From Kribbella voronezhensis (lineage in GTDB: Bacteria > Actinomycetota > Actinomycetes > Propionibacteriales > Kribbellaceae), in the NCBI RefSeq assembly GCF_004365175.1, contig NZ_SOCE01000001.1:5339403-5403402 (forward strand): 64,000 nucleotides of DNA, given 5' to 3'. The position numbers and the translations under genes are program-made. Under the pieces are notes generated by a model. The model ran no database searches and was not told where the DNA came from. It saw only the letters and a list, made by a program, of their open reading frames with translations. Of this stretch, positions 1-64,000 are shown piece after piece. Numbering within the stretch: position 1 is the stretch's first letter; each line of letters starts with the position of its first letter.

Positions 1-149
1 CGGCCGCGGTGGCGAAGAGCGCGCTCAAGCAGGGCAAGACGATCCGCGAGGTCGTGATCGAGAACGGTCATGTGGACAAGGGCGATCTGACCGAGGAGCA
101 GCTCGACGCCGCTCTCGACGTGCTCTCGATGACGAGGCCCGGCGCGTGA
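1..149 (+). CDS. fumC: Class II fumarate hydratase, C-terminal end (partial)
   Basis: Only the last 48 codons are present; the gene begins left of the window. Reading from base 3, the frame gives a tail containing [11 protein letters not shown] and then [18 protein letters not shown], which is the typical C-terminus of the fumarase/aspartase superfamily class II fumarase (FumC). The enzyme interconverts fumarate and malate in the TCA cycle in the cytoplasm and needs no iron-sulfur cluster. The TGA stop at 147-149 overlaps the GTG of the next gene (146), so the two are probably translationally coupled. A second, unrelated fumarase lies about 1 kb downstream on the opposite strand. Confidence 0.85.
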
Positions 150-838
150 CGGCGGCGGAGCCGCTGCCCGGCGTCGAGTACTACTGGGAGCCTGGTACGA
201 CGATCGAGTGGGTCTATGCGGGCGCCGGGCGGCACAGCGATCTGCCGAACGTGCGGCCGATGACAGTGGTTCAGGACGACGAGGACGGCCTGGTTGCCTG
301 GCTCGCGCCGGGGACGCCGCTGATCAAGCCGGTGCTCGTCGACGGGCGGGAAGTGCGGCACGCCGGCCCGGTCGGGATGTTCGTCGAGGAGCGGGTGCTG
401 AAGCTCGACGTCTGGCGCGGGACAGGGATCCTGAAGGTGTCGCCGACCGGCAAGCCGTGGTCAGTGTGGCATTTCTGGGCGGCCGACGAGACCTTCCTCG
501 GCTGGTACGTGAACCTCGAGGCCGAGCACGAGCGCGACCTCGACGGTCGCCGGACCACCTCGGTCGACTACGTGCTCGACCTGTGGATCACGCCGGACCG
601 GGTGATCGAGTGGAAGGACGAGGACGAGCTGGAGGGTGCAGTGGCCGGCGGGCGGTTCACCGAGGAGGAGGCGGCCCGGATCGTCGCCGACGCGCAGACC
701 GCAGTACGGGACATCGAGGCTTGGACGTCACCGTTCGCGGACGGTTGGAAGGACTGGCGGCCCGATCCGCTGCTCCGGCTGCCGGAGGCGCCGACCGGGT
801 TCGCCGTCACCCACATCGCGACGGAGCTGCTCGGGTGA
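146..838 (+). CDS. DUF402 domain protein
   Basis: This 230-aa soluble protein carries the DUF402 fold in its middle: the segments [25 protein letters not shown] and EWKDEDEL (about residues 105-165) are the usual conserved blocks, with acidic residues thought to bind a divalent metal. Characterised DUF402 relatives hydrolyse nucleoside phosphates or act in antibiotic phosphate chemistry (FomD), but no substrate can be assigned here. It starts with GTG overlapping the fumC stop, and this fumC-DUF402 pairing suggests co-transcription. No signal peptide or membrane segment is visible. Confidence 0.8.
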
Positions 839-888
839 GCCGCGGAAACGAGTAGGTCACGGGAGGATCTTTCCGCCGGTAACGGACT

Positions 889-894
889 TACCGT
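889..894 (+). promoter_or_regulatory. -10 box, leaderless promoter of the 53-aa gene
   Basis: TACCGT followed by 6 nt and the ATG at 901. The nearest Shine-Dalgarno-like run (GGAGG near 863) is too far upstream to act, so leaderless initiation is the simplest reading. Confidence 0.5.
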
Positions 895-900
895 GGATTT

Positions 901-1062
901 ATGAACACGATCGAACTGAACGACGAGGAGCTGCGCATCGTGCGCGCAGCCCTCCGCTCGTACCTCCAAGCCTTCGGCCACAACGAGGCCGACCAACTCC
1001 GGGCCGCGAAAGACCTGATGCGCAAACTCCCGGACCCAGCCACAGCAGCAGCCACCGGCTGA
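901..1062 (+). CDS. Small hypothetical protein (53 aa)
   Basis: The frame opens MNTIELNDEELRIVRAALRS and ends in an alanine-rich tail before TGA at 1060-1062. The body looks like one or two amphipathic helices (LNDEELRIVRAALRSYLQ and EADQLRAAKDLMRKL). Short helical proteins of this kind are common in actinomycetes; no function is known to me. A TACCGT -10 box sits six bases before the ATG. Coding potential is supported by clean third-position GC and by the well-placed promoter, not by homology. Confidence 0.6.
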   Translation: MNTIELNDEELRIVRAALRSYLQAFGHNEADQLRAAKDLMRKLPDPATAAATG

Positions 1063-1174
1063 GCCCACGCCCACCTCCACCTCCGCTGTACTAGGTGTGT
1101 TCACCTGCGGGGCGGACCGTGAGGGGGACGGGCTTGGCGGGGTCGCCGCACCGCGGCCGCCGTGGGCGGTTGGT

Positions 1175-2839
<1,665 letters not shown>

Positions 2840-2967
2840 CGGGCGTACCTCCAGGCAAGTGGTCTGAGCTGCACCAGCCTAAGCGAGCGCTCTGGAGTCC
2901 ACAGCTCAGGGTTGCCTAGGGGACGAGCCGGGGGGAAAACCTCATCCGGGGTGACCGTGGTCGCGCG

Positions 2968-2973
2968 TACTGT
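2968..2973 (+). promoter_or_regulatory. -10 box of the DUF1707 gene
   Basis: TACTGT, then 6 nt, then GTG at 2980. No Shine-Dalgarno sequence precedes the GTG, so a leaderless transcript is likely. Confidence 0.5.
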
Positions 2974-2979
2974 TTTGCC

Positions 2980-3672
2980 GTGGCTCAGGACGAGGTTCCC
3001 CAGCAGAACGATTCACCGCGCCCGCAGGATGCGCCGCGCGCGCCGACCGGTGACGAGCTCGCCCTGCGTAGACGGGTCTCCGATCTCGAGCGCGAGGACG
3101 TCGCCGAGAAGCTCCGCGAGGCCGCCGGCGAGGGCCGGTTGAGCTACGGGGAGCTGGAAGAGCGCCTGGAGACGGTGTACGCCTCGAAGACGTACGGCGA
3201 ACTGGTGCAGCTCACCGCCGACCTGCCGAACGGCCTCGCCGTACCGGCTGCCGCCACCGCGCCGACCACGCACTACGCGCCGAACGTTCCCGCGACGGCG
3301 CCGGTGATGACCGTCTTCCTGTCCGAGCAGAAGCGCCTCGGCGCCTGGCTCCCGGCCCAGCGCCAGGAGGTCAACGCCGTCCTGGGTGACGTGACGCTGG
3401 ACTACACCGAGGCCCAACTCCCGTACGACGAGATCTTCATCGAGGTGAAGTCGATCCTCGCCGACGTGAAGATCCGCGTTCCGCAGAACGCGATCGTCCA
3501 CCTGGACAGCAACCCCATCCTCGGCTCCGTCGCCGAACAGTCAGCCACCTTCGCCGGCGCCGATCCCACCCCCGGCCGGCCGAAGGTCTTCCACATCCAC
3601 GGCACCGCCATCCTCGGGGAAATCAAGATCAAACGAGGCCCCCGCCTCAGCAAACGCCTCGGCCTGAACTGA
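2980..3672 (+). CDS. DUF1707 / LiaF-like domain protein
   Basis: The 230-aa product has an N-terminal DUF1707 module (about residues 28-85: VSDLEREDVAEKLREAAGEG, then GELEERLETVYASKTYGEL) and a C-terminal beta-rich part (residues 110-230) like the cell-wall-active-antibiotic response LiaF C-terminus, with the repeating DVKIRVP and GEIKIKRG strands. Such proteins are linked to envelope-stress sensing, but unlike LiaF there is no transmembrane segment here. It starts at GTG, six bases after a -10 box. It is monocistronic and faces leuA across a strong bidirectional hairpin. Function beyond the domain assignment is unknown. Confidence 0.8.
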   Translation: MAQDEVPQQNDSPRPQDAPRAPTGDELALRRRVSDLEREDVAEKLREAAGEGRLSYGELEERLETVYASKTYGELVQLTADLPNGLAVPAAATAPTTHYAPNVPATAPVMTVFLSEQKRLGAWLPAQRQEVNAVLGDVTLDYTEAQLPYDEIFIEVKSILADVKIRVPQNAIVHLDSNPILGSVAEQSATFAGADPTPGRPKVFHIHGTAILGEIKIKRGPRLSKRLGLN

Positions 3673-3681
3673 CCCAGCCGA

Positions 3682-3730
3682 CCGGCGTCGCCCGGGGCGA
3701 GCAGCAGCTCGCTGTCCCGGGCGACGCCGG
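3682..3730. terminator. Bidirectional hairpin between DUF1707 gene and leuA
   Basis: A perfect 15-bp stem (3682-3696 with 3716-3730; arm CCGGCGTCGCCCGGG) closes a 19-nt loop that can itself pair GCGAG with CTCGC. It begins 10 nt after the DUF1707 stop and ends 3 nt before the leuA stop. There is no U-run, as is usual for actinomycete terminators. Confidence 0.75.
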
Positions 3731-3733
3731 CTG

Positions 3734-5080
3734 TCAGTTGGAGTTCCCGAAAACCTCCTCGTACAGCTCCTTGAGTTCCTGAGCCGTCGCTTCCCGCCCG
3801 GTCGTGTCCGTGCGCACCTGTACGTGCCGCGCGAACTCGGCCTCCTCCGCCGACGACAGCCGTACGCCGTACGCCGTCTCCAGTACGTGCGCGATCCCGC
3901 CCTTGCCGGACTGGCTGTTCACCCGCACGACGGCCTCGTAGCCGCGACCCACGTCGGCTGGATCGATCGGCAGGTACGGCACTTCCCACGCGGCATCCGG
4001 GTCAGCCTCCCGGCGTACTGCGAACCCCTTCCGGATCGCGTCCTGATGGGTGCCCGAGAACGCGGTGTAGACGAGTTCGCCGACGTACGGGTGCCGCGGG
4101 TGAATCGGCATCCGGGTGCAGTACTCGACCGTCTCACGGATCCGGTCGATGTCGGAGAAGTCGATCATCGGGTCGACACCTTGTGCGTGCAGGTTCAGGG
4201 CGAGGGTGGCCAGGTCGACGTTCCCGGTGCGTTCGCCGTTGCCGAAGATGCACCCCTCGACCCGTTGCGCTCCGGCCAGGACGGCGAGCTCCGCGCACGC
4301 GATCCCGGTACCGCGGTCGTTGTGCGGGTGCACCGACAAGATGACCCCGTCACGACGCGGGATGAACTTGTGCATGTACTCGATCTGGTCGGCGTACACA
4401 TTGGGAGTGGAGGCCTCGATCGTGGCCGGCAGGTTGAGGATCACCGGTCGCTCGGCCGTCGCGTCCCACACCTTGGTGACCTGGTCGGCCAGCTCGAGGA
4501 TGAAGTCCGGCTCGGTCAGGTTGAACACCTCGGGCGAGAACTGGAACCGTACGGTGTCGCCGGCCAGCCGGTGGATCTGCTCGGCGCCCACTCTGATCAG
4601 CTCGGCCAGCTCGTCCCTGGTCCGGCGCAGCACGATGTCTCGCCAGACCGGTGCGGTGGCGGCGTACAGGTGGACGACGACCTGGCCGCGGAAGCCGGCG
4701 ATCGATTCGAGGGTCCGCTCGATCAGGTCGGGCCGGGCCGGGGTGAAGACCACGATCGTGACGTCGGGTGGGACCAGGCCGGAGGTCGCCAGCAGCCGGA
4801 CGAAGTCGAAGTCGGTCTGCGAGGCGGACGGGTAGCCGACCTCGATCTCTTTGTAGCCGATGGCAACCATCAGCTCGAAGAAGCGGCGTTTGCGGTCGGT
4901 GTCCATCGGCTCGGCCAGCGCCTGGTTGCCGTCGCGCAGGTCGACCGGGACCCACAGCGGCGCGGCGGTGATCCGGCGGTCGGGCCAGTCGCGGTCGATC
5001 GGAGGGATCGGCACCTTGGCGAAGATGTCGCGATAGCGGTGGCTGGGCATGGGGGAGTGCTGCTGGCGGTTCCAGTACAT
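3734..5080 (-). CDS. leuA: 2-isopropylmalate synthase, short form
   Basis: This enzyme condenses acetyl-CoA with 2-oxoisovalerate, the committed step of leucine synthesis. The HMGL-like TIM barrel is complete, including LRDGNQAL with the metal-binding Asp, [24 protein letters not shown] (the His-x-His metal motif) and [13 protein letters not shown]. The protein ends at about residue 448 with [10 protein letters not shown], so the roughly 120-residue leucine-binding LeuA dimer domain found in usual actinobacterial LeuA is absent; a hairpin follows the stop at once. The ATG at 5080 has AAGGA about 7 nt upstream. The open frame extends further 5', but that stretch overlaps the gntR start and lacks homology. 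Control is probably by the upstream leader. Confidence 0.85.
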
Positions 5081-5108
5081 GGGTGGGTCCTTCGGCTCGA
5101 AGCACGGG

Positions 5109-5147
5109 GACCGGCAGACGACAGCGCTCCACGGAGGGGCGCCGGTC
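5109..5147 (-). promoter_or_regulatory. Attenuator-like hairpin between leader peptide and leuA
   Basis: An inverted repeat pairs 5141-5147 with 5109-5115 (GACCGGC/GCCGGTC) and encloses a second weaker pairing (GCGCTCC with GGGGCGC). It starts three bases after the leader stop codon and ends about 18 nt before the leuA ribosome-binding site. This is where a structure responding to ribosome stalling would sit. There is no U-run, so control of translation or Rho access is as likely as intrinsic termination. Confidence 0.55.
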
Positions 5148-5150
5148 GAA

Positions 5151-5243
5151 TCAGCTCCCGCCGTGGCGGCCAAGAAGGAGGCGACCCAGGAGCAGGCCGG
5201 CGCACGAGAGGCGGCCGGCCGGAAGCTGCGACTGGGAGAACAT
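5151..5243 (-). CDS. Leucine-rich leader peptide upstream of leuA (30 aa)
   Basis: An ATG frame between the leuA start and the divergent gntR encodes 30 residues, with a run of six leucines in nine codons: LLLGRLLLG, read from CTG CTC CTG GGT CGC CTC CTT CTT GGC. Eight of the 30 codons are leucine. The stop at 5153-5151 is directly followed by a hairpin and then leuA. Leucine-codon leader peptides are known to attenuate leuA in actinobacteria, so charged tRNA-Leu level probably sets leuA expression. Identification rests on composition and position; the peptide itself has no other expected function. Confidence 0.75.
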
Positions 5244-5307
5244 ACGACCACCGTAACCCGAGATGAACTCCTCAGACAAGCTGATAACTCCTGCGACCAG
5301 CTGCCCG

Positions 5308-5313
5308 TAGACT
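5308..5313 (+). promoter_or_regulatory. -10 box of gntR
   Basis: TAGACT followed by 7 nt and the ATG at 5321, without a ribosome-binding site. The 77-bp gap between the leuA leader and gntR therefore holds both divergent promoters. Confidence 0.5.
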
Positions 5314-5320
5314 GAGCCGC

Positions 5321-5989
5321 ATGATCCGCCGTCATCCGCTGGCCGAGCAGGCCGCCGAGGAGTTGCTGCGCCGGATCGGCGACGGCGAATGGGCGCTGGG
5401 CCAGAAGTTGCCCGGCGAGACGACGCTCGCCGCGCAGTTGGGGGTCGGCCGGTCCACCATCCGCGAGGCCGTCCGGGAGCTGGCCGGCAGGCGCGTGCTG
5501 GAGAGCCGCCAGGGCGCCGGCGTGTTCGTGATCGCGCAGCAGGCCGCGGAGGAGTGGGACCAGGTACTACGACGCGCCGGCATCACCGACGTGCTCGAAG
5601 GCAGGCTGGCGATCGAGTCCGAGGCGGCTCGGCTGGCAGCATCCCGGCGTACGCCGGCCGACCTCAAGAACTTCCGGCGCACCTTGGCCGACCGGGAGAA
5701 GGCGTCCGCGAGCGAGCCCGACGACCGGTATGTCGAGGCGGATCTCGCATTCCATCGGGCGGTCGTCACGGCGGCGCACAACGCCGTACTGAGCGAGCTG
5801 TTCGACAGCTTCCAGCCGCGGGTCCGGCGCGCGATGATCGACATGCTGCGACTGGACGACGAGCACCGGCATCGCCATGACCAGACCGCCCACCAGGCGA
5901 TCGCGGACGCCATTCGCGACCGTGATCCCGAGCTCGCCGCCGCGAAGACGCGCGATCATCTCAGCGCGGTCCGCAGCAGCGTGAACTAA
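5321..5989 (+). CDS. GntR family regulator (FadR/FCD subfamily)
   Basis: This 222-aa protein has an N-terminal winged helix (residues 8-70) with the GntR signature [20 protein letters not shown] and [22 protein letters not shown]-terminal all-helical FCD domain follows (residues 85-215), in which Asp and His residues ([26 protein letters not shown]) form the usual metal/carboxylate site. FCD regulators sense small organic acids such as pyruvate, lactate or sugar acids; the ligand here is not deducible. It is divergent from leuA, so leuA is a candidate target, though leuA has its own attenuator. Its 3' end overlaps the convergent neighbour by four bases. Confidence 0.85.
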
Positions 5990-6468
5990 CTGGTGCGCTG
6001 CGCGTGCACAGTGCGAAGCCAGGTGGCCAGTTCGGAGAGATCGCGAGCGTTGTCCTGCGGGATGCCGAGGGCAGTGGAGCCGTCGATCGGATGGACCTGG
6101 ATGGTGCGCAGGCCGGGGAGGCCGGATGGGTCGTCGATGTGGGCGATCTCGGGCCAGGGGAGGAAGCCCGCGGTCCTGCGGTCGACGTGGATGCCAGTGC
6201 GGTCGACGGTGATCGTGGGGCGCCGGGTGATGAGCTGGAACGTCGTGAGGGCGACGACCGCGAGGAAGCCGACGAGGGCGGTGATTCGCAGTACGCCGAC
6301 AGCGCCGGACACGTCGCCGTGCAGGACGTGATCGACGTTGCTCCACACGGACATGGCCAGCAGGAGGACGAACACCGCGAGGCGGATCGCCAGGCGATCG
6401 CGGCGTTGCGGGAACACCACCCGCTCGGCCTTCTCGAACTCGGCCGACCAGGCGTCCGCCGTACTCAT
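5986..6468 (-). CDS. PH-like membrane protein
   Basis: The 160-aa product has two N-terminal membrane helices (about residues 26-45 and 58-80), then a short beta-rich domain beginning PTITVDRTGIHVDRRT and continuing GFLPWPEIAHID. That layout is typical of the bacterial PH-like proteins of actinobacteria, whose role is mostly unknown. The ATG at 6468 overlaps the stop of the upstream kinase gene in an ATGA arrangement; a GTG at 6474 is an alternative start two codons earlier. It is the last gene of the glpX-kinase operon, and whether it works with them is unclear. Confidence 0.7.
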   Translation of the reverse strand: MSTADAWSAEFEKAERVVFPQRRDRLAIRLAVFVLLLAMSVWSNVDHVLHGDVSGAVGVLRITALVGFLAVVALTTFQLITRRPTITVDRTGIHVDRRTAGFLPWPEIAHIDDPSGLPGLRTIQVHPIDGSTALGIPQDNARDLSELATWLRTVHAQRTS

Positions 6469-7427
6469 CCCCACGTCGCCTGGTGCTCAGCCGCGGTCGG
6501 CGGATCCGCGCCGTGCCGGGTGCACGTGATCGCGGCCGCCTTCACCGCGTAGTCGACGACGTCGTGCAAACTCTGCTCTGTAAGGCCTTTCAGCCGTACT
6601 TCGCCCAACAAGCCGCGCGATTGCAGGCCGGCGATCAGCGCGGACATGAACGAGTCGCCGGCCCCGACCGTGTCGACGACGTCGATCGCCGGTGCGGCGA
6701 CCTCGACGCGCGCGGTACGGCTGACCCCGATCGCCCCCTCGCCGCCGCGAGTGATCACCACGCACTTGGTGCGGTCGACGCTCAACAGTTCGCCCGCGAT
6801 CTCGTCGGGTGACAACCCAGGCTGCAAGAACTCGCAGTCCTCGTCGCTGAGCTTCACCAGATCCGCAGTCGCAGCCAACGCCCGTACTGCGGCCCAGGTG
6901 CTCACGGGATCGGGAGTGATCGTCGGCCGCGCGTTCGGATCGAGCGTCACCGTTACCGGCTCCGACTCCAGTGACGCCAGGAATCGGCGGATCTCCGCCG
7001 CACCCGGTTCGAGAACCGTCGCGATCGACCCGGTGTGCACCGCCGGGCAACCACGCGACAGCGAGAGCGCCGGCGGATCCCAGGTGATGTCGAACTCGTA
7101 CGACGCGACGCCGGCCGCATCCAGCTTCGCGGTCGCGGTGCTGGTCCGGAAGCTCGGGTCCACCGAACCCGGCGCCAGCTGGACTCCGTTGCCGAACAGG
7201 TGCGCGCCGAGCTGATCGCCGTACTTGTCGGTGCCGAAGCGCGTCACCAGTTCGGTCGGCAGGCCGAGCCGGGCGAGGCCGACGGCGACGTTGGCCGGCG
7301 AGCCGCCCGGGGTCGCCTTGCTGCCGTTCTTCCCGTTGCGCCCGTTGGAGCCGTTGGATCCATTGCCGGGACCACCGCTGACGATGTCCACGAGAGCCTC
7401 GCCCACGACGAGGACAGGTGCCGTCAT
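6465..7427 (-). CDS. PfkB family carbohydrate kinase
   Basis: This 320-aa sugar kinase of the ribokinase fold is probably a fructokinase by overall similarity. The N-terminal sugar-binding motif [15 protein letters not shown] (from residue 41) and the C-terminal catalytic signature [13 protein letters not shown], with the base Asp and anion-hole Gly, are both present. Just before the first motif there is an unusual (N-G-x)5 tract, residues 22-36, in the loop between the first strand and the lid. Start and stop overlap both neighbours as ATGA, giving glpX-pfkB-membrane protein in one operon. A kinase beside fructose-1,6-bisphosphatase suggests a role around fructose phosphates, which is inference. 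Confidence 0.85.
7320..7364 (-). repeat. Five 9-bp tandem units encoding Asn-Gly-X
   Basis: Within the kinase gene, codons 22-36 repeat an AAC-GGN-NNN unit five times ([15 protein letters not shown]). Such a microsatellite-like coding repeat can change length in whole codons without frameshift. Confidence 0.8.
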
Positions 7428-8458
7428 CGGGCGTGCTCGAAGTCGATCGCCGAGTACGCGCGCAGCTTGGAGAGCTGGTGTTCGCTCTCGATGCTGCGGA
7501 TCGTGCCGCTGCGCGAGCGCATCACCAGCGAGTGGGTGCGCGCGATCGAGCGGCGGTAGCGGACACCGCGGAGCAGTTCGCCGTCGGTGATGCCGGTGGC
7601 GACGAAGAAGCAGTCGTCGCCGCTGACCAGGTCGTCCGTGCTCAGCACCCGGTCCAGGTCATGGCCGGCATCGATCGCCTTCTGCCGCTCGTCGTCGTCG
7701 CGGGGCCACAACCGCCCCTGGATCAGGCCGCCGAGGCACTTCATCGCGCAGGCGGCGATGATGCCCTCCGGCGTACCGCCGATGCCGATCAGCATGTCCA
7801 GCCCGGTGTCGGGCCGGGCCGCCTCCACCGCGCCCGCCACGTCGCCGTCGCTGATGAACTTGATCCGCGCCCCGGTCGCCCGGATCTGCGCGGCCAGGTC
7901 GTCGTGCCGCGGCCGATCCAGCAGTACGACGGTGACGTCGTCGACCGACGAGCCCTTGGCCTTCGCGACCCGGCGGATGTTCTCCGCGACGGGGAGCCGG
8001 ATGTCGACCACGTCGGCCGCCTCCGGGCCGACCACCAGCTTCTCCATGTAGAAGACCGCGGACGGGTCGTACATGGAGTGGCGCGGTGCCACCGCCATCA
8101 CCGCGATGCCGTTCGCCATTCCCTTCGCCACCAGGGTCGTCCCATCGACCGGGTCGACCGCGACGTCGCACTCGGGTCCGTCACCGGCGCCGACCTGCTC
8201 GCCGTTGTAGAGCATCGGGGCGTTGTCCTTCTCGCCCTCGCCGATCACCACCACGCCGTTCATGCCGACCGTGCCGATCAAGGTACGCATCGCGTTCACC
8301 GCAGCGCCGTCCGCACCGTTCTTGTCGCCACGACCGACCCAGCGGCCTGCCGCCATCGCGGCCGCCTCGGTCACCCGGACGAGTTCGAGGGCGAGGTTGC
8401 GGTCGGGGGCGTCCTTGTCGACCTCGAGATGGGCGGGGGGAGTGCTGGCGTCGCTCAT
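7424..8458 (-). CDS. glpX: Fructose-1,6-bisphosphatase class II
   Basis: GlpX hydrolyses fructose-1,6-bisphosphate to fructose-6-phosphate, the key gluconeogenic step in actinobacteria. The 344-aa protein shows the family blocks [27 protein letters not shown], the metal-binding [12 protein letters not shown], and [20 protein letters not shown]. The ATG at 8458 gives the standard N-terminus with [15 protein letters not shown] soon after; a longer frame upstream is non-homologous. A TACGAT -10 box lies seven bases before this ATG, supporting a leaderless start. It is first in a three-gene operon and divergent from the DUF4245 gene, a common actinobacterial arrangement. Confidence 0.95.
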
Positions 8459-8465
8459 GGCACGG

Positions 8466-8471
8466 ATCGTA
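8466..8471 (-). promoter_or_regulatory. -10 box of glpX
   Basis: On the minus strand TACGAT is followed by 7 nt and the ATG at 8458. This favours 8458 over the upstream in-frame starts. Confidence 0.55.
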
Positions 8472-8526
8472 GCCAACGGCCGACCTGGTTGATCGGCCGA
8501 GTTCGGCGACAAGGGACACTGGGGAC

Positions 8527-9165
8527 ATGAGCCCGACCGATTCCGAGCCGACCCGAGCGCAGTCCCGCGTCGAGGAGAACGTTTCCCTGGAGTTGGCCGA
8601 GCGGGCCCGGGTTCGCGCCGAAGCCGCGGCGTACCGGGCGAAGGCCAACGCCGACCGGGCGAAGGCGCGGACGCTGACCAACATGTTCTGGGCGATGCTG
8701 GCCTGCCTGATCGTGGTCGCCTTCCTGGCGGTCGTCACCTGGCGGCCGAAGGCGGAGAAGGTGCGCGCGGTCGAGTACACAGCGCAACTGCAGGATGCCA
8801 AGAAGGTGGCGCCCTGGGTGCTCGGCCCGGCGCCGATGCCGGCCGGCTGGACCGCCACCAGTGTGGAATTCCGGGCCCCGGAGCAAAGCCCGATGACCTG
8901 GCACCTGGGCATTGTCACCAAGGACAAGAAATACGTCGGGCTGGAACAATCCAATGTCACCGGCAAGAATTTCCAGACCGACGAACTCGGCAAGACCGCC
9001 GACGACGGTACGTCGACCGTGGCGGGCGTGGTCTGGCAGCGGAAGACCTTGCTGGACAGGCGAGATGAACACGCGCTTGTTCTGATCGGCTCCGGGGTGA
9101 CCACGATCGTGACCGGAAATGCCGGCTATCCGGCGCTCGAAACGTTCGCGGCCGCCTTGCGCTGA
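8527..9165 (+). CDS. DUF4245 family membrane-anchored protein
   Basis: A 212-aa protein with a charged N-terminal helix rich in Ala, Arg and Glu (about residues 15-48), one membrane segment ([20 protein letters not shown], residues 53-72) and an extracytoplasmic domain to the C-terminus. This is the DUF4245 layout, conserved next to glpX across actinobacteria but without known function. A weak -10-like GACACT lies six bases before the ATG. Divergence from glpX over a 68-bp gap suggests shared control. Confidence 0.8.
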
Positions 9166-9245
9166 TTCCCGCGCGTTATGCACCGTTGACATCACGGGTC
9201 CCGGCGTTGTTCGATCGATGGATCGAATCGACGAAGGAGCCCGCC

Positions 9246-9278
9246 ATGCTCACCCCCTCTTCCCTGCTCGGGGACTGA
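9246..9278 (+). CDS. Possible 10-aa upstream peptide
   Basis: The reading frame MLTPSSLLGD-stop is preceded by a good ribosome-binding site (AAGGAG, six bases before the ATG). It ends seven bases before the ATG of the MobA-like gene, which lacks an obvious site of its own apart from the short GGCGG run. A TTGACA -35-like box lies at 9186-9191. It could be a translational coupler or leader peptide. At this length a chance frame cannot be excluded. Confidence 0.35.
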   Translation: MLTPSSLLGD

Positions 9279-9285
9279 GGCGGCC

Positions 9286-9951
9286 ATGTTCGTCACCGGA
9301 TTGCTGCTTGCTGCCGAGGGGTCGCCGACGCTGGGCGTCCCCAAGCAATTGCTGTCCTACCAGGGCGAGACGCTGCTGGACGCCGCGCTGGACACGGCGC
9401 GCAACTGCGGGTTCGACCAGTTGATCGTGACGCTGGGAGCGGCGTCCGAACAGGTCCGCGAACGCGTCGACCTGGACGGCGCGCGGGTGGTGGAGTCCCC
9501 GCACGCCGACACCGGTAGCTCGTCGATCGTGCCCGCGCTCGACGTGGTCGATCGGCGTACGGACGGTCTGGTGGTGATGCTCGGGGACCAGCCGGGGGTG
9601 ACGTCGGCCGCCGTCTGGTCGCTGGTTGCCGAGGTGGCCACGCCCGTCGGGGTGAGCCGCTACGACAACGGCCGTGGCCACCCGTGCTTCTTCACCCGGG
9701 AGATGTTCGGCGAACTCCGCACGCTCCGGCGCGACCAGGACATCTGGAAGCTGATCGACGAGGGCCCGCGGCCGGTGACCGAAGTCGATGCCATCGGCAA
9801 CGTTCCGCTCCGGGTGCAGAACTGGGACGACTACCAGAGCCTCGTCTCGCAGCACGAGCCCAGCGGCGTACCGCCCGCCATGCCCCCGATCCACGCCACC
9901 CGCAGCCGCCTCCACCGCCGCCGTCGCCGCCGCGAAGGCACCGGCCACTAG
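9286..9951 (+). CDS. MobA/MocA-like nucleotidyltransferase family protein
   Basis: The 221-aa protein follows the MocA/MobA nucleotidyltransferase plan: an N-terminal Rossmann-like domain with LLLAAEGSPTLGVPKQLLSY, a central VVMLGDQPGVT metal-binding block and RGHPCFF near residue 128. The family transfers CMP or GMP to molybdopterin, or nucleotides to other substrates. The usual LAAGxSxRxG loop is altered here: Gly is Glu11 and the phosphate-binding Arg is Thr15, so catalytic activity is doubtful. No molybdoenzyme gene lies nearby. The C-terminus ends in an Arg-rich tail that is probably not part of the fold. Confidence 0.65.
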   Translation: MFVTGLLLAAEGSPTLGVPKQLLSYQGETLLDAALDTARNCGFDQLIVTLGAASEQVRERVDLDGARVVESPHADTGSSSIVPALDVVDRRTDGLVVMLGDQPGVTSAAVWSLVAEVATPVGVSRYDNGRGHPCFFTREMFGELRTLRRDQDIWKLIDEGPRPVTEVDAIGNVPLRVQNWDDYQSLVSQHEPSGVPPAMPPIHATRSRLHRRRRRREGTGH

Positions 9952-10024
9952 GGCACGTCTCCCAATCCCCTGCGTGCTGCGCGGCACCTGCTCGCGACTG
10001 CAGGGATTGGGAGACGTGCCCTAG
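9948..10024. terminator. 22-bp inverted repeat spanning two convergent stop codons
   Basis: Bases 9948-9969 pair perfectly with 10003-10024 (arm core GGGCACGTCTCCCAATCCC) around a 33-nt loop that extends the stem with CTGC/GCAG. The TAG stops of the MobA-like gene and of the SMR gene both lie in the outer arm bases, so the hairpin can end transcripts from either side. No U-run is present. Confidence 0.7.
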
Positions 10025-10341
10025 GCGCTGCCGGTGATTCGCAGGCCGACCACGCCCGCGACGATCAAAGCGATACAGGCGATTCTCGCGGCTGTGAGTG
10101 GTTCGCCGAAGAGCAGCACGCCGAGCGTGACGACGCCGATCGAGCCGAGGCCGGTCCAGACCGCGTACGCCGTACCGACGGGCAGCCGGTCGAGGGTTCG
10201 GGACAGCAGGACGACCGAGATGACGCCGAAGACGAGGACACCGGCCGTCGGCCAGAAGCGGCTGAAGCCCTCGCTCGGTTTGAGGCTGAGCGCGAAGGCG
10301 ATCTCGAAGACCGCCGCCGCGACCAGGACCAGCCACGCCAT
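10021..10341 (-). CDS. SMR family efflux protein
   Basis: A 106-aa small multidrug resistance protein with four membrane helices. The conserved Glu of helix 1 is present (VFEIAFALSLKPSEGFSRFW), as are AYAVWTGLGSIG and LFGEPLTAARI, which place it in the SugE/EmrE group; SugE-type members export guanidinium or quaternary ammonium compounds. Its ATG overlaps the stop of the upstream flavodoxin gene by one base (TGATG), so both belong to one operon, probably repressed by the divergent TetR. The exported compound is unknown. Confidence 0.9.
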   Translation of the reverse strand: MAWLVLVAAAVFEIAFALSLKPSEGFSRFWPTAGVLVFGVISVVLLSRTLDRLPVGTAYAVWTGLGSIGVVTLGVLLFGEPLTAARIACIALIVAGVVGLRITGSA

Positions 10342-10940
10342 CAGGCGGCCAGCGAACCGCGCAGGTGCCGCAAGGTGACCTTGGCGACCCGCTCGCCCAG
10401 GTAGGCGGCCGTGCGCAGATCGGTCTCCGGCGGCGCCTTCTCGGCAGACACGTCGGCATCCGACTGCGCGGTCGCGCCGAGCCAGCTGCCGAGCCGGTTC
10501 AGGTCCTCGATGCTCGCGGTCGACTCGGCCCACCCGGGGTAGAGGTCGAGGCCGACCCAGATCATGCCGTGCTGGGCGGCGAAGACCGAGAAGTCGACCA
10601 GCGTGTTCAGCTTGTCGCCGGCCATCGCCTTCGAGTTGGTGAACCCGGCGGCGAGCTTGTCGCGCCAGCCGAGGTCGGCGGCCCAGACCTTGACGCTGGC
10701 CTCCGCGAACGCCTTGAAGACAGCGCTCGGGCTGCCCATGTAGGTCGGCGCGCCGAAGATGATCGCGTCCGCGGCATCCAGCCGGTCCCACAGCTCATCG
10801 GTCAGCTCGTCCAGCGCGACGAGGTCGGCGACAACGCCCGGTACGGCGGCTGCGCCCGCCGCGACGGCCTCGGCCTGCCTCGCGGTGTGCCCTCGGCCGG
10901 AGTGGTAGGCGATCGCGACGCGGGCGGTTTCGGTACTCAT
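10341..10940 (-). CDS. Flavodoxin family / NADPH-dependent FMN reductase-like protein
   Basis: This 199-aa flavodoxin-fold protein resembles WrbA-type NAD(P)H:quinone oxidoreductases. The FMN phosphate loop is seen at the N-terminus (YHSGRGHTARQAEAVA), and the GAPTYMGSPSAVFKAFAEA block contacts the isoalloxazine ring. Such enzymes reduce quinones by two electrons and protect from redox cycling. The gene has a good ribosome-binding site (GGAGG, 8 nt before ATG) and a TATAGA -10 box adjacent to a TetR operator. It is co-transcribed with the SMR pump and divergent from tetR, suggesting a detoxification unit induced by its own substrate. Confidence 0.85.
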   Translation of the reverse strand: MSTETARVAIAYHSGRGHTARQAEAVAAGAAAVPGVVADLVALDELTDELWDRLDAADAIIFGAPTYMGSPSAVFKAFAEASVKVWAADLGWRDKLAAGFTNSKAMAGDKLNTLVDFSVFAAQHGMIWVGLDLYPGWAESTASIEDLNRLGSWLGATAQSDADVSAEKAPPETDLRTAAYLGERVAKVTLRHLRGSLAA

Positions 10941-10963
10941 GGTGTTTCCTCCAGGGTCTATAG

Positions 10964-10977
10964 CGGACTACAGTCCG
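10964..10977. promoter_or_regulatory. TetR operator 1 (CGGACT-AC-AGTCCG)
   Basis: A 14-bp inverted repeat overlaps the TACAGT -10 box (10969-10974) of the tetR gene and abuts the TATAGA -10 of the divergent flavodoxin gene. Binding here could block both promoters. Confidence 0.7.
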
Positions 10978-10981
10978 TCTC

Positions 10982-11617
10982 ATGAAGGACAGTACCGGAC
11001 CACGGTCCGTTTCTCAATCGGGTCTGCCGTTGCTTGATGAGCCACGCCCCGAGCGGGCTGACGCGCGCCGTAACCGGCTGAAGGTTCTGGAGGCCGCCGA
11101 GCGGCTTTTCGCGGAGCAGGGTGTGAAGAACGTGTCCCTGGACGCGATCGCTGCTGCCGCGGGTGTCGGCAAGGGGACGGTGTTCCGGCGCTTCGGCGAT
11201 CGGGCCGGCCTGGCGGTGGCGCTGCTGGACGAGCGTGAGGTGGAGCTGCAGGCGAAGATCTTGTCCGGTCCGCCGCCGCTGGGGCCGGGCGCTCCGGCCG
11301 TCGAGCGCGTCACGGCCTTCCTCGACTCCTACCTCGAGCTACTCGACCGTCATGTCGAACTGTTCCTGGACAGCGAGAACGCCTCCGACGGCGCCCGCTA
11401 CCGAATCGGCTCGTACCGCCTCTGGCATCGTCACCTGGCGATCCTGGTGGCGGAAGCGCGGCCGGAGTTGGATGCGGAGTACACGGCGCACTTCCTGCTG
11501 GCTCCGCTGGCCGCCGACCTGCACGACGCGCTTCGCTCCGAGGGCTTCGAGCTGGCGCGGATGCAGAGCGGCCTTCGCGCTTCGGTGGTCAGGTTGCTAG
11601 GTGGCCCGCCGGCCTAG
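10982..11617 (+). CDS. TetR family regulator
   Basis: The 211-aa protein has a TetR N-terminal helix-turn-helix at about residues 32-80: RRNRLKVLEAAERLFAEQGV, then IAAAAGVGKGTVFRRFGDR. The C-terminal ligand domain has no recognisable subfamily. The ATG lies seven bases after TACAGT, so its transcript looks leaderless. Two inverted repeats of related sequence flank the start, one over the -10 and one inside codons 5-10. That predicts autorepression and repression of the divergent flavodoxin-SMR operon. Confidence 0.88.
   Translation: MKDSTGPRSVSQSGLPLLDEPRPERADARRNRLKVLEAAERLFAEQGVKNVSLDAIAAAAGVGKGTVFRRFGDRAGLAVALLDEREVELQAKILSGPPPLGPGAPAVERVTAFLDSYLELLDRHVELFLDSENASDGARYRIGSYRLWHRHLAILVAEARPELDAEYTAHFLLAPLAADLHDALRSEGFELARMQSGLRASVVRLLGGPPA
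10996..11009. promoter_or_regulatory. TetR operator 2 (CGGACC-AC-GGTCCG)
   Basis: A second 14-bp repeat with the same CGGAC-N4-GTCCG core, centred 32 bp from operator 1 (about three helical turns) and inside the beginning of tetR. Two sites on one DNA face suggest cooperative binding. Confidence 0.65.
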
Positions 11618-13104
11618 GCAAGCGGATCGCTCGTGGCCGGGCCGAGCCAGGTGGTGAGGGCGTCGGTCAGTCCGGAATCCTCCTCGCCATCCTCACTGGC
11701 CCAGGCGACGTAGCCGTCGGGGCGGATGAGAACGGCAGCCGGTGTGGCGATGTCGCCGACACCTGGGACTGTCCACTGCCGGGTCTCGCACTCTGCGGCG
11801 ACGCGGTCAAGCCGATCCGCCCATCCGGTGAGGGATGTTGCCGGGGCTCCGCCGAGTGTCAGGAGCAGCGGGCGTCCGGTCCGCAGGAGTTCGCACACTC
11901 GGGTGGCCTCACCGGCGACGAGGAGATCGGCGTCGGGGACGCGGCGGCCGGCGAGTGGGTGATCGCCCTTGACGTCGTACTGGATGTCGAGGGCGGTGAT
12001 CATCAGCCCGAGCCGCCGGCGTACGTCGGCGATGTCGAACAGTCCTGCGAAGGTCTCGCGCAGCGCGTCGCTGTGCGGGCCGGGCCGGGAGAGCGCGGTC
12101 TGTGCCCGGGTGTTTTGCAGCACGCGAGCAGCGACCGGATGACGTTCGGCCGCATAGCTGTCGAGCAGATCGTCGGAGGCCTCCCCGCGCAGGACGGTCG
12201 CGAGCTTCCAGCCGAGATTGACGGCGTCCTGGACTCCGGTGTTCAGTCCCTGGCCACCGGCGGGGTAGTGGATATGGGCGGCATCGCCGGCCAGGAACAC
12301 CCTGCCCTCGCGATAGCGGTCTGCCTGGCGGGCCGCGTCGCCGTACTGCGACACCCATCGCGGGCTGTGCATGCCGTAGTCGGTGCCGGCGACCTCGCGG
12401 AAGGACTCACGGAAAGCCTCGAAGTCCGGCTCGGTGGAGCGATCGAGGATCCGGTCGTGGCGCTGCACCAACAATCGGTACCAGCCGGGCTCGAAGGCCA
12501 TCACCGAGAAGTCACCCGGCCCCCGGCGGCGGGAGAAGACCGTGCCCGCGGGCGGATCGGCGAGTTCGACGTCGGCCAGCAAGCCCGTCATGGTCGCCTC
12601 GGTGCCGCTGAAATCGATCCCGGCCAGCTTCCGCACCGCGCTGCGGCCGCCGTCGCAACCGACCAGATAGTCACACCGGATCCGGTCGCCGCCGCCGGTC
12701 TCGACCTCGACGCCGGTGGCGTCCTGGTGGAATCCGAGCACCGGTGATCCCCAGCGCACCGGCGCTCCGAGCTCAGTGACGTAGCCGTCGAGCTCGCGCT
12801 CGATCGCGGCCTGCACGATGCCGAGCGTGAACGGGTAGCGGGTGGGGAAGTCGCTGAAGTCCAGGCGAAGTCCTGCGAAGTGGCCCGCCTGGATCGGTCG
12901 CCCTTGTGGGAGCAGGCGCTCGAGCAGGCCGCGCTGGTCGAAGAGCTCCATGGTCCGGGCGTGGATGCCGCCCGCGCGTGATTCGCCGCTCCGGCCCGGC
13001 AGGGCATCGAGCACGACCACATCGATCCCGGCCAGGCGCAGCTCGCCGGCCAGCATCAGCCCGGTCGGTCCGGCGCCGGCGATGACCACCTGAGTTGTCT
13101 CCAT
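11614..13104 (-). CDS. FAD-dependent aromatic monooxygenase
   Basis: A 496-aa class A flavoprotein monooxygenase. It has the Rossmann GAGPTGLMLAGELRLAG at the N-terminus, the DG motif near residue 150 (VGCDGGRSAVRKLAG) and the second FAD motif GDAAHIHYPAGGQGLNTG at about 285-302, followed by a thioredoxin-like C-terminal extension. Relatives hydroxylate phenols, polyketides, rifamycins (Rox) or tetracyclines (TetX); the GIHARTMELFDQRG block is most like the rifampicin-monooxygenase group. It is transcribed away from a TetR whose C-terminal domain is of the tetracycline-repressor type, across three operators. A role in antibiotic or aromatic detoxification is inference. Its stop overlaps the convergent tetR end. 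Confidence 0.85.
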   Translation of the reverse strand: METTQVVIAGAGPTGLMLAGELRLAGIDVVVLDALPGRSGESRAGGIHARTMELFDQRGLLERLLPQGRPIQAGHFAGLRLDFSDFPTRYPFTLGIVQAAIERELDGYVTELGAPVRWGSPVLGFHQDATGVEVETGGGDRIRCDYLVGCDGGRSAVRKLAGIDFSGTEATMTGLLADVELADPPAGTVFSRRRGPGDFSVMAFEPGWYRLLVQRHDRILDRSTEPDFEAFRESFREVAGTDYGMHSPRWVSQYGDAARQADRYREGRVFLAGDAAHIHYPAGGQGLNTGVQDAVNLGWKLATVLRGEASDDLLDSYAAERHPVAARVLQNTRAQTALSRPGPHSDALRETFAGLFDIADVRRRLGLMITALDIQYDVKGDHPLAGRRVPDADLLVAGEATRVCELLRTGRPLLLTLGGAPATSLTGWADRLDRVAAECETRQWTVPGVGDIATPAAVLIRPDGYVAWASEDGEEDSGLTDALTTWLGPATSDPLA

Positions 13105-13113
13105 GACGGCTCC

Positions 13114-13166
13114 TTAACGTTGTTAGATTCTCTTTAACGATGTTAAGGAGAGCAGAACGTTGTTAA
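13114..13166. promoter_or_regulatory. Three TTAAC-N3-GTTAA operators, 20 bp apart
   Basis: Near-identical 13-bp dyads occur at 13114-13126 (TTAACGTTGTTAG), 13134-13146 (TTAACGATGTTAA, perfect) and 13154-13166 (AGAACGTTGTTAA). Their centres are exactly 20 bp apart (two helical turns). They fill the gap between the monooxygenase and tetR genes and overlap the TAAGGT -10 of tetR at 13164-13169. Confidence 0.8.
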
Positions 13167-13175
13167 GGTGTCAAG

Positions 13176-13853
13176 GTGAGACCAGGAACAGGCGCGAAGC
13201 TCGACGCCGGGATGATCGCCACCGCTGCGCTGGAGCTGCTCGACGAGTCCGGCGTCGACGGGCTGACGATGCGCAAGGTGGCCGCTGCGCTCGGCGTCCA
13301 GGCGCCGGCGCTCTATTGGCACGTCAAGAACAAGCGGGAGTTGCTCGACGCCATGGCTCGGGCGTTGTTCGTCTCCTCCGTCCACGGACTCGAGGCGCCG
13401 CGGCGCGAGACGGACTGGGAGGAGTGGCTGATGGAGTTGGCCGGCCGCCTGCGTTCCGCCCTGCTGCGCTACCGCGACGGCGCCCGGGTGATGGCCGGAA
13501 CCGACATCAGCGACGAGTCCTTATGGCGGGTGACGGAACTGATCCTGCGCACGCTCGAGGATGCCGGTTTCTCGATCCACGAGGCCGCTCGGGTCTTCCC
13601 GATCCTGCTGCACTACACGATCGGTTTCGTCATCGAGGAGCAGGCTCGGGCCGGCCTCGAGTACCCCGACGGCAACCCGTACCGGCCCGACCGCCTGGCT
13701 CAGGTGGTCGACGGCGAGCGCTATCCGCTGACGGCGCAGATGGTGGGCGATCTCTTCACCACCGACCAGGACGCGGAGTTCGACCACGGCCTGCGCGTCA
13801 TCTTGGCCGGCATCCGCGCCACGACCGGACAGAGACCTTCAGAAGGCGGCTAG
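13176..13853 (+). CDS. TetR family regulator with tetracycline-repressor-like C-terminus
   Basis: The 225-aa product has the HTH at residues 10-55 (MIATAALELLDESGVDGLTM, then LGVQAPALYWHVKNKRELLD). The PALYWHVKNK recognition helix is that of TetR(B/D)-type repressors, and the C-terminal half fits the TetR_C drug-binding domain. GTG at 13176 follows TAAGGT by six bases and is the natural start. A rare TTA leucine codon is at 13521-13523 (codon 116), so expression might depend on the UAA-reading tRNA-Leu (bldA) if the organism uses that system. It probably represses itself and the divergent monooxygenase. Confidence 0.88.
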   Translation: MRPGTGAKLDAGMIATAALELLDESGVDGLTMRKVAAALGVQAPALYWHVKNKRELLDAMARALFVSSVHGLEAPRRETDWEEWLMELAGRLRSALLRYRDGARVMAGTDISDESLWRVTELILRTLEDAGFSIHEAARVFPILLHYTIGFVIEEQARAGLEYPDGNPYRPDRLAQVVDGERYPLTAQMVGDLFTTDQDAEFDHGLRVILAGIRATTGQRPSEGG

Positions 13854-14342
13854 GTCGAGAGTCAGGCGTAGCTCGGGAAGCTTGCCGAGACTGGAGCTAG
13901 CGCGCGCTGCTGTCTCGGCAAACCCGTAGCGCCGGTAGAACGCGCGGGCCCTGGCGTTGGCCTCGAGAACCCAGAGCCACACCTCGGTGCAACCTTCGCC
14001 GCGGAGATCGGTGATCGCCGCGTCGGTCAGCAAGCGACCGGCACCGGTGCCCCACCAATCGGGGTGAACGAAGAGGGCGTAGAGCTCGCCGGCGTCGGCT
14101 GGTCCCTCCCTGGCCGGTCCCATGCCTGAGTAGCCGACGATTCGGTCGCCCGCTGCCGCGACATACAGGCGGGAACGGCCCGCGGTGATGCTTTCCGCCC
14201 AACCAGCGGCGATCTTCGCCGGGTCCATCGCATCGAGAAAGTCCTGCGGCACCAGGCCGGTGAACGCTCCGCGCCAACTGGCGACCCGAGCCACGGCCGC
14301 GCCGTACAGGTCGTTGGGTTGGGCTGGGCGGACGGTCAGCAT
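13839..14342 (-). CDS. GNAT family N-acetyltransferase
   Basis: This 167-aa GNAT protein acetylates an unknown amine using acetyl-CoA. The core is clear: RIVGYSGMGPA strand 3-4, YALFVHPDWWGTGAGRLLTD (acetyl-CoA pyrophosphate loop, here WGTGAG in place of RGxGxG) and ARAFYRRYGFAET at the C-terminus. The WWGTGAG loop is accepted in a known GNAT subfamily. It overlaps the convergent tetR by 15 bases and precedes nothing co-directional closely, so it is probably monocistronic. Confidence 0.88.
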   Translation of the reverse strand: MLTVRPAQPNDLYGAAVARVASWRGAFTGLVPQDFLDAMDPAKIAAGWAESITAGRSRLYVAAAGDRIVGYSGMGPAREGPADAGELYALFVHPDWWGTGAGRLLTDAAITDLRGEGCTEVWLWVLEANARARAFYRRYGFAETAARASSSLGKLPELRLTLDLAAF

Positions 14343-14352
14343 GGGGCCGGGG

Positions 14353-14604
14353 TCAGTCGGGCTTCTTCTCGGTGTGGGCGGCTTGGGCTTCGGCCAGGCG
14401 TTTGCGGGCGCCGTCGAGCCATTGCTGGCAGGTGGCGGCCAGTTCTTCGCCGCGTTCCCACAGGGCCAGGGATTCTTCCAGGGTGGTGCCGCCGGCTTCG
14501 AGTTTGCGGACCACCTCGACGAGCTCCTCGCGGGCCTGCTCGTAGGAAATCTCGGGTCGATCGGCGGTCACTTGCTCTCCTCGGGGCTTGCGGTCACTTG
14601 CCAT
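14353..14604 (-). CDS. xseB: Exodeoxyribonuclease VII small subunit
   Basis: XseB, 83 aa, forms the helical tail subunits of exonuclease VII, which trims single-stranded DNA in repair and recombination. The family motif is visible: [20 protein letters not shown], then [20 protein letters not shown]. The gene overlaps the 3' end of xseA by 11 bases, giving the standard xseAB order. The ATG at 14604 is used; the first 17 residues are a poorly conserved extension. Confidence 0.93.
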
Positions 14605-15811
14605 CTTGCTGCACTTCCACGTCGAACCGGCCGTCGCTGACCCGCGCGTTCAACACATCACCAGGCGACACCTGCCCGACTTCCCGTACGGCGGTGCCGT
14701 CGGCCAGCTGGAGCACGGAGTACCCCCGCTCGAGGGTCGCCTTGGGAGACAGGGCCCGCACGCTCGCGAGCCGATGAGTCAGATCGTCTCCGGCCCGGTC
14801 GAGCCGATGCGTGAGGGTCCGGCGGCTGCGGTCGAGCAAGGCGGCAACCTCGTCCGAACGGCGTTGCAGATCGGTCGTCGGAGCAGCCAGCGACGGGCGG
14901 CTCCGGATCGCGGCGAGCGCGTGCGTCTCGCGATCGAGCCAGCCGGTGATCGCCCGGAGTCCACGCTCGCGAAGCAGCCGGACCCCGTCGAGCTCCTCGC
15001 GGACGTCGGGCACGATCCGCTTCGCCGCGTCGGTCGGGGTGGAGGCGCGAAGGTCGGCGACCAGGTCGAGCAACGGCGAATCCGGCTCGTGCCCGATCGC
15101 GCTGACCACCGGCGTACGGGCCTGGGACACCGCGCGGATGAGGCCCTCGTCCGAGAACGGCAGCAGGTCTTCGAGTGAGCCGCCGCCGCGGGCGATGACG
15201 ATCACCTCGACCGCCTCGTCCGCGTCGAGCCGGCGCAGCGCGGTCATCACCTCGCCGGCCGCGGCCGGACCCTGGACCGACGCGTACTCGACGCGGAAGG
15301 CGACGGCAGGCCAGCGACGCTTGGCGTTCTCCAGGACGTCGCGCTCGGCCGCCGAGTCGCGGCCGCAGACCAGGCCGATCGTGTGCGGCAGGAACGGCAA
15401 CGGCTTCTTGCGGTACGCCGCGAAGAGCCCTTCGGCGGCGAGCAGCTGTTTCAGGCGCTCGATCCGCGCCAGCAGCTCGCCGATGCCGACGTGGCGGATC
15501 TCGCTCACCGCCAGCGCCAGGGTGCCGCGGCGGGCGAAGAAGTTGGGCTTCGCGTTGACCACGACTCGCGAGCCGTCGGTGACGGGTGGGTCGACCGCTT
15601 CGAACACCCGCCGGTTGCAGGTGAAGCGCAGCGAGATGTCCGCATCGGTGTCGCGCAGCGTGCCGAACACGGTGGTCGTGCCGCGCCCGATCGACACGTC
15701 CGTCAGCTGCCCCTCGACCCACACGGCGCCGAGCTGGTTGATCCAACTGGCAATGCCGTTCGCAATCGTGCGAACGGCTGCCGGCGCATCCGGTGAAGTC
15801 TCCAAAGCCAC
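14594..15811 (-). CDS. xseA: Exodeoxyribonuclease VII large subunit
   Basis: This 405-aa catalytic subunit has the N-terminal OB fold (residues 15-115, [20 protein letters not shown]) and the catalytic domain with [38 protein letters not shown] and [28 protein letters not shown], including the conserved D-x-x-x-D and GH signatures. The C-terminal coiled-coil (residues 280-370) binds XseB. The actinobacterial length is normal. It is upstream of xseB in the same operon. Confidence 0.95.
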
Positions 15812-16208
15812 CCCGCGACTCTACGGTGCCGCACCGACAGTCCAGGTCAGGCCTGTGGACAACGCGCCGCCGACCACCAAACCCCAGTACTTTCTCCGAT
15901 GTGCAGCTGTGTCTGCCGGTTTCGAGGTCATTCGGAAGTTCGTTGTCGATGGTTCGGGGGAGCGATGCTTGAAAACCCTTTGCATGGAAGGCGTTCGGGA
16001 CGCATTCTTGAAGTAGTGGAACACCTCCTGGGGGAGCCGCCCGGACAGGGCGGGCGGCTCCTTTTTTGCTTTAGGCAAGCTTTCCTTGTGGGCCCGGGGG
16101 GCGGAGGGGAACCAGCCGATCGGTTGGTTGACGGAACCGGCTGGTTGGTTGATGTGCGGGGGGCGCATGGTCCGCGAAGGTTGAGGTATTCAGCGAGGAA
16201 GGACTCAG
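15812..16208. other. Gene-free spacer with possible small RNA
   Basis: No convincing protein gene is seen in these 397 bases. The segment about 15900-16067 on the plus strand ends in an intrinsic terminator and could be a small RNA of 100-200 nt. Beyond it, 16105-16150 contains repeated GGTTGGTTGA runs and an ACCAGCCG/CGGCTGGT inverted pair whose meaning is unclear. Confidence 0.4.
16033..16067 (+). terminator. Rho-independent terminator without an annotated gene upstream
   Basis: GGAGCCGCCCG (16033-16043) pairs with CGGGCGGCTCC (16051-16061) around a 7-nt loop, followed by six T. It is the only classic stem plus U-run in the window. The xseA gene upstream runs the other way, so the terminated transcript would have to start between about 15815 and 16030. 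Confidence 0.8.
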
Positions 16209-16625
16209 GTGAATACCTCAACGGAGATCGACGGGCAGACGACGCGGGCTGCGTTTCGGACGGTCAGAGGCCTGATCGGCGGTTATCTGGCGCTCAGCGT
16301 GCTGACCCTGGTGGCAGTCGTGCTGCTGCGGAACCACCATTCGATGGTGACGACGCCGGTCTGGGTGCGGACCAGCATCGTGGTGGCGAGTTCGCTGCTG
16401 ATGGCGGCGTTCGCGGCCCGGGCCGCGCGAGGATCGCGGCGGGCTTTCCTGCGGCTGCGGCTGGTGTCGGCGATCATGGTGGTGGCGATCGTGGTGATCA
16501 TCGCGATCCCGGGCAGTTTTCCGGCCTGGTTGAAGGTCGAGCAGGGGGTCTGTGGTCTGCTGCTGATCGGCGTGGTGGTCGTTGTCAATGGCAAGCACCT
16601 GCGGTCGGTCTTCGCCGCCAGGTAA
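16209..16625 (+). CDS. Four-helix membrane protein of unknown function
   Basis: The 138-aa product has four hydrophobic helices at about residues 20-42, 52-70, 84-104 and 110-128 and short loops, with an Arg-rich cytoplasmic turn (AARAARGSRRAFLRLR). No family could be named. The GTG start is preceded by GGAAGGA at a suitable spacing. It lies 36 bases upstream of a sensor kinase gene in the same direction and may be co-transcribed, perhaps as a membrane partner of that two-component system. That link is only positional. Confidence 0.65.
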   Translation: MNTSTEIDGQTTRAAFRTVRGLIGGYLALSVLTLVAVVLLRNHHSMVTTPVWVRTSIVVASSLLMAAFAARAARGSRRAFLRLRLVSAIMVVAIVVIIAIPGSFPAWLKVEQGVCGLLLIGVVVVVNGKHLRSVFAAR

Positions 16626-16661
16626 TGTCGAACTGCCCGGCGCTGACCGAGGGAGGATGGC

Positions 16662-17918
16662 GTGACGTCACCAGAGTCCGCCCGCGTGACGGCTGTCAGG
16701 CCGCGGGCGTGGTCGCCGATGGTGACCGTGGTGCCGTACGTGTTGCTGGGCCTTCTCGCCGGATTCACCGTGTTCGTGCGGTCCGGGCACGATCTCCGGG
16801 TCGATCTCGGCCTCAGTGCGCTGGCTGCGCTGTGGCTGTTGGGGATGTTCAGCCTCCGCCCGGCCGCCCGGGCGCGAACGACGCCGATGGTGTTGTTCAT
16901 CGCCGGACTGCTCGGGATCTGGGCGGTTCTGGTGGTGCGGGCACCCTGGTTCGGATGTTTCGCACCGGCGGCCTTCTTCCTCGTTTTCAGGGTGCTCCGC
17001 TGGCCCTGGTTGATTCCCGGGGTGGCGGGGGCCGCGGCCGTGGCGGGGACAGCCCAGGCGGCCTCGGTCGACAAGAGCACCACCTTCGGACTCCTCGGCT
17101 ACTTCGCCGTCCTCGCCGCCAACATCCTCCCGATGTGCGGCTATGCCTGGTATGCCTGGCGTGGCGCCCGGCAGAACGACGTACGCGACCAGGCGCTGGC
17201 CGAGGTGAGTGAGGCGAACAGGCGGCTGGAGGCGACGTTGGCGGAGAACGCGGTACTGCACCAGCGCCTGCTCGACCAGGCCCGCGAGGCCGGCGTACTG
17301 GATGAGCGGCAGCGGATGGCGCGGGAGATTCACGACACGCTCGCACAGGGGCTGACCGGGATCATCACGCAGTTGCAGGCGGCTGACGATGCGGATCGGG
17401 TGAGTTGGCACAAGCATGTCGAGGCGGCGACCCAGTTGGCGCGGGACAGTCTGCGGGAGGCGCGCCGTTCGGTGCATGCGTTGCGGCCGGAGGCGTTGAA
17501 TCAGGCGGGGCTCGAAGCGGAGCGGTTGAGCGAAGCTGTCGCCGGAGTGGCTGGGCGGTGGTCGAAGCTGCACGGGATCGAGGCCGAGATGACGACAACC
17601 GGTACTCCGCGGCCGCTGCCGGCCGATGCCGAGGTCGCCCTGCTTCGTACTGCGCAGGAGGCGCTGGCCAACGTCGCCAAGCATGCGAAGGCGAGCCGGG
17701 TCGGGGTGACACTGTCGTATCTCGAGGACGCGGTCGCGCTGGATGTTCGCGACGACGGTCAGGGGCTGGCGCAACCATCAACCAGCGAAGGCGGGTTCGG
17801 CCTGGTGGCGATGCGGGAACGGATCGAGGCGCTGTCGGGCGACCTGCAGATCGAGTCCGAGCCAGGAGCCGGTACGGCGATCTCCGCCCGCATCCCGGTC
17901 GCCGGAGCGGACAGATGA
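16662..17918 (+). CDS. NarL-type sensor histidine kinase (DesK/LiaS-like)
   Basis: A 418-aa kinase with five or so N-terminal membrane helices (residues 18-160), a linker coiled coil (NRRLEATLAENAVLHQRLLD), the HisKA_3 dimerisation helix with phosphoacceptor His in REIHDTLAQGLTGII, and an HATPase_c domain ending in GGFGLVAMRERIEALSG. The N box is RTAQEALANVAKHAK. There is almost no extracellular domain, so it probably senses membrane or intramembrane signals. GTG at 16662 follows GGGAGG. The stop overlaps the response-regulator start as ATGA. Confidence 0.92.
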   Translation: MTSPESARVTAVRPRAWSPMVTVVPYVLLGLLAGFTVFVRSGHDLRVDLGLSALAALWLLGMFSLRPAARARTTPMVLFIAGLLGIWAVLVVRAPWFGCFAPAAFFLVFRVLRWPWLIPGVAGAAAVAGTAQAASVDKSTTFGLLGYFAVLAANILPMCGYAWYAWRGARQNDVRDQALAEVSEANRRLEATLAENAVLHQRLLDQAREAGVLDERQRMAREIHDTLAQGLTGIITQLQAADDADRVSWHKHVEAATQLARDSLREARRSVHALRPEALNQAGLEAERLSEAVAGVAGRWSKLHGIEAEMTTTGTPRPLPADAEVALLRTAQEALANVAKHAKASRVGVTLSYLEDAVALDVRDDGQGLAQPSTSEGGFGLVAMRERIEALSGDLQIESEPGAGTAISARIPVAGADR

Positions 17919-18565
17919 GCGAGCCGATCAAGTTGCTGGTGGTCGACGATCACCCGGTCGTGCGCGACGGGCTGAGTGGGATGTTCGAGCGCGATCCCGG
18001 GTTCGAGGTGCTGGGGGAGGCGGCGGACGGGGCCGAGGCGGTCGAGTTGGCGCTGGCCCTGCATCCCGAGGTGATTCTGATGGACCTGCGGATGCCGGGG
18101 ATGGACGGGCTGGCCGCGATCAAGGAGTTGGCCGCGCGAGGCGTGACAGCCAGGGTCCTGGTGCTGACGACGTACGACACGGACAGTTATGTGGTCCCGG
18201 CGATCGAGGCGGGTGCCACCGGGTACCTGCTGAAGGACGCTCCACGCGCCGAGCTGTTGCGCGCCGTACGGGCTGCTGCCGAGGGGCAGTCGGTGCTGTC
18301 GCCGTCGGTGGCGACGCGGTTGATGACCCGCGTGAGGACGCCGGAAACAGGCCCGCTCAGCCAGCGCGAGCTCGAAGTACTCGAACTCGTCGCTGCCGGG
18401 AACACCAACCGTGAGATCGCCGCCAAGCTGTTCATCAGCGAGGCGACGGTCAAGAGCCACCTGCTCAACATCTACGCGAAACTCGGCGTGAGCGACCGGG
18501 CCGCGGCCGTCGCCGAGGCGTTCAACCGGCGGCTTCTGACGCCCGGAGGCGCTGACGCGGAGTAG
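17915..18565 (+). CDS. NarL family response regulator
   Basis: The 216-aa partner of the preceding kinase has an N-terminal receiver domain (LLVVDDHPVVRDGLSGMF, phospho-Asp in VILMDLRMPGMDG, Lys in GYLLKDAPRAE) and a C-terminal LuxR/NarL helix-turn-helix (LSQRELEVLELVAAGNTNRE, then FISEATVKSHLLNIYAKLGV). The ATG shares bases with the kinase stop, so the two are translationally coupled. Targets are unknown; autoregulation or control of the small membrane protein is possible. Confidence 0.95.
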   Translation: MSEPIKLLVVDDHPVVRDGLSGMFERDPGFEVLGEAADGAEAVELALALHPEVILMDLRMPGMDGLAAIKELAARGVTARVLVLTTYDTDSYVVPAIEAGATGYLLKDAPRAELLRAVRAAAEGQSVLSPSVATRLMTRVRTPETGPLSQRELEVLELVAAGNTNREIAAKLFISEATVKSHLLNIYAKLGVSDRAAAVAEAFNRRLLTPGGADAE

Positions 18566-18609
18566 CCGTGAGATGTGCCACGCCCGTCGGGTGACTCGGC
18601 CAGGGCCCG

Positions 18610-18615
18610 TACGAT
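18610..18615 (+). promoter_or_regulatory. -10 box of ispH
   Basis: TACGAT followed by 7 nt and GTG at 18623. The box contains the competing ATG (18614), which therefore cannot be in the transcript; this decides the start. Confidence 0.5.
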
Positions 18616-18622
18616 GGGGGTC

Positions 18623-19645
18623 GTGACTGCCCAATCTGAGACCACTGGTACGCCGACCGCGTTGAAGACGAAGCGGGTGCTGCTTGCGGCGCCGCGGGGG
18701 TACTGCGCGGGCGTGGACCGGGCCGTGGTGGCGGTCGAGAAGGCGCTCGATCTGTACGGGCCGCCGGTGTACGTGCGCAAGGAGATCGTGCACAACAAGC
18801 ACGTCGTACAGACCCTGCAGGCGCGCGGCGCGATCTTCGTGGACGAGACCGACGAGGTGCCCGAGGGGCAGACGGTGATCTTCTCCGCCCACGGTGTCGC
18901 CCCGGTGGTCCACGAAGAGGCGGCCGCGCGGCAGCTCAAGACGATCGACGCGACCTGCCCGCTGGTCACCAAGGTGCACCACGAGGCGAAGCGGTTCGCC
19001 GCGGTCGACTACGACATCCTGCTGATCGGTCACGAGGGTCACGAAGAGGTGATCGGGACCAGCGGCGAGGCGCCGGAGCACATCCACCTCGTCGACGGGC
19101 CGGGCGACGTACCGAACGTCGTCGTCCGGGATCCGGAGAAGGTCGTCTGGCTGTCCCAGACCACGCTGTCGGTGGACGAGACGATGGAGACCGTACGCCG
19201 GTTGCGCGAGCGGTTCCCGAAGTTGCAGGACCCGCCGAGCGACGACATCTGCTACGCCACCCAGAACCGTCAGGCGGCGGTGAAGAAGCTCGCCCCCGAG
19301 GCGGACCTGATGATCGTGGTCGGCTCCCGCAACTCGTCGAACTCGGTCCGCCTGGTCGAGGTCGCCGTCGAGCACGGCGCCAAGGCCGGCTACCTGGTCG
19401 ACTACGCGGCCGAGATCGACGAGGCCTGGCTCGAAGGGGTCGACTCGGTCGGTGTCACCAGTGGCGCGAGCGTGCCGGAGCTCCTGGTCCGCGACGTGCT
19501 CAGCTGGCTGGCCGAGCGCGGGTACGCCGACGTCCAGGAGGTCACCACCGCGGAGGAGAGCCTGGTCTTCTCCCTCCCCCGCGAACTCCGCACCGACCTC
19601 AAGGCCGCGGGCATGGCCACGACAGGAACGTCGGACCACGCCTGA
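18623..19645 (+). CDS. ispH: 4-hydroxy-3-methylbut-2-enyl diphosphate reductase
   Basis: IspH (LytB) catalyses the last step of the MEP isoprenoid pathway, making IPP and DMAPP, with a [4Fe-4S] cluster in the cytoplasm. The three ligand cysteines are seen in [24 protein letters not shown] and [11 protein letters not shown]. The substrate-binding residues [21 protein letters not shown] and [15 protein letters not shown] are intact. With GTG at 18623 the length is 340 aa, normal for the family; an ATG three codons earlier lies in the -10 box. It is followed after 18 bases by a convergent gene. Confidence 0.97.
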
Positions 19646-19663
19646 GGAGTACTACGGCTTCTA

Positions 19664-20479
19664 CTACGGCTTCGGCGAAGCCGGGTCGAAGACGGTGATG
19701 TCCCACGCCCGGGCGAACTTCACCGGCCCCGAAGGCGTGCAGTAGGTGACCCGGTAAGCGAACTGGTAGCTGCCGGCTTTGGCGTACTTGTGCGTCATCG
19801 GCCGGACCCCCTGGCCGGTGACCTTCTTCATCGTCTCGGGCTGATCCGGCTGCGGGCAGAACATCCCTCCGTACTTGTCCTCCACGACATGCGTGCCGTC
19901 GCCCCACCAGTACTCGGAGTACAGCAGGTTGTCGTGAAACTTGCTGCTGGTGACACTGCCGCCCTCCTCGAAGACCGGTGCCAGCACACTGCCGCTGGCA
20001 TTGATGTTGATTTGCCCGGTCAGACCGTTGGTCGAGGTCGTGAAGGTGAAGATCAGCTTGTACGGGCCGGGCGGGGCGGCGATGCCGGTCTTGGCCGGGG
20101 ACGACGGCTGCGTGGCCGGCGACGACGGGTCGCCGGAGGGCGTGTCTGCAGAGTTCTGGACCGGCGGCAACGTGTTGACCGAGCCGCCGATCGTCGTCCT
20201 GGTGATCGGGCTGCTCGGCTTGATCGTCGGCGGCCCGGTGACGATCGGCGTCGGGCCCGGGGTGTTGGTGGCCGGGGCGGGCGCGGAGTTGAGGCTGGTC
20301 AGGTTGCCCGCGGCGATCGCGGCGGCCACGACGGCGGCGGTGGCGAGGACGCCGGCGGTTGCCCTGCGGCGGCGCTTGACCACCCGGACGCGTTCGAAGA
20401 CGGTCTCACTCGGTACGCCGGTAGGCGGCGGTGCATCCGCCACCAGTTGCTCGAACTTGTGCTTGAGCTCGTCGGTCAT
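19664..20479 (-). CDS. Membrane-anchored PKD-like protein next to sigma factor
   Basis: This 271-aa protein has a cytoplasmic N-terminus of about 40 residues (MTDELKHKFEQLVADAPPPT, then a basic VKRRRR stop), one membrane helix (residues 42-60), a Pro/Thr/Ser-rich wall-spanning linker (65-135) and an extracytoplasmic PKD-like beta domain (HKYAKAGSYQFAYRVTYCTP). It follows the sigma factor gene by three bases. That order and topology suggest it is the sigma factor's regulator or sensor, though it lacks the zinc anti-sigma motif HxxxCxxC. The two cysteines near the C-terminus could form a disulfide. Confidence 0.7.
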   Translation of the reverse strand: MTDELKHKFEQLVADAPPPTGVPSETVFERVRVVKRRRRATAGVLATAAVVAAAIAAGNLTSLNSAPAPATNTPGPTPIVTGPPTIKPSSPITRTTIGGSVNTLPPVQNSADTPSGDPSSPATQPSSPAKTGIAAPPGPYKLIFTFTTSTNGLTGQININASGSVLAPVFEEGGSVTSSKFHDNLLYSEYWWGDGTHVVEDKYGGMFCPQPDQPETMKKVTGQGVRPMTHKYAKAGSYQFAYRVTYCTPSGPVKFARAWDITVFDPASPKP

Positions 20480-20482
20480 GGC

Positions 20483-21010
20483 TCAGCCCTCCTTTCGGGT
20501 GGACGCGGTCGACGGCAGGTCCGTCAGCAGGTGATGCTCCCGCAGCCGGGCCAGGCCGCGGGAGATGTGGCTCTTGACCGTGCTGCTGGAGCAGCCCATG
20601 ATCTGCGCGACCTCCGCATCGGGCAGATCTTCGAAGTACCGCAGGACCAGCGCGGCCCGGGTCCGTTTCGGCAGCTCGGCCAGCGCCCGGAGCAGTTGGT
20701 CGCGGTCGTCGACCACGCCGTACTGCGAGGGAGCCGCCGGCGGCTCAGGCAGCACCTCGGTGGGCGCCTCACCCTTCCACTTGCGCCGCCACCACTGGAT
20801 GTTGGTGTTCACCATCACCGTGCGCGTGTAGCTCTCGAGGGCTGCGGGGCTGCGCAGGGATTTGCGCTTGAACCACACCTTGGTGAGCGACGTCTGGACC
20901 AGGTCCTCGGCGAGATGCCATTCACCGGTGAGCAGATAGCCGAACCGCCGCAAAGCGGTGAACCTTCCGTCGACGAAGCTCGCAAACTCCTTGTCCAGCC
21001 CTGGATCCAT
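20483..21010 (-). CDS. SigE-family ECF RNA polymerase sigma factor
   Basis: A 175-aa extracytoplasmic-function sigma factor. Region 2 spans about residues 15-75 (LRRFGYLLTGEWHLAEDLVQ, TVMVNTNIQWWRRKWKGE) and region 4 about 105-160 (ALAELPKRTRAALVLRYFED, SSSTVKSHISRGLARLRE). The Trp-rich NIQWWRRKW block is typical of the actinobacterial SigE-50 group (TIGR02983-like). ATG at 21010 puts the start just before the sigma-2 domain; a GTG at 21046 would add 12 residues. Its partner membrane protein is encoded directly downstream. Confidence 0.9.
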   Translation of the reverse strand: MDPGLDKEFASFVDGRFTALRRFGYLLTGEWHLAEDLVQTSLTKVWFKRKSLRSPAALESYTRTVMVNTNIQWWRRKWKGEAPTEVLPEPPAAPSQYGVVDDRDQLLRALAELPKRTRAALVLRYFEDLPDAEVAQIMGCSSSTVKSHISRGLARLREHHLLTDLPSTASTRKEG

Positions 21011-21095
21011 TTGTCGTCCTGCCCCCAGTAGTCCTGCCGCGGTCACCTACTCCGATGAGCCGGTCCACCCGAAAGGTTGAGTCGCGGCCGGAGAT

Positions 21096-22211
21096 TCATG
21101 GTGCCAGGCTCTTGCCCAGGTAACCGCGAGCGATCATGGTGACCCACTGGTAGACGGCGTCCTCGGCCGGGGCGAGCGGACCCGGCCGGAAGTGTGGGGA
21201 CTCGGCGCCGCGCTGGACGGACTCGCAGGCGGCCCAGTCCTCGCGATTGGTGACGTCCCAGAACTCGACGGCGTACGACGGATCGGTCACCTCCGCCGGG
21301 AAGTACCAGGAGCACTCGATCCCGGTCAGCCCGGGTGCGCGCGGCTCCAGCCGGTGCGTCATCACGTAGTCGGGGTGCAGCGAGATGAGCAGGTTCGGGA
21401 AGAGGCCCAGGTAGTTGACCGTCCGTGGATCCACACCTGGCAGCGGGATCCCGAGCGATCGCCCGTCGAGCGACATCGTCTCGACCCCTGGCCTGAGGTC
21501 CATCAGCCCGCCGACCCAGGCGCCGGGGAGGTTCCAGTTGTCGCCGGAGTTCGGTGGCGAGACCTTGCACAGTTCGGGGTGGATCAACGGGCAGTGGTAG
21601 CACTCGTGGTAGTTCTCCACGATCGTCTTCCAGTTGGAGGCCACCTCGTAGCTGTGCCGAGCCTTCAAGGTCAGCTGTTCCGGCCGGTACGGCGCGACCA
21701 GGCTGGTGATTCCGCCGAGGTGCTCCGCGAACGCCGGCGCCGTACCGAGGGCGTTGACGAAGTACCAGCCTTGCCACACCTCACTCGGAAGCTCCACCAG
21801 GTTGTACGGCGTGGGGTCGAACGACTCGCCCATCCGCGGTGCCGCCTTGACCGCGCCACCCAGCTCGTACGACCAGCCGTGGTACGGGCAGACGACCGCC
21901 TGGTGACGACCGGATTCGCCTTGCTGCAGGAGTTCGTGGCCGCGATGGCGGCAGGTGTTCGCAAAGGCGCGCGGGCGGTCGCCGAAGGTGAGAAGCACCT
22001 GCACGTCGCCGACGACGGTCGCGCGATGCGTCGTACCGGCGGCCAGTTCGTCGACGCGACCTAGACAGGTCCAGTGCGCGGCGAAGAAGTTTCGCCGCTC
22101 CCAGGCCAGTACCGCGGGGTCCGTGTAGGCCGCCTGAGGGAGCATGACGGACTCGCCGTGAGGGCGGAGTGTTGCCGCCAGCGCGACGGGATCGACCGGT
22201 GCGTTCGCCAT
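21096..22211 (-). CDS. Rieske non-haem iron oxygenase, alpha subunit
   Basis: This 371-aa terminal oxygenase has a Rieske [2Fe-2S] centre with Cys87-x-His89 (TCRHRGHE) and Cys108-x2-His111 (CPYHGWSYELGG). Its mononuclear iron site is NYHECYHCPLIHPEL, with His206, His211 and a later Asp in NREDWA. The ENYHECYHCP block resembles Rieske N-demethylases and monooxygenases for quaternary amines as well as ring-hydroxylating dioxygenases, so the substrate is open. The ATG at 22211 is seven bases after the stop of the SRPBCC gene. No reductase gene is adjacent, so electrons must come from elsewhere. Confidence 0.85.
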   Translation of the reverse strand: MANAPVDPVALAATLRPHGESVMLPQAAYTDPAVLAWERRNFFAAHWTCLGRVDELAAGTTHRATVVGDVQVLLTFGDRPRAFANTCRHRGHELLQQGESGRHQAVVCPYHGWSYELGGAVKAAPRMGESFDPTPYNLVELPSEVWQGWYFVNALGTAPAFAEHLGGITSLVAPYRPEQLTLKARHSYEVASNWKTIVENYHECYHCPLIHPELCKVSPPNSGDNWNLPGAWVGGLMDLRPGVETMSLDGRSLGIPLPGVDPRTVNYLGLFPNLLISLHPDYVMTHRLEPRAPGLTGIECSWYFPAEVTDPSYAVEFWDVTNREDWAACESVQRGAESPHFRPGPLAPAEDAVYQWVTMIARGYLGKSLAP

Positions 22212-22218
22212 TCGCCCA

Positions 22219-22611
22219 CTATCGGCTGTGCCTGACGTAGAAGTCGAGGACGTGATCCCAGGCGTCCCAGTCAGTGTGGGTGAGTTCCACCTCGGTGCCT
22301 GCGGCAACGGGGCGGAACCTGGCCGTGACCCGGCCGGCTCGTTTCGGGTCGCTGCCCGGGTGCCAGGTGAAGCTCACCGACAGGGGTGGATCCCAGTCGG
22401 ACACGGTGCCCCAGTAGCCGACTGGACCCTGTACGCCGTACTCGACGATCCGGCCGCCGACCGCGCCCTCGAACCGTACGTCGGTTGCTTCGTGCTTGCC
22501 GACCGAGTGGGTCGAGAGCGGCCACCAGGTCGCCATGCCGGTGGTGAACAGCTCGAAGGCTTGCTCCGGTGGCAGAGGCACCACCACGGTCGTCACTCGC
22601 CCATCGTCCAC
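22219..22611 (-). CDS. SRPBCC (AHSA1-like) domain protein
   Basis: A 130-aa START/Bet v1-fold protein with the AHSA1 pattern: an N-terminal PLPPEQAFELFTTGMATWWP, central GGRIVEYGVQGPVGYWGTV, and C-terminal FRPVAAGTEVELTHTDWDAW. These proteins bind hydrophobic ligands; no substrate is known. It lies immediately upstream of the Rieske oxygenase gene and is probably co-transcribed, so it might handle the same ligand. Confidence 0.82.
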   Translation of the reverse strand: MDDGRVTTVVVPLPPEQAFELFTTGMATWWPLSTHSVGKHEATDVRFEGAVGGRIVEYGVQGPVGYWGTVSDWDPPLSVSFTWHPGSDPKRAGRVTARFRPVAAGTEVELTHTDWDAWDHVLDFYVRHSR

Positions 22612-22636
22612 CCTCGTGCGAGCGCGGACGTGGAGA

Positions 22637-22676
22637 ACCCCGGGTCCCGGCCGGGCAGCGGGCGGGGACCCGGGGT
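22637..22676. terminator. Hairpin after the GH64 gene
   Basis: A perfect 12-bp stem (ACCCCGGGTCCC at 22637-22648 with 22665-22676) closes a 16-nt loop, 35 bases downstream of the GH64 stop. It separates that gene from the SRPBCC-Rieske operon. Confidence 0.7.
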
Positions 22677-22710
22677 GGCGCGCGGTGCCCAGGGCACCGG
22701 TGATGGTGCG

Positions 22711-23901
22711 TCAGTTGAACGGGTCGAGGGTGATGTACGCCGTTTGCGGGTTGCCGTCGTGGACGAGGGCCTCGTGGTTGCCGACGTCGTCGAAGGCGAA
22801 CCCGTAAGCCTTGCCGTCGGCCATCTGGGCGTGGATCTTGCGGGAGTAGTGGTTGGTGACGTTGTCGAGGTAGAAGCCGGAGTCGTTCGCGTCGGGCTGG
22901 TTGGGGTTGGTCAGCAAGGTCGACCGGTTGTAGCCCGCGCACAGGGTGCGCGAGATCGGGCCGCGGACGAGATCGTTCGGCGCGTCGAGCAGGCCCGCGC
23001 AGCCGAAGATGCTGGCCGAGTTGGGCTTCTGGAACGAGGTGACGATCTGGCCGGCGCTGTTGGTGAAGTTCATGACGTTGCCCGACACGCGGCCGAAGTA
23101 CTTGGTGTTCGGCTGGTCGCCGAACGGGGTGACGGTCAGCGTCTGCGAGCTGTACTTCGACCAGACCCGGTTGACGTAGTCGTCCATCACGGTGGAGGGC
23201 AACGCGCCGGTCTCCACGCCGTACGTCGGCGCGAGCGCGCGCAGTACTCGTCCGTCGGGTGCTGTCTGGATCAGGTTCGCCCAGCCGCCGGGCTGGCCGC
23301 GGAGGGCGTTGAAGAAGTTGTTGTACCCGCCGGGCTTCAGGTGACCCGTGCTGAGGGTGTTCCCGTTGCCCTGGAGGACGCCGACGGCGTACGGCACCGA
23401 GAACATGTCCACCTGGGTGCTGTTGATCCACAGGCCGGAGTCGTTCAGCGTGTACTCGGTCCAGCTGAAGAGGATGTTGCGGTTCGGGTCGCTCGGGTTC
23501 TGGACCGCGGGCTGCACCAGGCCGCCGGTGGTCAGCTTGAAGACGAGCTTCTGGCCGTAGGAGAAGTAGACCCGGCCGGAGAACTTCGGCATCTGGATCG
23601 TGATCGACCCGCCGTTGCCGGGGCCGGCGATCGAGGCGTCCGGCGCCGGGGTCGGCGGATTGCCGCCGGCCGGCCAGGCGTGGAAGGTACCGCCCGCGTC
23701 GGCCCAGCCCTGCTGGCCGGTCGTCAGGTTGGTGCCCAGGTTGTAGATGTAGACAGGATCACCGCGGCCGGAGCTGTTGGTGATCTTGAGCGGAATGGTC
23801 GGCGGCACGGCCTCGGCCGGGCCCGCCACGGTCGCGATGAGCCCGGCGGCGACGGTGGCCGCGGCGGCGAGGGCCGCCGTCAGCTTGCGATGGATACGCA
23901 C
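22711..23901 (-). CDS. Secreted GH64 beta-1,3-glucanase
   Basis: The 396-aa protein has a cleavable signal peptide (about residues 1-31: basic MRIHRK, hydrophobic core, then GPAEA) and a single thaumatin-like GH64 domain. Visible blocks include PLKITNSSGRGDPVYIYNLG, the KFSGRVYFSYGQKLVF strand, SWTEYTLNDSGLWINSTQVD with catalytic acidic residues, and FDDVGNHEALVHDGNPQ at the C-terminus. GH64 enzymes (laminaripentaose producers) cut fungal and algal beta-1,3-glucan. There is no added carbohydrate-binding module. A perfect TGAGAGC-GCTCTCA palindrome 180 bases upstream suggests LacI-type repression by a sugar signal. Confidence 0.92.
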   Translation of the reverse strand: MRIHRKLTAALAAAATVAAGLIATVAGPAEAVPPTIPLKITNSSGRGDPVYIYNLGTNLTTGQQGWADAGGTFHAWPAGGNPPTPAPDASIAGPGNGGSITIQMPKFSGRVYFSYGQKLVFKLTTGGLVQPAVQNPSDPNRNILFSWTEYTLNDSGLWINSTQVDMFSVPYAVGVLQGNGNTLSTGHLKPGGYNNFFNALRGQPGGWANLIQTAPDGRVLRALAPTYGVETGALPSTVMDDYVNRVWSKYSSQTLTVTPFGDQPNTKYFGRVSGNVMNFTNSAGQIVTSFQKPNSASIFGCAGLLDAPNDLVRGPISRTLCAGYNRSTLLTNPNQPDANDSGFYLDNVTNHYSRKIHAQMADGKAYGFAFDDVGNHEALVHDGNPQTAYITLDPFN

Positions 23902-24080
23902 AACTCCTCCTCAGGTTTGTCCCATGCGAGAGGAAGGCGGAGCACCGGCAAGCTCGCCGAACGACTGCGCTACCAGGCCGCAGCAGCTCCACGGGCAGAC
24001 GGTCCGAACACTGCGTGGACCGCCCGGATCACCCGGTGCCCACTGCTCAGCCGGTGAGGGACGGTGGAACCACCGGTGAG

Positions 24081-24094
24081 TGAGAGCGCTCTCA
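24081..24094. promoter_or_regulatory. TGAGAGCGCTCTCA palindrome (LacI-type operator)
   Basis: A perfect 14-bp palindrome between the GH64 gene and rmuC. Its form is close to the CebR-type operator (TGGGAGCGCTCCCA) that controls cellulose and beta-glucoside genes in actinomycetes. It lies 180 bp upstream of the GH64 start on that gene's strand. Confidence 0.6.
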
Positions 24095-24184
24095 TCCTTG
24101 GGCGGGCGTGCTGGGGTTGTCAATGCCGCGCCGGTGGCGGATTCCCGACGCCTGACATACCAACCAGTCGACAGGAGGTCGTGC

Positions 24185-25453
24185 TCAGCCGGTTTGGTCG
24201 AAGCCGGGGAGGGGGATGGAGTCGCCGGTTCGGGGACTTCCTGGGTCGAGGGTCGGGGCGGGACGGGGGGTGCGGTCGATCAGTGGGCCCTGGACCCAGC
24301 GGCGGGTCTGGTCCTCGGCCTCGGCTTCTTCCAGCGCGAGCAACTCGGGCGCGGTGAGCGGCCGGACCGAAGCCTCGATCGCCTCCATCGCCACCAGCTC
24401 CGCCTCGGTGACGTGCAGATCGCGGAGTTTGCGGGCGGTGGTGAAGACGCGGCTCTCGAACGAGCCGACCGTGCGGTTGTACGCATCCACGGCCGAGGTC
24501 AGCGACCGGCCGACCCGGCCGAGATGGTCGCCCATCGTGCTGAGCCGCTCGTACAGCTCGCGGCCCAGCTCGAACACCTGCTGGGCAGACTCTGTCAGGG
24601 CGGACTGGTTCCACGCGTAGGCGGCCGCGCGCAAGGTCGCGATCAGAGTCGTCGGCGTCGCCAGGATCACGCGGCGCTCGGCGGCGTACTCCAGCAGGGA
24701 CGGCTCGACGTCCAGCGCGGCGGACAGGAAAGACTCGCCGGGCACGAAGAGGATGACGAACTCGGGCGTCGAGGGCAGCCTCGACCAGTACGCCTTGGCC
24801 GACAGTTGGTCGACGTGGGTCCGCAGGTGCCGCGCGTGCGCCCGCAGCCGCTCCTCGCGGAAGTCGGCGTCCTCGCTCTCCGCGGCCTCCAGGAACGCGG
24901 CGAGCGGAACCTTGGAGTCGACGACAAGATTCTTGCCCTCGGCAAGCCTGACGACCATGTCCGGGCGGAGCAGTCCGTCGTCGGTCACCGTCGACGTCTG
25001 CTCGGTGAAGTCGCAGTGTGCGACCATGCCGGCCAACTCGACGGTCCGCTTCAGATGCAGCTCGCCCCAGCGTCCTCGCACCTGCGGTTTCCGCAGCGCT
25101 GTCGACAGTGACGCAGTCTCGCGGCGCAGCGCCTCGCCGCTCATCCGTACTTCGTTCACCTGCTGGTGGAGCTGGCTCTGCCAGGCCGCCCGGCCCTTCT
25201 CCAATTGGTTCAACTGCGCGTGCAGGCGGTCCAGTGACTCCTTCACGACGGCCTGTCCGGACATCTGCTGGCCGACCGAATGCCGCTCCTGGGTCAGCTC
25301 GACGACCCGGTCCTCGGCGGCGTCGCGCTCGGCGGTGATCCGGGCGAGCTCGGCGCCGTCGCGGCCACGGGACCAGAGCACCCCGAACACCGCGCCGAGC
25401 AGCAGCCCGACCACGAGGAAGAGGAGCACCATGAGCAACGTCGTACCGGTCAT
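24185..25453 (-). CDS. rmuC: DNA recombination protein RmuC
   Basis: RmuC, 422 aa, limits inversions at short inverted repeats and has a PD-(D/E)XK-like nuclease domain. The N-terminus has one membrane helix (residues 4-25) and a coiled coil (30-110). The conserved core follows: RGRWGELHLKRTVELAGM, LVVDSKVPLAAFLEA, EFVILFVPGESFLSAAL and VILATPTTLIATLRAAAYAW. The ATG at 25453 is seven bases from a CACTGT -10 box that belongs to a RecA-independent DNA-damage-type promoter (CTGTCGGCG, 8-nt spacer). DNA-damage induction would fit its role. Confidence 0.93.
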   Translation of the reverse strand: MTGTTLLMVLLFLVVGLLLGAVFGVLWSRGRDGAELARITAERDAAEDRVVELTQERHSVGQQMSGQAVVKESLDRLHAQLNQLEKGRAAWQSQLHQQVNEVRMSGEALRRETASLSTALRKPQVRGRWGELHLKRTVELAGMVAHCDFTEQTSTVTDDGLLRPDMVVRLAEGKNLVVDSKVPLAAFLEAAESEDADFREERLRAHARHLRTHVDQLSAKAYWSRLPSTPEFVILFVPGESFLSAALDVEPSLLEYAAERRVILATPTTLIATLRAAAYAWNQSALTESAQQVFELGRELYERLSTMGDHLGRVGRSLTSAVDAYNRTVGSFESRVFTTARKLRDLHVTEAELVAMEAIEASVRPLTAPELLALEEAEAEDQTRRWVQGPLIDRTPRPAPTLDPGSPRTGDSIPLPGFDQTG

Positions 25454-25460
25454 GTCACAG

Positions 25461-25486
25461 ACAGTGGCAGACGCCGCCGACAGTTT
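25461..25486 (-). promoter_or_regulatory. RecA-independent DNA-damage (PafBC-type) promoter of rmuC
   Basis: On the minus strand CTGTCGGCG, an 8-nt spacer (GCGTCTGC) and CACTGT lead to the rmuC ATG after 7 nt. This fits the tTGTCRgtg-N8-TAnnnT consensus described for mycobacterial RecA-independent damage promoters, apart from C for T at two places. Confidence 0.65.
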
Positions 25487-25508
25487 CCGTGAGCAACAGT
25501 CGGCGGCG
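25472..25508. terminator. Hairpin after polysaccharide deacetylase gene
   Basis: A 10-bp perfect stem (25472-25481 with 25499-25508; CGCCGCCGAC/GTCGGCGGCG) lies 56 bases downstream of the deacetylase stop. It overlaps the rmuC promoter element, so read-through and rmuC initiation may interact. Confidence 0.5.
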
Positions 25509-25563
25509 CCTGCTTTTCCGGATCAGCAGCCCAGGTTCTCCGATCCCAGGGTGCTCCGCCCGG

Positions 25564-26355
25564 TCAGCAGTCCATCGCGGCGAACGAGTAGCCCTGTGCC
25601 TTCAGCGTCTGCAGGGCCCTGTCGAGCGCGGCAACGGTCTGGCTGCGGTCGCCGCCACCGTCGTGCATCAAGACGATGTTGCGCCGGTGGGCGTTGTGCA
25701 GGATGTTGCTGACGATCGCGTTGACACCCGGCCGCGCCCAGTCCCGCGGGTCGATGTCCCAGAGCACCTGGGTCATCCCGGCGGCCTTGATGTCCGCCCG
25801 CACCTTCGGGTTCGACGCGCCGTACGGCGGCCGGAAGCACTTCGACTGCGGTCCGTCGAAGATCTCGTGGTGTCGCCTGGCCGCGCTGATCGCGGTCAGC
25901 TGCGGGTGCGTGATCGAGTGACTGCCGATGGTGTTGCCTGCGGCAAGTACTTGCTCGCGCAGGCCCGGGTGGGCGGCCTGCATGGCACCGAGTTCGAAGA
26001 AGGTCGCGTGCGCGTTGTACTTCTGCAGCACCGCAAGGATCTTCGGCGTCCAGTACGGATCCGGGCCGTCGTCGAAGCTGAAGAACAACACCTTCTTGTT
26101 GCCGGCGGCGGCGGCCGCTGTCGGGTCCGCGGCAGGGCTGCCGGCGTTGTTGTCCGGCGTCTTGCTCGGGGTGTTCGTCGGTTCGTCGGTCGGTTCGTTC
26201 GTGGGGGTGGTGGTGGGCGTCACACTCGAGGTGGTGCTGGTGGCCGACGTCGGCTTCGGCGGATTCTCGTGGACCAGCGCCATCGCGATCAGTGAACCGA
26301 CGACCAGGGCGGCCGCTGCGGCGGTGGCGAAGACGGCAGCAAGCTTTCTGGACAT
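25564..26355 (-). CDS. Membrane-anchored polysaccharide deacetylase (CE4)
   Basis: This 263-aa protein has an N-terminal membrane anchor or signal (residues 7-28), a Thr/Pro-rich wall linker (33-80) and a NodB/CE4 deacetylase domain. All main motifs are present: SFDDGPDPYW (catalytic base and metal Asp), SHSITHPQL (two metal His), RPPYGASNPKVR, and VLWDIDPRDW; the final IVLMHDGGG holds the last catalytic His. It probably removes acetyl groups from peptidoglycan or a cell-surface glycan outside the membrane. It is transcribed alone, upstream of rmuC but with a hairpin between. Confidence 0.9.
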   Translation of the reverse strand: MSRKLAAVFATAAAAALVVGSLIAMALVHENPPKPTSATSTTSSVTPTTTPTNEPTDEPTNTPSKTPDNNAGSPAADPTAAAAAGNKKVLFFSFDDGPDPYWTPKILAVLQKYNAHATFFELGAMQAAHPGLREQVLAAGNTIGSHSITHPQLTAISAARRHHEIFDGPQSKCFRPPYGASNPKVRADIKAAGMTQVLWDIDPRDWARPGVNAIVSNILHNAHRRNIVLMHDGGGDRSQTVAALDRALQTLKAQGYSFAAMDC

Positions 26356-26587
26356 GACGATGCTCCTTGTGGATCAGGCGGATGTTCCCCAGTGCTCCCC
26401 CTCAGGAGCTGTCATAGGAGGAGACGCCCGGGGTCCTGATCTGGTTGGCATCTCGATGTTGCGAGCAGATCTCGGCGGTCGCCGGGACCGCAGTACGGAG
26501 GTTTCGCGTACTGCGGGCGGCAGGCGGCGGGTGGTTCGCAGTACGGGCCTGTGGTCGGCGGATTGGGGTGCGGCGGTGTGGGCCGCG

Positions 26588-26593
26588 TAGTCT
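26588..26593 (+). promoter_or_regulatory. -10 box of ychF
   Basis: TAGTCT followed by 8 nt and GTG at 26602. No Shine-Dalgarno site precedes this GTG, which is the homology-supported start. Confidence 0.5.
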
Positions 26594-26601
26594 TGTCGCC
26601 C

Positions 26602-27678
26602 GTGGCACTCACCATCGGAATCGTCGGGCTCCCCAACGCGGGCAAGTCCACACTCTTCAACGCGCTGACCAAGAACAACGTGCTCGCGGCGAACTACCCG
26701 TTCGCCACGATCGAGCCCAACGTCGGTGTGGTCGGCGTGCCGGACGCGCGACTCGGCAAGCTCGCCGAGATCTTCGGCTCGGCCAAGATCCTGCCGGCCA
26801 CGGTGCAGTTCGTCGACATCGCCGGCATCGTCCGTGGCGCGTCCGAGGGGGAGGGGCTGGGTAACAAGTTCCTCAGCCACATCCGCGAGTCCGACGCGAT
26901 CTGCCAGGTCACCCGGGTGTTCCGCGACGACGACGTCACCCACGTCGACGGCAAGGTCTCGCCGGCCGACGACATCTCCACCATCCAGACCGAGCTGATC
27001 CTTGCCGACCTGCAGACCGTCGAGAAGGCGATCCCGCGGCTGGAGAAGGAAGCGCGGCTGAAGAAGGAGAGCGTCGCCGTACTGGAGGCGGTCCGGGAGG
27101 CGCAGAAGCACCTGGAGGCCGGTACGCCGATCAGCGCCACCAACGTCGATCGGGCGGCGATCCGCGAACTGATGCTGATGACGGCCAAGCCTTACCTGTT
27201 CGTCTTCAACTGCGACGCCGACGAACTCGCCGACGAGTCGTTGAAGCAGCAGATGCGCGACCTGGTGGCGCCGGCCGAGGCGATCTTCCTGGACGCCAAG
27301 TTCGAGGCCGAACTGGTCGAACTCGGCGACGAAGACGAGGCCCGCGAGATGCTCACCGAGATGGGCGTCGAGGAGCCCGGCCTGGACACCCTCGCCCGCG
27401 TCGGCTTCGAAACCCTCGGCTTGCAGACGTACCTGACCGCCGGCCCGAAGGAATCCCGCGCCTGGACCATCAAGAAGGGCGCCACCGCCCCCGAAGCCGC
27501 CGGTGTCATCCACACCGACTTCCAACGCGGCTTCATCAAAGCCGAAATCGTCTCCTTCGACGACCTGGTCGCCGCCGGCTCCATGACCGCCGCCAAGTCG
27601 GCCGGCAAGGTCCGCATCGAAGGCAAGGACTACATCATGTCCGACGGCGACGTCGTGGAGTTCCGCTTCAACGTCTGA
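26602..27678 (+). CDS. ychF: Redox-regulated ATPase/GTPase YchF
   Basis: YchF (OLA1-type), 358 aa, is an Obg-family P-loop NTPase that prefers ATP and acts on ribosomes and stress responses. The P-loop is GLPNAGKSTLFNAL, switch II DIAGIVRGASEGEGLGNKFL, and the family-specific FNCDADEL replaces NKxD. The C-terminal TGS/YchF domain ends with VIHTDFQRGFIKAEIVSFDD and DGDVVEFRFNV. A longer 5' frame lacks homology. The last 33 bases of coding sequence are duplicated 60 bases downstream, beyond the stop. Confidence 0.95.
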   Translation: MALTIGIVGLPNAGKSTLFNALTKNNVLAANYPFATIEPNVGVVGVPDARLGKLAEIFGSAKILPATVQFVDIAGIVRGASEGEGLGNKFLSHIRESDAICQVTRVFRDDDVTHVDGKVSPADDISTIQTELILADLQTVEKAIPRLEKEARLKKESVAVLEAVREAQKHLEAGTPISATNVDRAAIRELMLMTAKPYLFVFNCDADELADESLKQQMRDLVAPAEAIFLDAKFEAELVELGDEDEAREMLTEMGVEEPGLDTLARVGFETLGLQTYLTAGPKESRAWTIKKGATAPEAAGVIHTDFQRGFIKAEIVSFDDLVAAGSMTAAKSAGKVRIEGKDYIMSDGDVVEFRFNV

Positions 27679-27734
27679 AAAGAAGAGGGAGTCGGGGGAC
27701 GCGACGGCGACGTCGTGGAGTTCCGCTTCAACGT
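27642..27734 (+). repeat. 33-bp direct duplication of the ychF 3' end
   Basis: Bases 27642-27674 (coding for DGDVVEFRFN) recur identically at 27702-27734, 60 bp apart. The second copy is in the same frame and also ends in a valine codon and TGA. The 27 bases between the copies are unrelated to coding sequence. Confidence 0.95.
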
Positions 27735-27760
27735 GTGATCGTTCGGCATGGCAGGCTGTG

Positions 27761-28159
27761 ATGGTGGTTGCTGTCGCTCAGCTCAACTTCATCGTCGCGG
27801 ATCTCGAACGTAGTCGTGCGTTCTACGAGCGCCTCGGGGTGTCTTTTCGCGCCCGGAATCGGCACGGGCAGGGTGACGCTGAGGCCTGGGTGTCGACGAA
27901 CACCGGTATCACCATCGTGTTGCATTCGACGGCGTTCGCTGCCTGGTGGGACGAAACCGCGCCGCAACCGTCCCCGGGTGGTTCGCAGGTGGACCTCGAA
28001 CTCGAATCGGCGGAGCAACTCGACCACGTCATCGCCGAGCTGGTCGCCACCAACGCAACCCTCGTAAAGCCGCCGACCGACATGCCCTGGGGCCAGCGCT
28101 TCGCGATCGTCCTCGACCCCGACGACCACCGCATCGGCCTCAAGGCACCCGCCCGCTAA
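27761..28159 (+). CDS. VOC superfamily (glyoxalase-like) protein
   Basis: A 132-aa vicinal-oxygen-chelate protein with two beta-alpha-beta-beta-beta units. The first begins AQLNFIVADLERSRAFYERL, and the second ends with the typical WGQRFAIVLDPDDHRIGLK. Such proteins are lyases, dioxygenases or drug-binding resistance proteins, and the second-half Pro-Asp-Gly-like DPDDHRIGL is seen in many uncharacterised ones. GTG at 27758, one codon earlier, is an alternative start. It lies just after the ychF end duplication and is not obviously in an operon. Confidence 0.78.
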   Translation: MVVAVAQLNFIVADLERSRAFYERLGVSFRARNRHGQGDAEAWVSTNTGITIVLHSTAFAAWWDETAPQPSPGGSQVDLELESAEQLDHVIAELVATNATLVKPPTDMPWGQRFAIVLDPDDHRIGLKAPAR

Positions 28160-28209
28160 GCAACTTTGTTCAGGTTCGCGCATCGGTGGGGTGTGGAAAG
28201 TCGGTTGGT

Positions 28210-28239
28210 GGGGGTGGGTGGGCGGAATAGGTTCGGGGG
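28210..28239 (+). promoter_or_regulatory. G-rich promoter of the methyltransferase gene (possible G-quadruplex)
   Basis: G-runs at 28210-28214, 28216-28218, 28220-28222 and 28235-28239 bracket a TAGGTT -10 box (28228-28233), which is six bases before the ATG at 28240. Four runs of three or more G could fold as a quadruplex over the promoter. Confidence 0.45.
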
Positions 28240-29010
28240 ATGGTTGATGCGTTGTTCGGGGATGGGCGGTTGGTGGGGGTTTATGACGCGTTGGATCCGG
28301 ATCGGGGGGATCTGGAGGCGTATGTGGGGATGGTGGGGGAGTTCGGGGCGCGGTCGGTGCTGGATGTGGGGTGTGGGACGGGGGAGTTGGCGAGGCTGCT
28401 GGTAGAGGCTGGGGTTGAGGTGGTGGGGGTGGATCCGGCCTTGGCGTCGTTGGAGGTGGCGCGGGGGAAGGTGGGGGCGGAGAAGGTTCGGTGGATTCAT
28501 GGGGATGCGACCGGGTTGCCGCCGTTGCAGGTGGAGTTGGCGGTGATGACTGGCAACGTGGCGCAGGTGTTTCTCAGCGATGAGGAGTGGATGGCGACGC
28601 TGTACGGCGTACGGGCGGCGCTGGTGCCAGGTGGGCGGTTCGTCTTTGAGACCAGGGATCCGGCGCGGCGGGCGTGGTTGGAGTGGAATCGCGAGGCGAC
28701 GTACAAGCGCATCCACGTGCCCGGTGTCGGCGGGGTGGAGAACTGGACCGACTTGCTGGACGTGAAGGAGCCCTTCGTCACGTTCCGGTCGACGTACGTG
28801 TTCGAGTCGGACGGAGCGCGGATGACGTCGGAGTCGACGCTGCGGTTCCGGACTCGTGCCGAGGTCGAGGAGTCGCTGAGCGAAGCCGGGTTCGCGGTTG
28901 CCGACGTACGGGATGCACCCGATCGCCCGGGCAAGGAGTTCGTCTTTGTGGCTGAGGGTGGTGCGGCCAGGGTGCCGGGGCAGGGGAATGTGGCTCACCC
29001 GGCACCCTGA
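28240..29010 (+). CDS. Class I SAM-dependent methyltransferase
   Basis: This 256-aa methyltransferase has motif I SVLDVGCGTGELARLLVEAG, motif II VVGVDPALASLEVAR, motif III FIHGDAT-like WIHGDATGLPPLQ, and a post-motif LVPGGRFVFETRDP. The layout is that of Methyltransf_25 small-molecule methyltransferases with a C-terminal beta cap (FRSTYVFESDGARMTSES). The substrate is unknown. The first 250 bases show a striking bias for G over C on the coding strand, mainly through GGG, GTG and TTG codons, unlike the neighbouring genes. The start codon follows a TAGGTT -10 box. Confidence 0.85.
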   Translation: MVDALFGDGRLVGVYDALDPDRGDLEAYVGMVGEFGARSVLDVGCGTGELARLLVEAGVEVVGVDPALASLEVARGKVGAEKVRWIHGDATGLPPLQVELAVMTGNVAQVFLSDEEWMATLYGVRAALVPGGRFVFETRDPARRAWLEWNREATYKRIHVPGVGGVENWTDLLDVKEPFVTFRSTYVFESDGARMTSESTLRFRTRAEVEESLSEAGFAVADVRDAPDRPGKEFVFVAEGGAARVPGQGNVAHPAP

Positions 29011-29172
29011 CCTGTCAGGGGAGACCGCGACGGTGCGGTGTGGCGGCGCGGTCGAGTGCGGGTGGCAAGGAGTGGGCGACGGCGCTTGTGAGGTGGCTGT
29101 CGCGGTTGGTGCCGGTGGGCTCGGGGCCGTGGAATCTACTGTACGGCGCGGGACAAACGGCGGCGGTCCGGT

Positions 29173-29823
29173 TTACGGAGCTGCGACGGGTTGGGCACGG
29201 TCGGTGGCCAGTTTGATCGCGAAGGCGGCCAGGGCGGTGCCGGTGAGGTAGCGGTGGATGCGGGACCACAGCGGTTTGCGGGTGAAGAAGGTGGCGACGG
29301 AGCCGGCGGTGATGACGAAGACGGCGTTCATGACGACGCCGACGGCCAGTTGGGTGAGGCCGAGGAGCAGGCTCTGGGTGCCGATGTGGCCGCGGGACGG
29401 GTCGACGAACTGAGGCAGCAGTGAGATGTAGAGGATCGCGATCTTCGGGTTGAGCAGGCAGGTCAGCAGGCCCATGCCGAAGAGCTTGCGGGGGCGGTCC
29501 GGGGTGAGTGCCTCCGGGGTGAAGGCCGAGCTGCCGCCGGGGCGGAGGGCGTTCCAGGCGAGCCAGAGCAGGTAGGCGGCGCCGGCGAGCTTGAGCGTCA
29601 GGTAGATCTCGGGGACCAGGGCGAAGAGGGTCGCGAGGCCGGCGGTCGCGGCGAGGAGGTAGGCGAGGAAGCCGACGCCTACTCCGGCGAGCGACGTCAG
29701 TCCGGCGCGTCGTCCTTGCGTGACGGAGCGGGAGACGAGGTAGATCATGTTCGGTCCCGGCACGATCACGAGGCCGAGTTCCACCAGTGCGATTCCTGCC
29801 AGTGCCTCACTGCTGACCAGCAT
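29173..29823 (-). CDS. LysE family amino-acid exporter
   Basis: The 216-aa protein has six hydrophobic helices. The LysE/RhtB signature VPGPNMIYLVSRSVTQGRRAG occurs near residue 22, and LTCLLNPKIAILYISLLPQF near residue 120. This family exports lysine, homoserine, threonine or leucine-type amino acids. An ATG at 29832 is also in frame, but GGGGAGG lies directly against it; the ATG at 29823 has that site ten bases upstream and is preferred. It is monocistronic. Confidence 0.88.
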   Translation of the reverse strand: MLVSSEALAGIALVELGLVIVPGPNMIYLVSRSVTQGRRAGLTSLAGVGVGFLAYLLAATAGLATLFALVPEIYLTLKLAGAAYLLWLAWNALRPGGSSAFTPEALTPDRPRKLFGMGLLTCLLNPKIAILYISLLPQFVDPSRGHIGTQSLLLGLTQLAVGVVMNAVFVITAGSVATFFTRKPLWSRIHRYLTGTALAAFAIKLATDRAQPVAAP

Positions 29824-29894
29824 GTCGGTCATCCCTCCCCAACTGTCGGAGCCTCGAAGTTAACAGGCGCCCAGCCCGCACCGGAGGAGTTTTC

Positions 29895-30611
29895 CTACGG
29901 TGAGATGGCGATGGCGGGGGCGACGCGAGCCGAGCCGATACCGCGGTCGGGCTTGCCGAGGCGGAACCGCACACGTCCCTTGAGCACGGTGCCGGATTCG
30001 GCCAGGCCGTCGACCAGGGGCTCGCCTGGGAACAGCGTGAACGTCCAGCGCTCATTGAGTTCGCAGTCCGGCGGCGTTCGGCCGCACTGCAGCACCCGGG
30101 CTCCCCAGACCTGGCGCGTCATCAGTCGACGGGTGTCCTGGTCGAAAAGGGTGAAGTCCTCCGCTGGAGCGTCGGTCACCTGGTAATAGCTACCGAGTGC
30201 GGGGCCGTAGTTGCCCACGACTCCGGCCACCATCGTCCAGTCGTGCTCGGCGGTGGTGAGCAGAGTTCCGGCCGGCAACCGTTCGTCGTACACATCGCCG
30301 GATTCCGCGCCGGCCTGATCAGCTCGTACTGCGGCCGGCATCGCCCCGCGGGTGTCCAATGCCGAAGCTGCGGGCACCAGCACCACGCCGTACCGGACCT
30401 CGTCGGCGAATCGTGCCGAGCTGAACCGGTCGGTGAGTGCGCGAACGGCCTCCTCGGCGAACTGCCATTGGTCGGAGCCGACGGCATCGTTCAGGTATTC
30501 GCGGGTGATCGAGGGCAGGCCGCCGGCTCGGACGTGTCCGGCGATCCCTCCGCACGTGCTCCACCCGCTCGCCAGCAATCGCCGTACCTGGTCGTCCTGG
30601 AACGTCGTCAT
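29895..30611 (-). CDS. Unknown protein with DNA-damage-type promoter
   Basis: I do not recognise this 238-aa soluble protein. It has no signal peptide or membrane segment. Alternating acidic and hydrophobic stretches and several Trp/Tyr (MVAGVVGNYGPALGSYYQVT, ELNERWTFTLFPGEPLVDGL) suggest a compact alpha/beta fold with a beta C-terminus. Upstream on its strand is CTGTCGGCG, an 8-nt spacer and TACTGT, an excellent match to the RecA-independent damage-response promoter. The GTG at 30623 lies inside that -10 box, so the ATG at 30611, ten bases after it, is preferred. Damage-linked function is inference from the promoter only. Confidence 0.6.
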   Translation of the reverse strand: MTTFQDDQVRRLLASGWSTCGGIAGHVRAGGLPSITREYLNDAVGSDQWQFAEEAVRALTDRFSSARFADEVRYGVVLVPAASALDTRGAMPAAVRADQAGAESGDVYDERLPAGTLLTTAEHDWTMVAGVVGNYGPALGSYYQVTDAPAEDFTLFDQDTRRLMTRQVWGARVLQCGRTPPDCELNERWTFTLFPGEPLVDGLAESGTVLKGRVRFRLGKPDRGIGSARVAPAIAISP

Positions 30612-30625
30612 CAGGGCGCTCACAG

Positions 30626-30648
30626 TAGTGACGGGCGCCGACAGTTTC
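30626..30648 (-). promoter_or_regulatory. RecA-independent DNA-damage (PafBC-type) promoter
   Basis: CTGTCGGCG - CCCGTCAC - TACTGT on the minus strand matches tTGTCRgtg-N8-TAnnnT, including a perfect -10 box. It precedes the unknown gene at 29895-30611. Confidence 0.7.
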
Positions 30649-30659
30649 CGCTCGCCAAT

Positions 30660-30681
30660 CCCCAGCCGGCATCGGCTGGGG
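30660..30681. repeat. Short perfect hairpin CCCCAGCCG-gcat-CGGCTGGGG
   Basis: A 9-bp perfect stem with a 4-nt loop in the divergent gap between the unknown gene and the DUF5302 gene. It follows neither gene's 3' end, so it is not an obvious terminator and may mark an operator or mRNA 5' structure. Confidence 0.45.
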
Positions 30682-30766
30682 AGGCCCCGCTGTAAATGGG
30701 TGGCGTCGGGGCGGTCACAATTGGTTGGCTAGAGCCTGTACGCCTGACGGTTTGTAAGGAGACGGT

Positions 30767-30946
30767 ATGAGCGACAAGCCCAGCGAGCCGGCGCAGGACG
30801 ATCTGCAGAAGAAGTTCCGCGAAGCACTTGCCAAGAAGAACGCCCACCACGAGGCGCACCCGGGAACCGGGCCGCGGCACGAGGGCGTCGGCGAGGCGCA
30901 CAACGACAAGCAGAAGCGCCAGTTCCGGCGCAAGTCCGGCAGCTGA
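30767..30946 (+). CDS. DUF5302 small protein
   Basis: A 59-aa hydrophilic protein whose frame begins MSDKPSEPAQDDLQKKFREA and ends KQKRQFRRKSGS. This pattern, a KKFREAL helix, a His/Gly-rich middle and a basic RQFRRKSG tail, is that of the actinobacterial DUF5302 family, common and of unknown role. The ATG is preceded by AAGGAG at ideal spacing. A strong hairpin follows the stop by 25 bases. Confidence 0.85.
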   Translation: MSDKPSEPAQDDLQKKFREALAKKNAHHEAHPGTGPRHEGVGEAHNDKQKRQFRRKSGS

Positions 30947-30970
30947 TTTCGCCGCCCATCCATCCGTTCC

Positions 30971-30996
30971 GAGCCCCGGGTCACCGCCCGGGGCTC
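30971..30996. terminator. Terminator after the DUF5302 gene
   Basis: GAGCCCCGGG (30971-30980) pairs perfectly with CCCGGGGCTC (30987-30996) over a 6-nt loop, followed by AACTTTTG. It also faces the SRPBCC gene end on the other strand. Confidence 0.8.
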
Positions 30997-31042
30997 AACT
31001 TTTGCCCCCACCACGTCCGCGGGCTCGACTTGTCGACATTGC

Positions 31043-31465
31043 TCAGGTGAGGGCTTCGGCGGTCAGGAGGTCGGTGAGCCGGGTCAGCTGGAGTTCCCAG
31101 CCCTGCAGGTGACCGGCGGCGTCGTCGGCGCCGGCCAGCGCGGTGTGACTGAGCACGAGGTGGGTGCCGCCGTCGACCTCGGAGAGTTCGACGCGGACCT
31201 GGGAGACGTCGTCGCCGGCGTCGTCCCATTTCCAGGTGAAGGCGAGCAGGCGGGGCGGATCGACCTCGAGGTAGGTGCCCCGGACAACATACGGGCCCAT
31301 GGTCACGACGTACTCGCCGCCGATGCGTACGTCGGCCTCGACCTGCAGCTCGTGGCTCGGGTTCGGGCAGTACCAGCGGGTCAGCAGTTCGGGGCGCGAC
31401 CACGCGTCGTACACCCGGCCGATCGTTGCCGGAAGCACCCTTTCGATCCGGACGTCAGTGCTCAT
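31043..31465 (-). CDS. SRPBCC (AHSA1-like) protein
   Basis: The 140-aa protein is a START-fold AHSA1-type domain with RVLPATIGRVYDAWSRPELL, TRWYCPNPSHEL, GGEYVVTMGPYVVRGTY and GWELQLTRLTDLL. It overlaps the 3' end of the ArsR gene by 11 bases, the widespread arsR-SRPBCC operon in which the second protein probably binds or senses a small hydrophobic molecule. Two adjacent ATG codons (31468 and 31465) are possible starts. Confidence 0.85.
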   Translation of the reverse strand: MSTDVRIERVLPATIGRVYDAWSRPELLTRWYCPNPSHELQVEADVRIGGEYVVTMGPYVVRGTYLEVDPPRLLAFTWKWDDAGDDVSQVRVELSEVDGGTHLVLSHTALAGADDAAGHLQGWELQLTRLTDLLTAEALT

Positions 31466-31772
31466 CATCGCTCCCTCGCAACAGGTCTTCCAGCCGGTCG
31501 ATGGTCGTGTTCCAGTACGCCGTGAGGTCGCCCAGCCACGTCTGTACTTCGGCGAACGCCTCGGGGCGCAGCGCACAGACCACCGTCCGCCCGACTTTCC
31601 GGCGGCTCACCAGCCCGGCGTCCACCAGCACCCCGACGTGCTTCGTCATGGCAGGCAGGCTCACCTGATGAGGCGCGGCGAGTTCACCCATCGTCGCCTC
31701 GCCCCGGCTCAGCCGAGTCACCACGGCCAGCCGCGTGCCGTCCCCGAGAGCCGCAAACGTCGTCGCCAACAC
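31455..31772 (-). CDS. ArsR/SmtB family regulator
   Basis: A 105-aa winged-helix repressor with LGDGTRLAVVTRLSRGEATM (alpha 1-2) and the recognition helix in HQVSLPAMTKHVGVLVDAGL, then RRKVGRTVVCAL (wing). There is no CxC metal-binding motif, so it is one of the non-metal ArsR types paired with SRPBCC proteins. The GTG start at 31772 lies just below a perfect inverted repeat that sits between -35 (TTGACA) and -10, predicting autorepression of the operon. Confidence 0.9.
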   Translation of the reverse strand: MLATTFAALGDGTRLAVVTRLSRGEATMGELAAPHQVSLPAMTKHVGVLVDAGLVSRRKVGRTVVCALRPEAFAEVQTWLGDLTAYWNTTIDRLEDLLRGSDDEH

Positions 31773-31776
31773 CAGG

Positions 31777-31808
31777 ACACTTCACCATCTGGTGAAGTGT
31801 TCTGTCAA
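31777..31808 (-). promoter_or_regulatory. ArsR operator inside its own promoter
   Basis: ACACTTCACCA (31777-31787), 2 nt, TGGTGAAGTGT (31790-31800): an 11-bp perfect dyad. On the minus strand TTGACA (31808-31803) is the -35, and TGAAGT inside the dyad serves as the -10, six bases before the GTG. Confidence 0.75.
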
Positions 31809-31878
31809 TCGCCTGTGCCGAAGCCGGCCTACCGACGGGATGCTGGTGCCCCTTGTTGGTCGCGACGGTGGGGTGGTT

Positions 31879-33996
31879 TCAGAGCAGGTCGGTGAGGAGG
31901 GCGGCGGCGGTTTGGGTGGCGGTGGTGGGGACGGGGAGGTAGTCGACGTCGGTGATCAGGAGTTTCGCGAGGGTTTCGGCGAGGGTGGTGGGAGTGCAGG
32001 CCGAGTAGGGCAGGAGGTGGCCGGCGTTGTGGCGGTTCAGCCGGGCCGGGACGTGGAACGTCTGCTCGAAGTGGTGCTGGAGCGGGACATAAATGAAGGG
32101 GACCCGGGCGGCGGTGAGTTCCATGCAGGTGGTGAGGCCGCCCTGGGTGATCGCGACGTCCGCGGCGGCCAGGTGATGGTGAAGGTTCGGGAGATAGCCG
32201 TGGATGGTTGCCCCCGGCATCGAGGGCAGGGTCGACGGGGCGATGCGGGGTCCGGTGACGACGATGAACTGCAGGTCGGGGATGGTGTGGCGGGCGAGCG
32301 GGATGGCGTCGAGAACCCTTTGCAGCAAGGCGGTTCCGACGCCCGAGCCACCAACCGTCACCAGACAGAGCTTGGCGTCGGGCGGGTAGCCGAGACGGGC
32401 TCGGAGCGCCGGGCGATCGGCGGTCTCCGAAGGATCGAAGCCCGTGATGTAGCCGGTGAAGTCGAAGTTCTGCGACGTCCAGGACCGGATCGACGGCAGG
32501 CCCGGACCGAAGGTGTCCGCGACGATGTCGTCCGGGTCGCCGATGAAGATCGAGCGGTCGCGGAGCCGGCGGAAGCGGGCCCGTTGCTCGAGCATCTCCG
32601 CGTTGTAGTCCGCGGTCAGCGCCGCCTCCGCCGGTCCGCCGTCCGGGAGCGGGAGCCAGCCGACGAAGTCGGTCAGCCACGCATAGGCGTACTTCTTCAG
32701 CTCCGGGTTCTCGTGCAGGAAGTAGTCGACGTCCCAGGCCTCGTCGCCGATCACCAGGTCGTAGTGCCGGTCGTCGACCACGTCGGTGAAGGTGAGGAAG
32801 TTCGCGACCAGGATCTCGTCCATCCGCCGGATCGCCTGGAACGCGTGCAGGTCGTGCTCGTCGGCCTCGAACTCGATGTGGCTGGACTCGTTCAGCAGGT
32901 ACGCCGACGCGGGGTGCACCGTCTCGCCCGCATCCGCCAGGACTCGCGTGACCGGGTGCTGGGCGAGCCAGTCGATCTCGAGTCCGGGATTCCGCACCCG
33001 CAGTTCGCGGGCGATCGCGAGATCCCGGCGGGCATGGCCGAGGCCGATCGGGGAGGACAGGTAGAGCACCCGCTTCGGGCGATTCAAGGCCCGCACCCAG
33101 GTACGCCGTACCGGTTGCGGTGGTGTGACGCCGGAGACGAAGTCCTTGAGCAGGCGGTTCACCAGGACGGGGTCGCGCGCGTTCGGGGCGTGTCCGCCGC
33201 CTTCGACGGTGACCAGCGAACCATTCGTCTGATCGGCCAGCGCGATTCCTTCGGCCAAGGGGCGGATCTTGTCGTCCGAGCCGTGCACCACCAGGACCGG
33301 ACAGGACAAGGACGGTACGCCGGGGACGCGGTCCTGGCGGGCGGCCTCGGTGTCGACCAGCCGCTCGGGGCTGATCTCGTGCCCCCAGCCGACGGCGTCC
33401 TCGAGCTGCTTGCTGGAGTGAGGTTCCGGGAACATCTGCGCGAAGAAGAAGCGCAGGAAGTCGTCGTACCCGCCCTCTGTCCAGTAGTGCTTGTTGTACT
33501 TCGCCCACCCGTCGGTCGTGTCGTGCCGTTCGTTCCACGACCAGCGGATGCGTTCCTCCTGCGCCGGCACCAGCCCGGCGGCCGACCCGATGCACACGAC
33601 CCCGAGCACCTGATCGGGCAGCTCGTGGGCGACCTGCAACGCCCAGGGCACGCCGCGGGACAACGACACCAGAACGCAGGTGCCGGTTCCCGTGGCGGCC
33701 AGTACGGCGAGGGTGTCCGCGACGAACTCGCTGTCCGCGTACGCCGATGCGCCTGCAGGTGCGCTCGACCGGCCAGAGCCGCGGCCGTCGAACGTGACCA
33801 CCCGGAAATGCTTGGCCAGGTAGGGCACCTGCGCCTTCCAGATCCGCGACGGCACGATCGACCAGGTCGGCAGGAACATCACCGTCGGTCCAACGGCCGT
33901 GGAGTTGTACACCCGGTAGGCGATCGTCACCCCGTCGCGCTCGACCGACCCCACCTGGTCGGCCGGGCGCGCTGGGCGTTGCGGTTTCGAAGTCAT
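31879..33996 (-). CDS. Alpha/beta hydrolase - glycosyltransferase fusion
   Basis: This 705-aa protein joins two domains. Residues 15-290 form an alpha/beta hydrolase with FDGRGSGRSS, nucleophile Ser113 in VSLSRGVPW (the first Gly of GxSxG is Ser), an acid Asp in VVHGSDDKIRP and His269 in GGGHAPN. From about residue 305 a MurG/UGT-like GT-B glycosyltransferase follows, with PIGLGHARRDLAIARELR, FTGYITGFDP and the donor-site block ITQGGLTTCMELTAARVPFI, then EQTFHVPARL. Both domains look catalytic. It follows a methyltransferase gene by 26 bases, divergent from a LuxR-type regulator, suggesting hydrolysis, methylation and glycosylation of one small molecule. Confidence 0.85.
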   Translation of the reverse strand: MTSKPQRPARPADQVGSVERDGVTIAYRVYNSTAVGPTVMFLPTWSIVPSRIWKAQVPYLAKHFRVVTFDGRGSGRSSAPAGASAYADSEFVADTLAVLAATGTGTCVLVSLSRGVPWALQVAHELPDQVLGVVCIGSAAGLVPAQEERIRWSWNERHDTTDGWAKYNKHYWTEGGYDDFLRFFFAQMFPEPHSSKQLEDAVGWGHEISPERLVDTEAARQDRVPGVPSLSCPVLVVHGSDDKIRPLAEGIALADQTNGSLVTVEGGGHAPNARDPVLVNRLLKDFVSGVTPPQPVRRTWVRALNRPKRVLYLSSPIGLGHARRDLAIARELRVRNPGLEIDWLAQHPVTRVLADAGETVHPASAYLLNESSHIEFEADEHDLHAFQAIRRMDEILVANFLTFTDVVDDRHYDLVIGDEAWDVDYFLHENPELKKYAYAWLTDFVGWLPLPDGGPAEAALTADYNAEMLEQRARFRRLRDRSIFIGDPDDIVADTFGPGLPSIRSWTSQNFDFTGYITGFDPSETADRPALRARLGYPPDAKLCLVTVGGSGVGTALLQRVLDAIPLARHTIPDLQFIVVTGPRIAPSTLPSMPGATIHGYLPNLHHHLAAADVAITQGGLTTCMELTAARVPFIYVPLQHHFEQTFHVPARLNRHNAGHLLPYSACTPTTLAETLAKLLITDVDYLPVPTTATQTAAALLTDLL

Positions 33997-34022
33997 CTGC
34001 GAGCCCCCTCGCGAGCACTGTC

Positions 34023-35084
34023 TCAGGGGCGGACTTCGTACACCAGGTTGAACGGCGTCTCCGCGGCGACCCGGAACCGGGTGAAACCGGCGGCCGTGAT
34101 GACGTCGCGGATCCTGGCCGGCCCGGCCTGAGTACCGAGTGCCAGGCCGACGTCCTGCGACAGCGAAGCCGGCGTACAGAGCAGTGTGGAGAAGCCGTAG
34201 TACGCGCGTCCGACCGGGTTCAGGTTGTCCTCGACGCGGTCGCCGGCCATCGGTTCGACGACCATCCAGGTGCCGTCCTCGGTGAGCGACTCACGGACCC
34301 GGCGAGCGGCGCCGACCGGGTCACCCATGTCGTGCAGGGCGTCGAACGTCGTCACCAGGTCGTACCCCGCTCCGCTGAACGCCGTCGCGGGCGCCACCTC
34401 GAACGTGATGTCGGCACCGGCTTCGGCGGCGCGCTGCCGGGCGACCTCGATCGATCCCGAGTGGTAGTCGGCCCCGACGAACGTCGACCGGGGAAACGCC
34501 TTCGCCATCAGGATCGTCGAGGCACCGTGGCCGCAGCCGATGTCTGCCACCTTGGCGCCGCGCTCCAGTTTGCCGACCACGTCGGTGAGGGCCGGTAGCC
34601 AGCCGGTCAGCAGGTTCGCGTTGTAACCGGGCCGGAAGAAGCGCTCGCAGCCGTTGTGGACATCGGTGTCGTGCTCGTGCCAGCCGATGCCGGCACCGCT
34701 GCGGGCGGCCTCGATCGTCTGCGTGGTGTTGTGGACGGTGCCGAGCGCGATCTGGAAGAAGCCGGGCAGGAACGCCGGGCTGCTCTCGTCGGTGAGTGCG
34801 ATCGCATGTTCGGCCGGCAGGACGTACCGGCCGTCGTCGTACTCGACGAAGCCGCCCGCGGCCTGCGCGTTCAGCCACTCGCGGGTGTAGTGCTCGCTGG
34901 TCCGGGTGCGCTCGGCGAGCTCCGCCGGCGTCAGTGGGCCGGCGCCGGCGAGTGCGCGGTAGTAACCGAGCTTGTCGCCCATCACCACCAGGCCCGCGTT
35001 CAGCGTCGCCCCCACCTCGTCCACCGCGCGGAACACGAACGCCATCAGCTTGTCGCCGTCGATCTGCTGTTCGACCGTGGTCAT
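34023..35084 (-). CDS. Class I methyltransferase with N-terminal winged helix
   Basis: The 353-aa protein has an N-terminal dimerisation/winged-helix region (LTPAELAERTRTSEHYTREW, LNAQAAGGFVEYDDGRYVLP) and a C-terminal SAM-binding domain with VADIGCGHGASTILMAKAFP, FVGADYHSGSIEVAR and DALHDMGDPVGAARRVRESL. It resembles the Rv2258c-like group and O-methyltransferases of specialised metabolism. The ATG at 35084 begins MTTVEQQIDGDKLMAF. It lies upstream of the hydrolase-glycosyltransferase fusion in the same operon and is divergent from the LAL regulator, 126 bp away. Confidence 0.85.
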   Translation of the reverse strand: MTTVEQQIDGDKLMAFVFRAVDEVGATLNAGLVVMGDKLGYYRALAGAGPLTPAELAERTRTSEHYTREWLNAQAAGGFVEYDDGRYVLPAEHAIALTDESSPAFLPGFFQIALGTVHNTTQTIEAARSGAGIGWHEHDTDVHNGCERFFRPGYNANLLTGWLPALTDVVGKLERGAKVADIGCGHGASTILMAKAFPRSTFVGADYHSGSIEVARQRAAEAGADITFEVAPATAFSGAGYDLVTTFDALHDMGDPVGAARRVRESLTEDGTWMVVEPMAGDRVEDNLNPVGRAYYGFSTLLCTPASLSQDVGLALGTQAGPARIRDVITAAGFTRFRVAAETPFNLVYEVRP

Positions 35085-35198
35085 TGTCGATTCCCCTCCC
35101 TGGGTCTCTGTGCGCTCGACCGTAGAAGCGCCCGGCCCCCGGTCGCATCAGGTGCCCCACCTAGTCGTCCCGGCCTGGTGCGACGCCCGTGGGGCGGG

Positions 35199-35204
35199 CA
35201 GACT
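35199..35204 (+). promoter_or_regulatory. -10 box of the LAL regulator
   Basis: CAGACT, 6 nt, then ATG at 35211. It selects the start where homology to AAA-type LuxR regulators begins; the longer open frame upstream is antisense to the methyltransferase. Confidence 0.45.
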
Positions 35205-35210
35205 GCGGGG

Positions 35211-37913
35211 ATGCTGATCGGGCGGGAGACCGAACGGCGGGTGATCGAGCGGTTGGTCGCGGGGGCGCGGGTCGGCACCAGTGGAGTGCTGCTGATCACC
35301 GGGGAGCCGGGGATCGGGAAGTCGGCGTTGATGGCCGAGGCGGTGACGCTCGCCGACGGGCTGCGCGTGCTCCGGGCCCGGGGAACCGAGGCCGAACGCG
35401 AGATCCCGTTCGGCGGCCTGCTGCAGTTGCTCCGCCCGGCGCTCGGCGAACTCGAGCAGATCCCCGCACCGCAACGGGAAGCGCTGGCCGCCGCCCTCGC
35501 ACTCAGTCCCGGCGCCGCGGCCGACCGGTTCGCGGTCGGCGCCGCCACCTTGAGCCTGATCTGCCGGTACGCCGAAGCCGCGCCGGTCGCGATCCTCGTC
35601 GACGACGCGCACCTGCTCGACCGGCCGTCCGCCGAGGCGCTCCTGTTCGCCGCCCGCCGGTTGCTCGCGGACCCGATCGTCCTGCTCGTCGCCGCGCGAG
35701 CCGGCGAACCTCATCCGCTGGCCGACGCGGACCTGCCCAGGTTGGAACTCACCGGCATCGATCTCCCAGCCGCTCAGCGGATCGTTGCGGGACTGCCGGT
35801 CGATCTCGTGGCCCAGTTGCATCGTCGCGTCGCCGGCAACCCCCTGGCGTTGCTGGAACTGGCGAACGATCCGGAACAGTTGCATCGGCTGCCACCCGGC
35901 CGGCCGATTCCGGTCCCGGCCTTGCTGGCGGACGCCTTTGCTGCAAGGGCATCCCGGCTCGGTCCCGCTGCCCGTACGGCGTTGCTCGTGGCCTCCGTGG
36001 AGGACGGCGACCTGGGCGTGATCGCGAGGGCCTGTGGCGAGCTCGGTGTCGACGTGGCCGCATTGGGGGAGGCGGAGCAGGCAGCTCTCGTGGTGATCGG
36101 AGACGGCCGGGTGGAGTTCCGGCATCCCCTGGTCAGGTCGGCGATCTATGCGAGCGCGGAGCCGGCGCAACGGCGTACGGTGCATCAGGCGGTGGCCGCG
36201 ATCTTGGGGCCGGCCGAAGCCGATCGGCGCGCCTGGCATCTCTCGGAGACCGTGCTCGGCGAGAGCGACGAGGTCGCCGCGGCACTCCACCTCGCGGGCG
36301 ATCATGCAACCGAGCGCGGTGCCCACGCGGTCGCCGCGACCGCCTTCGAACGCGCGGCCAGACTGACCGAACATTCCCAGGAGCGCGCGGCCAGACTGGT
36401 CGCTGCCGGTCAGGCGGCCTGGTTCGCGGGGATGCCGGACCGCGGTGACAGCCTGCTCGGTGAGGCACTGGCCTTCGAGCCGCCGCCAGCGGTCACGACC
36501 TGGGCGCACGAGTTGCGCGCCGACATCGCGGTGAAGTGCGGATCGCCTGCCCGGGCGCGCGACATCCTGCTGGCGGCGGCGAGCGAGACGAACGATCCGG
36601 ACACCGCCGTGGGCCTGCTCAGCGATGCGGTCAACGCCTGCTTCCGGCTGGGCGACGCGGCCGGCGCGTTGCGGGCCGCCGAAGAACTCGATCGGTTGCT
36701 GGAGGCAACCGATCGGCCCGGAGTGCGGATCCTTGGTCTGCTGGCCAGCGGCAGCGCCAAGATCCTGGCCGGCCGGCCCGGGACCGAGCAGATCCGGGAA
36801 GCCATCCGGCTGGAACCGTCCGCCGAGCTGGATCGTGACCGGCGCCGGCAGATCTGGATGACGCTCGCGCCGCTGTTTCTTCGCGAAGCGGGCACGGGCC
36901 GGGCGCTGCTCGAGGAGGCGATGCGCGAGCGGCGGGACCAGGTCGCGGTCGGGACGCTGCCCGCCCTGCTGATGCACCTCGCCCGCGACGAGGCGACGAC
37001 CGACCGCTGGGCGGACGCGGCCGCGGCGTACGACGAGGGGATCCGGCTGTCCCGCGAGACCGGGCAGACCACCGAGTTGGCGATCTGCCTGGCCGGGCAG
37101 GCGTGGCTGGCCGCGCACCGGGGCCAGGCCGAGGACTGCCGCGCACTGGCGACCGAGGCGATCGGGATCTGCACCGAACGGCAGATCCACATCGGCCGGG
37201 CCTGGGCGTTGTTCGCGCTGGGGGACCTCGAGCTCGGCCAGGGGAATCCGGCCGGCGCGCTCCCGTCGTACGAGCGACTGGCGGAAGTCCTAGATTCGCT
37301 GGGGTTGCTGGATCCCGACCTGTCGCCCGCGCCGGAGCTCGTCGAGGTCTATCTGCGGCTCGGCCGGACGGAGGATGCGGTCGCCACCGCGCGCGAGTTC
37401 GCCGTACGGGCTGAGGGCAAGGGGCAGCCGTGGGCGCTGGGCCGGTCGGCGCGGGCTCGTGGTCTGATCGAGGAGGACGAGCGGTTCTTCGAAGAGGCGC
37501 TCGGCTGGCATCAGCGGACGCTCGACGTGTTCGAGACGGCGCGGACCAGACTCGCGTACGGCGGTTGGCTCCGGCGGGCCCGGCGGCGAGTGGATGCACG
37601 GACCCAACTCCGGCTGGCGGTCAGCGACTTCGACCGACTGGGCGCGCCGGGCTGGGCCGATCTGGCCGCGGCCGAACTGAAGGCGACCGGCGAGACCGCC
37701 CGGCGCCGCGAGCCGTCGACCGCGGATCAGCTCACCCCGCAGGAACGCCAGATCGCGATGCTGCTGGTGGACGGCGAGAGCATCCGGTCCGCGGCGGCGC
37801 GGCTGTTCCTCAGCCCGAAGACGGTCGAGTACCACCTGCGCAAGGTCTACGCGAAACTCGGCATCCACTCGCGCACGGAATTGGCCAGGCAGCTCGGCCC
37901 CGAGAATCCGTAG
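35211..37913 (+). CDS. Large ATP-binding LuxR family regulator (LAL)
   Basis: A 900-aa LAL-type activator. It has an N-terminal AAA/NTPase domain with Walker A GEPGIGKSALMAEA (residues 31-44) and Walker B VAILVDDAHLL, a long TPR-like helical middle (about 420-820), and a C-terminal LuxR helix-turn-helix (LTPQERQIAMLLVDGESIRS, then FLSPKTVEYHLRKVYAKLGI). Such regulators turn on antibiotic or catabolic clusters after binding a ligand. It is divergent from the methyltransferase/glycosyltransferase operon, its likeliest target. Its TAG stop forms part of the next gene's -10 box. Confidence 0.92.
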   Translation: MLIGRETERRVIERLVAGARVGTSGVLLITGEPGIGKSALMAEAVTLADGLRVLRARGTEAEREIPFGGLLQLLRPALGELEQIPAPQREALAAALALSPGAAADRFAVGAATLSLICRYAEAAPVAILVDDAHLLDRPSAEALLFAARRLLADPIVLLVAARAGEPHPLADADLPRLELTGIDLPAAQRIVAGLPVDLVAQLHRRVAGNPLALLELANDPEQLHRLPPGRPIPVPALLADAFAARASRLGPAARTALLVASVEDGDLGVIARACGELGVDVAALGEAEQAALVVIGDGRVEFRHPLVRSAIYASAEPAQRRTVHQAVAAILGPAEADRRAWHLSETVLGESDEVAAALHLAGDHATERGAHAVAATAFERAARLTEHSQERAARLVAAGQAAWFAGMPDRGDSLLGEALAFEPPPAVTTWAHELRADIAVKCGSPARARDILLAAASETNDPDTAVGLLSDAVNACFRLGDAAGALRAAEELDRLLEATDRPGVRILGLLASGSAKILAGRPGTEQIREAIRLEPSAELDRDRRRQIWMTLAPLFLREAGTGRALLEEAMRERRDQVAVGTLPALLMHLARDEATTDRWADAAAAYDEGIRLSRETGQTTELAICLAGQAWLAAHRGQAEDCRALATEAIGICTERQIHIGRAWALFALGDLELGQGNPAGALPSYERLAEVLDSLGLLDPDLSPAPELVEVYLRLGRTEDAVATAREFAVRAEGKGQPWALGRSARARGLIEEDERFFEEALGWHQRTLDVFETARTRLAYGGWLRRARRRVDARTQLRLAVSDFDRLGAPGWADLAAAELKATGETARRREPSTADQLTPQERQIAMLLVDGESIRSAAARLFLSPKTVEYHLRKVYAKLGIHSRTELARQLGPENP

Positions 37914-37916
37914 GCT
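37911..37916 (+). promoter_or_regulatory. -10 box of the aminoglycoside phosphotransferase-like gene
   Basis: TAGGCT, whose TAG is the stop of the LAL gene, then 7 nt and ATG at 37924. The downstream gene can thus be transcribed on its own without a leader. Confidence 0.45.
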
Positions 37917-37923
37917 GGCCGGC

Positions 37924-38925
37924 ATGACTTCGCCGACCAGCGAAACCAGTGAGACGACCTCCCTCTGGAGCTCCGCCGAATGGCTCTCCGACGCCGCGAA
38001 CTGGCTCGACGAACAGCTGACAGCCGCGGGGATCAAGCGGGTCGGTGAAGTGACCCAGCCGCGGCTGAAGCCGTGGGGGACCGTACTGCGGGCCGATACC
38101 GAGCGCGGAGCCGTCTGGCTGAAGGCGCCGGCTCCCGAGACGGTCTTCGAAGTACCGCTGTATCGGTTGCTGGCCTCCGTGGTGCCGCAGTGGGTGCTCG
38201 ACCCGATCGGTGTGGACGTCGATCGCGGCTGGGTGCTGCTGCCCGATGGCGGTCCGACCTTGCGGGAGCGACTCGGTGAGCCGGCCGGGTGGTCCGAGGC
38301 GTTGGTGAGCGTGCTTCCGCAGTACGGGCAGTTGCAGCTCGACCTCATGCCGCATGCCGGGGATCTGCTCGCGGCCGGGGTCACCGATATGCGTGCGGCG
38401 GTGATGCCGGCGCGGCTGGACGAAGCGCTGGAGCTGACCGGCCGGTACGCCGCCGGGTCGGGAAGCGAGATCGCCAAGGAGCACCATGCGTGGGTATCCG
38501 GGCAGCGGGCCGAGTTCGCCGCGCGCTGCGCCGACCTGCCTGACCGGGCCAGCCTGGATCACAACGATCTGCACACGAACAACGTGCTCGGCGACCCGGC
38601 CGGCACGGTCAAGTTCTACGACTGGGGCGACAGCGTGCTCGCGCACCCGTTCTCCAGCATGCTGGTCGCGCTCGGCTCGCTGGCGCGCTGGCTCGAGGTC
38701 GACCCCGACGACGACCTCGTACGCCGTCCGCGCGACGCCTATCTCGAGGTGTTCGGCAACCCGGCCGACCTGCTCGCCGAACTCGACCTCGCCTGCTGGA
38801 TCGGCAAGGTCGCCCGTGCACTGGTGTGGGATCGGGCACTGCGTCGCGAGCCAGGGGAGTTCGCCGGGGCCCCACTGGAAACTCTGGCCTCCCTGCGGAT
38901 GAATTCCTGGCTCGGTGCCGCCTGA
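37924..38925 (+). CDS. Aminoglycoside phosphotransferase-fold protein
   Basis: This 333-aa protein-kinase-like (APH/choline kinase) phosphotransferase shows the catalytic loop DHNDLHTNNVLG, with base Asp and metal Asn, and the metal Asp in VKFYDWGDSVLAHPF. The N-lobe has RGAVWLKAPAPETVFE with the expected Lys. The family phosphorylates aminoglycosides, sugars or other hydroxyl groups; sequence alone does not tell which. It begins 10 bases after the LAL gene stop with its own -10 box. Confidence 0.85.
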   Translation: MTSPTSETSETTSLWSSAEWLSDAANWLDEQLTAAGIKRVGEVTQPRLKPWGTVLRADTERGAVWLKAPAPETVFEVPLYRLLASVVPQWVLDPIGVDVDRGWVLLPDGGPTLRERLGEPAGWSEALVSVLPQYGQLQLDLMPHAGDLLAAGVTDMRAAVMPARLDEALELTGRYAAGSGSEIAKEHHAWVSGQRAEFAARCADLPDRASLDHNDLHTNNVLGDPAGTVKFYDWGDSVLAHPFSSMLVALGSLARWLEVDPDDDLVRRPRDAYLEVFGNPADLLAELDLACWIGKVARALVWDRALRREPGEFAGAPLETLASLRMNSWLGAA

Positions 38926-38976
38926 GCGCCACTCGCCGATTGGGTTCGTGTTGACACCGGATGAGAGGCTCGGTGC

Positions 38977-39606
38977 GTGACACAGTTGATGGAGGTCGTT
39001 CGACACCTGTTGAGTGTGGCGATGGCCTCGCACTGGCTGCTGCTCATTCTCTTCGTGGCCGCCGCGGTCGACGCGGTGTTCCCGATCGTGCCCAGTGAGG
39101 GCATGGTCGTCACCGCCGGGATGGCGGCCGCCGCGGGCCACCAGAACCTGCTGCTGGTGATCGTGGTCGCGATGGTCGGCTCGGTGATCGGCGAATCGGT
39201 CTGCTACCTGCTCGGTCGTGGTTCCGGTCCGGCGCTGCGGCGCTGGATGCGGCGGCAGGACGCGCGGCAGGCGATGTACGAGAAGGTCTCGCACGCGCTG
39301 CACACGCGCGGTGGGCTGGTGCTGATGACGGTCCGGTACATCCCGGGTGCGCGGATGGTGGCGACGCTGACCGCCGGCGCCACGGCGTACTCGTTCCGCA
39401 AGTTCATCGTCTTCACCATCGCGGGCGTGACGATTGCCTACACGTACGTCGCGTTGCTCGGCTACATCGGCGGTGACGCGTTCGCGCACGACTCGCTGAA
39501 GGCGCTCGCGTTCAGCCTCGGCCTGGCGTTCCTGATCGGTCTGGTGCTGGAGACCTCGCGCCGCATCGCCGGTCGCCGCAAAGCCGCCAAGGTCACAGCC
39601 GGGTAA
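38977..39606 (+). CDS. DedA family membrane protein
   Basis: The 209-aa protein has the DedA (SNARE-associated) fold with four or five hydrophobic segments. Its conserved blocks are DAVFPIVPSEGMVVTAGMAA (acidic residue in the first re-entrant loop) and VRYIPGARMVATLTAGATAY (the essential Arg in the second). DedA proteins act as undecaprenyl-phosphate or phospholipid flippases/scramblases and maintain proton-motive force. GTG at 38977 is used; TTGACA at 38951-38956 could be its -35. It lies upstream of a secreted deacetylase-like gene, and both concern the cell surface. Confidence 0.88.
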   Translation: MTQLMEVVRHLLSVAMASHWLLLILFVAAAVDAVFPIVPSEGMVVTAGMAAAAGHQNLLLVIVVAMVGSVIGESVCYLLGRGSGPALRRWMRRQDARQAMYEKVSHALHTRGGLVLMTVRYIPGARMVATLTAGATAYSFRKFIVFTIAGVTIAYTYVALLGYIGGDAFAHDSLKALAFSLGLAFLIGLVLETSRRIAGRRKAAKVTAG

Positions 39607-39610
39607 CGAT

Positions 39611-39620
39611 CGAACGTTCG
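39611..39620. repeat. CGAACGTTCG palindrome
   Basis: A perfect 10-bp palindrome five bases after the DedA stop and 62 bases before the next start. It is too compact for the usual LexA box (which has four bases between TCGAAC and GTTCGA); it may be an operator for another factor. Confidence 0.3.
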
Positions 39621-39681
39621 CTTTTCGCGCAGCGGTGTGTCCCGGGCCAACCAGGTCGCCGGAGCGTGCGTCAGTAGAGGC

Positions 39682-40869
39682 GTGGTGAGGCGAAGGTTCG
39701 GCGTACTGATCGGCGCGGCGGTGATTGCCGCGGCGCTGGTGTCCGGCTGCGGCGACGTTCCGTTGGAGGGATCCCAGCCCAGTACTGCGGCGACGCCTTC
39801 GGCGAGGCCCTCCAAGTCTCCGCGCACGTCGTCGACGCCGTCCTCGACACCTACGCCGACAGCTACGCCTCCGCAGACACCGAGCACGCCGACGCCTTCG
39901 CCGGTGAAGGGCGCGAATGCGGCTCGGGTGACGCGAACGTTTCCGGCGAAGCTGGCGAACGGCAAACCACCGCTGTTCGTGGTCGTGTCCTTCGACGGTG
40001 CCGGCGATCTGACGCTGTGGTCGCACTGGCGACAACTCGCCAAGCAGGTCAACGCGCGGATGACGTTCTTCCTGTCCGGGCCGTATCTCTACCCGGGTTC
40101 GCACCGGGCCGATTACAAGCCGCCGGGCAAGAAGCCTGGCGCGTCCGAGATCGGGTGGGGTGATCCGGACAAAGTGGTGCGGCGGACCGCCGTACTGCGG
40201 CAGGCGATCGCCGAGGGGCACGAGATCGGCACGCACGCGAACGGGCACTTCTGTGGCAGGAGTGGGATCGGCAGCTGGAACGCTGCGCAATGGAGCGACG
40301 AGCTCAAGGCCTTCGATCTGATGGTGGCGAACGGGCCGACGCTGGCCGCGGGCAAGCCACTGGCTGCTCCCTTCGACCCGGCCACGGTCAAGGGGATGCG
40401 GACGCCTTGCTTGGAGGGGAACCGTTCGGCGTACCGGCAGGTCATGCGACAGCGCGGGATGCTGTACGACGCGTCCGAGCCCGGCTACATCGCCTGGCCG
40501 AAGAAGACCGACGGGATCTGGAACTTCCCCTTGCAGTCGATCGAGCTGGCCGGGACGCACAAGAGCACGCTGACGATGGACTACAACCTCTGGTACGCCC
40601 AGACGGGAGCACGCCAGGCGCCGGCATCACAGGCGCCTGCTCTGAAGGCGCAGGTCCTCGCCACGTACCGGCTCGCGCTCCGTCGCTCCCGAGCCCACGG
40701 CAACCCGCCGCTGTTCCTCGGCAACCACTTCAACCACTGGAACAACAGCGTGTACTCCGACGTCCTCACCAGCTTCGTCCAGGACACCTGCACTCAGCCA
40801 GACGTCCGCTGCGTCAGCAACGTCGAACTGCTGACGTGGCTGGAGAAGAACGGCGTACCGCGAGGTTAA
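39682..40869 (+). CDS. Secreted lipoprotein with polysaccharide-deacetylase-like domain
   Basis: The 395-aa product from GTG 39682 begins VVRRRFGVLIGAAVIAAALV and has a lipobox LVSG-C, so it is a lipoprotein. A long Thr/Pro/Ser linker (residues 28-75) crosses the wall. The rest resembles the NodB fold: VVVSFDGAGDLTLW in place of the TFDDGP block, HEIGTHANGHFCG with metal-binding His, FRxP-like AAPFDPATVKGMRTPC, and FLGNHFNHWNNSVY at the end. The metal Asp pair is partly altered, so it may be a catalytically diverged CE4 protein. Earlier in-frame ATG (39637) would bury the signal. Confidence 0.75.
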   Translation: MVRRRFGVLIGAAVIAAALVSGCGDVPLEGSQPSTAATPSARPSKSPRTSSTPSSTPTPTATPPQTPSTPTPSPVKGANAARVTRTFPAKLANGKPPLFVVVSFDGAGDLTLWSHWRQLAKQVNARMTFFLSGPYLYPGSHRADYKPPGKKPGASEIGWGDPDKVVRRTAVLRQAIAEGHEIGTHANGHFCGRSGIGSWNAAQWSDELKAFDLMVANGPTLAAGKPLAAPFDPATVKGMRTPCLEGNRSAYRQVMRQRGMLYDASEPGYIAWPKKTDGIWNFPLQSIELAGTHKSTLTMDYNLWYAQTGARQAPASQAPALKAQVLATYRLALRRSRAHGNPPLFLGNHFNHWNNSVYSDVLTSFVQDTCTQPDVRCVSNVELLTWLEKNGVPRG

Positions 40870-41331
40870 TCCCCCACACGGCTCCTCCGTCGCCGCTCCC
40901 GCCCACCCCGACCCGGTGCTCCTACGTCGCACCTCGCGCCAGAGTGCTGGTCGCTTGGGGCTGCTGTTGCCGACACCAAGGTTCGGCGCTGCGGCACCAC
41001 CCTGGGCTGAGCCTCGGTTGCTTGCCAACCCCGGGCAGCTCCCGTCCGACGCGACCCGACGCGCCTCCCGCCACGCTTACGCGTGGCGGGAGGCGATGTG
41101 CCCGGCGACTTCGCCCGGCAGCCCGCTTGGACTGGGGTGCCCGAGGTGCTGGATTGCATCGTTGGCGGCTGAGGTCCCGGGCCCTCAGCCGTCAGCGAAC
41201 TGGCTGGGACGGTCGAGCGCTTGAGCGCCCGCCACAGATGGCCCACACGGTGGAGCGAGCCGCGACGGAGGAGCGGCGGCTCGGGGTGGGCGGGAGCGCC
41301 GACGCAGGAGGGGCGTGGGGCGTTGTACGAG
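40870..41331. other. Gene-free spacer with long inverted repeats
   Basis: No gene is seen in these 462 bases. Outer arms at 40894-40930 and 41262-41298 are inverted copies: 17 bp match perfectly (CGCTCCCGCCCACCCCG with its complement) and a further 13 bp match with one mismatch. A separate 15-bp perfect hairpin lies near the centre. CCCACACGG occurs as a direct repeat near both ends. The nested symmetry suggests a decayed or non-autonomous mobile element, which is unproven. Confidence 0.5.
41062..41095. terminator. 15-bp perfect hairpin with TTAC tetraloop
   Basis: CGCCTCCCGCCACGC (41062-41076) and its exact complement (41081-41095) form one of the strongest stems in the window. It is about 190 bases from the end of the upstream gene and 236 from the convergent one, so it may be a terminator for both or the core of a repeat element. 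Confidence 0.55.
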
Positions 41332-42159
41332 TCAGAGCCGCAAGTACCCAAAGGCGTTCTGCCAGGTGCCGCCGGACTTGATGCGGTTGACCACCAGGCG
41401 CTGGAGAGTCGTGTCCTGGGGGTATTTGTCGAGGTTCTCCAGGTCGTGGCTGCGGAAGGTGAAGAAGATGGCGCTGTCCTGGGCGTCGCGGGGTTCGCCG
41501 TACGGGGTGAAGCGGCGGCCGAAGCGGACCATGTTCGAGTCCTGGGGCAGGTTGTCGAGCAGGTAGGGGTCGATCAGCCACGAGCCGAGGGTCGCGGTCT
41601 TCACCGGGTAATCCGGGAAGTGGCGCGGGAAGAACTCGCGTGCCTGGGCGAAGCTGTCGTCGACCGCCTCGGGGGTGAGGGGGCCGGTCTCGGGGATGTG
41701 GACGCCGATCACCCATTCGCCGGGCTCGACGCCGGGGACCGGGTTCTTGTCCGGTACCTGGTGGAGCAGGAACTGCAGCCGGCCGAGTGCGTAGATCGCG
41801 CCGGTCCAGTGGATCGTCATCCACCAGTGCGTCTCGAGCCCGTACTCGCCGTTGGTCCGGCGGCTGACGTCGAGTTGCTGACCGAGATCCGCGAGGGTGG
41901 CCCAGCTGACCTCGTCGCTGATCCCGCGCTCGGCGTGGTACCGGCGGATGTCCGGCAGCGTCTCGAGGAACGCGGCGACCGAGTCCCGGGTGTCGTCCGG
42001 CATGGTCGGCCCGGAACCCTCACCGCGGAAGCCGCCGATCTCGCGGCGGAGTTCCGAGGCGAGCTTGGCCACGGCCACGGGATCGGCCTCGTACTTCTCG
42101 GCGGCCTCCCGATCGGCGTCGGTGAACCCCAGCAGGCGGTACTCGTCAGCAGTCGTCAC
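41332..42159 (-). CDS. GNAT-like acyltransferase-domain protein
   Basis: This 275-aa soluble protein resembles the paired N-acyltransferase N/GNAT-like C family annotated in many actinobacteria. The C-terminal part carries the blocks GAIYALGRLQFLLHQV, VIGVHIPETGPLTPEAVDDS, TLGSWLIDPYLLDNLPQDSN and MVRFGRRFTPYGEP, with regular strand-helix alternation. Activity and substrate are not established for this group. The gene is divergent from an araC-type regulator with a 40-bp gap, so that regulator may control it. Confidence 0.6.
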   Translation of the reverse strand: MTTADEYRLLGFTDADREAAEKYEADPVAVAKLASELRREIGGFRGEGSGPTMPDDTRDSVAAFLETLPDIRRYHAERGISDEVSWATLADLGQQLDVSRRTNGEYGLETHWWMTIHWTGAIYALGRLQFLLHQVPDKNPVPGVEPGEWVIGVHIPETGPLTPEAVDDSFAQAREFFPRHFPDYPVKTATLGSWLIDPYLLDNLPQDSNMVRFGRRFTPYGEPRDAQDSAIFFTFRSHDLENLDKYPQDTTLQRLVVNRIKSGGTWQNAFGYLRL

Positions 42160-42187
42160 GACCCAACCGTAACCGTCAAATAGTTAC

Positions 42188-42193
42188 TACCGT
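42188..42193 (+). promoter_or_regulatory. -10 box of the AraC-type gene
   Basis: TACCGT, 6 nt, then ATG at 42200, with no Shine-Dalgarno sequence. Confidence 0.5.
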
Positions 42194-42199
42194 TGCCGC

Positions 42200-43048
42200 A
42201 TGCCCGAATATCGTCGTTTTCCACCGCCCACGGCCCAGCGGTACGCCGTCGAGCACTACTGGATGGTCGAGGCACCGGGAGACGAAACCGAGGTCAAGCG
42301 AGCGGTCCTGATCCCGAACGGACGGCCCGGCCTCGCGATCGCGCTCGGTCAGCCGGGCTTGCGGCAGGACCCGCTGACGGGCACGTCCTGGACGAACGAC
42401 GGCGCGCTGTTCGGGATCATGACACGGCCTCATCTGCTGACCCAGTCCGGTCCGTCGAGCTACGTCGGCGCCGAACTCACACCATGGGGCGCAGCAGCAC
42501 TCGGCCTCCAAGACCGTTTGGTCGACGGCGTCCTCCCGATCGCCGACTGGACGGACGCCGGTACTGCGGGTCGCCTGGCCGCTGACCTCCGGCAACTCGA
42601 CTTCGGGCAACCCCGGGCGGACAAACTGGCCGACTTCCTCGCGACCCGGCTACATCCGGTCCGCAACGTCGAGCTGGTGGAGCGAGCGGTCCGGATCATC
42701 GAGGACAGCGGTGGGTCGGTGAGCGTGGCCGAAGTGGCGGCGCGGACGAGTACGTCGTACAGCAGTCTTTATCGGGCGTTCTCGGGGGCGACCGGGATCG
42801 GTCCCAAGCAGTTCGGCGAGATCATCCGCTACTTCGGCTTCGTCGGCGGGCTGATCGCCGGACCGGCGGACGCGGCGACGACGCTCGCTGCTCTGCACGG
42901 GTACTACGACCAGGCGCACGCGGCCAGGGACTTCAAGCGGTACACGGGGGTCAGCGCGTCGTCGTTCCGCGCGGTTCAGGACGGGATCGCAGTCTTGATG
43001 CATGAAAGATCTGTCCAAGACGAGAGTGCGGATCCGGCCGGAGACTGA
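42200..43048 (+). CDS. AraC family regulator
   Basis: A 282-aa regulator with an N-terminal DUF6597-like cupin-type domain (RRFPPPTAQRYAVEHYWMVE, GAELTPWGAAAL) and a C-terminal AraC double helix-turn-helix. In the latter, SVAEVAARTSTSYSSLYRAF is the first HTH and YYDQAHAARDFKRYTGVSAS the second, matching the canonical GYxDQxHFxRxFKxxxGxxP. The ligand is unknown. The following VOC gene begins 25 bases downstream in the same direction. Confidence 0.88.
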   Translation: MPEYRRFPPPTAQRYAVEHYWMVEAPGDETEVKRAVLIPNGRPGLAIALGQPGLRQDPLTGTSWTNDGALFGIMTRPHLLTQSGPSSYVGAELTPWGAAALGLQDRLVDGVLPIADWTDAGTAGRLAADLRQLDFGQPRADKLADFLATRLHPVRNVELVERAVRIIEDSGGSVSVAEVAARTSTSYSSLYRAFSGATGIGPKQFGEIIRYFGFVGGLIAGPADAATTLAALHGYYDQAHAARDFKRYTGVSASSFRAVQDGIAVLMHERSVQDESADPAGD

Positions 43049-43073
43049 CCTGGTCAACCTCTGGAGGAGAACC

Positions 43074-43427
43074 GTGGGACGCATCATTCATGTCGAACTC
43101 ACCGCTGCCGGGCTCGACGCCGCTGCGGAGTTCTACACCAAGGCGTTCGGCTGGCAGCTCACGCCGTCGGGCTTCGTCGACGGCTACCTGGTGGCGGAGA
43201 CGGGAGCGGGGGACGGGATCGACGCCGCGATCATGAAGCGGGAGTACCAGCAGCAACCCGCGATCGTGTGGCTCGAAGTGGACGACCTCGACGCCACCTG
43301 CGCCGCGGTGGTCGCAGCCGGTGGGACCGCCGACCACGAGGCGCAGGAGATCCCGGGCGTCGGCCGGCTCAGCTACGTCCGCGATCCGGAAGGTGTCGTC
43401 CTGGGCATCCGGCAACCAGCCGGCTGA
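43074..43427 (+). CDS. VOC superfamily protein
   Basis: The 117-aa glyoxalase-fold protein starts at GTG 43074 with GGAGGAGAA six bases before it; the frame upstream overlaps araC and is not needed. Two halves are visible: GRIIHVELTAAGLDAAAEFY, then FGWQL; and VWLEVDDLDATCAAVVAAGG, ending GRLSYVRDPEGVVLGIRQP. The closing DPEGVVLGI is the standard VOC ending. It is probably co-transcribed with the AraC regulator. No substrate can be assigned. Confidence 0.82.
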   Translation: MGRIIHVELTAAGLDAAAEFYTKAFGWQLTPSGFVDGYLVAETGAGDGIDAAIMKREYQQQPAIVWLEVDDLDATCAAVVAAGGTADHEAQEIPGVGRLSYVRDPEGVVLGIRQPAG

Positions 43428-43442
43428 TCGGCGGTTGAGGGG

Positions 43443-43730
43443 TCAGCCGGCGGCGGTGTCGATGTGGCGGGCGAGGACGAGGTCGTCGTCGGTGATGCCG
43501 CCGGCGTCGTGGCTGCTGACCCGGAAGGTGATCGTGGTGTAGCGGATGTCGATGTCCGGGTGGTGGTTCATCGACTCGGCCAGTTGGGCGACGGTCGCGA
43601 CCAGCCGGATGCCGTCCAGGAAGCTGTCTTTCTTGACGCTGCGGACCAGCGCGTTCTCGTCGACCTTCCACTCCGGGAGGTGGTCGCGGATCGCGGCATC
43701 GATCTGGTCGTCCGTCAGCAGCTCAGCCAT
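43443..43730 (-). CDS. 4a-hydroxytetrahydrobiopterin dehydratase
   Basis: This 95-aa pterin-4a-carbinolamine dehydratase (PCD/DCoH) recycles the pterin cofactor of aromatic amino-acid hydroxylases. The active-site block MNHHPDIDIRYTTITFRVSS (two catalytic His plus Asp) and the C-terminal GGITDDDLVLARHID are intact. The ATG at 43730 gives MAELLTDDQIDAAI, the usual start; two codons upstream are not conserved. No phenylalanine hydroxylase gene lies in the window, so its partner is elsewhere, or it has the alternative molybdopterin-linked role. Confidence 0.92.
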   Translation of the reverse strand: MAELLTDDQIDAAIRDHLPEWKVDENALVRSVKKDSFLDGIRLVATVAQLAESMNHHPDIDIRYTTITFRVSSHDAGGITDDDLVLARHIDTAAG

Positions 43731-43811
43731 GCGCACACTCTAGTGCCAGTACGCCGTCAGCCGGCGCCAGTGCTGGTACGCCGTCACCCGGCGGCGGGAG
43801 GCAGCCGCCCG

Positions 43812-45200
43812 TCAGCTGGTGATCGGACGGACCCGGTGCGAGGTGAGGAGCGCGGCGAAAGCAAGGGCCGCGCTGGCGACGATGATCGTGCCGAAGACCC
43901 AGGGGCCGGGATCCGAGGCGTTCAAGGCCAGCAGCGTGCCGCTGACCGCGAGCGCGGTTGCGATGCTCATCGTTCCTGCCATCTGACCGGCGCTGGTGTT
44001 GCGACCGGAGTTGCCCGCGTCGGAGAGGTCGAGAGTGAGGACCGACAGGCTCGACGAGCTCAGGCCCATACCGACGCCGGCGAACGACCAGCCGATCAAC
44101 CCGGCCCAGCCGCCGTCGCTCCAGGCGAGCAACGAGGTGACGGCGAGCCCGAGTGTCATCAGGACCAGGCCGATCCGTAGTACGGACACTCGCTGCAGCC
44201 CGTGGTCGCGGCCCTGTAGCCAGGATCCGAACGCCCAGCTCACTCCGGTGATCGACAGCGTGATCCCTGCCTTCGACGGGCTGAAGTCGTGCCGCAAGGT
44301 CAACAGCAGCGGAAGATAAGCGCCCGTCCCCGCGAACGCGGCGCCACCAAGCCCCCGTACTGCGACCACGGCAGGGAACCCGCGACGTGCGACGAACGTG
44401 CCTTGCGGCATCACCCGTACGGCGGCCAGCGCGAGCACCACGACGCTGAGAGCGATCGCCGTACCGCCCGCGATGTGGTGAGCCTGCAGGTGATCCCCGG
44501 CGAGCGTCATCGCGAACAAGGCCACCGACGCGGCGAACGCCCAAGGCAATGCGGATCGCCACGCTTCCAGTTCGGCCGTCTCCTTCGGGCTGCGTTCGGG
44601 CGCGACGCTGCGCGCGGACAACTGCATCGCGGGCTGCAGCAGTAACCAACTCGGGATCAACAGGGCGACCGCGCCGATGAACACCCACCGCCAGCCGAGG
44701 TGCTCGGTCACCAGTCCCGTCACGAACGGGCCGAGGACCGACGGCAGGATCCACATCGCCGCGAACAACGAGAACATCCGCGGCCGCAGTACGGCGGGCA
44801 GTGCGCGCGCGACCAGCACCATCAGGGCTACGTCCAGCAGGCCCTCGGCCAGACCGCTCAGCAGTCGACCGGCGACCACCATCGGCATCCCTTGCGCAGT
44901 GCCGACCAGTAGCTGAGCGAGCGCGAAGGTGATCGCACCGGCCCGGAGGGTGGGGATCGGGCCGCGTCGATCGGCCCAGAGCCCGGCGATGGCCAGCGAC
45001 ACCAGGTAGCTCGCGTTGGGCGCGGCATTGGCCAGCCCGAAGCTGCCGATCGCGTCGAACTCGCGGACCATCGTCGGCAACGCCGTACCGACCGCCCGGT
45101 TCTCGAACGCGCCCAGAGTGACCAGCGCGATCACCCCGAGCACCAGGGGCAAGTGCGGTCCGCTGAACAGCTTGGGCTTGTGCGCTTCGGTCAAGGACAT
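43812..45200 (-). CDS. MFS transporter (DHA-type)
   Basis: A 462-aa major facilitator with 12-14 hydrophobic segments. The motif-A-like loop between helices 2 and 3 is LWADRRGPIPTLRAG, and the loop before helix 5 has LVARALPAVLRPRMFSLFAA. It is probably a proton-driven drug exporter. ATG at 45200 is chosen because a promoter with -10 CAGGAT ends seven bases before it; the ATG at 45209 lies inside that box. The promoter has a 19-bp spacer holding a dyad, the hallmark of MerR-family control, although no merR gene is nearby. Confidence 0.88.
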   Translation of the reverse strand: MSLTEAHKPKLFSGPHLPLVLGVIALVTLGAFENRAVGTALPTMVREFDAIGSFGLANAAPNASYLVSLAIAGLWADRRGPIPTLRAGAITFALAQLLVGTAQGMPMVVAGRLLSGLAEGLLDVALMVLVARALPAVLRPRMFSLFAAMWILPSVLGPFVTGLVTEHLGWRWVFIGAVALLIPSWLLLQPAMQLSARSVAPERSPKETAELEAWRSALPWAFAASVALFAMTLAGDHLQAHHIAGGTAIALSVVVLALAAVRVMPQGTFVARRGFPAVVAVRGLGGAAFAGTGAYLPLLLTLRHDFSPSKAGITLSITGVSWAFGSWLQGRDHGLQRVSVLRIGLVLMTLGLAVTSLLAWSDGGWAGLIGWSFAGVGMGLSSSSLSVLTLDLSDAGNSGRNTSAGQMAGTMSIATALAVSGTLLALNASDPGPWVFGTIIVASAALAFAALLTSHRVRPITS

Positions 45201-45207
45201 GCCCGCC

Positions 45208-45238
45208 ATCCTGAGAGTTCAAGCTAACTTGAAGTCAA
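45208..45238 (-). promoter_or_regulatory. MerR-type promoter of the MFS gene
   Basis: On the minus strand TTGACT (-35, 45238-45233), a 19-bp spacer and CAGGAT (-10, 45213-45208). The dyad TTCAAG-TTAG-CTTGAA (45233-45218) fills the spacer, as in SoxR/MerR-activated promoters. The -35 overlaps the stop codon of the ABC1-kinase gene. Confidence 0.65.
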
Positions 45239-47208
45239 CTGCGGCTCTCGGGCAACCGGAAGACCAGGACGAGCACCCGGAGGACGAGCACCGCGCAGAT
45301 CACCAGCAGGTTGTAGGCGAAGAGCTGGAACAAGCTCAGCGAACTGGTGACCTGCGGGCCTCCCGGCGTACCGAGGAGCAGGACTGCCATCAGGCCGGCG
45401 GTGGCACCGAGGATCGCGAGCAACGCCTGGTGGAGCAAGCCGGTCAGGTGCCGCCGGTCGCGTTCGTCGGCGAGCAGGCGTACGTTGACGCTCAGCCGGC
45501 CCGACTCGGCCGCGGCCGCGATCCGGTCGATCCGTCGCGGCAACCGGCGCAGCATCGGCAACAAGGTGGCCAGCTCCTCGGTCGCCGTACGGCGTAACGC
45601 GTCGGGCGCGAGCCGGTCGGTGACATGGGCGGCCGCGAACTGGCGGGACGCGGCGACCAGGTCGAAGCCGGGGGAGATCCGCGAGATCGTGCCCTCGATG
45701 GTGGCCAGTGCGCGAAACACCGCGGCCACCTCGGGCGGAACGCCGAGTCCGTGCGCGGTGATGATCTTGAACAGGTCGTTGAACATCGCCGGCCCGAGGG
45801 CGGCGCCGGCGCCGAGATGACGGGCCATGAACTGGCCGACCGCGCGTTCGAGCGACTGCTCGTCGACCGTGTCCGGGCGATAAACGATCTCCAGCAGGGC
45901 GTCGGTCGCGGCCGTCGGGTCGCCGTGGTCGACCGCGAGCAGGAACCGCTGCAGGGCTTCGCGCGTGGACGGATCCAGCCGCCCGACCGAGCCGAGGTCG
46001 AGCATCCCGATCCGGCCGTCGGTGAGCAGCAGGAAGTTGCCGGGATGGGGATCGGCATGGAACACGCCGTCGATGGCGACCTGGCCGAGAAGGCACTCGA
46101 ACAAGGCCTTGGCCAGCCGGGCGGCGTCCAGGCCGCGCTCGGCGATCGAGCGGGCCGCCGCGCCCAGCTGGATCCCGTCCAGCCGCTGCATCGTGAGCAC
46201 TCGCCGGCTGCACAGCCGCGGATGCAACTCCGGTACGACGATGTCGTTGCTCGCAGCAATCGTTCGGCCGGCCGCGACGCTGGTCATGTTGCTTGCCTCG
46301 ACGGTGAAGTCGAGTTCCTCCCGCATCGCGTCGGCGAACCCGGCGGCGAGTGCGCGGACGCCCATCGAGCGGCCCCAGTCCGTGTTGCGTTCGAGCGTCC
46401 TGGCCAGCCGCTGGACGATGTCGAGATCGCGCTCGACCACCGAGGCGATACCGGGCCGCTGGACCTTCACGACGACTTGTTCGCCGTCGCTCAGGCGGGC
46501 CGGGTAGACCTGGGCCACCGAGGCGGCGGCGAGCGGTTCGGGGCCGAACTCGGCGAAGACCTGCAGAGGCGGCGCGCCCAGCTCCTGGGTGAGCACTTCT
46601 TCGATCTGCGGCCACGGAGCAGGGGAGACCTGGTCCTGCAGCCGGCTCAGCTCCAGCGCGACGGAGGCCGGAATGACGTCGCTGCGGGTGGAGAGGACCT
46701 GGCCGAGCTTGACGAAGGTGACGCCGGCTTCGTCGAGGGCGAGCCTCAGTGAGCGGGCGAGATCCGCTTGCCCGGCGGCGTTTTCCCGGCCCGGCCGGCG
46801 GCGCCCGCGCAGGTACGGGCCGAGGCCGTGCCGGATCGCGATCCGGAGGATCTGCAGGTAGCGCTTCGTCCGGGCGATCCGGCCGGTCAGGTCGCGCCGC
46901 AGATCGCGGGCCCTCGGCAACGAACCGGTCGGTACCACGGCCTCGGCCAGCACCAGGAAGATCAGCCCGGTCAGCATCGAGCAGAGCGCGTCCAGCGCCA
47001 GCAGGGCGATCGCCGCTCCGGTCGACCCGGTCCAGGGCAACGGCCCGGCGAGCGCGTTCATCAGCGGCGCGAACATCGCCAGCGTCAGTCCGGCCCCGAT
47101 CGCCAGCCGCCCGAGCCCGAACCGTACGCCGAGCAGCCGCTGCGAGACCGGCACGAAGATGACCATGAACACACCGACATTGATCAGCCCGACCAGCACC
47201 ACATCCAT
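45235..47208 (-). CDS. ABC1/UbiB family atypical kinase
   Basis: The 657-aa membrane-associated protein has two to three N-terminal hydrophobic helices (residues 3-95), the ABC1 kinase-like domain, and two C-terminal helices (590-650). The kinase signature is complete: KxGQ in FVKLGQVLSTRSDVIP, the Ala-rich loop AAASVAQVYPARL with VVVKVQRPG (Lys), ExD-like EELDFTVEASN, FHADPHPGNFLLL and IGMLDLGSVG. UbiB-type proteins assist quinone and lipid metabolism by an unclear ATPase role; in actinobacteria menaquinone is the likely link. N-terminal helices before the kinase are less usual. Confidence 0.9.
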   Translation of the reverse strand: MDVVLVGLINVGVFMVIFVPVSQRLLGVRFGLGRLAIGAGLTLAMFAPLMNALAGPLPWTGSTGAAIALLALDALCSMLTGLIFLVLAEAVVPTGSLPRARDLRRDLTGRIARTKRYLQILRIAIRHGLGPYLRGRRRPGRENAAGQADLARSLRLALDEAGVTFVKLGQVLSTRSDVIPASVALELSRLQDQVSPAPWPQIEEVLTQELGAPPLQVFAEFGPEPLAAASVAQVYPARLSDGEQVVVKVQRPGIASVVERDLDIVQRLARTLERNTDWGRSMGVRALAAGFADAMREELDFTVEASNMTSVAAGRTIAASNDIVVPELHPRLCSRRVLTMQRLDGIQLGAAARSIAERGLDAARLAKALFECLLGQVAIDGVFHADPHPGNFLLLTDGRIGMLDLGSVGRLDPSTREALQRFLLAVDHGDPTAATDALLEIVYRPDTVDEQSLERAVGQFMARHLGAGAALGPAMFNDLFKIITAHGLGVPPEVAAVFRALATIEGTISRISPGFDLVAASRQFAAAHVTDRLAPDALRRTATEELATLLPMLRRLPRRIDRIAAAAESGRLSVNVRLLADERDRRHLTGLLHQALLAILGATAGLMAVLLLGTPGGPQVTSSLSLFQLFAYNLLVICAVLVLRVLVLVFRLPESRS

Positions 47209-47279
47209 GATCGCGACCCTAGGGCAGCAGCGGCCCTTGCCGCGTCACCCCGGCAGGGGAGCCGCCCCCGGATCGGTGT

Positions 47280-47951
47280 TCACCCGCGAGAGTGAGATGC
47301 CCAGCGGTACTGGTGTTCCGGGCGTCCGGTCGAGCCGTATCGCAGGCTCAGTACTGCGCGCCCGTCGTCGGCCAGCGCGGCCAGGTACCGCTGGGCGGTC
47401 GCCCGGGAGATGCCCAGCTGGGCAGCCAGATCGGCTGCGGTCCGCGGTCCACCGGCCTGCCGTAAGGCGGTCGTCACCAGCCGTGCCGTCACCGGCGACT
47501 GGCCCTTCGGCGTCGGCGGCCGATCGGCTTCGTGCAGTGCGTCGACGGCCCGGTCGATCGCTTGCTGGGTCAGCTCGTCCGACTGGTCGCCCAGCAGCGT
47601 CCGGTAGCGCACGTACGCACGGAGCCGGGACGTGAGTTGCTCGGAGCCGAAGGGCTTGATCAGGTAGTTCAGCGCACCCGCTGCGAACGCCGCACGGACC
47701 GAGGCCGCCGATGAATCCGCGGTGACCATGAAGATGTCGGCGCGCAGTTCAGCGGCGATCTCGATCCCCGGCCGGTCGGGTAGATAACTGTCCAGCAGTA
47801 CGAGATCCGGCCCGAGGTCGGCGGCCAGCCGCAGCGCATCGGCTGCGGTATGCGCCACTCCGACGACTTCCAGACCGATGACCTGGGCAACGAGCAGCGC
47901 GTGCACCTGGGCGACCCGGAAGTCGTCCTCCACCACCAGGACGCCGATCAT
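47280..47951 (-). CDS. CitB/DcuR-like response regulator
   Basis: This 223-aa regulator pairs with the kinase encoded directly upstream (ATGA overlap). The receiver domain has VLVVEDDFRVAQVHALLV, phospho-Asp in VLLDSYLPDRPG and Lys in NYLIKPFGSEQL. The C-terminus carries a DcuR/CitB-type helix-turn-helix (ADLAAQLGISRATAQRYLAA). This family controls uptake and metabolism of citrate, C4-dicarboxylates or related acids. The divergent ABC importer genes are the natural targets. Confidence 0.92.
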   Translation of the reverse strand: MIGVLVVEDDFRVAQVHALLVAQVIGLEVVGVAHTAADALRLAADLGPDLVLLDSYLPDRPGIEIAAELRADIFMVTADSSAASVRAAFAAGALNYLIKPFGSEQLTSRLRAYVRYRTLLGDQSDELTQQAIDRAVDALHEADRPPTPKGQSPVTARLVTTALRQAGGPRTAADLAAQLGISRATAQRYLAALADDGRAVLSLRYGSTGRPEHQYRWASHSRG

Positions 47952-49540
47952 GTGCCCGCCTCCTCCAGGACGTCGGGCAACTGCGCCACGAACACCGTCT
48001 CCGTACCGTCGCAGCCCAGGTTCGTCAGAGCGATGTCGCCACCGAGCCGCCGGGCGGTCTGGCGGGCGATCGCCAGCCCGAGCCCCCGGTCGGTACCGCG
48101 GCTGGAGATGCCCTCGACGAAGATCGCCTCGGTCTGCTCGGGCGATATCCCGTCGCCGGTGTTCGCCACCGAGATCACCAGCCGCGTGCCCTCCGACAGC
48201 AGGTCGACCTCGACCCCACCCGGACGACGCGTCGACGCGTGAGCCGCGTCCAGGGCGTTGTCGACCAGGTTGCCCAGAACCGTCACCACCTCGACCGGCG
48301 CGACCAGCCGCTGCTGGACCCAGCTGGCCTCGGACAGCGTCAGCGTCACCCCGAGCTCGGCCGCCCGGGCGGTCTTGGCCGCCATGAACGACCGGATGGT
48401 GGCGGATCGAACGGCCGGCGAGTCGCTGATCGAGTCGGCGTCCTGGAACTGGGTGACGGCTCGCAGGTACTCCAGTGCGTCGTCCTGCGCGTCAGCCTGC
48501 AACAGCCCGAGAACCGTATGCATCCGATTCGCGAACTCGTGCCGCTGCGCGCGAAGGGCCCCGGTCATACTCCGTACTGCGTCCAGCTCGCTGGTCAGCT
48601 GCTCCAGGTCGGTGCGATCCCGCAGCGTCAGCACACTGCCCAGATCCCGGCCGTCACGATGGACCGGACGATGGTTGGCCACCAGCACCCGATCACCCGC
48701 CACGGTGAGGATGTTGTCCGCCCGGTCGCCGTCGAGGACGGATCTCAACCGGGGCGGAAGATCCAGCTCGCTCAGCGAGATCCCCGGTTCCACCGGCCGG
48801 CCGAGCAGCCGGACCGCCTCGTCGTTGCACATCGTCACCCGGCGGTCGGTGTCGACCGCCAGGACGCCTTCGCCGATCCCGTGCAGCACCGCCTCGCGCT
48901 CGCGGACCAGATCGGCCAGGTCAGCCGGTTCCAGCCCGAACGTGCCGCGCTTCAGCACCCGGGACAGCCAGGTCGAACCGGCGACGCCGAGCAGCAGGGC
49001 TCCGACGGCGAACGGGGCGGTGGCGCCGATCAGATCCTCCAGCGCGTGCCGGATCTCGGCCGCGTCGAAGCCGACACTCACCTCACCGACGATCGCACCG
49101 GCCGAGTCACGGACCGGGACCTTGCCGCGCGCGGACAGCCCGAGCGTGCCGCGCTCGATGTTCACCACTTCGCGGCCGGACAGCGCTTCGGACGGGTCCG
49201 TGCTGACGGGTTTGCCGATCTGGTCCGGGGTCGGGTGGGCGAGCCGGATGCCGCGCGCATCGGTCACCACGACGAACAGTGCCCCGGTCGCCCGGGAGGC
49301 GTTGAGGGCGATCTGCTGGACCGCGGGCTGATCCCCGGCCCGGACGAGATCACCCAGGTGCTGCTCGGCCGCGACGGTGCGCGCGACGTTGAGTGCGCGT
49401 TGCTCGTACTGATGTTCCAGGCTCTGGTCGAGCAGCCAGGCGACCAGCCCGAAACCGATGCCGACGACCAGCGCGACCAGGCCGATCTGCAGCAGCAGGA
49501 GCTGCCGCGTGAAGCGCATGCCGCGCAATCGAGCCACCAT
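47948..49540 (-). CDS. CitA/DcuS-like sensor histidine kinase
   Basis: A 530-aa kinase with two membrane helices (residues 12-38 and about 172-192) enclosing an extracytoplasmic PAS-like (sCache) sensor, then a cytoplasmic PAS (VREREAVLHGIGEGVLAVDT) and the transmitter. The phosphoacceptor is in LRAQRHEFANRMHTVLGLLQ, the HEFxNxxH motif of the CitA group, and the ATPase has GNLVDNALDAAH and GLGLAIARQTARRLGG. A TACGGT -10 box six bases before the ATG suggests a leaderless start. It probably senses an organic anion outside the cell and signals to the overlapping response regulator. Confidence 0.93.
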   Translation of the reverse strand: MVARLRGMRFTRQLLLLQIGLVALVVGIGFGLVAWLLDQSLEHQYEQRALNVARTVAAEQHLGDLVRAGDQPAVQQIALNASRATGALFVVVTDARGIRLAHPTPDQIGKPVSTDPSEALSGREVVNIERGTLGLSARGKVPVRDSAGAIVGEVSVGFDAAEIRHALEDLIGATAPFAVGALLLGVAGSTWLSRVLKRGTFGLEPADLADLVREREAVLHGIGEGVLAVDTDRRVTMCNDEAVRLLGRPVEPGISLSELDLPPRLRSVLDGDRADNILTVAGDRVLVANHRPVHRDGRDLGSVLTLRDRTDLEQLTSELDAVRSMTGALRAQRHEFANRMHTVLGLLQADAQDDALEYLRAVTQFQDADSISDSPAVRSATIRSFMAAKTARAAELGVTLTLSEASWVQQRLVAPVEVVTVLGNLVDNALDAAHASTRRPGGVEVDLLSEGTRLVISVANTGDGISPEQTEAIFVEGISSRGTDRGLGLAIARQTARRLGGDIALTNLGCDGTETVFVAQLPDVLEEAGT

Positions 49541-49546
49541 CTGCCC

Positions 49547-49552
49547 ACCGTA
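49547..49552 (-). promoter_or_regulatory. -10 box of the sensor kinase gene
   Basis: TACGGT on the minus strand, 6 nt before the ATG at 49540. Confidence 0.45.
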
Positions 49553-49670
49553 AACCCCGCTCTGAGCGAAATGCGCAGAACGCGGGCTATGGGGAATGGG
49601 CGGGTAACGACGGCAAGGGATCCCGTGGCCGCGAATCCTCCCTACCTTTTCGAAGCAACAGAGCTGTCAT

Positions 49671-49703
49671 CCGCCGGCAAGGCGCCCGTAACCGGGCCGG
49701 CGG
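49671..49703. promoter_or_regulatory. CCGCCGGC/GCCGGCGG inverted repeat before the ABC operon
   Basis: 8-bp arms (49671-49678 and 49696-49703) with a 17-nt loop, ending 24 bases before the ABC ATPase ATG. It could be the response-regulator site or an mRNA structure; nothing decides between them. Confidence 0.35.
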
Positions 49704-49726
49704 GTTCGAGGAGAGGTGGGCGAGCG

Positions 49727-50530
49727 ATGAGCTATCTGGTCGACATCGACCATGCGACCAAGCGGTTCCTGACCAGCGCGGGCACCGCCCACACCGCAGT
49801 ACAGGACATCACCCTGCAGGTGACGGCCGGTGAGTTCGTGGCCGTGGTCGGGCCGACCGGGTGCGGCAAGTCCACGACTTTGTCGCTCGTCTCGGGGCTC
49901 GAGCCGCCGTCCGAGGGCAGTGTGCGCGTCAACGGTCAACCGGTGCGGGGGATTCCGTCCGGCGTCGGGTACATGTTCCAGGCCGACGCCATGCTGCCGT
50001 GGCGGACCGTCCTGGCAAATGTTGCCTCCGGCCCCCTTTGGCAGGGCAAGCCGAAGGAGCAGGCCGACGCGCTGGCCCGGGACTGGGTCGCCCGGGTCGG
50101 CCTGGCCGGGTTCGAGGACTACTACATGCACCAGTTGTCCGGCGGCATGCGCAAACGGGTGGCGCTGGCGCAGACGCTGGTCAACGAGCCGTCGATCCTG
50201 CTGATGGACGAACCGTTCTCGGCCCTGGACGTCCAGACCCGGGCCCTGATGCAGAACGAACTGCTCGACCTGTGGTCCGGCACGAGCGCCGCGGTCATCT
50301 TCGTCACGCATGACCTGGAGGAGGCGATCACGCTCGCCGACCGGGTCGTGGTGATGACCGCCAGCCCGGCCCGGATCAAGGACACCTTCGAAGTCCACCT
50401 GGAGCGGCCCCGCAACGTCGAGGAGATCCGGATGACGCCCGAGTTCATCGCCATCTATCGCGAAGTGTGGAGTTCGCTGTCCGACGAGGTCGCGATCGCC
50501 CGGAAGACAGGAGCCTCTCGTGTTGCGTGA
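49727..50530 (+). CDS. ABC transporter ATPase (SsuB/TauB-like)
   Basis: This 267-aa ATPase has Walker A GPTGCGKSTTLSLVSGL, the SsuB-type MFQADAMLPWRTVLANV Q-loop, signature LSGGMRKRVALAQTL, Walker B ILLMDEPFSALD and the switch His in VTHDLEEA. It drives an importer of the NMT1/taurine/nitrate superfamily. ATG at 49727 has GGAGAGG upstream. It overlaps the permease gene by 11 bases. The cargo is unknown; the divergent CitAB-like system suggests an organic anion. Confidence 0.93.
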   Translation: MSYLVDIDHATKRFLTSAGTAHTAVQDITLQVTAGEFVAVVGPTGCGKSTTLSLVSGLEPPSEGSVRVNGQPVRGIPSGVGYMFQADAMLPWRTVLANVASGPLWQGKPKEQADALARDWVARVGLAGFEDYYMHQLSGGMRKRVALAQTLVNEPSILLMDEPFSALDVQTRALMQNELLDLWSGTSAAVIFVTHDLEEAITLADRVVVMTASPARIKDTFEVHLERPRNVEEIRMTPEFIAIYREVWSSLSDEVAIARKTGASRVA

Positions 50531-51362
50531 TTCCCGCCGCACCGGCCGATCGGCCGTCGCCGTACGGCGACGGCACAAGACGCTCGTCTATGCGCTCCGC
50601 TTGCTGCTGCTGGTGCTGATCCTCGGTGGCTGGGAGCTGTCCGTCAGCTTGTGGCTCGACCCGTTCTTCTACTCCAAGCCCAGCCTGATCTGGGACAAGC
50701 TGGTCATCTGGTTCACCGACGGCACCGCGCAGGGCTCGATCTGGGCCCAGATCGGCGTGACGCTGCAGGAGGCCGCTCTCGGCTTCGTCCTCGGCTCGCT
50801 GGTCGGCGTCATCCTCGGCATCCTGCTCGGCCGCGCCCGGCTGCTTGCCGAGGTCGTCTCGCCGTACATCCAGGCCCTCAACGCCGTACCGCGGATCGTG
50901 CTGGCGGCGTTGTTCGTGATCTGGTTCGGGCTCGGGATGGAGTCCAAGATCGCCACCGCGTTCGTGCTGGTCTTCTTCCCGGTCTTCTTCAACGCCTTCC
51001 AGGGTGCCCGCGAGGTCGACCGCAACCTGGTCAACAACGCTCGCATCCTGGGCGCCGGCCGGGGCCAGGTGCTCTGGTCGATCGTGGTCCCGAGTTCGAC
51101 GTCGTGGATCCTGGCGTCCCTGCACACCGCCTTCGGGTTCGCCCTGATCGGCGCCATCGTCGGTGAGTACACCGGCGCCACCCGGGGTCTGGGCCTGCTG
51201 ATCAGCACCGCCCAAGGCTCCTTCGACGCAGCCGGCATCTACGCCGGAATGCTGATCACCACCGTGCTCGCACTGCTGGCCGAGGTCGTGCTCGGCCTGG
51301 CCGAACGGCGGTTGCTGCGCTGGCGTCCACCGGCCCAGGCATCCTTCGTCGCCGCCATCTGA
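50520..51362 (+). CDS. ABC transporter permease (SsuC-like)
   Basis: The 280-aa permease has about six membrane helices and the BPD_transp_1 domain. The EAA loop contacting the ATPase is REVDRNLVNNARILGAGRGQ, followed by VLWSIVVPSS. GTG at 50520 is preceded by AGGAG at good spacing and overlaps the ATPase gene. The SsuC/TauC group usually works as a homodimer, which fits the single permease gene here. The binding protein follows after 19 bases. Confidence 0.92.
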   Translation: MLRDSRRTGRSAVAVRRRHKTLVYALRLLLLVLILGGWELSVSLWLDPFFYSKPSLIWDKLVIWFTDGTAQGSIWAQIGVTLQEAALGFVLGSLVGVILGILLGRARLLAEVVSPYIQALNAVPRIVLAALFVIWFGLGMESKIATAFVLVFFPVFFNAFQGAREVDRNLVNNARILGAGRGQVLWSIVVPSSTSWILASLHTAFGFALIGAIVGEYTGATRGLGLLISTAQGSFDAAGIYAGMLITTVLALLAEVVLGLAERRLLRWRPPAQASFVAAI

Positions 51363-51381
51363 CTTCCCCTAGGAGACAACC

Positions 51382-52428
51382 GTGACAATCCGTCCTGCTG
51401 CAATCGGCGTCCCCGTGCTGGCCGCCGCCCTCGTCCTCACCGGCTGCCAGACCCAGAACAAGTCCGGTACGTCGTCCGGCTCGTCGTCCTCGGACAAGGT
51501 CACCATCATGGTCGGCGGTGCGGCCAAGGTGATCTACATGCCGGCCAAACTGACCGAACAACTCGGCTACTTCAAGGACCAGGGGCTGAACGTCGAACTC
51601 GTCGACACCCCCGCCGGCGTCACCGCCGAGACCGCGCTGCTGGCCAACCAGGCCCAAGGGGTCGTCGGCTTCTACGACCACACCATCGACATGCAGGCCA
51701 AGGGCAAGTGCCTGCAGAGCGTCGTCCAGTTCGCGAACGTGCCGGGCGAGGTCGAGATGGTGTCCAAGGCCCAGGCCGGCACGATCAAGAGCCCGGCGGA
51801 CTTCAAGGGCCGCAAGCTCGGCGTCACGAGTGCCGGGTCGTCGACCGACTTCCTGACCCAGTACCTAGCCGGCAACGCCGGGGTCGGGACGGCCGACTAC
51901 ACGACCGTCAAGGCCGGCGCGGACTCGACATTCATCGCCGCGATGAACTCCGGCGGCATCGACGCCGGGATGACGACCGACCCGACCGTCGCACGGCTGA
52001 CGAAGACGGGCGACGGCAAGATCCTGCTGGACCTGCGGACCGAGGAGGGCACGAAGAAGGCGCTCGGAGGGTTGTACCCGGCGAGCTCGCTCTACATGGC
52101 GTGCGACTACGTTGCCGCGCACAAGGACGTCGTACAGAAGCTGGCGAACGCTTTCGTGAAGACGCTCGGGTTCATCACGAGCAACGACGCGGCGACCATC
52201 GCCGCCAAGATGCCGGCCGACTACGCGGGCACCGACAAGCAGCTCTACATCAAGTCGATCACCGACTCCAAGGGCATGTTCAACGCCACCGGGGTGATGG
52301 ACCCCGACGGCGCCAAGAACGCGCTCGCGGTCCTCGGCAAGTTCTCCCCGGCGGTCAAGCCGAAGAAGGACACCATCGACATCGCCAAGACCTACACCAC
52401 AGAATTCGCGAAAGCCGCCAAGAGCTGA
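51382..52428 (+). CDS. ABC substrate-binding lipoprotein (NMT1-like)
   Basis: A 348-aa lipoprotein with signal and lipobox (LVLTG-C at residue 22), a Ser/Gly linker, then an NMT1/SsuA-type bilobed domain: IYMPAKLTEQLGYFKDQGLN, KGRKLGVTSAGSSTDFLTQY and GGIDAGMTTDPTVARL. This family binds sulfonates, nitrate, pyrimidine precursors of thiamine or aromatic acids. The pocket residues do not identify the cargo. It is the last gene of the importer operon, followed by a strong hairpin. Confidence 0.92.
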   Translation: MTIRPAAIGVPVLAAALVLTGCQTQNKSGTSSGSSSSDKVTIMVGGAAKVIYMPAKLTEQLGYFKDQGLNVELVDTPAGVTAETALLANQAQGVVGFYDHTIDMQAKGKCLQSVVQFANVPGEVEMVSKAQAGTIKSPADFKGRKLGVTSAGSSTDFLTQYLAGNAGVGTADYTTVKAGADSTFIAAMNSGGIDAGMTTDPTVARLTKTGDGKILLDLRTEEGTKKALGGLYPASSLYMACDYVAAHKDVVQKLANAFVKTLGFITSNDAATIAAKMPADYAGTDKQLYIKSITDSKGMFNATGVMDPDGAKNALAVLGKFSPAVKPKKDTIDIAKTYTTEFAKAAKS

Positions 52429-52450
52429 AAACCCGAAAATAGAACAGCAA

Positions 52451-52477
52451 CAACTACCAAAGAAGAATTGATAGTTG
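52451..52477. repeat. AT-rich CAACTA/TAGTTG hairpin
   Basis: A short inverted repeat in a conspicuously AT-rich 50-bp stretch right after the binding-protein stop, just before the large terminator. It may be a first, weaker termination element. Confidence 0.35.
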
Positions 52478-52490
52478 TGCTTTGGAACGC

Positions 52491-52529
52491 GGAAGGCCGC
52501 CCGTAGCTCGTAGCTGCGGGCGGCCTTCC
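52491..52529. terminator. Bidirectional terminator between ABC operon and sdhB
   Basis: A perfect 13-bp stem (GGAAGGCCGCCCG at 52491-52503 with 52517-52529) and a 13-nt loop in the gap between two convergent operons; it ends 6 bases from the sdhB stop. Confidence 0.8.
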
Positions 52530-52535
52530 GGGGTG

Positions 52536-53288
52536 TTACGGGGTGCGGCGGCGGATCTTGTTGCCGAGCCAGACGATCGGGTCGTACTTGCGATCGGCGA
52601 CGCGTTCCTTCATCGGGATGAGGGCGTTGTCGGTGATCTTGATGTGCTCGGGGCAGACCTCGGTGCAGCACTTGGTGATGTTGCAGAAGCCGAGGCCGTG
52701 CTCCTCCTGGGCCGCGTTCTTGCGGTCGGCGGCGTCCAGCGGGTGCATGTCCAGTTCGGCGATGCGCATCAGGAAGCGCGGACCGGAGAAGGACTCCTTG
52801 TTCTCCTCGTGGTCACGGATCACGTGGCAGGTGTCCTGGCACAGGAAGCACTCGATGCACTTGCGGAACTCCTGCGAGCGCTCCACGTCGACCTGCTGCA
52901 TCCGGTACTCGCCCGGCTTCAGGTCGGCCGGCGGCGTGAACGCGGGGATCTCGCGGGCCTTCTGGTAGTTGAAGGAGACGTCGGTGACCAGGTCACGGAT
53001 CACCGGGAAGGTGCGCATCGGCGTGACCGTGACGACCTCGTCCTCTTCGAACGTGTTCATCCGGCACATGCACATCAGTTTCGGCTTGCCGTTGATCTCG
53101 GCGCTGCAGGAGCCGCACTTGCCGGCCTTGCAGTTCCACCGAACCGCCAGGTCCGGCGCCTGGGTGCCCTGCAGCCGGTGGATGACGTCGAGGACGACCT
53201 CGCCCTCGTTCACCTCGACCTCGTAGTCCTTGAGGTCACCGCCCTCGGCATCCCCACGCCAGACCCGGAACTTGCCCTTGTAACTCAT
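52536..53288 (-). CDS. sdhB: Succinate dehydrogenase iron-sulfur subunit
   Basis: SdhB, 250 aa, carries electrons from the flavoprotein to quinone. Ligand sets are complete: the [2Fe-2S] cysteines in NCKAGKCGSC and a later LMCMCR, the [4Fe-4S] motif CIECFLCQDTC, and the [3Fe-4S]/[4Fe-4S] cysteines in FCNITKCCTEVCPEHI. The ATG at 53288 overlaps the sdhA stop as ATGA. It is the last gene of the operon and ends at a bidirectional terminator. Confidence 0.96.
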   Translation of the reverse strand: MSYKGKFRVWRGDAEGGDLKDYEVEVNEGEVVLDVIHRLQGTQAPDLAVRWNCKAGKCGSCSAEINGKPKLMCMCRMNTFEEDEVVTVTPMRTFPVIRDLVTDVSFNYQKAREIPAFTPPADLKPGEYRMQQVDVERSQEFRKCIECFLCQDTCHVIRDHEENKESFSGPRFLMRIAELDMHPLDAADRKNAAQEEHGLGFCNITKCCTEVCPEHIKITDNALIPMKERVADRKYDPIVWLGNKIRRRTP

Positions 53289-55177
53289 GCCGGCAGTTCC
53301 TCCTCGGTCAGGTACTTCTTCAGCTCGTCCAGCTCGAACAGTTCCAGCAGGTCCTCGCGCATCGGGATCTGGTCCTTCTTGACCACGTCGACCCCGCCGT
53401 CGGCCTGCAGCGAGCAGACCAGCAGCAGCTTGCGCCAGTCGGCGTTCATGCCCGGGAAGTCGTCGCGGGTGTGACCGCCGCGGGACTCCTCGCGCAGCAG
53501 GGCCGCCTTCGCGACGCACTCCGACACGGTCAGCATGTTGCGCAGGTCCAGCGCGAGGTGCCAGCCCGGGTTGAACTGCCGGTGCCCCTCGACCGTCATC
53601 TTCGCGATCCGGCCACGGAACTCGGCCAGCTTCGCCAGCGCCTGCTCCATCTCCTCGGCCTTGCGGATGATGCCGACCAGGTCGTTCATCGACTGCTGCA
53701 GTTCCTGGTGGATCGTGTACGGGTTCTCGCCGCCCTCGAGTTCGAAGGGCGCGAGCGCCTCGGCCGCTGCCGCGTCGATGTCGGCCTCGGCGATCTTCGG
53801 CCGGTTCTGGCCGAGCGACTCGACGTACATCGCCGCGCCGGCACCGGCCCGGCGGCCGAACACGAGCAGGTCGGACAGCGAGTTGCCGCCCAGCCGGTTC
53901 GACCCGTGCATGCCGCCGGCGACCTCACCGGCCGCGAACAGACCCGGTACGACGGACGACGCGGTGTCCGGGTCGACCTCGACGCCACCCATCACGTAGT
54001 GACAGGTCGGCCCGACCTCCATCGGCTCGGCCGTGATGTCGACGTCCGCCAGTTCCTTGAACTGGTGGTGCATCGACGGCAGTCGGCGCTTGATCTCCTC
54101 GGCCGGGAGCCGCGACGACACATCCAGGAAGACACCGCCGTGCGGCGTACCGCGGCCGGCCTTCACCTCGGAGTTGATCGCCCGGGCGACCTCGTCACGC
54201 GGCAGCAGTTCCGGTGGCCGCCGGTTGTTGTCGGCGTCCTTGTACCAGCGGTCGGCCTCTTCCTCGGTCTCCGCGTACTGCGCGCGGAACACGTCCGGCA
54301 CGTAGTCGAACATGAACCGCTTGCCCTCGGAGTTCTTCAGCACGCCGCCGTCACCGCGGACCGACTCGGTGACCAGGATGCCCTTCACCGACGGCGGCCA
54401 GACCATGCCGGTCGGGTGGAACTGGATGAACTCCATGTTGATCAGCGTCGCGCCGGCCCGCATCGCCAGGGCGTGCCCGTCACCCGTGTACTCCCACGAG
54501 TTCGAGGTGACCTTGAACGACTTGCCGACACCGCCGGTGGCCAGGATGACCGCGGGCGCGTCGAACAGGATGAAGCGGCCCGACTCACGCCAGTAGCCGA
54601 AGGCACCTGATATAGCTGCGGTGTCGCCGGCTGTGTTGTCAAGAAGCAACTCGGTGATCGTGCACTCGGCGTACACCTTGAGGTTGGCCTCGTAGTCGCC
54701 GGTGGCCGCGAAGTCCTCCTGCTGCAGCGAGACGATCTTCTGCTGCAGGGTGCGGATGAGTTCGAGCCCGGTCCGGTCGCCGACGTGGGCGAGCCGCGGG
54801 TAGGTGTGACCGCCGAAGTTGCGCTGGCTGATCTTGCCGTCCGGGGTGCGGTCGAACAGGGCGCCGTACGTCTCCAGTTCCCAGACCCGGTCGGGGGCTT
54901 CCTGCGCGTGCAGTTCCGCCATCCGCCAGTTGTTCAGGAACTTTCCGCCGCGCATCGTGTCGCGGTAGTGGGTCTGCCAGTTGTCGTTGGAGTTCGCGTT
55001 GCCCATCGCCGCCGCGCAGCCGCCCTCGGCCATCACGGTGTGCGCCTTGCCGAACAGCGACTTGCAGACGATCGCGGTGCGCTTGCCCTGTTCGCGGGCC
55101 TCGATCGCGGCCCGCAGACCGGCGCCGCCGGCGCCGATCACGATCACGTCGTATTGGTGTCGTTCCAGCTCAGTCAT
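53285..55177 (-). CDS. sdhA: Succinate dehydrogenase flavoprotein subunit
   Basis: This 630-aa subunit oxidises succinate to fumarate with covalently bound FAD. The dinucleotide fold is VIVIGAGGAGLRAAIEAREQ. The FAD-linking His is in GKAHTVMAEGGCAAAMG, the dicarboxylate site includes FIQFHPTGMVWPPS, and GSNRLGGNSLSDLLVFGRRA is the usual C-terminal block. Together with the five-helix anchor type this belongs to the mycobacterial Sdh1-like class rather than the classical SdhCD type. It lies between the anchor and sdhB genes. Confidence 0.96.
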   Translation of the reverse strand: MTELERHQYDVIVIGAGGAGLRAAIEAREQGKRTAIVCKSLFGKAHTVMAEGGCAAAMGNANSNDNWQTHYRDTMRGGKFLNNWRMAELHAQEAPDRVWELETYGALFDRTPDGKISQRNFGGHTYPRLAHVGDRTGLELIRTLQQKIVSLQQEDFAATGDYEANLKVYAECTITELLLDNTAGDTAAISGAFGYWRESGRFILFDAPAVILATGGVGKSFKVTSNSWEYTGDGHALAMRAGATLINMEFIQFHPTGMVWPPSVKGILVTESVRGDGGVLKNSEGKRFMFDYVPDVFRAQYAETEEEADRWYKDADNNRRPPELLPRDEVARAINSEVKAGRGTPHGGVFLDVSSRLPAEEIKRRLPSMHHQFKELADVDITAEPMEVGPTCHYVMGGVEVDPDTASSVVPGLFAAGEVAGGMHGSNRLGGNSLSDLLVFGRRAGAGAAMYVESLGQNRPKIAEADIDAAAAEALAPFELEGGENPYTIHQELQQSMNDLVGIIRKAEEMEQALAKLAEFRGRIAKMTVEGHRQFNPGWHLALDLRNMLTVSECVAKAALLREESRGGHTRDDFPGMNADWRKLLLVCSLQADGGVDVVKKDQIPMREDLLELFELDELKKYLTEEELPA

Positions 55178-55195
55178 AAGTGTGATGCGTCCGAA

Positions 55196-55996
55196 TCAGT
55201 TGATGAAGCGCAGGTCGGAGAACCAGCCGGCCGAGACCGACATGATGTACGCGTCGGTGATGATCACGGTGAAGAGCGAGATCATCGCGTACGTGCCGTG
55301 CTTGGGATTCAGCTTCGACACGAAGGTCCAGTACCGGTAGCGCAACGGGTGCTTGGAGAAGTTCTTCAGCCGGCCGCCGACGATGTGCCGGCAGGCGTGG
55401 CAGGACAGCGTGTACATCCACAGCATCACCAGGTTGATCCAGATGATCAGCGTGCCCAGGCCGATGCCGAAGCCGCCGTCCTTGCCGTGGAAGGCCTGCG
55501 TGCCGTCGTAGACGTTGAGCAGACCGAAGACCAGCGCGCCGTAGAAGAAGTAGCGGTGCAGGTTCAGCGCGACCAGCGGGAACTTCCGCTCACCCGTGTA
55601 CTTCTTGTGCGGCTCCGGGACGGCACAGGCCGACGGGGCGAAGAAGAGCGAGCGGTAGCCGGCCTTGCGGTAGTAGTAGCAGGTGCCGCGGAAGCCGGCC
55701 AGCACCACGAACGTGATGATGCTGAACGGGATGACCCGGGGGAAGTCCCCGAACCAGGTGCCCAGGTGACTCGAGCCCTCGACACAGGAGGACGTCACGC
55801 ACGGCGAGTACAGCGGGGTCAGGTAGTGGTACGCGTCGACCCAGTAGTACTTGTTCATGAAGATCCGGACCGTCGCGTAGACGACGAAGAAGGCCAGGAT
55901 CACACCGATCCGCAAGGGCGCCAGCCACCAGCGATCGGTCCGGAGCGTCTTCTGCTTGATCTGCGCGCGCCCGGGGGCGCTGACTCCCGTGGCCAT
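55196..55996 (-). CDS. sdhC: Succinate dehydrogenase membrane anchor (Sdh1-type)
   Basis: The 266-aa protein has five hydrophobic helices and a small extracytoplasmic loop holding two Cys (YSPCVTSSCVEG). Conserved His occur in YHYLTPLYSP, LNLHRYFFYGALVF and CHACRHIVGGRLKNF. This single-chain anchor resembles the membrane subunit of the actinobacterial Sdh1 (Rv0249c-like) complex and would host the quinone site, with few or no haems. Its ATG overlaps by one base the stop of the small gene upstream (TGATG). Confidence 0.85.
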   Translation of the reverse strand: MATGVSAPGRAQIKQKTLRTDRWWLAPLRIGVILAFFVVYATVRIFMNKYYWVDAYHYLTPLYSPCVTSSCVEGSSHLGTWFGDFPRVIPFSIITFVVLAGFRGTCYYYRKAGYRSLFFAPSACAVPEPHKKYTGERKFPLVALNLHRYFFYGALVFGLLNVYDGTQAFHGKDGGFGIGLGTLIIWINLVMLWMYTLSCHACRHIVGGRLKNFSKHPLRYRYWTFVSKLNPKHGTYAMISLFTVIITDAYIMSVSAGWFSDLRFIN

Positions 55997-56289
55997 CAGG
56001 GAGCGTGCCGGTCAGGTGCGCCGAAGCCTTCGTGCTCCGCGTCGGTCCACATGGACGCGTCGTATTCCACGTCGGGGATCTCCTCGAGTTCCTCCGGAAC
56101 AGGTCCGGGTCTGTGATGCGGGTCGGGAGGGCCGAGCTCTACCAGGTCGTCACTCAGCCTGGCCACGTCGGACACCAACCGGCGGACGCCGAGGGTGTCA
56201 CCGTACTCCTGGCTGAGCTTGCCCACTGTGGTGTGCAACACCTCGAGAGCACGCTGCACTGCTGCCACAGTGCTGTTGCCGTCGCCCAT
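55996..56289 (-). CDS. Small unknown protein heading the sdh operon
   Basis: A 97-aa acidic, soluble protein. An amphipathic N-terminal helix region (STVAAVQRALEVLHTTVGKL, LVSDVARLSDDLVEL) is followed by a Pro/Glu/Asp-rich tail (EELEEIPDVEYDASMWTDAE). I do not recognise a family. ATG at 56289 has a CTGGAG ribosome-binding site; the longer upstream frame is non-coding. Its stop overlaps the start of the membrane anchor, so it is translated with the Sdh complex. It could be an assembly or regulatory factor of Sdh, which is inference from position. Confidence 0.7.
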   Translation of the reverse strand: MGDGNSTVAAVQRALEVLHTTVGKLSQEYGDTLGVRRLVSDVARLSDDLVELGPPDPHHRPGPVPEELEEIPDVEYDASMWTDAEHEGFGAPDRHAP

Positions 56290-56381
56290 ACCGACTCCAG
56301 TGATGGTTTTGTCGCTGTAAGTATGGGCACACTTTGCCCTCGCTCGGCGCACAACGGAAGACCTGTCGGTACGGCGTGTTT

Positions 56382-57023
56382 CTACTTAGGTTCCCCTGAG
56401 TTGCCGATGGCCGACAGGTGGAGTAATGGAGTGAATCCGCCCTGCAGGACAACGAGATTCGCCGGTGGCGTCAGTACTTCGACCTCCCGGTGGCCGGGCA
56501 CTTCCACGGCTGCGGCATAGCCCCTCCACGACCACGGCAGCACCGACCCGTCGAGCACGAGCGCGGGCGATCCGTCGTACCGGATCATCGCGCCGGTGGG
56601 GAGATCGGCCAGTGCGGCGATGGTCGTGCGTTGCCGGCGGGTGCGTGGTTCGACACGTTCCAGATGGAGTTGGGCGTCCATCTCGGCGGCGCGAGGGCGG
56701 GTGGGCAGACCGTGCCCGGCGGCCCAGGCGCCGGCGTACAGGAGGAAGTCGCGGCGTCGGCAGTAGGCGCACGGACGGTGGCCGGCGGCAAGTGCTACGG
56801 CTTCGTCGAAGAAGAACAGCGCGGTCCAGCGTCCTGGTGGCATCGGGTCACGCTGCACGCCCTTCCAGTCGAGCACGCAGCAGATCCAGGCCTTCGACCG
56901 CCACCGGGTCGTCCCCAGCCGCCGGTCGACACCGTGCAGGGATCCGCGATTGCCCATCAGCAGACCGCGGCCCGGCTCGGCCACGATCTCCTGGGTGGGC
57001 AACACCCTGTTCTGCAACGGCAT
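56382..57023 (-). CDS. Conserved protein of unknown function with CxxC, damage-type promoter
   Basis: This 213-aa protein belongs to a conserved family of unknown role found in several bacterial phyla; I recognise the blocks MGNRGSLH, RWRSKAWICCVLDWKG, MPPGRWTALFFFDEAVALAA and the zinc-finger-like GHRPCAYCRRRDFLLYAGAW. The HRPCxYCRR segment recalls HNH/McrA-type or zinc-ribbon proteins. ATG at 57023 lies six bases after CAGGAT, which with CTGTCGGCG 8 bases further up forms a RecA-independent damage-type promoter. A role in DNA damage is therefore suggested but not shown. Confidence 0.75.
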   Translation of the reverse strand: MPLQNRVLPTQEIVAEPGRGLLMGNRGSLHGVDRRLGTTRWRSKAWICCVLDWKGVQRDPMPPGRWTALFFFDEAVALAAGHRPCAYCRRRDFLLYAGAWAAGHGLPTRPRAAEMDAQLHLERVEPRTRRQRTTIAALADLPTGAMIRYDGSPALVLDGSVLPWSWRGYAAAVEVPGHREVEVLTPPANLVVLQGGFTPLLHLSAIGNSGEPK

Positions 57024-57029
57024 GTCCGC

Positions 57030-57052
57030 ATCCTGCCCCAGTGCGCCGACAG
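57030..57052 (-). promoter_or_regulatory. RecA-independent DNA-damage (PafBC-type) promoter
   Basis: CTGTCGGCG - CACTGGGG - CAGGAT on the minus strand, then 6 nt to the ATG at 57023. The upstream 12 bases (GAAACTGTCGGC) are identical to those before rmuC and the unknown gene near 30.6 kb. Confidence 0.6.
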
Positions 57053-57073
57053 TTTCTGGCACAGTGCTCACCC

Positions 57074-57460
57074 ATGGGTGACAGGCAGGTCGTGATCGGC
57101 GTCGCGGTGCTCCGGGCCGGGCAGGTGCTCGTGGCGCGCCGTGGTGGAGCTGATGGCGGCTGGGAGTTTCCCGGCGGGAAGGTCGAGCCGGGCGAGACCG
57201 ACGAGGCCGCGGGGGAGCGGGAACTCGTCGAGGAGCTCGGTGTGCACGTGTCAGTGGGGAAGTCGTTCGGCCTGGAGGAGCCGATCGGCGACCGGTACCT
57301 GCTGCGCGTGTACTTCGCTGAGCTGGTCGCGGGCGAGCCGGTTCTGCATGAGCACGCCGAGATCCGCTGGGTCGGCCCGGCCGAGTTGGACGAGCTCGAC
57401 TGGCTTGCTCCTGACCGCCCGTTCCTTCCTGTTCTCCGCGAGCAGTTGACGTCAGGCTGA
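57074..57460 (+). CDS. mutT: NUDIX hydrolase (MutT-like)
   Basis: A 128-aa NUDIX enzyme of the short MutT type that probably cleans 8-oxo-dGTP or other oxidised nucleotides. The Nudix box reads GGKVEPGETDEAAGERELVEE, with the catalytic REL-EE(L), followed by ELGVHVSVG. The start VVIGVAVLRAGQVLVARR is typical of (8-oxo)-dGTPases. It is divergent from the conserved unknown gene, 50 bp apart, and shares an intergenic region with its damage-type promoter. The stop overlaps the end of the convergent STAND regulator by nine bases. Confidence 0.85.
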   Translation: MGDRQVVIGVAVLRAGQVLVARRGGADGGWEFPGGKVEPGETDEAAGERELVEELGVHVSVGKSFGLEEPIGDRYLLRVYFAELVAGEPVLHEHAEIRWVGPAELDELDWLAPDRPFLPVLREQLTSG

Positions 57461-59821
57461 GTTGAGCAGTGCACGCAGTGGGCCCGCTGCGTGGGTGTTG
57501 TGCTGCTCGTGGATGGACAGAGCGATGCGCCACTCCCTGCGGGCCTCGGCGAGCAGGCCCTGGGCGCGGCGTACCTCACCGAGGCTCTGGCGGATGTCTG
57601 CCTCGCACAACCAGTCGCCGTACTGGCCGGCGATCGCGAGGCCCTCGCTCTGGTACTCGACTGCCTCTTCGTAGCGACCTTGCGCGAGGCAGAGCCGGCC
57701 CAGCTCATTGAGTGCCTCTGCCTGCGAGATCGCGGCACCTGCTGCGCGGTACAGCTCGAGGCTCTCCCGGAGCGCTTCGGCGGCGACGTCGTACTGGCCG
57801 GCCTCGCGGTAGGCGACACCGATGTTCTGCGCGACCATGCCGCGGAACCGCTCCTGGCCGGGGTCGACCAGGAGTTCCAGCGCTTCGTTGAACAGTCGCC
57901 GGGCGTCCTCGGCGGCGTCGGTCTTCAGGTAGAGCATGCCGAGTGCCAGACAGGCCCAGGCGGCCCGCGGCGGAATCCCCAGTCGCAGGCCGATCTCGCG
58001 CGCGCGTTCGGCGTACGGGATGCCGGCGGCGATCCGGCCGGTGCGTTCGAGGACGTGACTGAGACTGCTCAGGCAGAGGGCCTGCAGGTTGCCGTCGCCG
58101 GATGCCTCCGCCGCGACGATGGCGCGGCGCAAGGGGTCAACGGCTTGTTCGTAGTTGCCCAGCTCGGCGTGGGCGGCGCCGAGGTCGTGCAGCACGAGTC
58201 CCTCGGCGATTCGGTCGTCGCCTTCGGTGGCGAGTCGTAGTACCGCCTCGTTGGCTTGGAGCCATTCGAGCCAGGCGCGGCGAAGGGCGTAGTACGCGTT
58301 CAGGCCCACAGCGAGCTGTACTGCGTGCTCCGGGTGGTCGACGACGGCCTGCTGCAAGGTCGGCGTGAGGTTGGACCGCTGTACGTCGAGCCAGAGCAGC
58401 ACGTCGTCCTGGCTGGTCAGATCGTCGGCACCTTCGAGCCACTCAGGCTGGAGCCAGCCTTCGCGAGTGACGCCGTGCCCGATGTACTCGCTGGCCTTCC
58501 AGACCACAGCGGAGAGCCGCTTGATCCACCGGGTCTTCGCCTCGGCTCTGTCCTCCTCGGTCAGCATCTGCTCGGCCAGCTCGCGAGCAGCTACTCGGAC
58601 CAGGTCGTGCAGTCGGTAGCGCCCGGGACCTGGCGTGTTCAGCAGGTGCACGTCGACAAGCCGCTCCAGTACGACGACAGCCTCTGGCTCGGGGCTATTG
58701 GAAAGTGCGGCTGCCAGTGCCGAGGTCAGGTCCACACAGTCGGACAGACCGAGCAGCGCGAACATCGTCACCGCTTGTACGTCGACAGGATCGTCGCTGC
58801 CGGCCAACTGCTCGATGGACAGCACCAGAGTGGCCCGTACGCCGGAGTCGTCGAGCTGCAACTCGTCCAGCCTGCGACGCCCGTCCGCGAGTCGCTCGGC
58901 CAGATGGGCGACCGGCCAGTTCGGGCGGGAGGCCAGCCGGGCACCGGCCATCCGGATCGCCAGCGGAAGGCCGCCACACTGCCGCACCACCTCGGCGCAC
59001 TCCGCCTCCGGTGCGTCCGGGCGCTCCGAGATGCGCCGGAGCATCGCCACCGCCTCGTCCAGCGGTGGCTCGCCCAGGTGGAACTGGCGGCCGCCGAGTC
59101 CGGCCAGGCTGCGCCGGCTCGTCACGATCACGGCGCAACCACCCATACCCGGCAGCAGGTGGCGGACCTGCTCCTGGTCGGAGGCGTTGTCGAGCAGCAG
59201 GACCAGCCGGCGCCCCGCGAGCGCAGTACGGAGTCTTCCCGTCGCGACGGTGAGGTCTGCGCTCGGTGTCTCGCCGAGGTCCTCCAGCAGGTAGGTCAGG
59301 GCGTCCAGTGGGTCCAGTGGCGGCCCGATGCCGAAGCCACGGAGGTCCAGATACAGCTGGCCGTCCTTGTAATGGTCGGCGAGCTGGTGAGCGGCATGGA
59401 TGGCCAGCGAGGTCTTGCCGATGCCGCCCATGCCGGTGATGGCGACCACGTGCACACCGCTGCCGCTGGTCAGGTACTCCGCCAGGGCGGAGAGCTCCTG
59501 GACCCGGCCGGTGAAGTCACCGCTGACGAAGGGCAGTTGCCGGGGAGAGGCGGCCGCAGGGGGAGTGGACTGGTTGCTGTGCGCGGCGGCGGTCTTGCCC
59601 CGGCGGGAGGCCGCGGAGATCAGTGCGGCGCGCTGGTCGGGGTCGAGGCCGAGCGCGTCGGCCAGGGCGTCGACGGTGGCCGGCTGGGGATAGCGCCGCG
59701 TGCCGCGCTCGAGGGTACTGATCGCCTGGACGCTGAGCTTGGCCGCGGCCGCGAGCTCGTCCTGTGTGAAACCAGCCGCCGTGCGATGCCGACGGAGCAG
59801 GGCAGCGAACTGGGATTCCAC
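57452..59821 (-). CDS. XRE-NB-ARC-TPR (STAND) regulator, copy 1
   Basis: This 789-aa protein combines an N-terminal XRE helix-turn-helix (residues 5-60, LLRRHRTAAGFTQDELAAAA, VQAISTLERGTRR), an NB-ARC NTPase (Walker A GMGGIGKT at 130-137, Walker B LVLLLDNAS, then CGGLPLAIRMAGARLASRPN) and C-terminal TPR repeats (about 520-789). Such STAND proteins use ATP-driven switching after ligand sensing to control transcription, and resemble SARP-less AfsR relatives. GTG at 59821 has GAGGGG eight bases upstream; a longer 5' frame is not homologous. It is divergent from a small LuxR protein. Confidence 0.88.
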   Translation of the reverse strand: MESQFAALLRRHRTAAGFTQDELAAAAKLSVQAISTLERGTRRYPQPATVDALADALGLDPDQRAALISAASRRGKTAAAHSNQSTPPAAASPRQLPFVSGDFTGRVQELSALAEYLTSGSGVHVVAITGMGGIGKTSLAIHAAHQLADHYKDGQLYLDLRGFGIGPPLDPLDALTYLLEDLGETPSADLTVATGRLRTALAGRRLVLLLDNASDQEQVRHLLPGMGGCAVIVTSRRSLAGLGGRQFHLGEPPLDEAVAMLRRISERPDAPEAECAEVVRQCGGLPLAIRMAGARLASRPNWPVAHLAERLADGRRRLDELQLDDSGVRATLVLSIEQLAGSDDPVDVQAVTMFALLGLSDCVDLTSALAAALSNSPEPEAVVVLERLVDVHLLNTPGPGRYRLHDLVRVAARELAEQMLTEEDRAEAKTRWIKRLSAVVWKASEYIGHGVTREGWLQPEWLEGADDLTSQDDVLLWLDVQRSNLTPTLQQAVVDHPEHAVQLAVGLNAYYALRRAWLEWLQANEAVLRLATEGDDRIAEGLVLHDLGAAHAELGNYEQAVDPLRRAIVAAEASGDGNLQALCLSSLSHVLERTGRIAAGIPYAERAREIGLRLGIPPRAAWACLALGMLYLKTDAAEDARRLFNEALELLVDPGQERFRGMVAQNIGVAYREAGQYDVAAEALRESLELYRAAGAAISQAEALNELGRLCLAQGRYEEAVEYQSEGLAIAGQYGDWLCEADIRQSLGEVRRAQGLLAEARREWRIALSIHEQHNTHAAGPLRALLNSA

Positions 59822-59847
59822 CCGTACATCCCCTCGGTCGGCGCTTT

Positions 59848-59869
59848 TGTATGGGTGAACTGTATGGGT
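59848..59869. repeat. Direct repeat TGTATGGGT, 13-bp period
   Basis: TGTATGGGT at 59848-59856 and 59861-59869, in the gap between the STAND regulator and the small LuxR gene. Direct heptamer-like repeats of this kind are used by OmpR/SARP-type factors, but an XRE operator is equally possible. Confidence 0.4.
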
Positions 59870-59938
59870 TGTACCTGGTGAGCCGGTCTGGACCAATCGA
59901 GAATTGAGCCTGCTGGACAAACTGGGGAGGAGATGGGG

Positions 59939-60235
59939 ATGTCGGTTTACCAGGCTGTTCCTGCGGTGCGGATCGAGGACTTCGCACCGGAGGTCGTCTG
60001 CGAGGTCTATGAGCTGGGGTCGCGCCGCCGGTCCGCGGCTGCCGCGAGCGAACTGTCCAACCGTCAGGTGCTGATCGGCCGGCTGATGGCCACCGGCGCC
60101 AAGGACGCCGCGATCGCGCGGCAACTGGGGCTTTCCCTGCGCACCGTGCGGTCGGAGATCAGTGCGCTGATCGCCGGGCTCGGCGCCCGGTCGAGGTTCC
60201 AGGCAGGCTGTCTGCTGGTCCGCCGCTTCGGCTGA
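59939..60235 (+). CDS. Small LuxR-type helix-turn-helix protein
   Basis: The 98-aa protein is essentially a lone LuxR/NarL-like DNA-binding domain at its C-terminus: SNRQVLIGRLMATGAKDAAI, then ARQLGLSLRTVRSEISALIA. A 40-residue N-terminal arm shows no receiver domain. ATG at 59939 has GGGGAGGAG six bases before it; ATG at 59933 directly abuts that site and is less likely. It lies between two STAND regulators and upstream of mshB. Confidence 0.8.
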   Translation: MSVYQAVPAVRIEDFAPEVVCEVYELGSRRRSAAAASELSNRQVLIGRLMATGAKDAAIARQLGLSLRTVRSEISALIAGLGARSRFQAGCLLVRRFG

Positions 60236-60290
60236 GATCCAGCAGCCGGCGGGGTCGCCGCGGTCGCCGGGAACTGTCTGCGCAGCGACG

Positions 60291-60296
60291 TAGGCT
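60291..60296 (+). promoter_or_regulatory. -10 box of mshB
   Basis: TAGGCT, 6 nt, then ATG at 60303. mshB thus has its own leaderless promoter rather than depending on the small LuxR gene. Confidence 0.5.
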
Positions 60297-60302
60297 GGCG
60301 GC

Positions 60303-61211
60303 ATGAGCGAGCTTCCAGACCGCCGGCTGCTGCTGGTGCATGCCCATCCCGACGACGAGACGATCAACAACGGCGTCACCATGGCCCGGTATGTGGCCGA
60401 AGGCGCCCACGTCACTCTGGTCACCTGCACTCTCGGCGAGGAAGGCGAGGTGCTGGTTCCCGAGCTCGAGCACCTGGCCGCCGACCGGACCGACCAACTC
60501 GGCCGGCACCGGATCGGTGAGCTGGCCGCCGCGATGGACGAGCTCGGCGTGACCGACCACCGGTTCCTCGGCGGCCCGGGGAAGTACCGCGACACCGGGA
60601 TGATCTACGACGACGAGGGCAACGCGGCCGTCCCGCCGCAGACCCGGCCGGAGAGCTTCTGGCAGGCCGACCTGGTCGCGGCGGCGAACGACCTGGTCCC
60701 GATCATCCGCGAGATCCGTCCGCAGGTCCTGGTCACCTACGACGAGTTCGGCAACTACGGGCACCCCGACCACATCAAGGCCCACCGCGTCGCCACCTAT
60801 GCGGCCGCGCTCGCCGCCGCCCGGTCGTACCGCGAAGACCTGGGCGAGCCCTGGGACGTCGCGAAGATCTACTGGATGGCGATGTCCGAGAACAGCTTCC
60901 GCGACAGCCTGCGCAGACTCCGCGACGCCGGTGACACCACCACGTTCGAGGGCATGGACCCCGACGCGGAGTACAAGATGATCACCCCCGACCGGTTGAT
61001 CGACTGTGTGATCGAGGGCGAGGCGTACGTCGATCGCAAGATGAACGCGATGAAGGCGCACGCCACCCAGATCACCGTCGACGGCCCGTTCTTCGCCCTG
61101 TCCAACAACAACGGCCACCAGATCTGGGCCAGCGAGCACTACCGCCTCGTCAAGGGCACAGCGGCACCAGGCCCGGACGGCCAGGAACACGACCTGTTCG
61201 CCGGCCTCTGA
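60303..61211 (+). CDS. mshB: GlcNAc-inositol deacetylase of mycothiol synthesis
   Basis: MshB removes acetate from GlcNAc-Ins, the second major step of mycothiol synthesis, in the cytoplasm. The 302-aa protein has the LmbE/PIG-L zinc motif AHPDDETINNG (His15, Asp18) and the second zinc His in YGHPDHIKAHRVA. It carries the MshB-specific blocks TLGEEGEVLVPELEHLAADR and GGPGKYRDTGM, which separate it from Mca. It marks the organism as an actinobacterium. The STAND regulator gene begins 20 bases after its stop. Confidence 0.94.
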   Translation: MSELPDRRLLLVHAHPDDETINNGVTMARYVAEGAHVTLVTCTLGEEGEVLVPELEHLAADRTDQLGRHRIGELAAAMDELGVTDHRFLGGPGKYRDTGMIYDDEGNAAVPPQTRPESFWQADLVAAANDLVPIIREIRPQVLVTYDEFGNYGHPDHIKAHRVATYAAALAAARSYREDLGEPWDVAKIYWMAMSENSFRDSLRRLRDAGDTTTFEGMDPDAEYKMITPDRLIDCVIEGEAYVDRKMNAMKAHATQITVDGPFFALSNNNGHQIWASEHYRLVKGTAAPGPDGQEHDLFAGL

Positions 61212-61231
61212 ACGACCTCGCGGCCGCGACG

Positions 61232-63610
61232 ATGCCGACCGTTGCCGAGCTGCTGCGCCACTGGCGGACCGAGGCCGGACTGACCCAGGAGGCACTGGCC
61301 GACCGGTCCGGTCTCAGCGTCGAGGGCATCCGTGCGCTCGAGGGCGGCCGGCGGCTGCGCCCGAGGCCGACGACGATCGAGCAGTTGTCGGCCGCGCTGG
61401 AGCTGCCCGAGCACGACGTTCTGCGACTCGAAGAGCTCGCCGGGCGGCCGGCGACGGCACCGGTGGATCACCTGCCGGCCGGCATCGGCGACTTCACCGG
61501 CCGCTCGGAGGAGATCGGTGACCTGCTGCGGATCTTGTCCGGTACGGCGGGCCCGTCGGCGGGCGTGGTCCTGGTCTCGGTGGCCGGCATGGGCGGCGTC
61601 GGCAAGACCGCCCTCGCCGTACACACCGCCCGCCGGCTCGCCGCCGAGTTCCCGGACGGACAGTTGTATGTCGGCATGGGCGGCCACGCCGGTGGTGAGC
61701 CGCTCGATCCGCTCGTAGCGCTCGGCCGGCTGCTGCGTGATCTCGGCATCCCCGACGAGGAGATCCCGGACAACGTCGACATCGCGGCCGCTCGCTATCG
61801 CTCGGCGCTCGCGGGCCGGCGGGTGCTGGTGCTGATCGACGACGCGGTGAGCAGCAGCCAGGTCCGGCCGCTGATTCCCGGGACGGCCGGCTCGGCGGTC
61901 CTGATCACCACCCGGCGCCAGCTGATCGACCTCGCCGGCATCCGGCAGCTGAAGCTCGACGTGCTGACCTCTGAGGACGCGGTCCGGTTGCTCGCCGCCG
62001 TGGTCGGTGACGGCCGCGTCGAGCAGGAGCCACAAGCCGCTCGTGCCGTCACCGAGCTGTGTGGCCGGCTGCCGCTCGCCCTGCGGATCGCGGGCAGCTA
62101 TCTGGCCGGGCGTCCGGGCCGGCGAGTCGAGGAGCTGGCGCGGGAGCTCGATGACGAAGAGGCCCGGCTGGCCGTGCTGTCCACCGATGACAAGGGTGTC
62201 CGGGCCAGCCTCAAACTCTCGATCGACGCCCTGGCAGCAGATCACCGGTCGATGGCTCAGACGGCGGCGCGGGCATTGCCGGTGATTTCAATCCTCCCCG
62301 GCACCGAGTTCTCGCTGCGGTTCGCGGCCGCCGCGCTGGGCATCGGAATGCGTGCGGCGGAGGACGCGATCGAGCACTTGGTCGATGTCCACCTGCTGGA
62401 GACGCCTGCGCTGCACCGCTACCGGCTGCACGATCTGGTCAGGTCCGTCGGCCGGGAGCTGGCCGACGCCGAGCTGGGCGAGTCCGGCGTACAGGCTGTT
62501 CAGGAGCGGGTGCTCGCGGAGTATCTCGCGCTGCTCTGGCGGATCGACGAGCTGTCCGAGCCGGGCGAGCTGACCCAGAACTGGCGTGCACCGGAGTGGT
62601 CGGAGCAGGCCAAGGATATCGCCGAGGCGGAACAGGCGATCGAGCTGGTCGATGCCGACCGGGCGACCCTGGTGAGCGCGGTCCGGGTCGCCGAGAGCGG
62701 CCCGCCGGCCGAGCGGCTGGCGGTGGTGCGGATCGCGGCGGGGATGAATGCGTTCGGGTTGGTGCGGCGGCGCTGGGTCGAGTGGCGCGACATCGGCGAG
62801 GCAGCGATCCGGGTGCTCGCCGGGGTGGACGACGACGTGGCCGCCGCGATGATCCATTTCGACCTGGGCCTCGTCTACGGCGAACTCCAGGAGCATGCCG
62901 CCGCCGCGGAGCACCTCGGCCGGGCAGCGCCGATGGCGGCCGCGCTCGGCGACCGCGACTTCGAACGGTCCTGCCTGCTGAATCTCGCCCATGCGCTGGA
63001 GCGCGCCGGCGAGCTGTCCGAGGCCAAGGCGGTCATCGCGCGGCTGATCTCCACCCGGCCCGAGCCGCGCGCGGAGTCGTGGGCCGAGCTCGTGCTCGGG
63101 ATGATCGCCGGCAAGGAGCACGACCACGCCGCGCAGATGGCCGCCTTCGAGCGATCGGTCGCACTGTTCCGGCAGGACGATCCGCCGGCGCGTCAGCTGG
63201 CCATGCGATACCGCGTGATCGGTGAATCACTCGAGGAGACCGGCCGGTACGCCGAGGCCGAGACCTTGTACCGGGATTCTCTCGCCGCTTACCGCGAGGA
63301 GAAGCTGGAGCTGATGCTCGCGGAGATCCTCGGCCATCTCGGCCGGCTGCTGGTCACGGTCGAGCGGTTCGACGAAGCCGCCGAGCTGTACGCGGAGTCG
63401 CTCCAGCTCGCGATCACGCACGAGTTGTGGGACTCCGAAGCCGCCGCCCGGGTCGGTCTCGGCCGCTGGCACCAGGCGGCGGGCAGACCAGGCCAGGCGG
63501 TGGCCGAGTGGCAGCAGGCGCTGGCGATCTACCGCCGCTACGGGTCGGCCCGAGCAGACGAAGTACAGGCCCTGCTGGAGGACAGTGACAGGTCACACAC
63601 GCCGCGTTGA
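61232..63610 (+). CDS. XRE-NB-ARC-TPR (STAND) regulator, copy 2
   Basis: A 792-aa paralogue of the regulator at 57.4-59.8 kb, with the same domain order. XRE is at residues 5-55 (LLRHWRTEAGLTQEALADRS), NB-ARC has Walker A GMGGVGKT (119-126) and Walker B VLVLIDDAV, and TPR repeats run from about 540 to the end (NLAHALERAGELSEAKAV, ALAIYRRYGSARADEV). Between the two copies the blocks around DFTGR, RYRLHDLVR and the W-x-E-W motif are shared. It starts 20 bases after mshB and may be co-transcribed with it. Confidence 0.87.
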   Translation: MPTVAELLRHWRTEAGLTQEALADRSGLSVEGIRALEGGRRLRPRPTTIEQLSAALELPEHDVLRLEELAGRPATAPVDHLPAGIGDFTGRSEEIGDLLRILSGTAGPSAGVVLVSVAGMGGVGKTALAVHTARRLAAEFPDGQLYVGMGGHAGGEPLDPLVALGRLLRDLGIPDEEIPDNVDIAAARYRSALAGRRVLVLIDDAVSSSQVRPLIPGTAGSAVLITTRRQLIDLAGIRQLKLDVLTSEDAVRLLAAVVGDGRVEQEPQAARAVTELCGRLPLALRIAGSYLAGRPGRRVEELARELDDEEARLAVLSTDDKGVRASLKLSIDALAADHRSMAQTAARALPVISILPGTEFSLRFAAAALGIGMRAAEDAIEHLVDVHLLETPALHRYRLHDLVRSVGRELADAELGESGVQAVQERVLAEYLALLWRIDELSEPGELTQNWRAPEWSEQAKDIAEAEQAIELVDADRATLVSAVRVAESGPPAERLAVVRIAAGMNAFGLVRRRWVEWRDIGEAAIRVLAGVDDDVAAAMIHFDLGLVYGELQEHAAAAEHLGRAAPMAAALGDRDFERSCLLNLAHALERAGELSEAKAVIARLISTRPEPRAESWAELVLGMIAGKEHDHAAQMAAFERSVALFRQDDPPARQLAMRYRVIGESLEETGRYAEAETLYRDSLAAYREEKLELMLAEILGHLGRLLVTVERFDEAAELYAESLQLAITHELWDSEAAARVGLGRWHQAAGRPGQAVAEWQQALAIYRRYGSARADEVQALLEDSDRSHTPR

Positions 63611-63632
63611 GCCGTCAACCAATCGCGCGGCT

Positions 63633-63638
63633 TAGGCT
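63633..63638 (+). promoter_or_regulatory. -10 box of the flavin reductase gene
   Basis: TAGGCT, 6 nt, then GTG at 63645. Confidence 0.45.
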
Positions 63639-63644
63639 GCTGTG

Positions 63645-64000
63645 GTGACTTCGGATCCCAGTGGCAGCATCGCGCCTGGGGACTTCCGTACGGCGTTGGG
63701 CCGGTTCGCCTCGGGCATCACGATCATGAGCACCCTGCAGGGTGGGGTCGCGCACGCGATGACCGCGAACGCCTTCACCTCGGTGTCGCTCGATCCGCCG
63801 CTGGTGCTGGTCTGCGTCGACAAGGGTGTCCGGATGCACGACGCAGTACTGGAGTGCGGTTTCTGGGCCGTCTCGGTGCTCGGCTCCAGTCAGGAGGCGA
63901 TCGCGGAGCGGTTCGCCAAGTCGGGGCGGGATCTGCTCACTCAGTTCGACGGCATCGGTACGGCGCCCGGACCGAAGACGGGATGCCCGGTGATCGGGGG
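63645..64000 (+). CDS. Flavin reductase family protein (partial)
   Basis: The first 118 codons are present before the window ends. DFRTALGRFASGITIMSTLQ, then HAMTANAFTSVSLDPPLVLV is the FMN-binding split-barrel fold of the HpaC/flavin:NADH reductase family. These enzymes supply FMNH2 or FADH2 to two-component monooxygenases. The GTG start follows a TAGGCT -10 box by six bases. A partner monooxygenase would lie beyond the window. Confidence 0.85.
   Translation, partial: MTSDPSGSIAPGDFRTALGRFASGITIMSTLQGGVAHAMTANAFTSVSLDPPLVLVCVDKGVRMHDAVLECGFWAVSVLGSSQEAIAERFAKSGRDLLTQFDGIGTAPGPKTGCPVIG

Follow-up and report, generated by a model that had tools for sequence, protein, structure and literature searches.

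The locus and its features

The window, by which we mean the whole stretch of 64,000 nucleotides that was analysed, belongs to an 8.03 Mb assembly of the genus Kribbella and contains a leuA gene preceded by a short leucine-rich reading frame, which the initial annotation took for a leucine attenuator without giving a strand. The whole arrangement of leader, repeat and gene (here leuA2) lies on the minus strand, and is faced by a divergent regulator gene. The features are, in window coordinates:

3734 to 5080, minus strand: leuA2, a 448-residue 2-isopropylmalate synthase with HMGL-like and IPMS_D2 domains and no LeuA_dimer domain, start codon ATG at 5080
5088 to 5093, minus strand: leuA2 ribosome-binding site GAAGGA, the exact complement of 5179 to 5174
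5109 to 5115, minus strand: 3' arm of stem B, GCCGGTC, the second half of the inverted repeat first annotated
5129 to 5140, minus strand: 3' arm of stem A, one base short in this copy compared with most relatives
5141 to 5147, minus strand: 5' arm of stem B, GACCGGC, the first half of that inverted repeat
5151 to 5153, minus strand: leader stop codon, inside the pseudoknot, between stem A and stem B
5154 to 5166, minus strand: 5' arm of stem A, formed by the final leader codons
5174 to 5179, minus strand: anti-ribosome-binding-site arm UCCUUC of the base stem, in the last Leu run CTC CTT CTT
5243 (ATG) to 5151 (TGA), minus strand: leader reading frame of 30 amino acids, eight of them Leu
5251 to 5256, minus strand: −10-like TTACGG, found by eye, 7 nt 5' of the leader ATG
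5268 to 5280, minus strand: conserved core CTTGTCTGAGGAG, between regulator and leader
5321 to 5989, plus strand: GntR/FCD transcription regulator, divergent from leuA2 and its conserved partner

The Leu-rich frame first proposed is thus present with all its eight Leu codons, and so is the inverted repeat beginning three bases 3' of the leader stop (5147–5141 with 5115–5109). The repeat does precede the ribosome-binding site, at a spacing of 15 nt rather than about 18, but it is not the simple hairpin envisaged, because a longer second helix that had been missed (5166–5154 with 5140–5129) makes it one half of a pseudoknot. Missed also was that the Leu codons at 5179–5174 are exactly complementary to the ribosome-binding site. 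A sigma-70 promoter scan of the region gave no site; judged from the −10-like hexamer, the leader probably starts at or near the 5' end of the transcript.

Conservation of the leader

Leaders from 38 genomes of the genus were aligned, the check proposed with the initial annotation. A leader stands before 23 of 25 leuA2 genes, with the repeat fully paired in the 23, and before the canonical leuA in 38/38. The core LLL(L)-(G/R/S)RHGGS recurs in 22 of the 23 leuA2 leaders, and the canonical leuA leaders of the genus are of the type MRHQLLLLRCRGEA (38/38). The window leader has two LLLG units, of which only the last uses CTC CTT CTT; its nearest relative (L006) has a 55-residue leader produced by tandem expansion of the Leu-rich unit, again with CTC CTT CTT only in the last. 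One leader (L026) has suffered a one-base insertion, and hence a frame shift, in the Leu run together with an altered ribosome-binding site, and at two leuA2 genes (L007 and L008) the leader is absent. The element is dispensable, given that two of 25 leuA2 genes are without it and one is frame-shifted.

At L007 and L008 the RNA element has been lost as a whole, and since the leuA2 ATG there directly follows the promoter region, their mRNA may be leaderless.

Beyond the genus, a set of named loci was formed from the best 80 of 580 candidates in the genome collection, and the element matches at E 4.5e-6 or better just upstream in 75 of these 80 leuA2-type loci, the misses being L098, L122, L138, L143 (where the contig ends) and L145. 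Among 135 fetched leuA-class elements (one of which, L070, is cut short by the contig end ahead of the gene), 121 yielded leaders, and a run of at least three Leu is found in 116 of the 121, with the last Leu of the longest run lying 6–7 residues from the stop in 111. The 14 giving no leader under the simple rule used comprise four Kribbella leaders whose starts lie upstream of the span covered by the rule, partial matches at L206–L208, and seven misfits with longer reading frames (L109, L142, L156, L166), a stop right after LLL (L114, L168) or none (L162). The leader MRFGLLLLSCRGEGL, present at four loci, is identical to the published LeuL1 of Streptomyces lividans.

The RNA fold

Three helices recur: stem A, in which the last leader codons pair with sequence after the stop, stem B crossing stem A, and a base stem joining the Leu codons to the ribosome-binding site. 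Folded by itself, the window copy stands out only mildly (z −1.86, with 9 of 200 shuffles doing as well), and so the case rests on conservation. In the 23 leuA2 rows of the genus the stem B repeat is paired in all cells and the base stem UCCUUC/GAAGGA in 94.9%; no pair has changed on both sides there, variation within leuA2 being too small for the test. Between the genus leuA types (61 rows, 60 distinct) three stem A pairs have changed on both sides. A covariance model (R1) trained on 61 genus sequences, the window sequence among them, finds the element in its own genome at E 6.6e-19, and at E 0.01 it has matches in 181 of 197 genomes of the class.

Covariation was followed in 70 elements, namely 30 fetched best matches and 40 picked mostly from genomes with two matches, which by gene are 59 leuA, 7 leuB, 2 leuC, one lone dimer-like reading frame and one contig end. 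Here 97.3% of cells are paired, against 36.7–59.9% in slid versions, which retain the relatedness of the rows, and 9 of 18 pairs show changes on both sides against a shuffled mean of 3.7, counts of this kind being inflated by related rows. Stem B, which lies outside the model, is paired in 94.7% of cells with double changes at four of its seven pairs. The observation is more than chance, and the window RNA is almost certainly the actinobacterial LEU element predicted upstream of leuA by Seliverstov et al. 2005 (PMC1262725), a match that together with the strong conservation upholds leader-peptide control of leuA as first suggested. Rfam searched over the whole window gives nothing at the gathering threshold, Leu_leader included, and an E-value search near the locus returns only two matches, Fluoride and COG3860, which are sub-threshold and lie on the opposite strand.

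A second leuA without the leucine-binding domain

The gene downstream is indeed a leuA, but a second one without the feedback domain and not the ordinary leuA of the host. Its product scores 680 bits against NCBIfam NF002991 (PRK03739; cut-off 455) and matches HMGL-like and IPMS_D2 with no match to LeuA_dimer (PF08502). Both LeuA_dimer matches of the genome sit elsewhere, which is why the window gene is regarded as leuA2. One belongs to the canonical LeuA (G000:C1:1110439-1111770), 55% identical to the window protein and encoded by a gene with its own LEU element; the other, on contig C3, resembles a citramalate synthase, judged by eye and from a weak match (29%).

The canonical leuA is present in 38/38 genomes of the Kribbella group and leuA2 in 25/38, at identities of 73–100%. 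In a sample of 147 genomes from the order, the best leuA2 match outside the genus is 60% identical, and 107 of the genomes have no match at E 1e-158. Among the best 80 of 580 candidates the closest protein is 93% identical and from K. monticola; relatives at about 69–73% occur in Nocardia, Rhodococcus, Mycolicibacterium, Microbacterium, Leifsonia, Amycolatopsis, a Streptomyces and others, with further ones in Pimelobacter and Nocardioides. In a quick tree of 112 rows (SH-aLRT support only, midpoint root) the leuA2 types stand apart from the host's own canonical LeuA with support 100, those of Kribbella forming one set of 13 rows.

An HMM of the dimer domain built in this analysis and run on the 80 named proteins and the window protein finds the domain in 53 of the 80 and not in 27, and it is absent from all 13 Kribbella leuA2-type proteins tested (12 named and the window's). 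Mapped on the tree, presence of the domain changes eight times, at least three of the changes being forced by well supported branches, and we infer these to be losses rather than gains. A remnant of the domain was looked for downstream of the domain-less genes (27 named and that of the window) and none was found. The LEU element precedes 26 of the 27 domain-less and 49 of the 53 domain-bearing named loci, so that across the 80 the element shows no visible association with loss of the domain, and it is not claimed as the causal replacement of the domain. As LeuA2 is without a leucine-binding domain, the LEU RNA may be its sole direct leucine feedback.

The regulator and the rest of the module

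The same divergent GntR/FCD regulator (53–95% identity) lies upstream in 75 of the 80 named leuA2-type loci, a match being absent at L124, L126, L132, L143 and L166. After the regulator start in these 75 the core CTTGTCTGAGGAG is exact in 67 and has one mismatch in eight, whereas shuffled controls have two mismatches in one case and three or more in the rest. The core, which is conserved across families, is a probable operator of the divergent regulator and/or part of a promoter. Since regulator and core are conserved across the named loci, leuA2 appears to travel as a module of regulator, shared DNA site, LEU element and enzyme, in which transcription control by the regulator would probably act on top of the RNA feedback.

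A palindromic operator, TCAG-N5-CTGA, was considered and set aside, being found at only 17 of 71 loci; the conserved part is the non-palindromic core.

Codon choice, pairing and the step controlled

At the final three Leu positions of the genus leaders (61 sequences), CTG is used in 0/182 and CTT in 91/182 cases, against 219/389 and 8/389 in 11 Kribbella reading frames taken as genes, the leaders being related so that their codons are not independent draws. Outside the genus the constraint eases at the fourth codon from the end of the run, which is CTG in 31/46. Leu codons rich in CTC and CTT are by nature complementary to most ribosome-binding sites. Of the 121 loci, 86 had a start that could be used, and at these a Leu run with its own site averages −10.94 kcal/mol, compared with −9.58 for swapped partners (20 swaps, the best −10.03) and −8.08 for shuffled sites. 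Pairing of the Leu run with the ribosome-binding site is supported by this, and the duplex in the window reaches −14.0 kcal/mol. When the Leu codons are redrawn according to host usage, the base stem loses little strength (−10.45, sd 0.28, best redraw −11.09), and so pairing does not fully explain the codon bias, which could arise from use of one tRNA-Leu isoacceptor.

What is found, then, is a conserved leader, two pseudoknot helices, complementarity of Leu codons and ribosome-binding site, and a near-constant distance from Leu run to stop. The best explanation overall, to which we give a probability of roughly 0.68, is that the Leu leader and pseudoknot control initiation of leuA2 translation. 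With leucyl-tRNA in good supply, the ribosome would run through the leader to its stop codon, leaving the Leu-codon run free to pair with the leuA2 ribosome-binding site, so that the base stem would close over the pseudoknot and leuA2 would be shut. When leucine is short the ribosome would stall on the last LLL codons and cover the anti-ribosome-binding-site sequence, and leuA2 would be translated; the sensing codons would thus double as the masking strand. The 6–7 residues to the stop, 18–21 nt, may correspond to the clearance that a terminating ribosome needs from the sensing codons, an estimate that derives from the size of the ribosome footprint. We infer the direction of the response, leucine starvation as its signal, and translation rather than Rho-dependent termination as the step acted upon. 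Taken together, the stop distance, the codon avoidance, the advantage of own pairs and the want of a terminator after the structure favour translational attenuation, and a LEU element working at translation is a rather probable account of the locus.

The attenuation first proposed probably does not take its classical, transcriptional form, in which stalling picks between terminator and antiterminator, intrinsic or Rho-dependent. A leader peptide with Leu codons would suit that form, and excerpts of the literature describe actinobacterial ilvB leaders with terminators; the region too has one terminator-like site, compared with 0.1 in shuffles. That site is a stem at 5199–5182 inside the leader, its T-rich tail being the Leu run CTCCTTCTT itself, and a scan of the region finds no terminator and no U-tract after either helix. 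As no terminator follows the structure, the locus does not look like a classical transcription attenuator. For S. lividans, the leader of leuA, leuL1, is likewise reported as leaderless and without a typical terminator in excerpts of PMC8079986, and the S. coelicolor mutation results of Craster et al. 1999, as cited in PMC1262725, do not fit classical attenuation. Control through transcription attenuation is unlikely here, though Rho-dependent termination may play a part.

The same fold before leuB and leuC

The leuA-trained covariance model also matches before leuB and leuC, and this spread of the fold is the main lead beyond the known LEU kind; among the matches listed in the openly licensed literature there is no report of the LEU fold at either gene. 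Eight leuB-type elements served to train a second model, whose top 30 loci across 197 class genomes are 14 leuB (eight of them the training loci), 15 leuA and one leuC (L081 among those checked). When 30 leuB loci, taken as the best matches from 98 genomes, were inspected, the element was present in nine (E 1.3e-8 or better; training genomes account for three of the nine) and absent from 21.

The leaders change with the gene. Those of leuA and leuC have Leu runs, whereas those of leuB mix Val, Ile and Leu, as in MLWTVRILRCRDEAR and MRHIFVLRCRGGAS. From the last branched-chain pair to the stop the leuB leaders (14 distinct; 21 rows, seven loci having been fetched twice) have 6 or 7 residues, and three leuC leaders have 8 instead of 6–7. 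The leuC-linked elements with LLL leaders are L192, L195 and L263, in genomes G256, G235 and G246 of family f39. The host itself has a third LEU-type element (G000:C3:295614-295750; L218, L219), which stands before a tiny reading frame, leuB and ilvE and is detected at E 2.7e-6 by the leuA model, in whose training it had no part; its leader MQFVVRLIRCRAGVR has Val, Leu and Ile codons, and the tiny frame that follows ends in MNRRDNGGEPKK.

A tiny conserved reading frame of about 27–37 residues, most copies ending near DRRDNGGETGH, also lies between element and leuB at L187, L191, L197, L203, L205 and L089. At L179 (genome G247) a weaker LEU-type match precedes a lone frame of about 142 residues that looks LeuA_dimer-like by eye, with the leader MVARRLVLVVPRRSGV.

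On balance we lean towards seeing the LEU fold as a codon-programmable scaffold across the branched-chain genes of Actinomycetes, with Leu codons before leuA, leuA2 and leuC, mixed Val/Ile/Leu codons before leuB and three versions in this one genome, and towards an RNA feedback able to replace protein feedback in the leuA2 module. The latter view is suggested by the leucine-binding domain having apparently been lost repeatedly with the element kept.

Other accounts of the locus

It was proposed in PMC1262725, from phylogenetic co-occurrence and S. coelicolor mutant data, that the element is the binding site of a helicase-like regulatory protein (Seliverstov and co-authors), the leader peptide then being incidental, and one sentence there states that Leu-codon changes were without influence on regulation, which weighs against the account favoured here. 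The switch from Leu to Val/Ile/Leu codons before leuB with the fold unchanged, and the nearly constant spacing between codons and stop, are more readily explained by a translated sensor, so that a protein site seems improbable. No better placed is the idea of a decaying remnant that arrived when leuA2 was transferred and has ceased to regulate: two genus members are without the element and one is frame-shifted, and the window copy is itself one stem A base short with a duplicated Leu repeat, but its base stem is exact and strong, CTC CTT CTT is kept and stem B is intact at 7/7 pairs. That the region encodes the N-terminus of a longer LeuA2 and is no leader, as an in-frame 533-residue reading frame from 5335 to 3734 would allow, is most improbable, for the open frame reaches only 451–477 residues in 13 of the 25 genus leuA2 genes, which means that the extension is not conserved, and what the named loci keep instead, in 75 of 80, is the RNA element.

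Relation to known systems and meaning

In the proteobacterial leu leader a leader peptide rich in Leu codons likewise precedes leuA. The corresponding Rfam family, RF00512, has no match in the window, whose structure is without a terminator after it. In translation attenuation of the erm type, a ribosome that stalls on the leader exposes the ribosome-binding site further downstream. The cysteine uORFs of mycobacteria, as cited in excerpts of PMC13236596, work by the same principle, and what would set the present locus apart from both is that the sensing codons are themselves the proposed masking strand. With the LEU elements of PMC1262725 the window copy shares the Leu-run leader, the pseudoknot and the base stem of Leu codons and leuA ribosome-binding site; unlike them, it precedes a second type of leuA without the allosteric domain, and the fold before leuB (Val/Ile/Leu) and leuC is absent from the text of that paper. 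Leu-run leaders are also described for leuA in S. lividans (leuL1, PMC8079986) and in Corynebacterium glutamicum (cg4015, PMC4046766), where they stand before the species' leuA, the excerpts of these two sources making no mention of a second, domain-less leuA.

The locus therefore adds a member to the known LEU kind, and its first interpretation was right in kind and is changed in mechanism and in gene identity. It may be relevant to the engineering of actinomycetes in which synthase expression is insensitive to leucine. It also sharpens the question of how LEU elements, predicted in 2005, act, since the host offers three natural versions of one device, at the ordinary leuA, at the domain-less leuA2 and at leuB-ilvE, and the swap from Leu to Val/Ile/Leu codons provides a built-in test of leader translation as the sensor.
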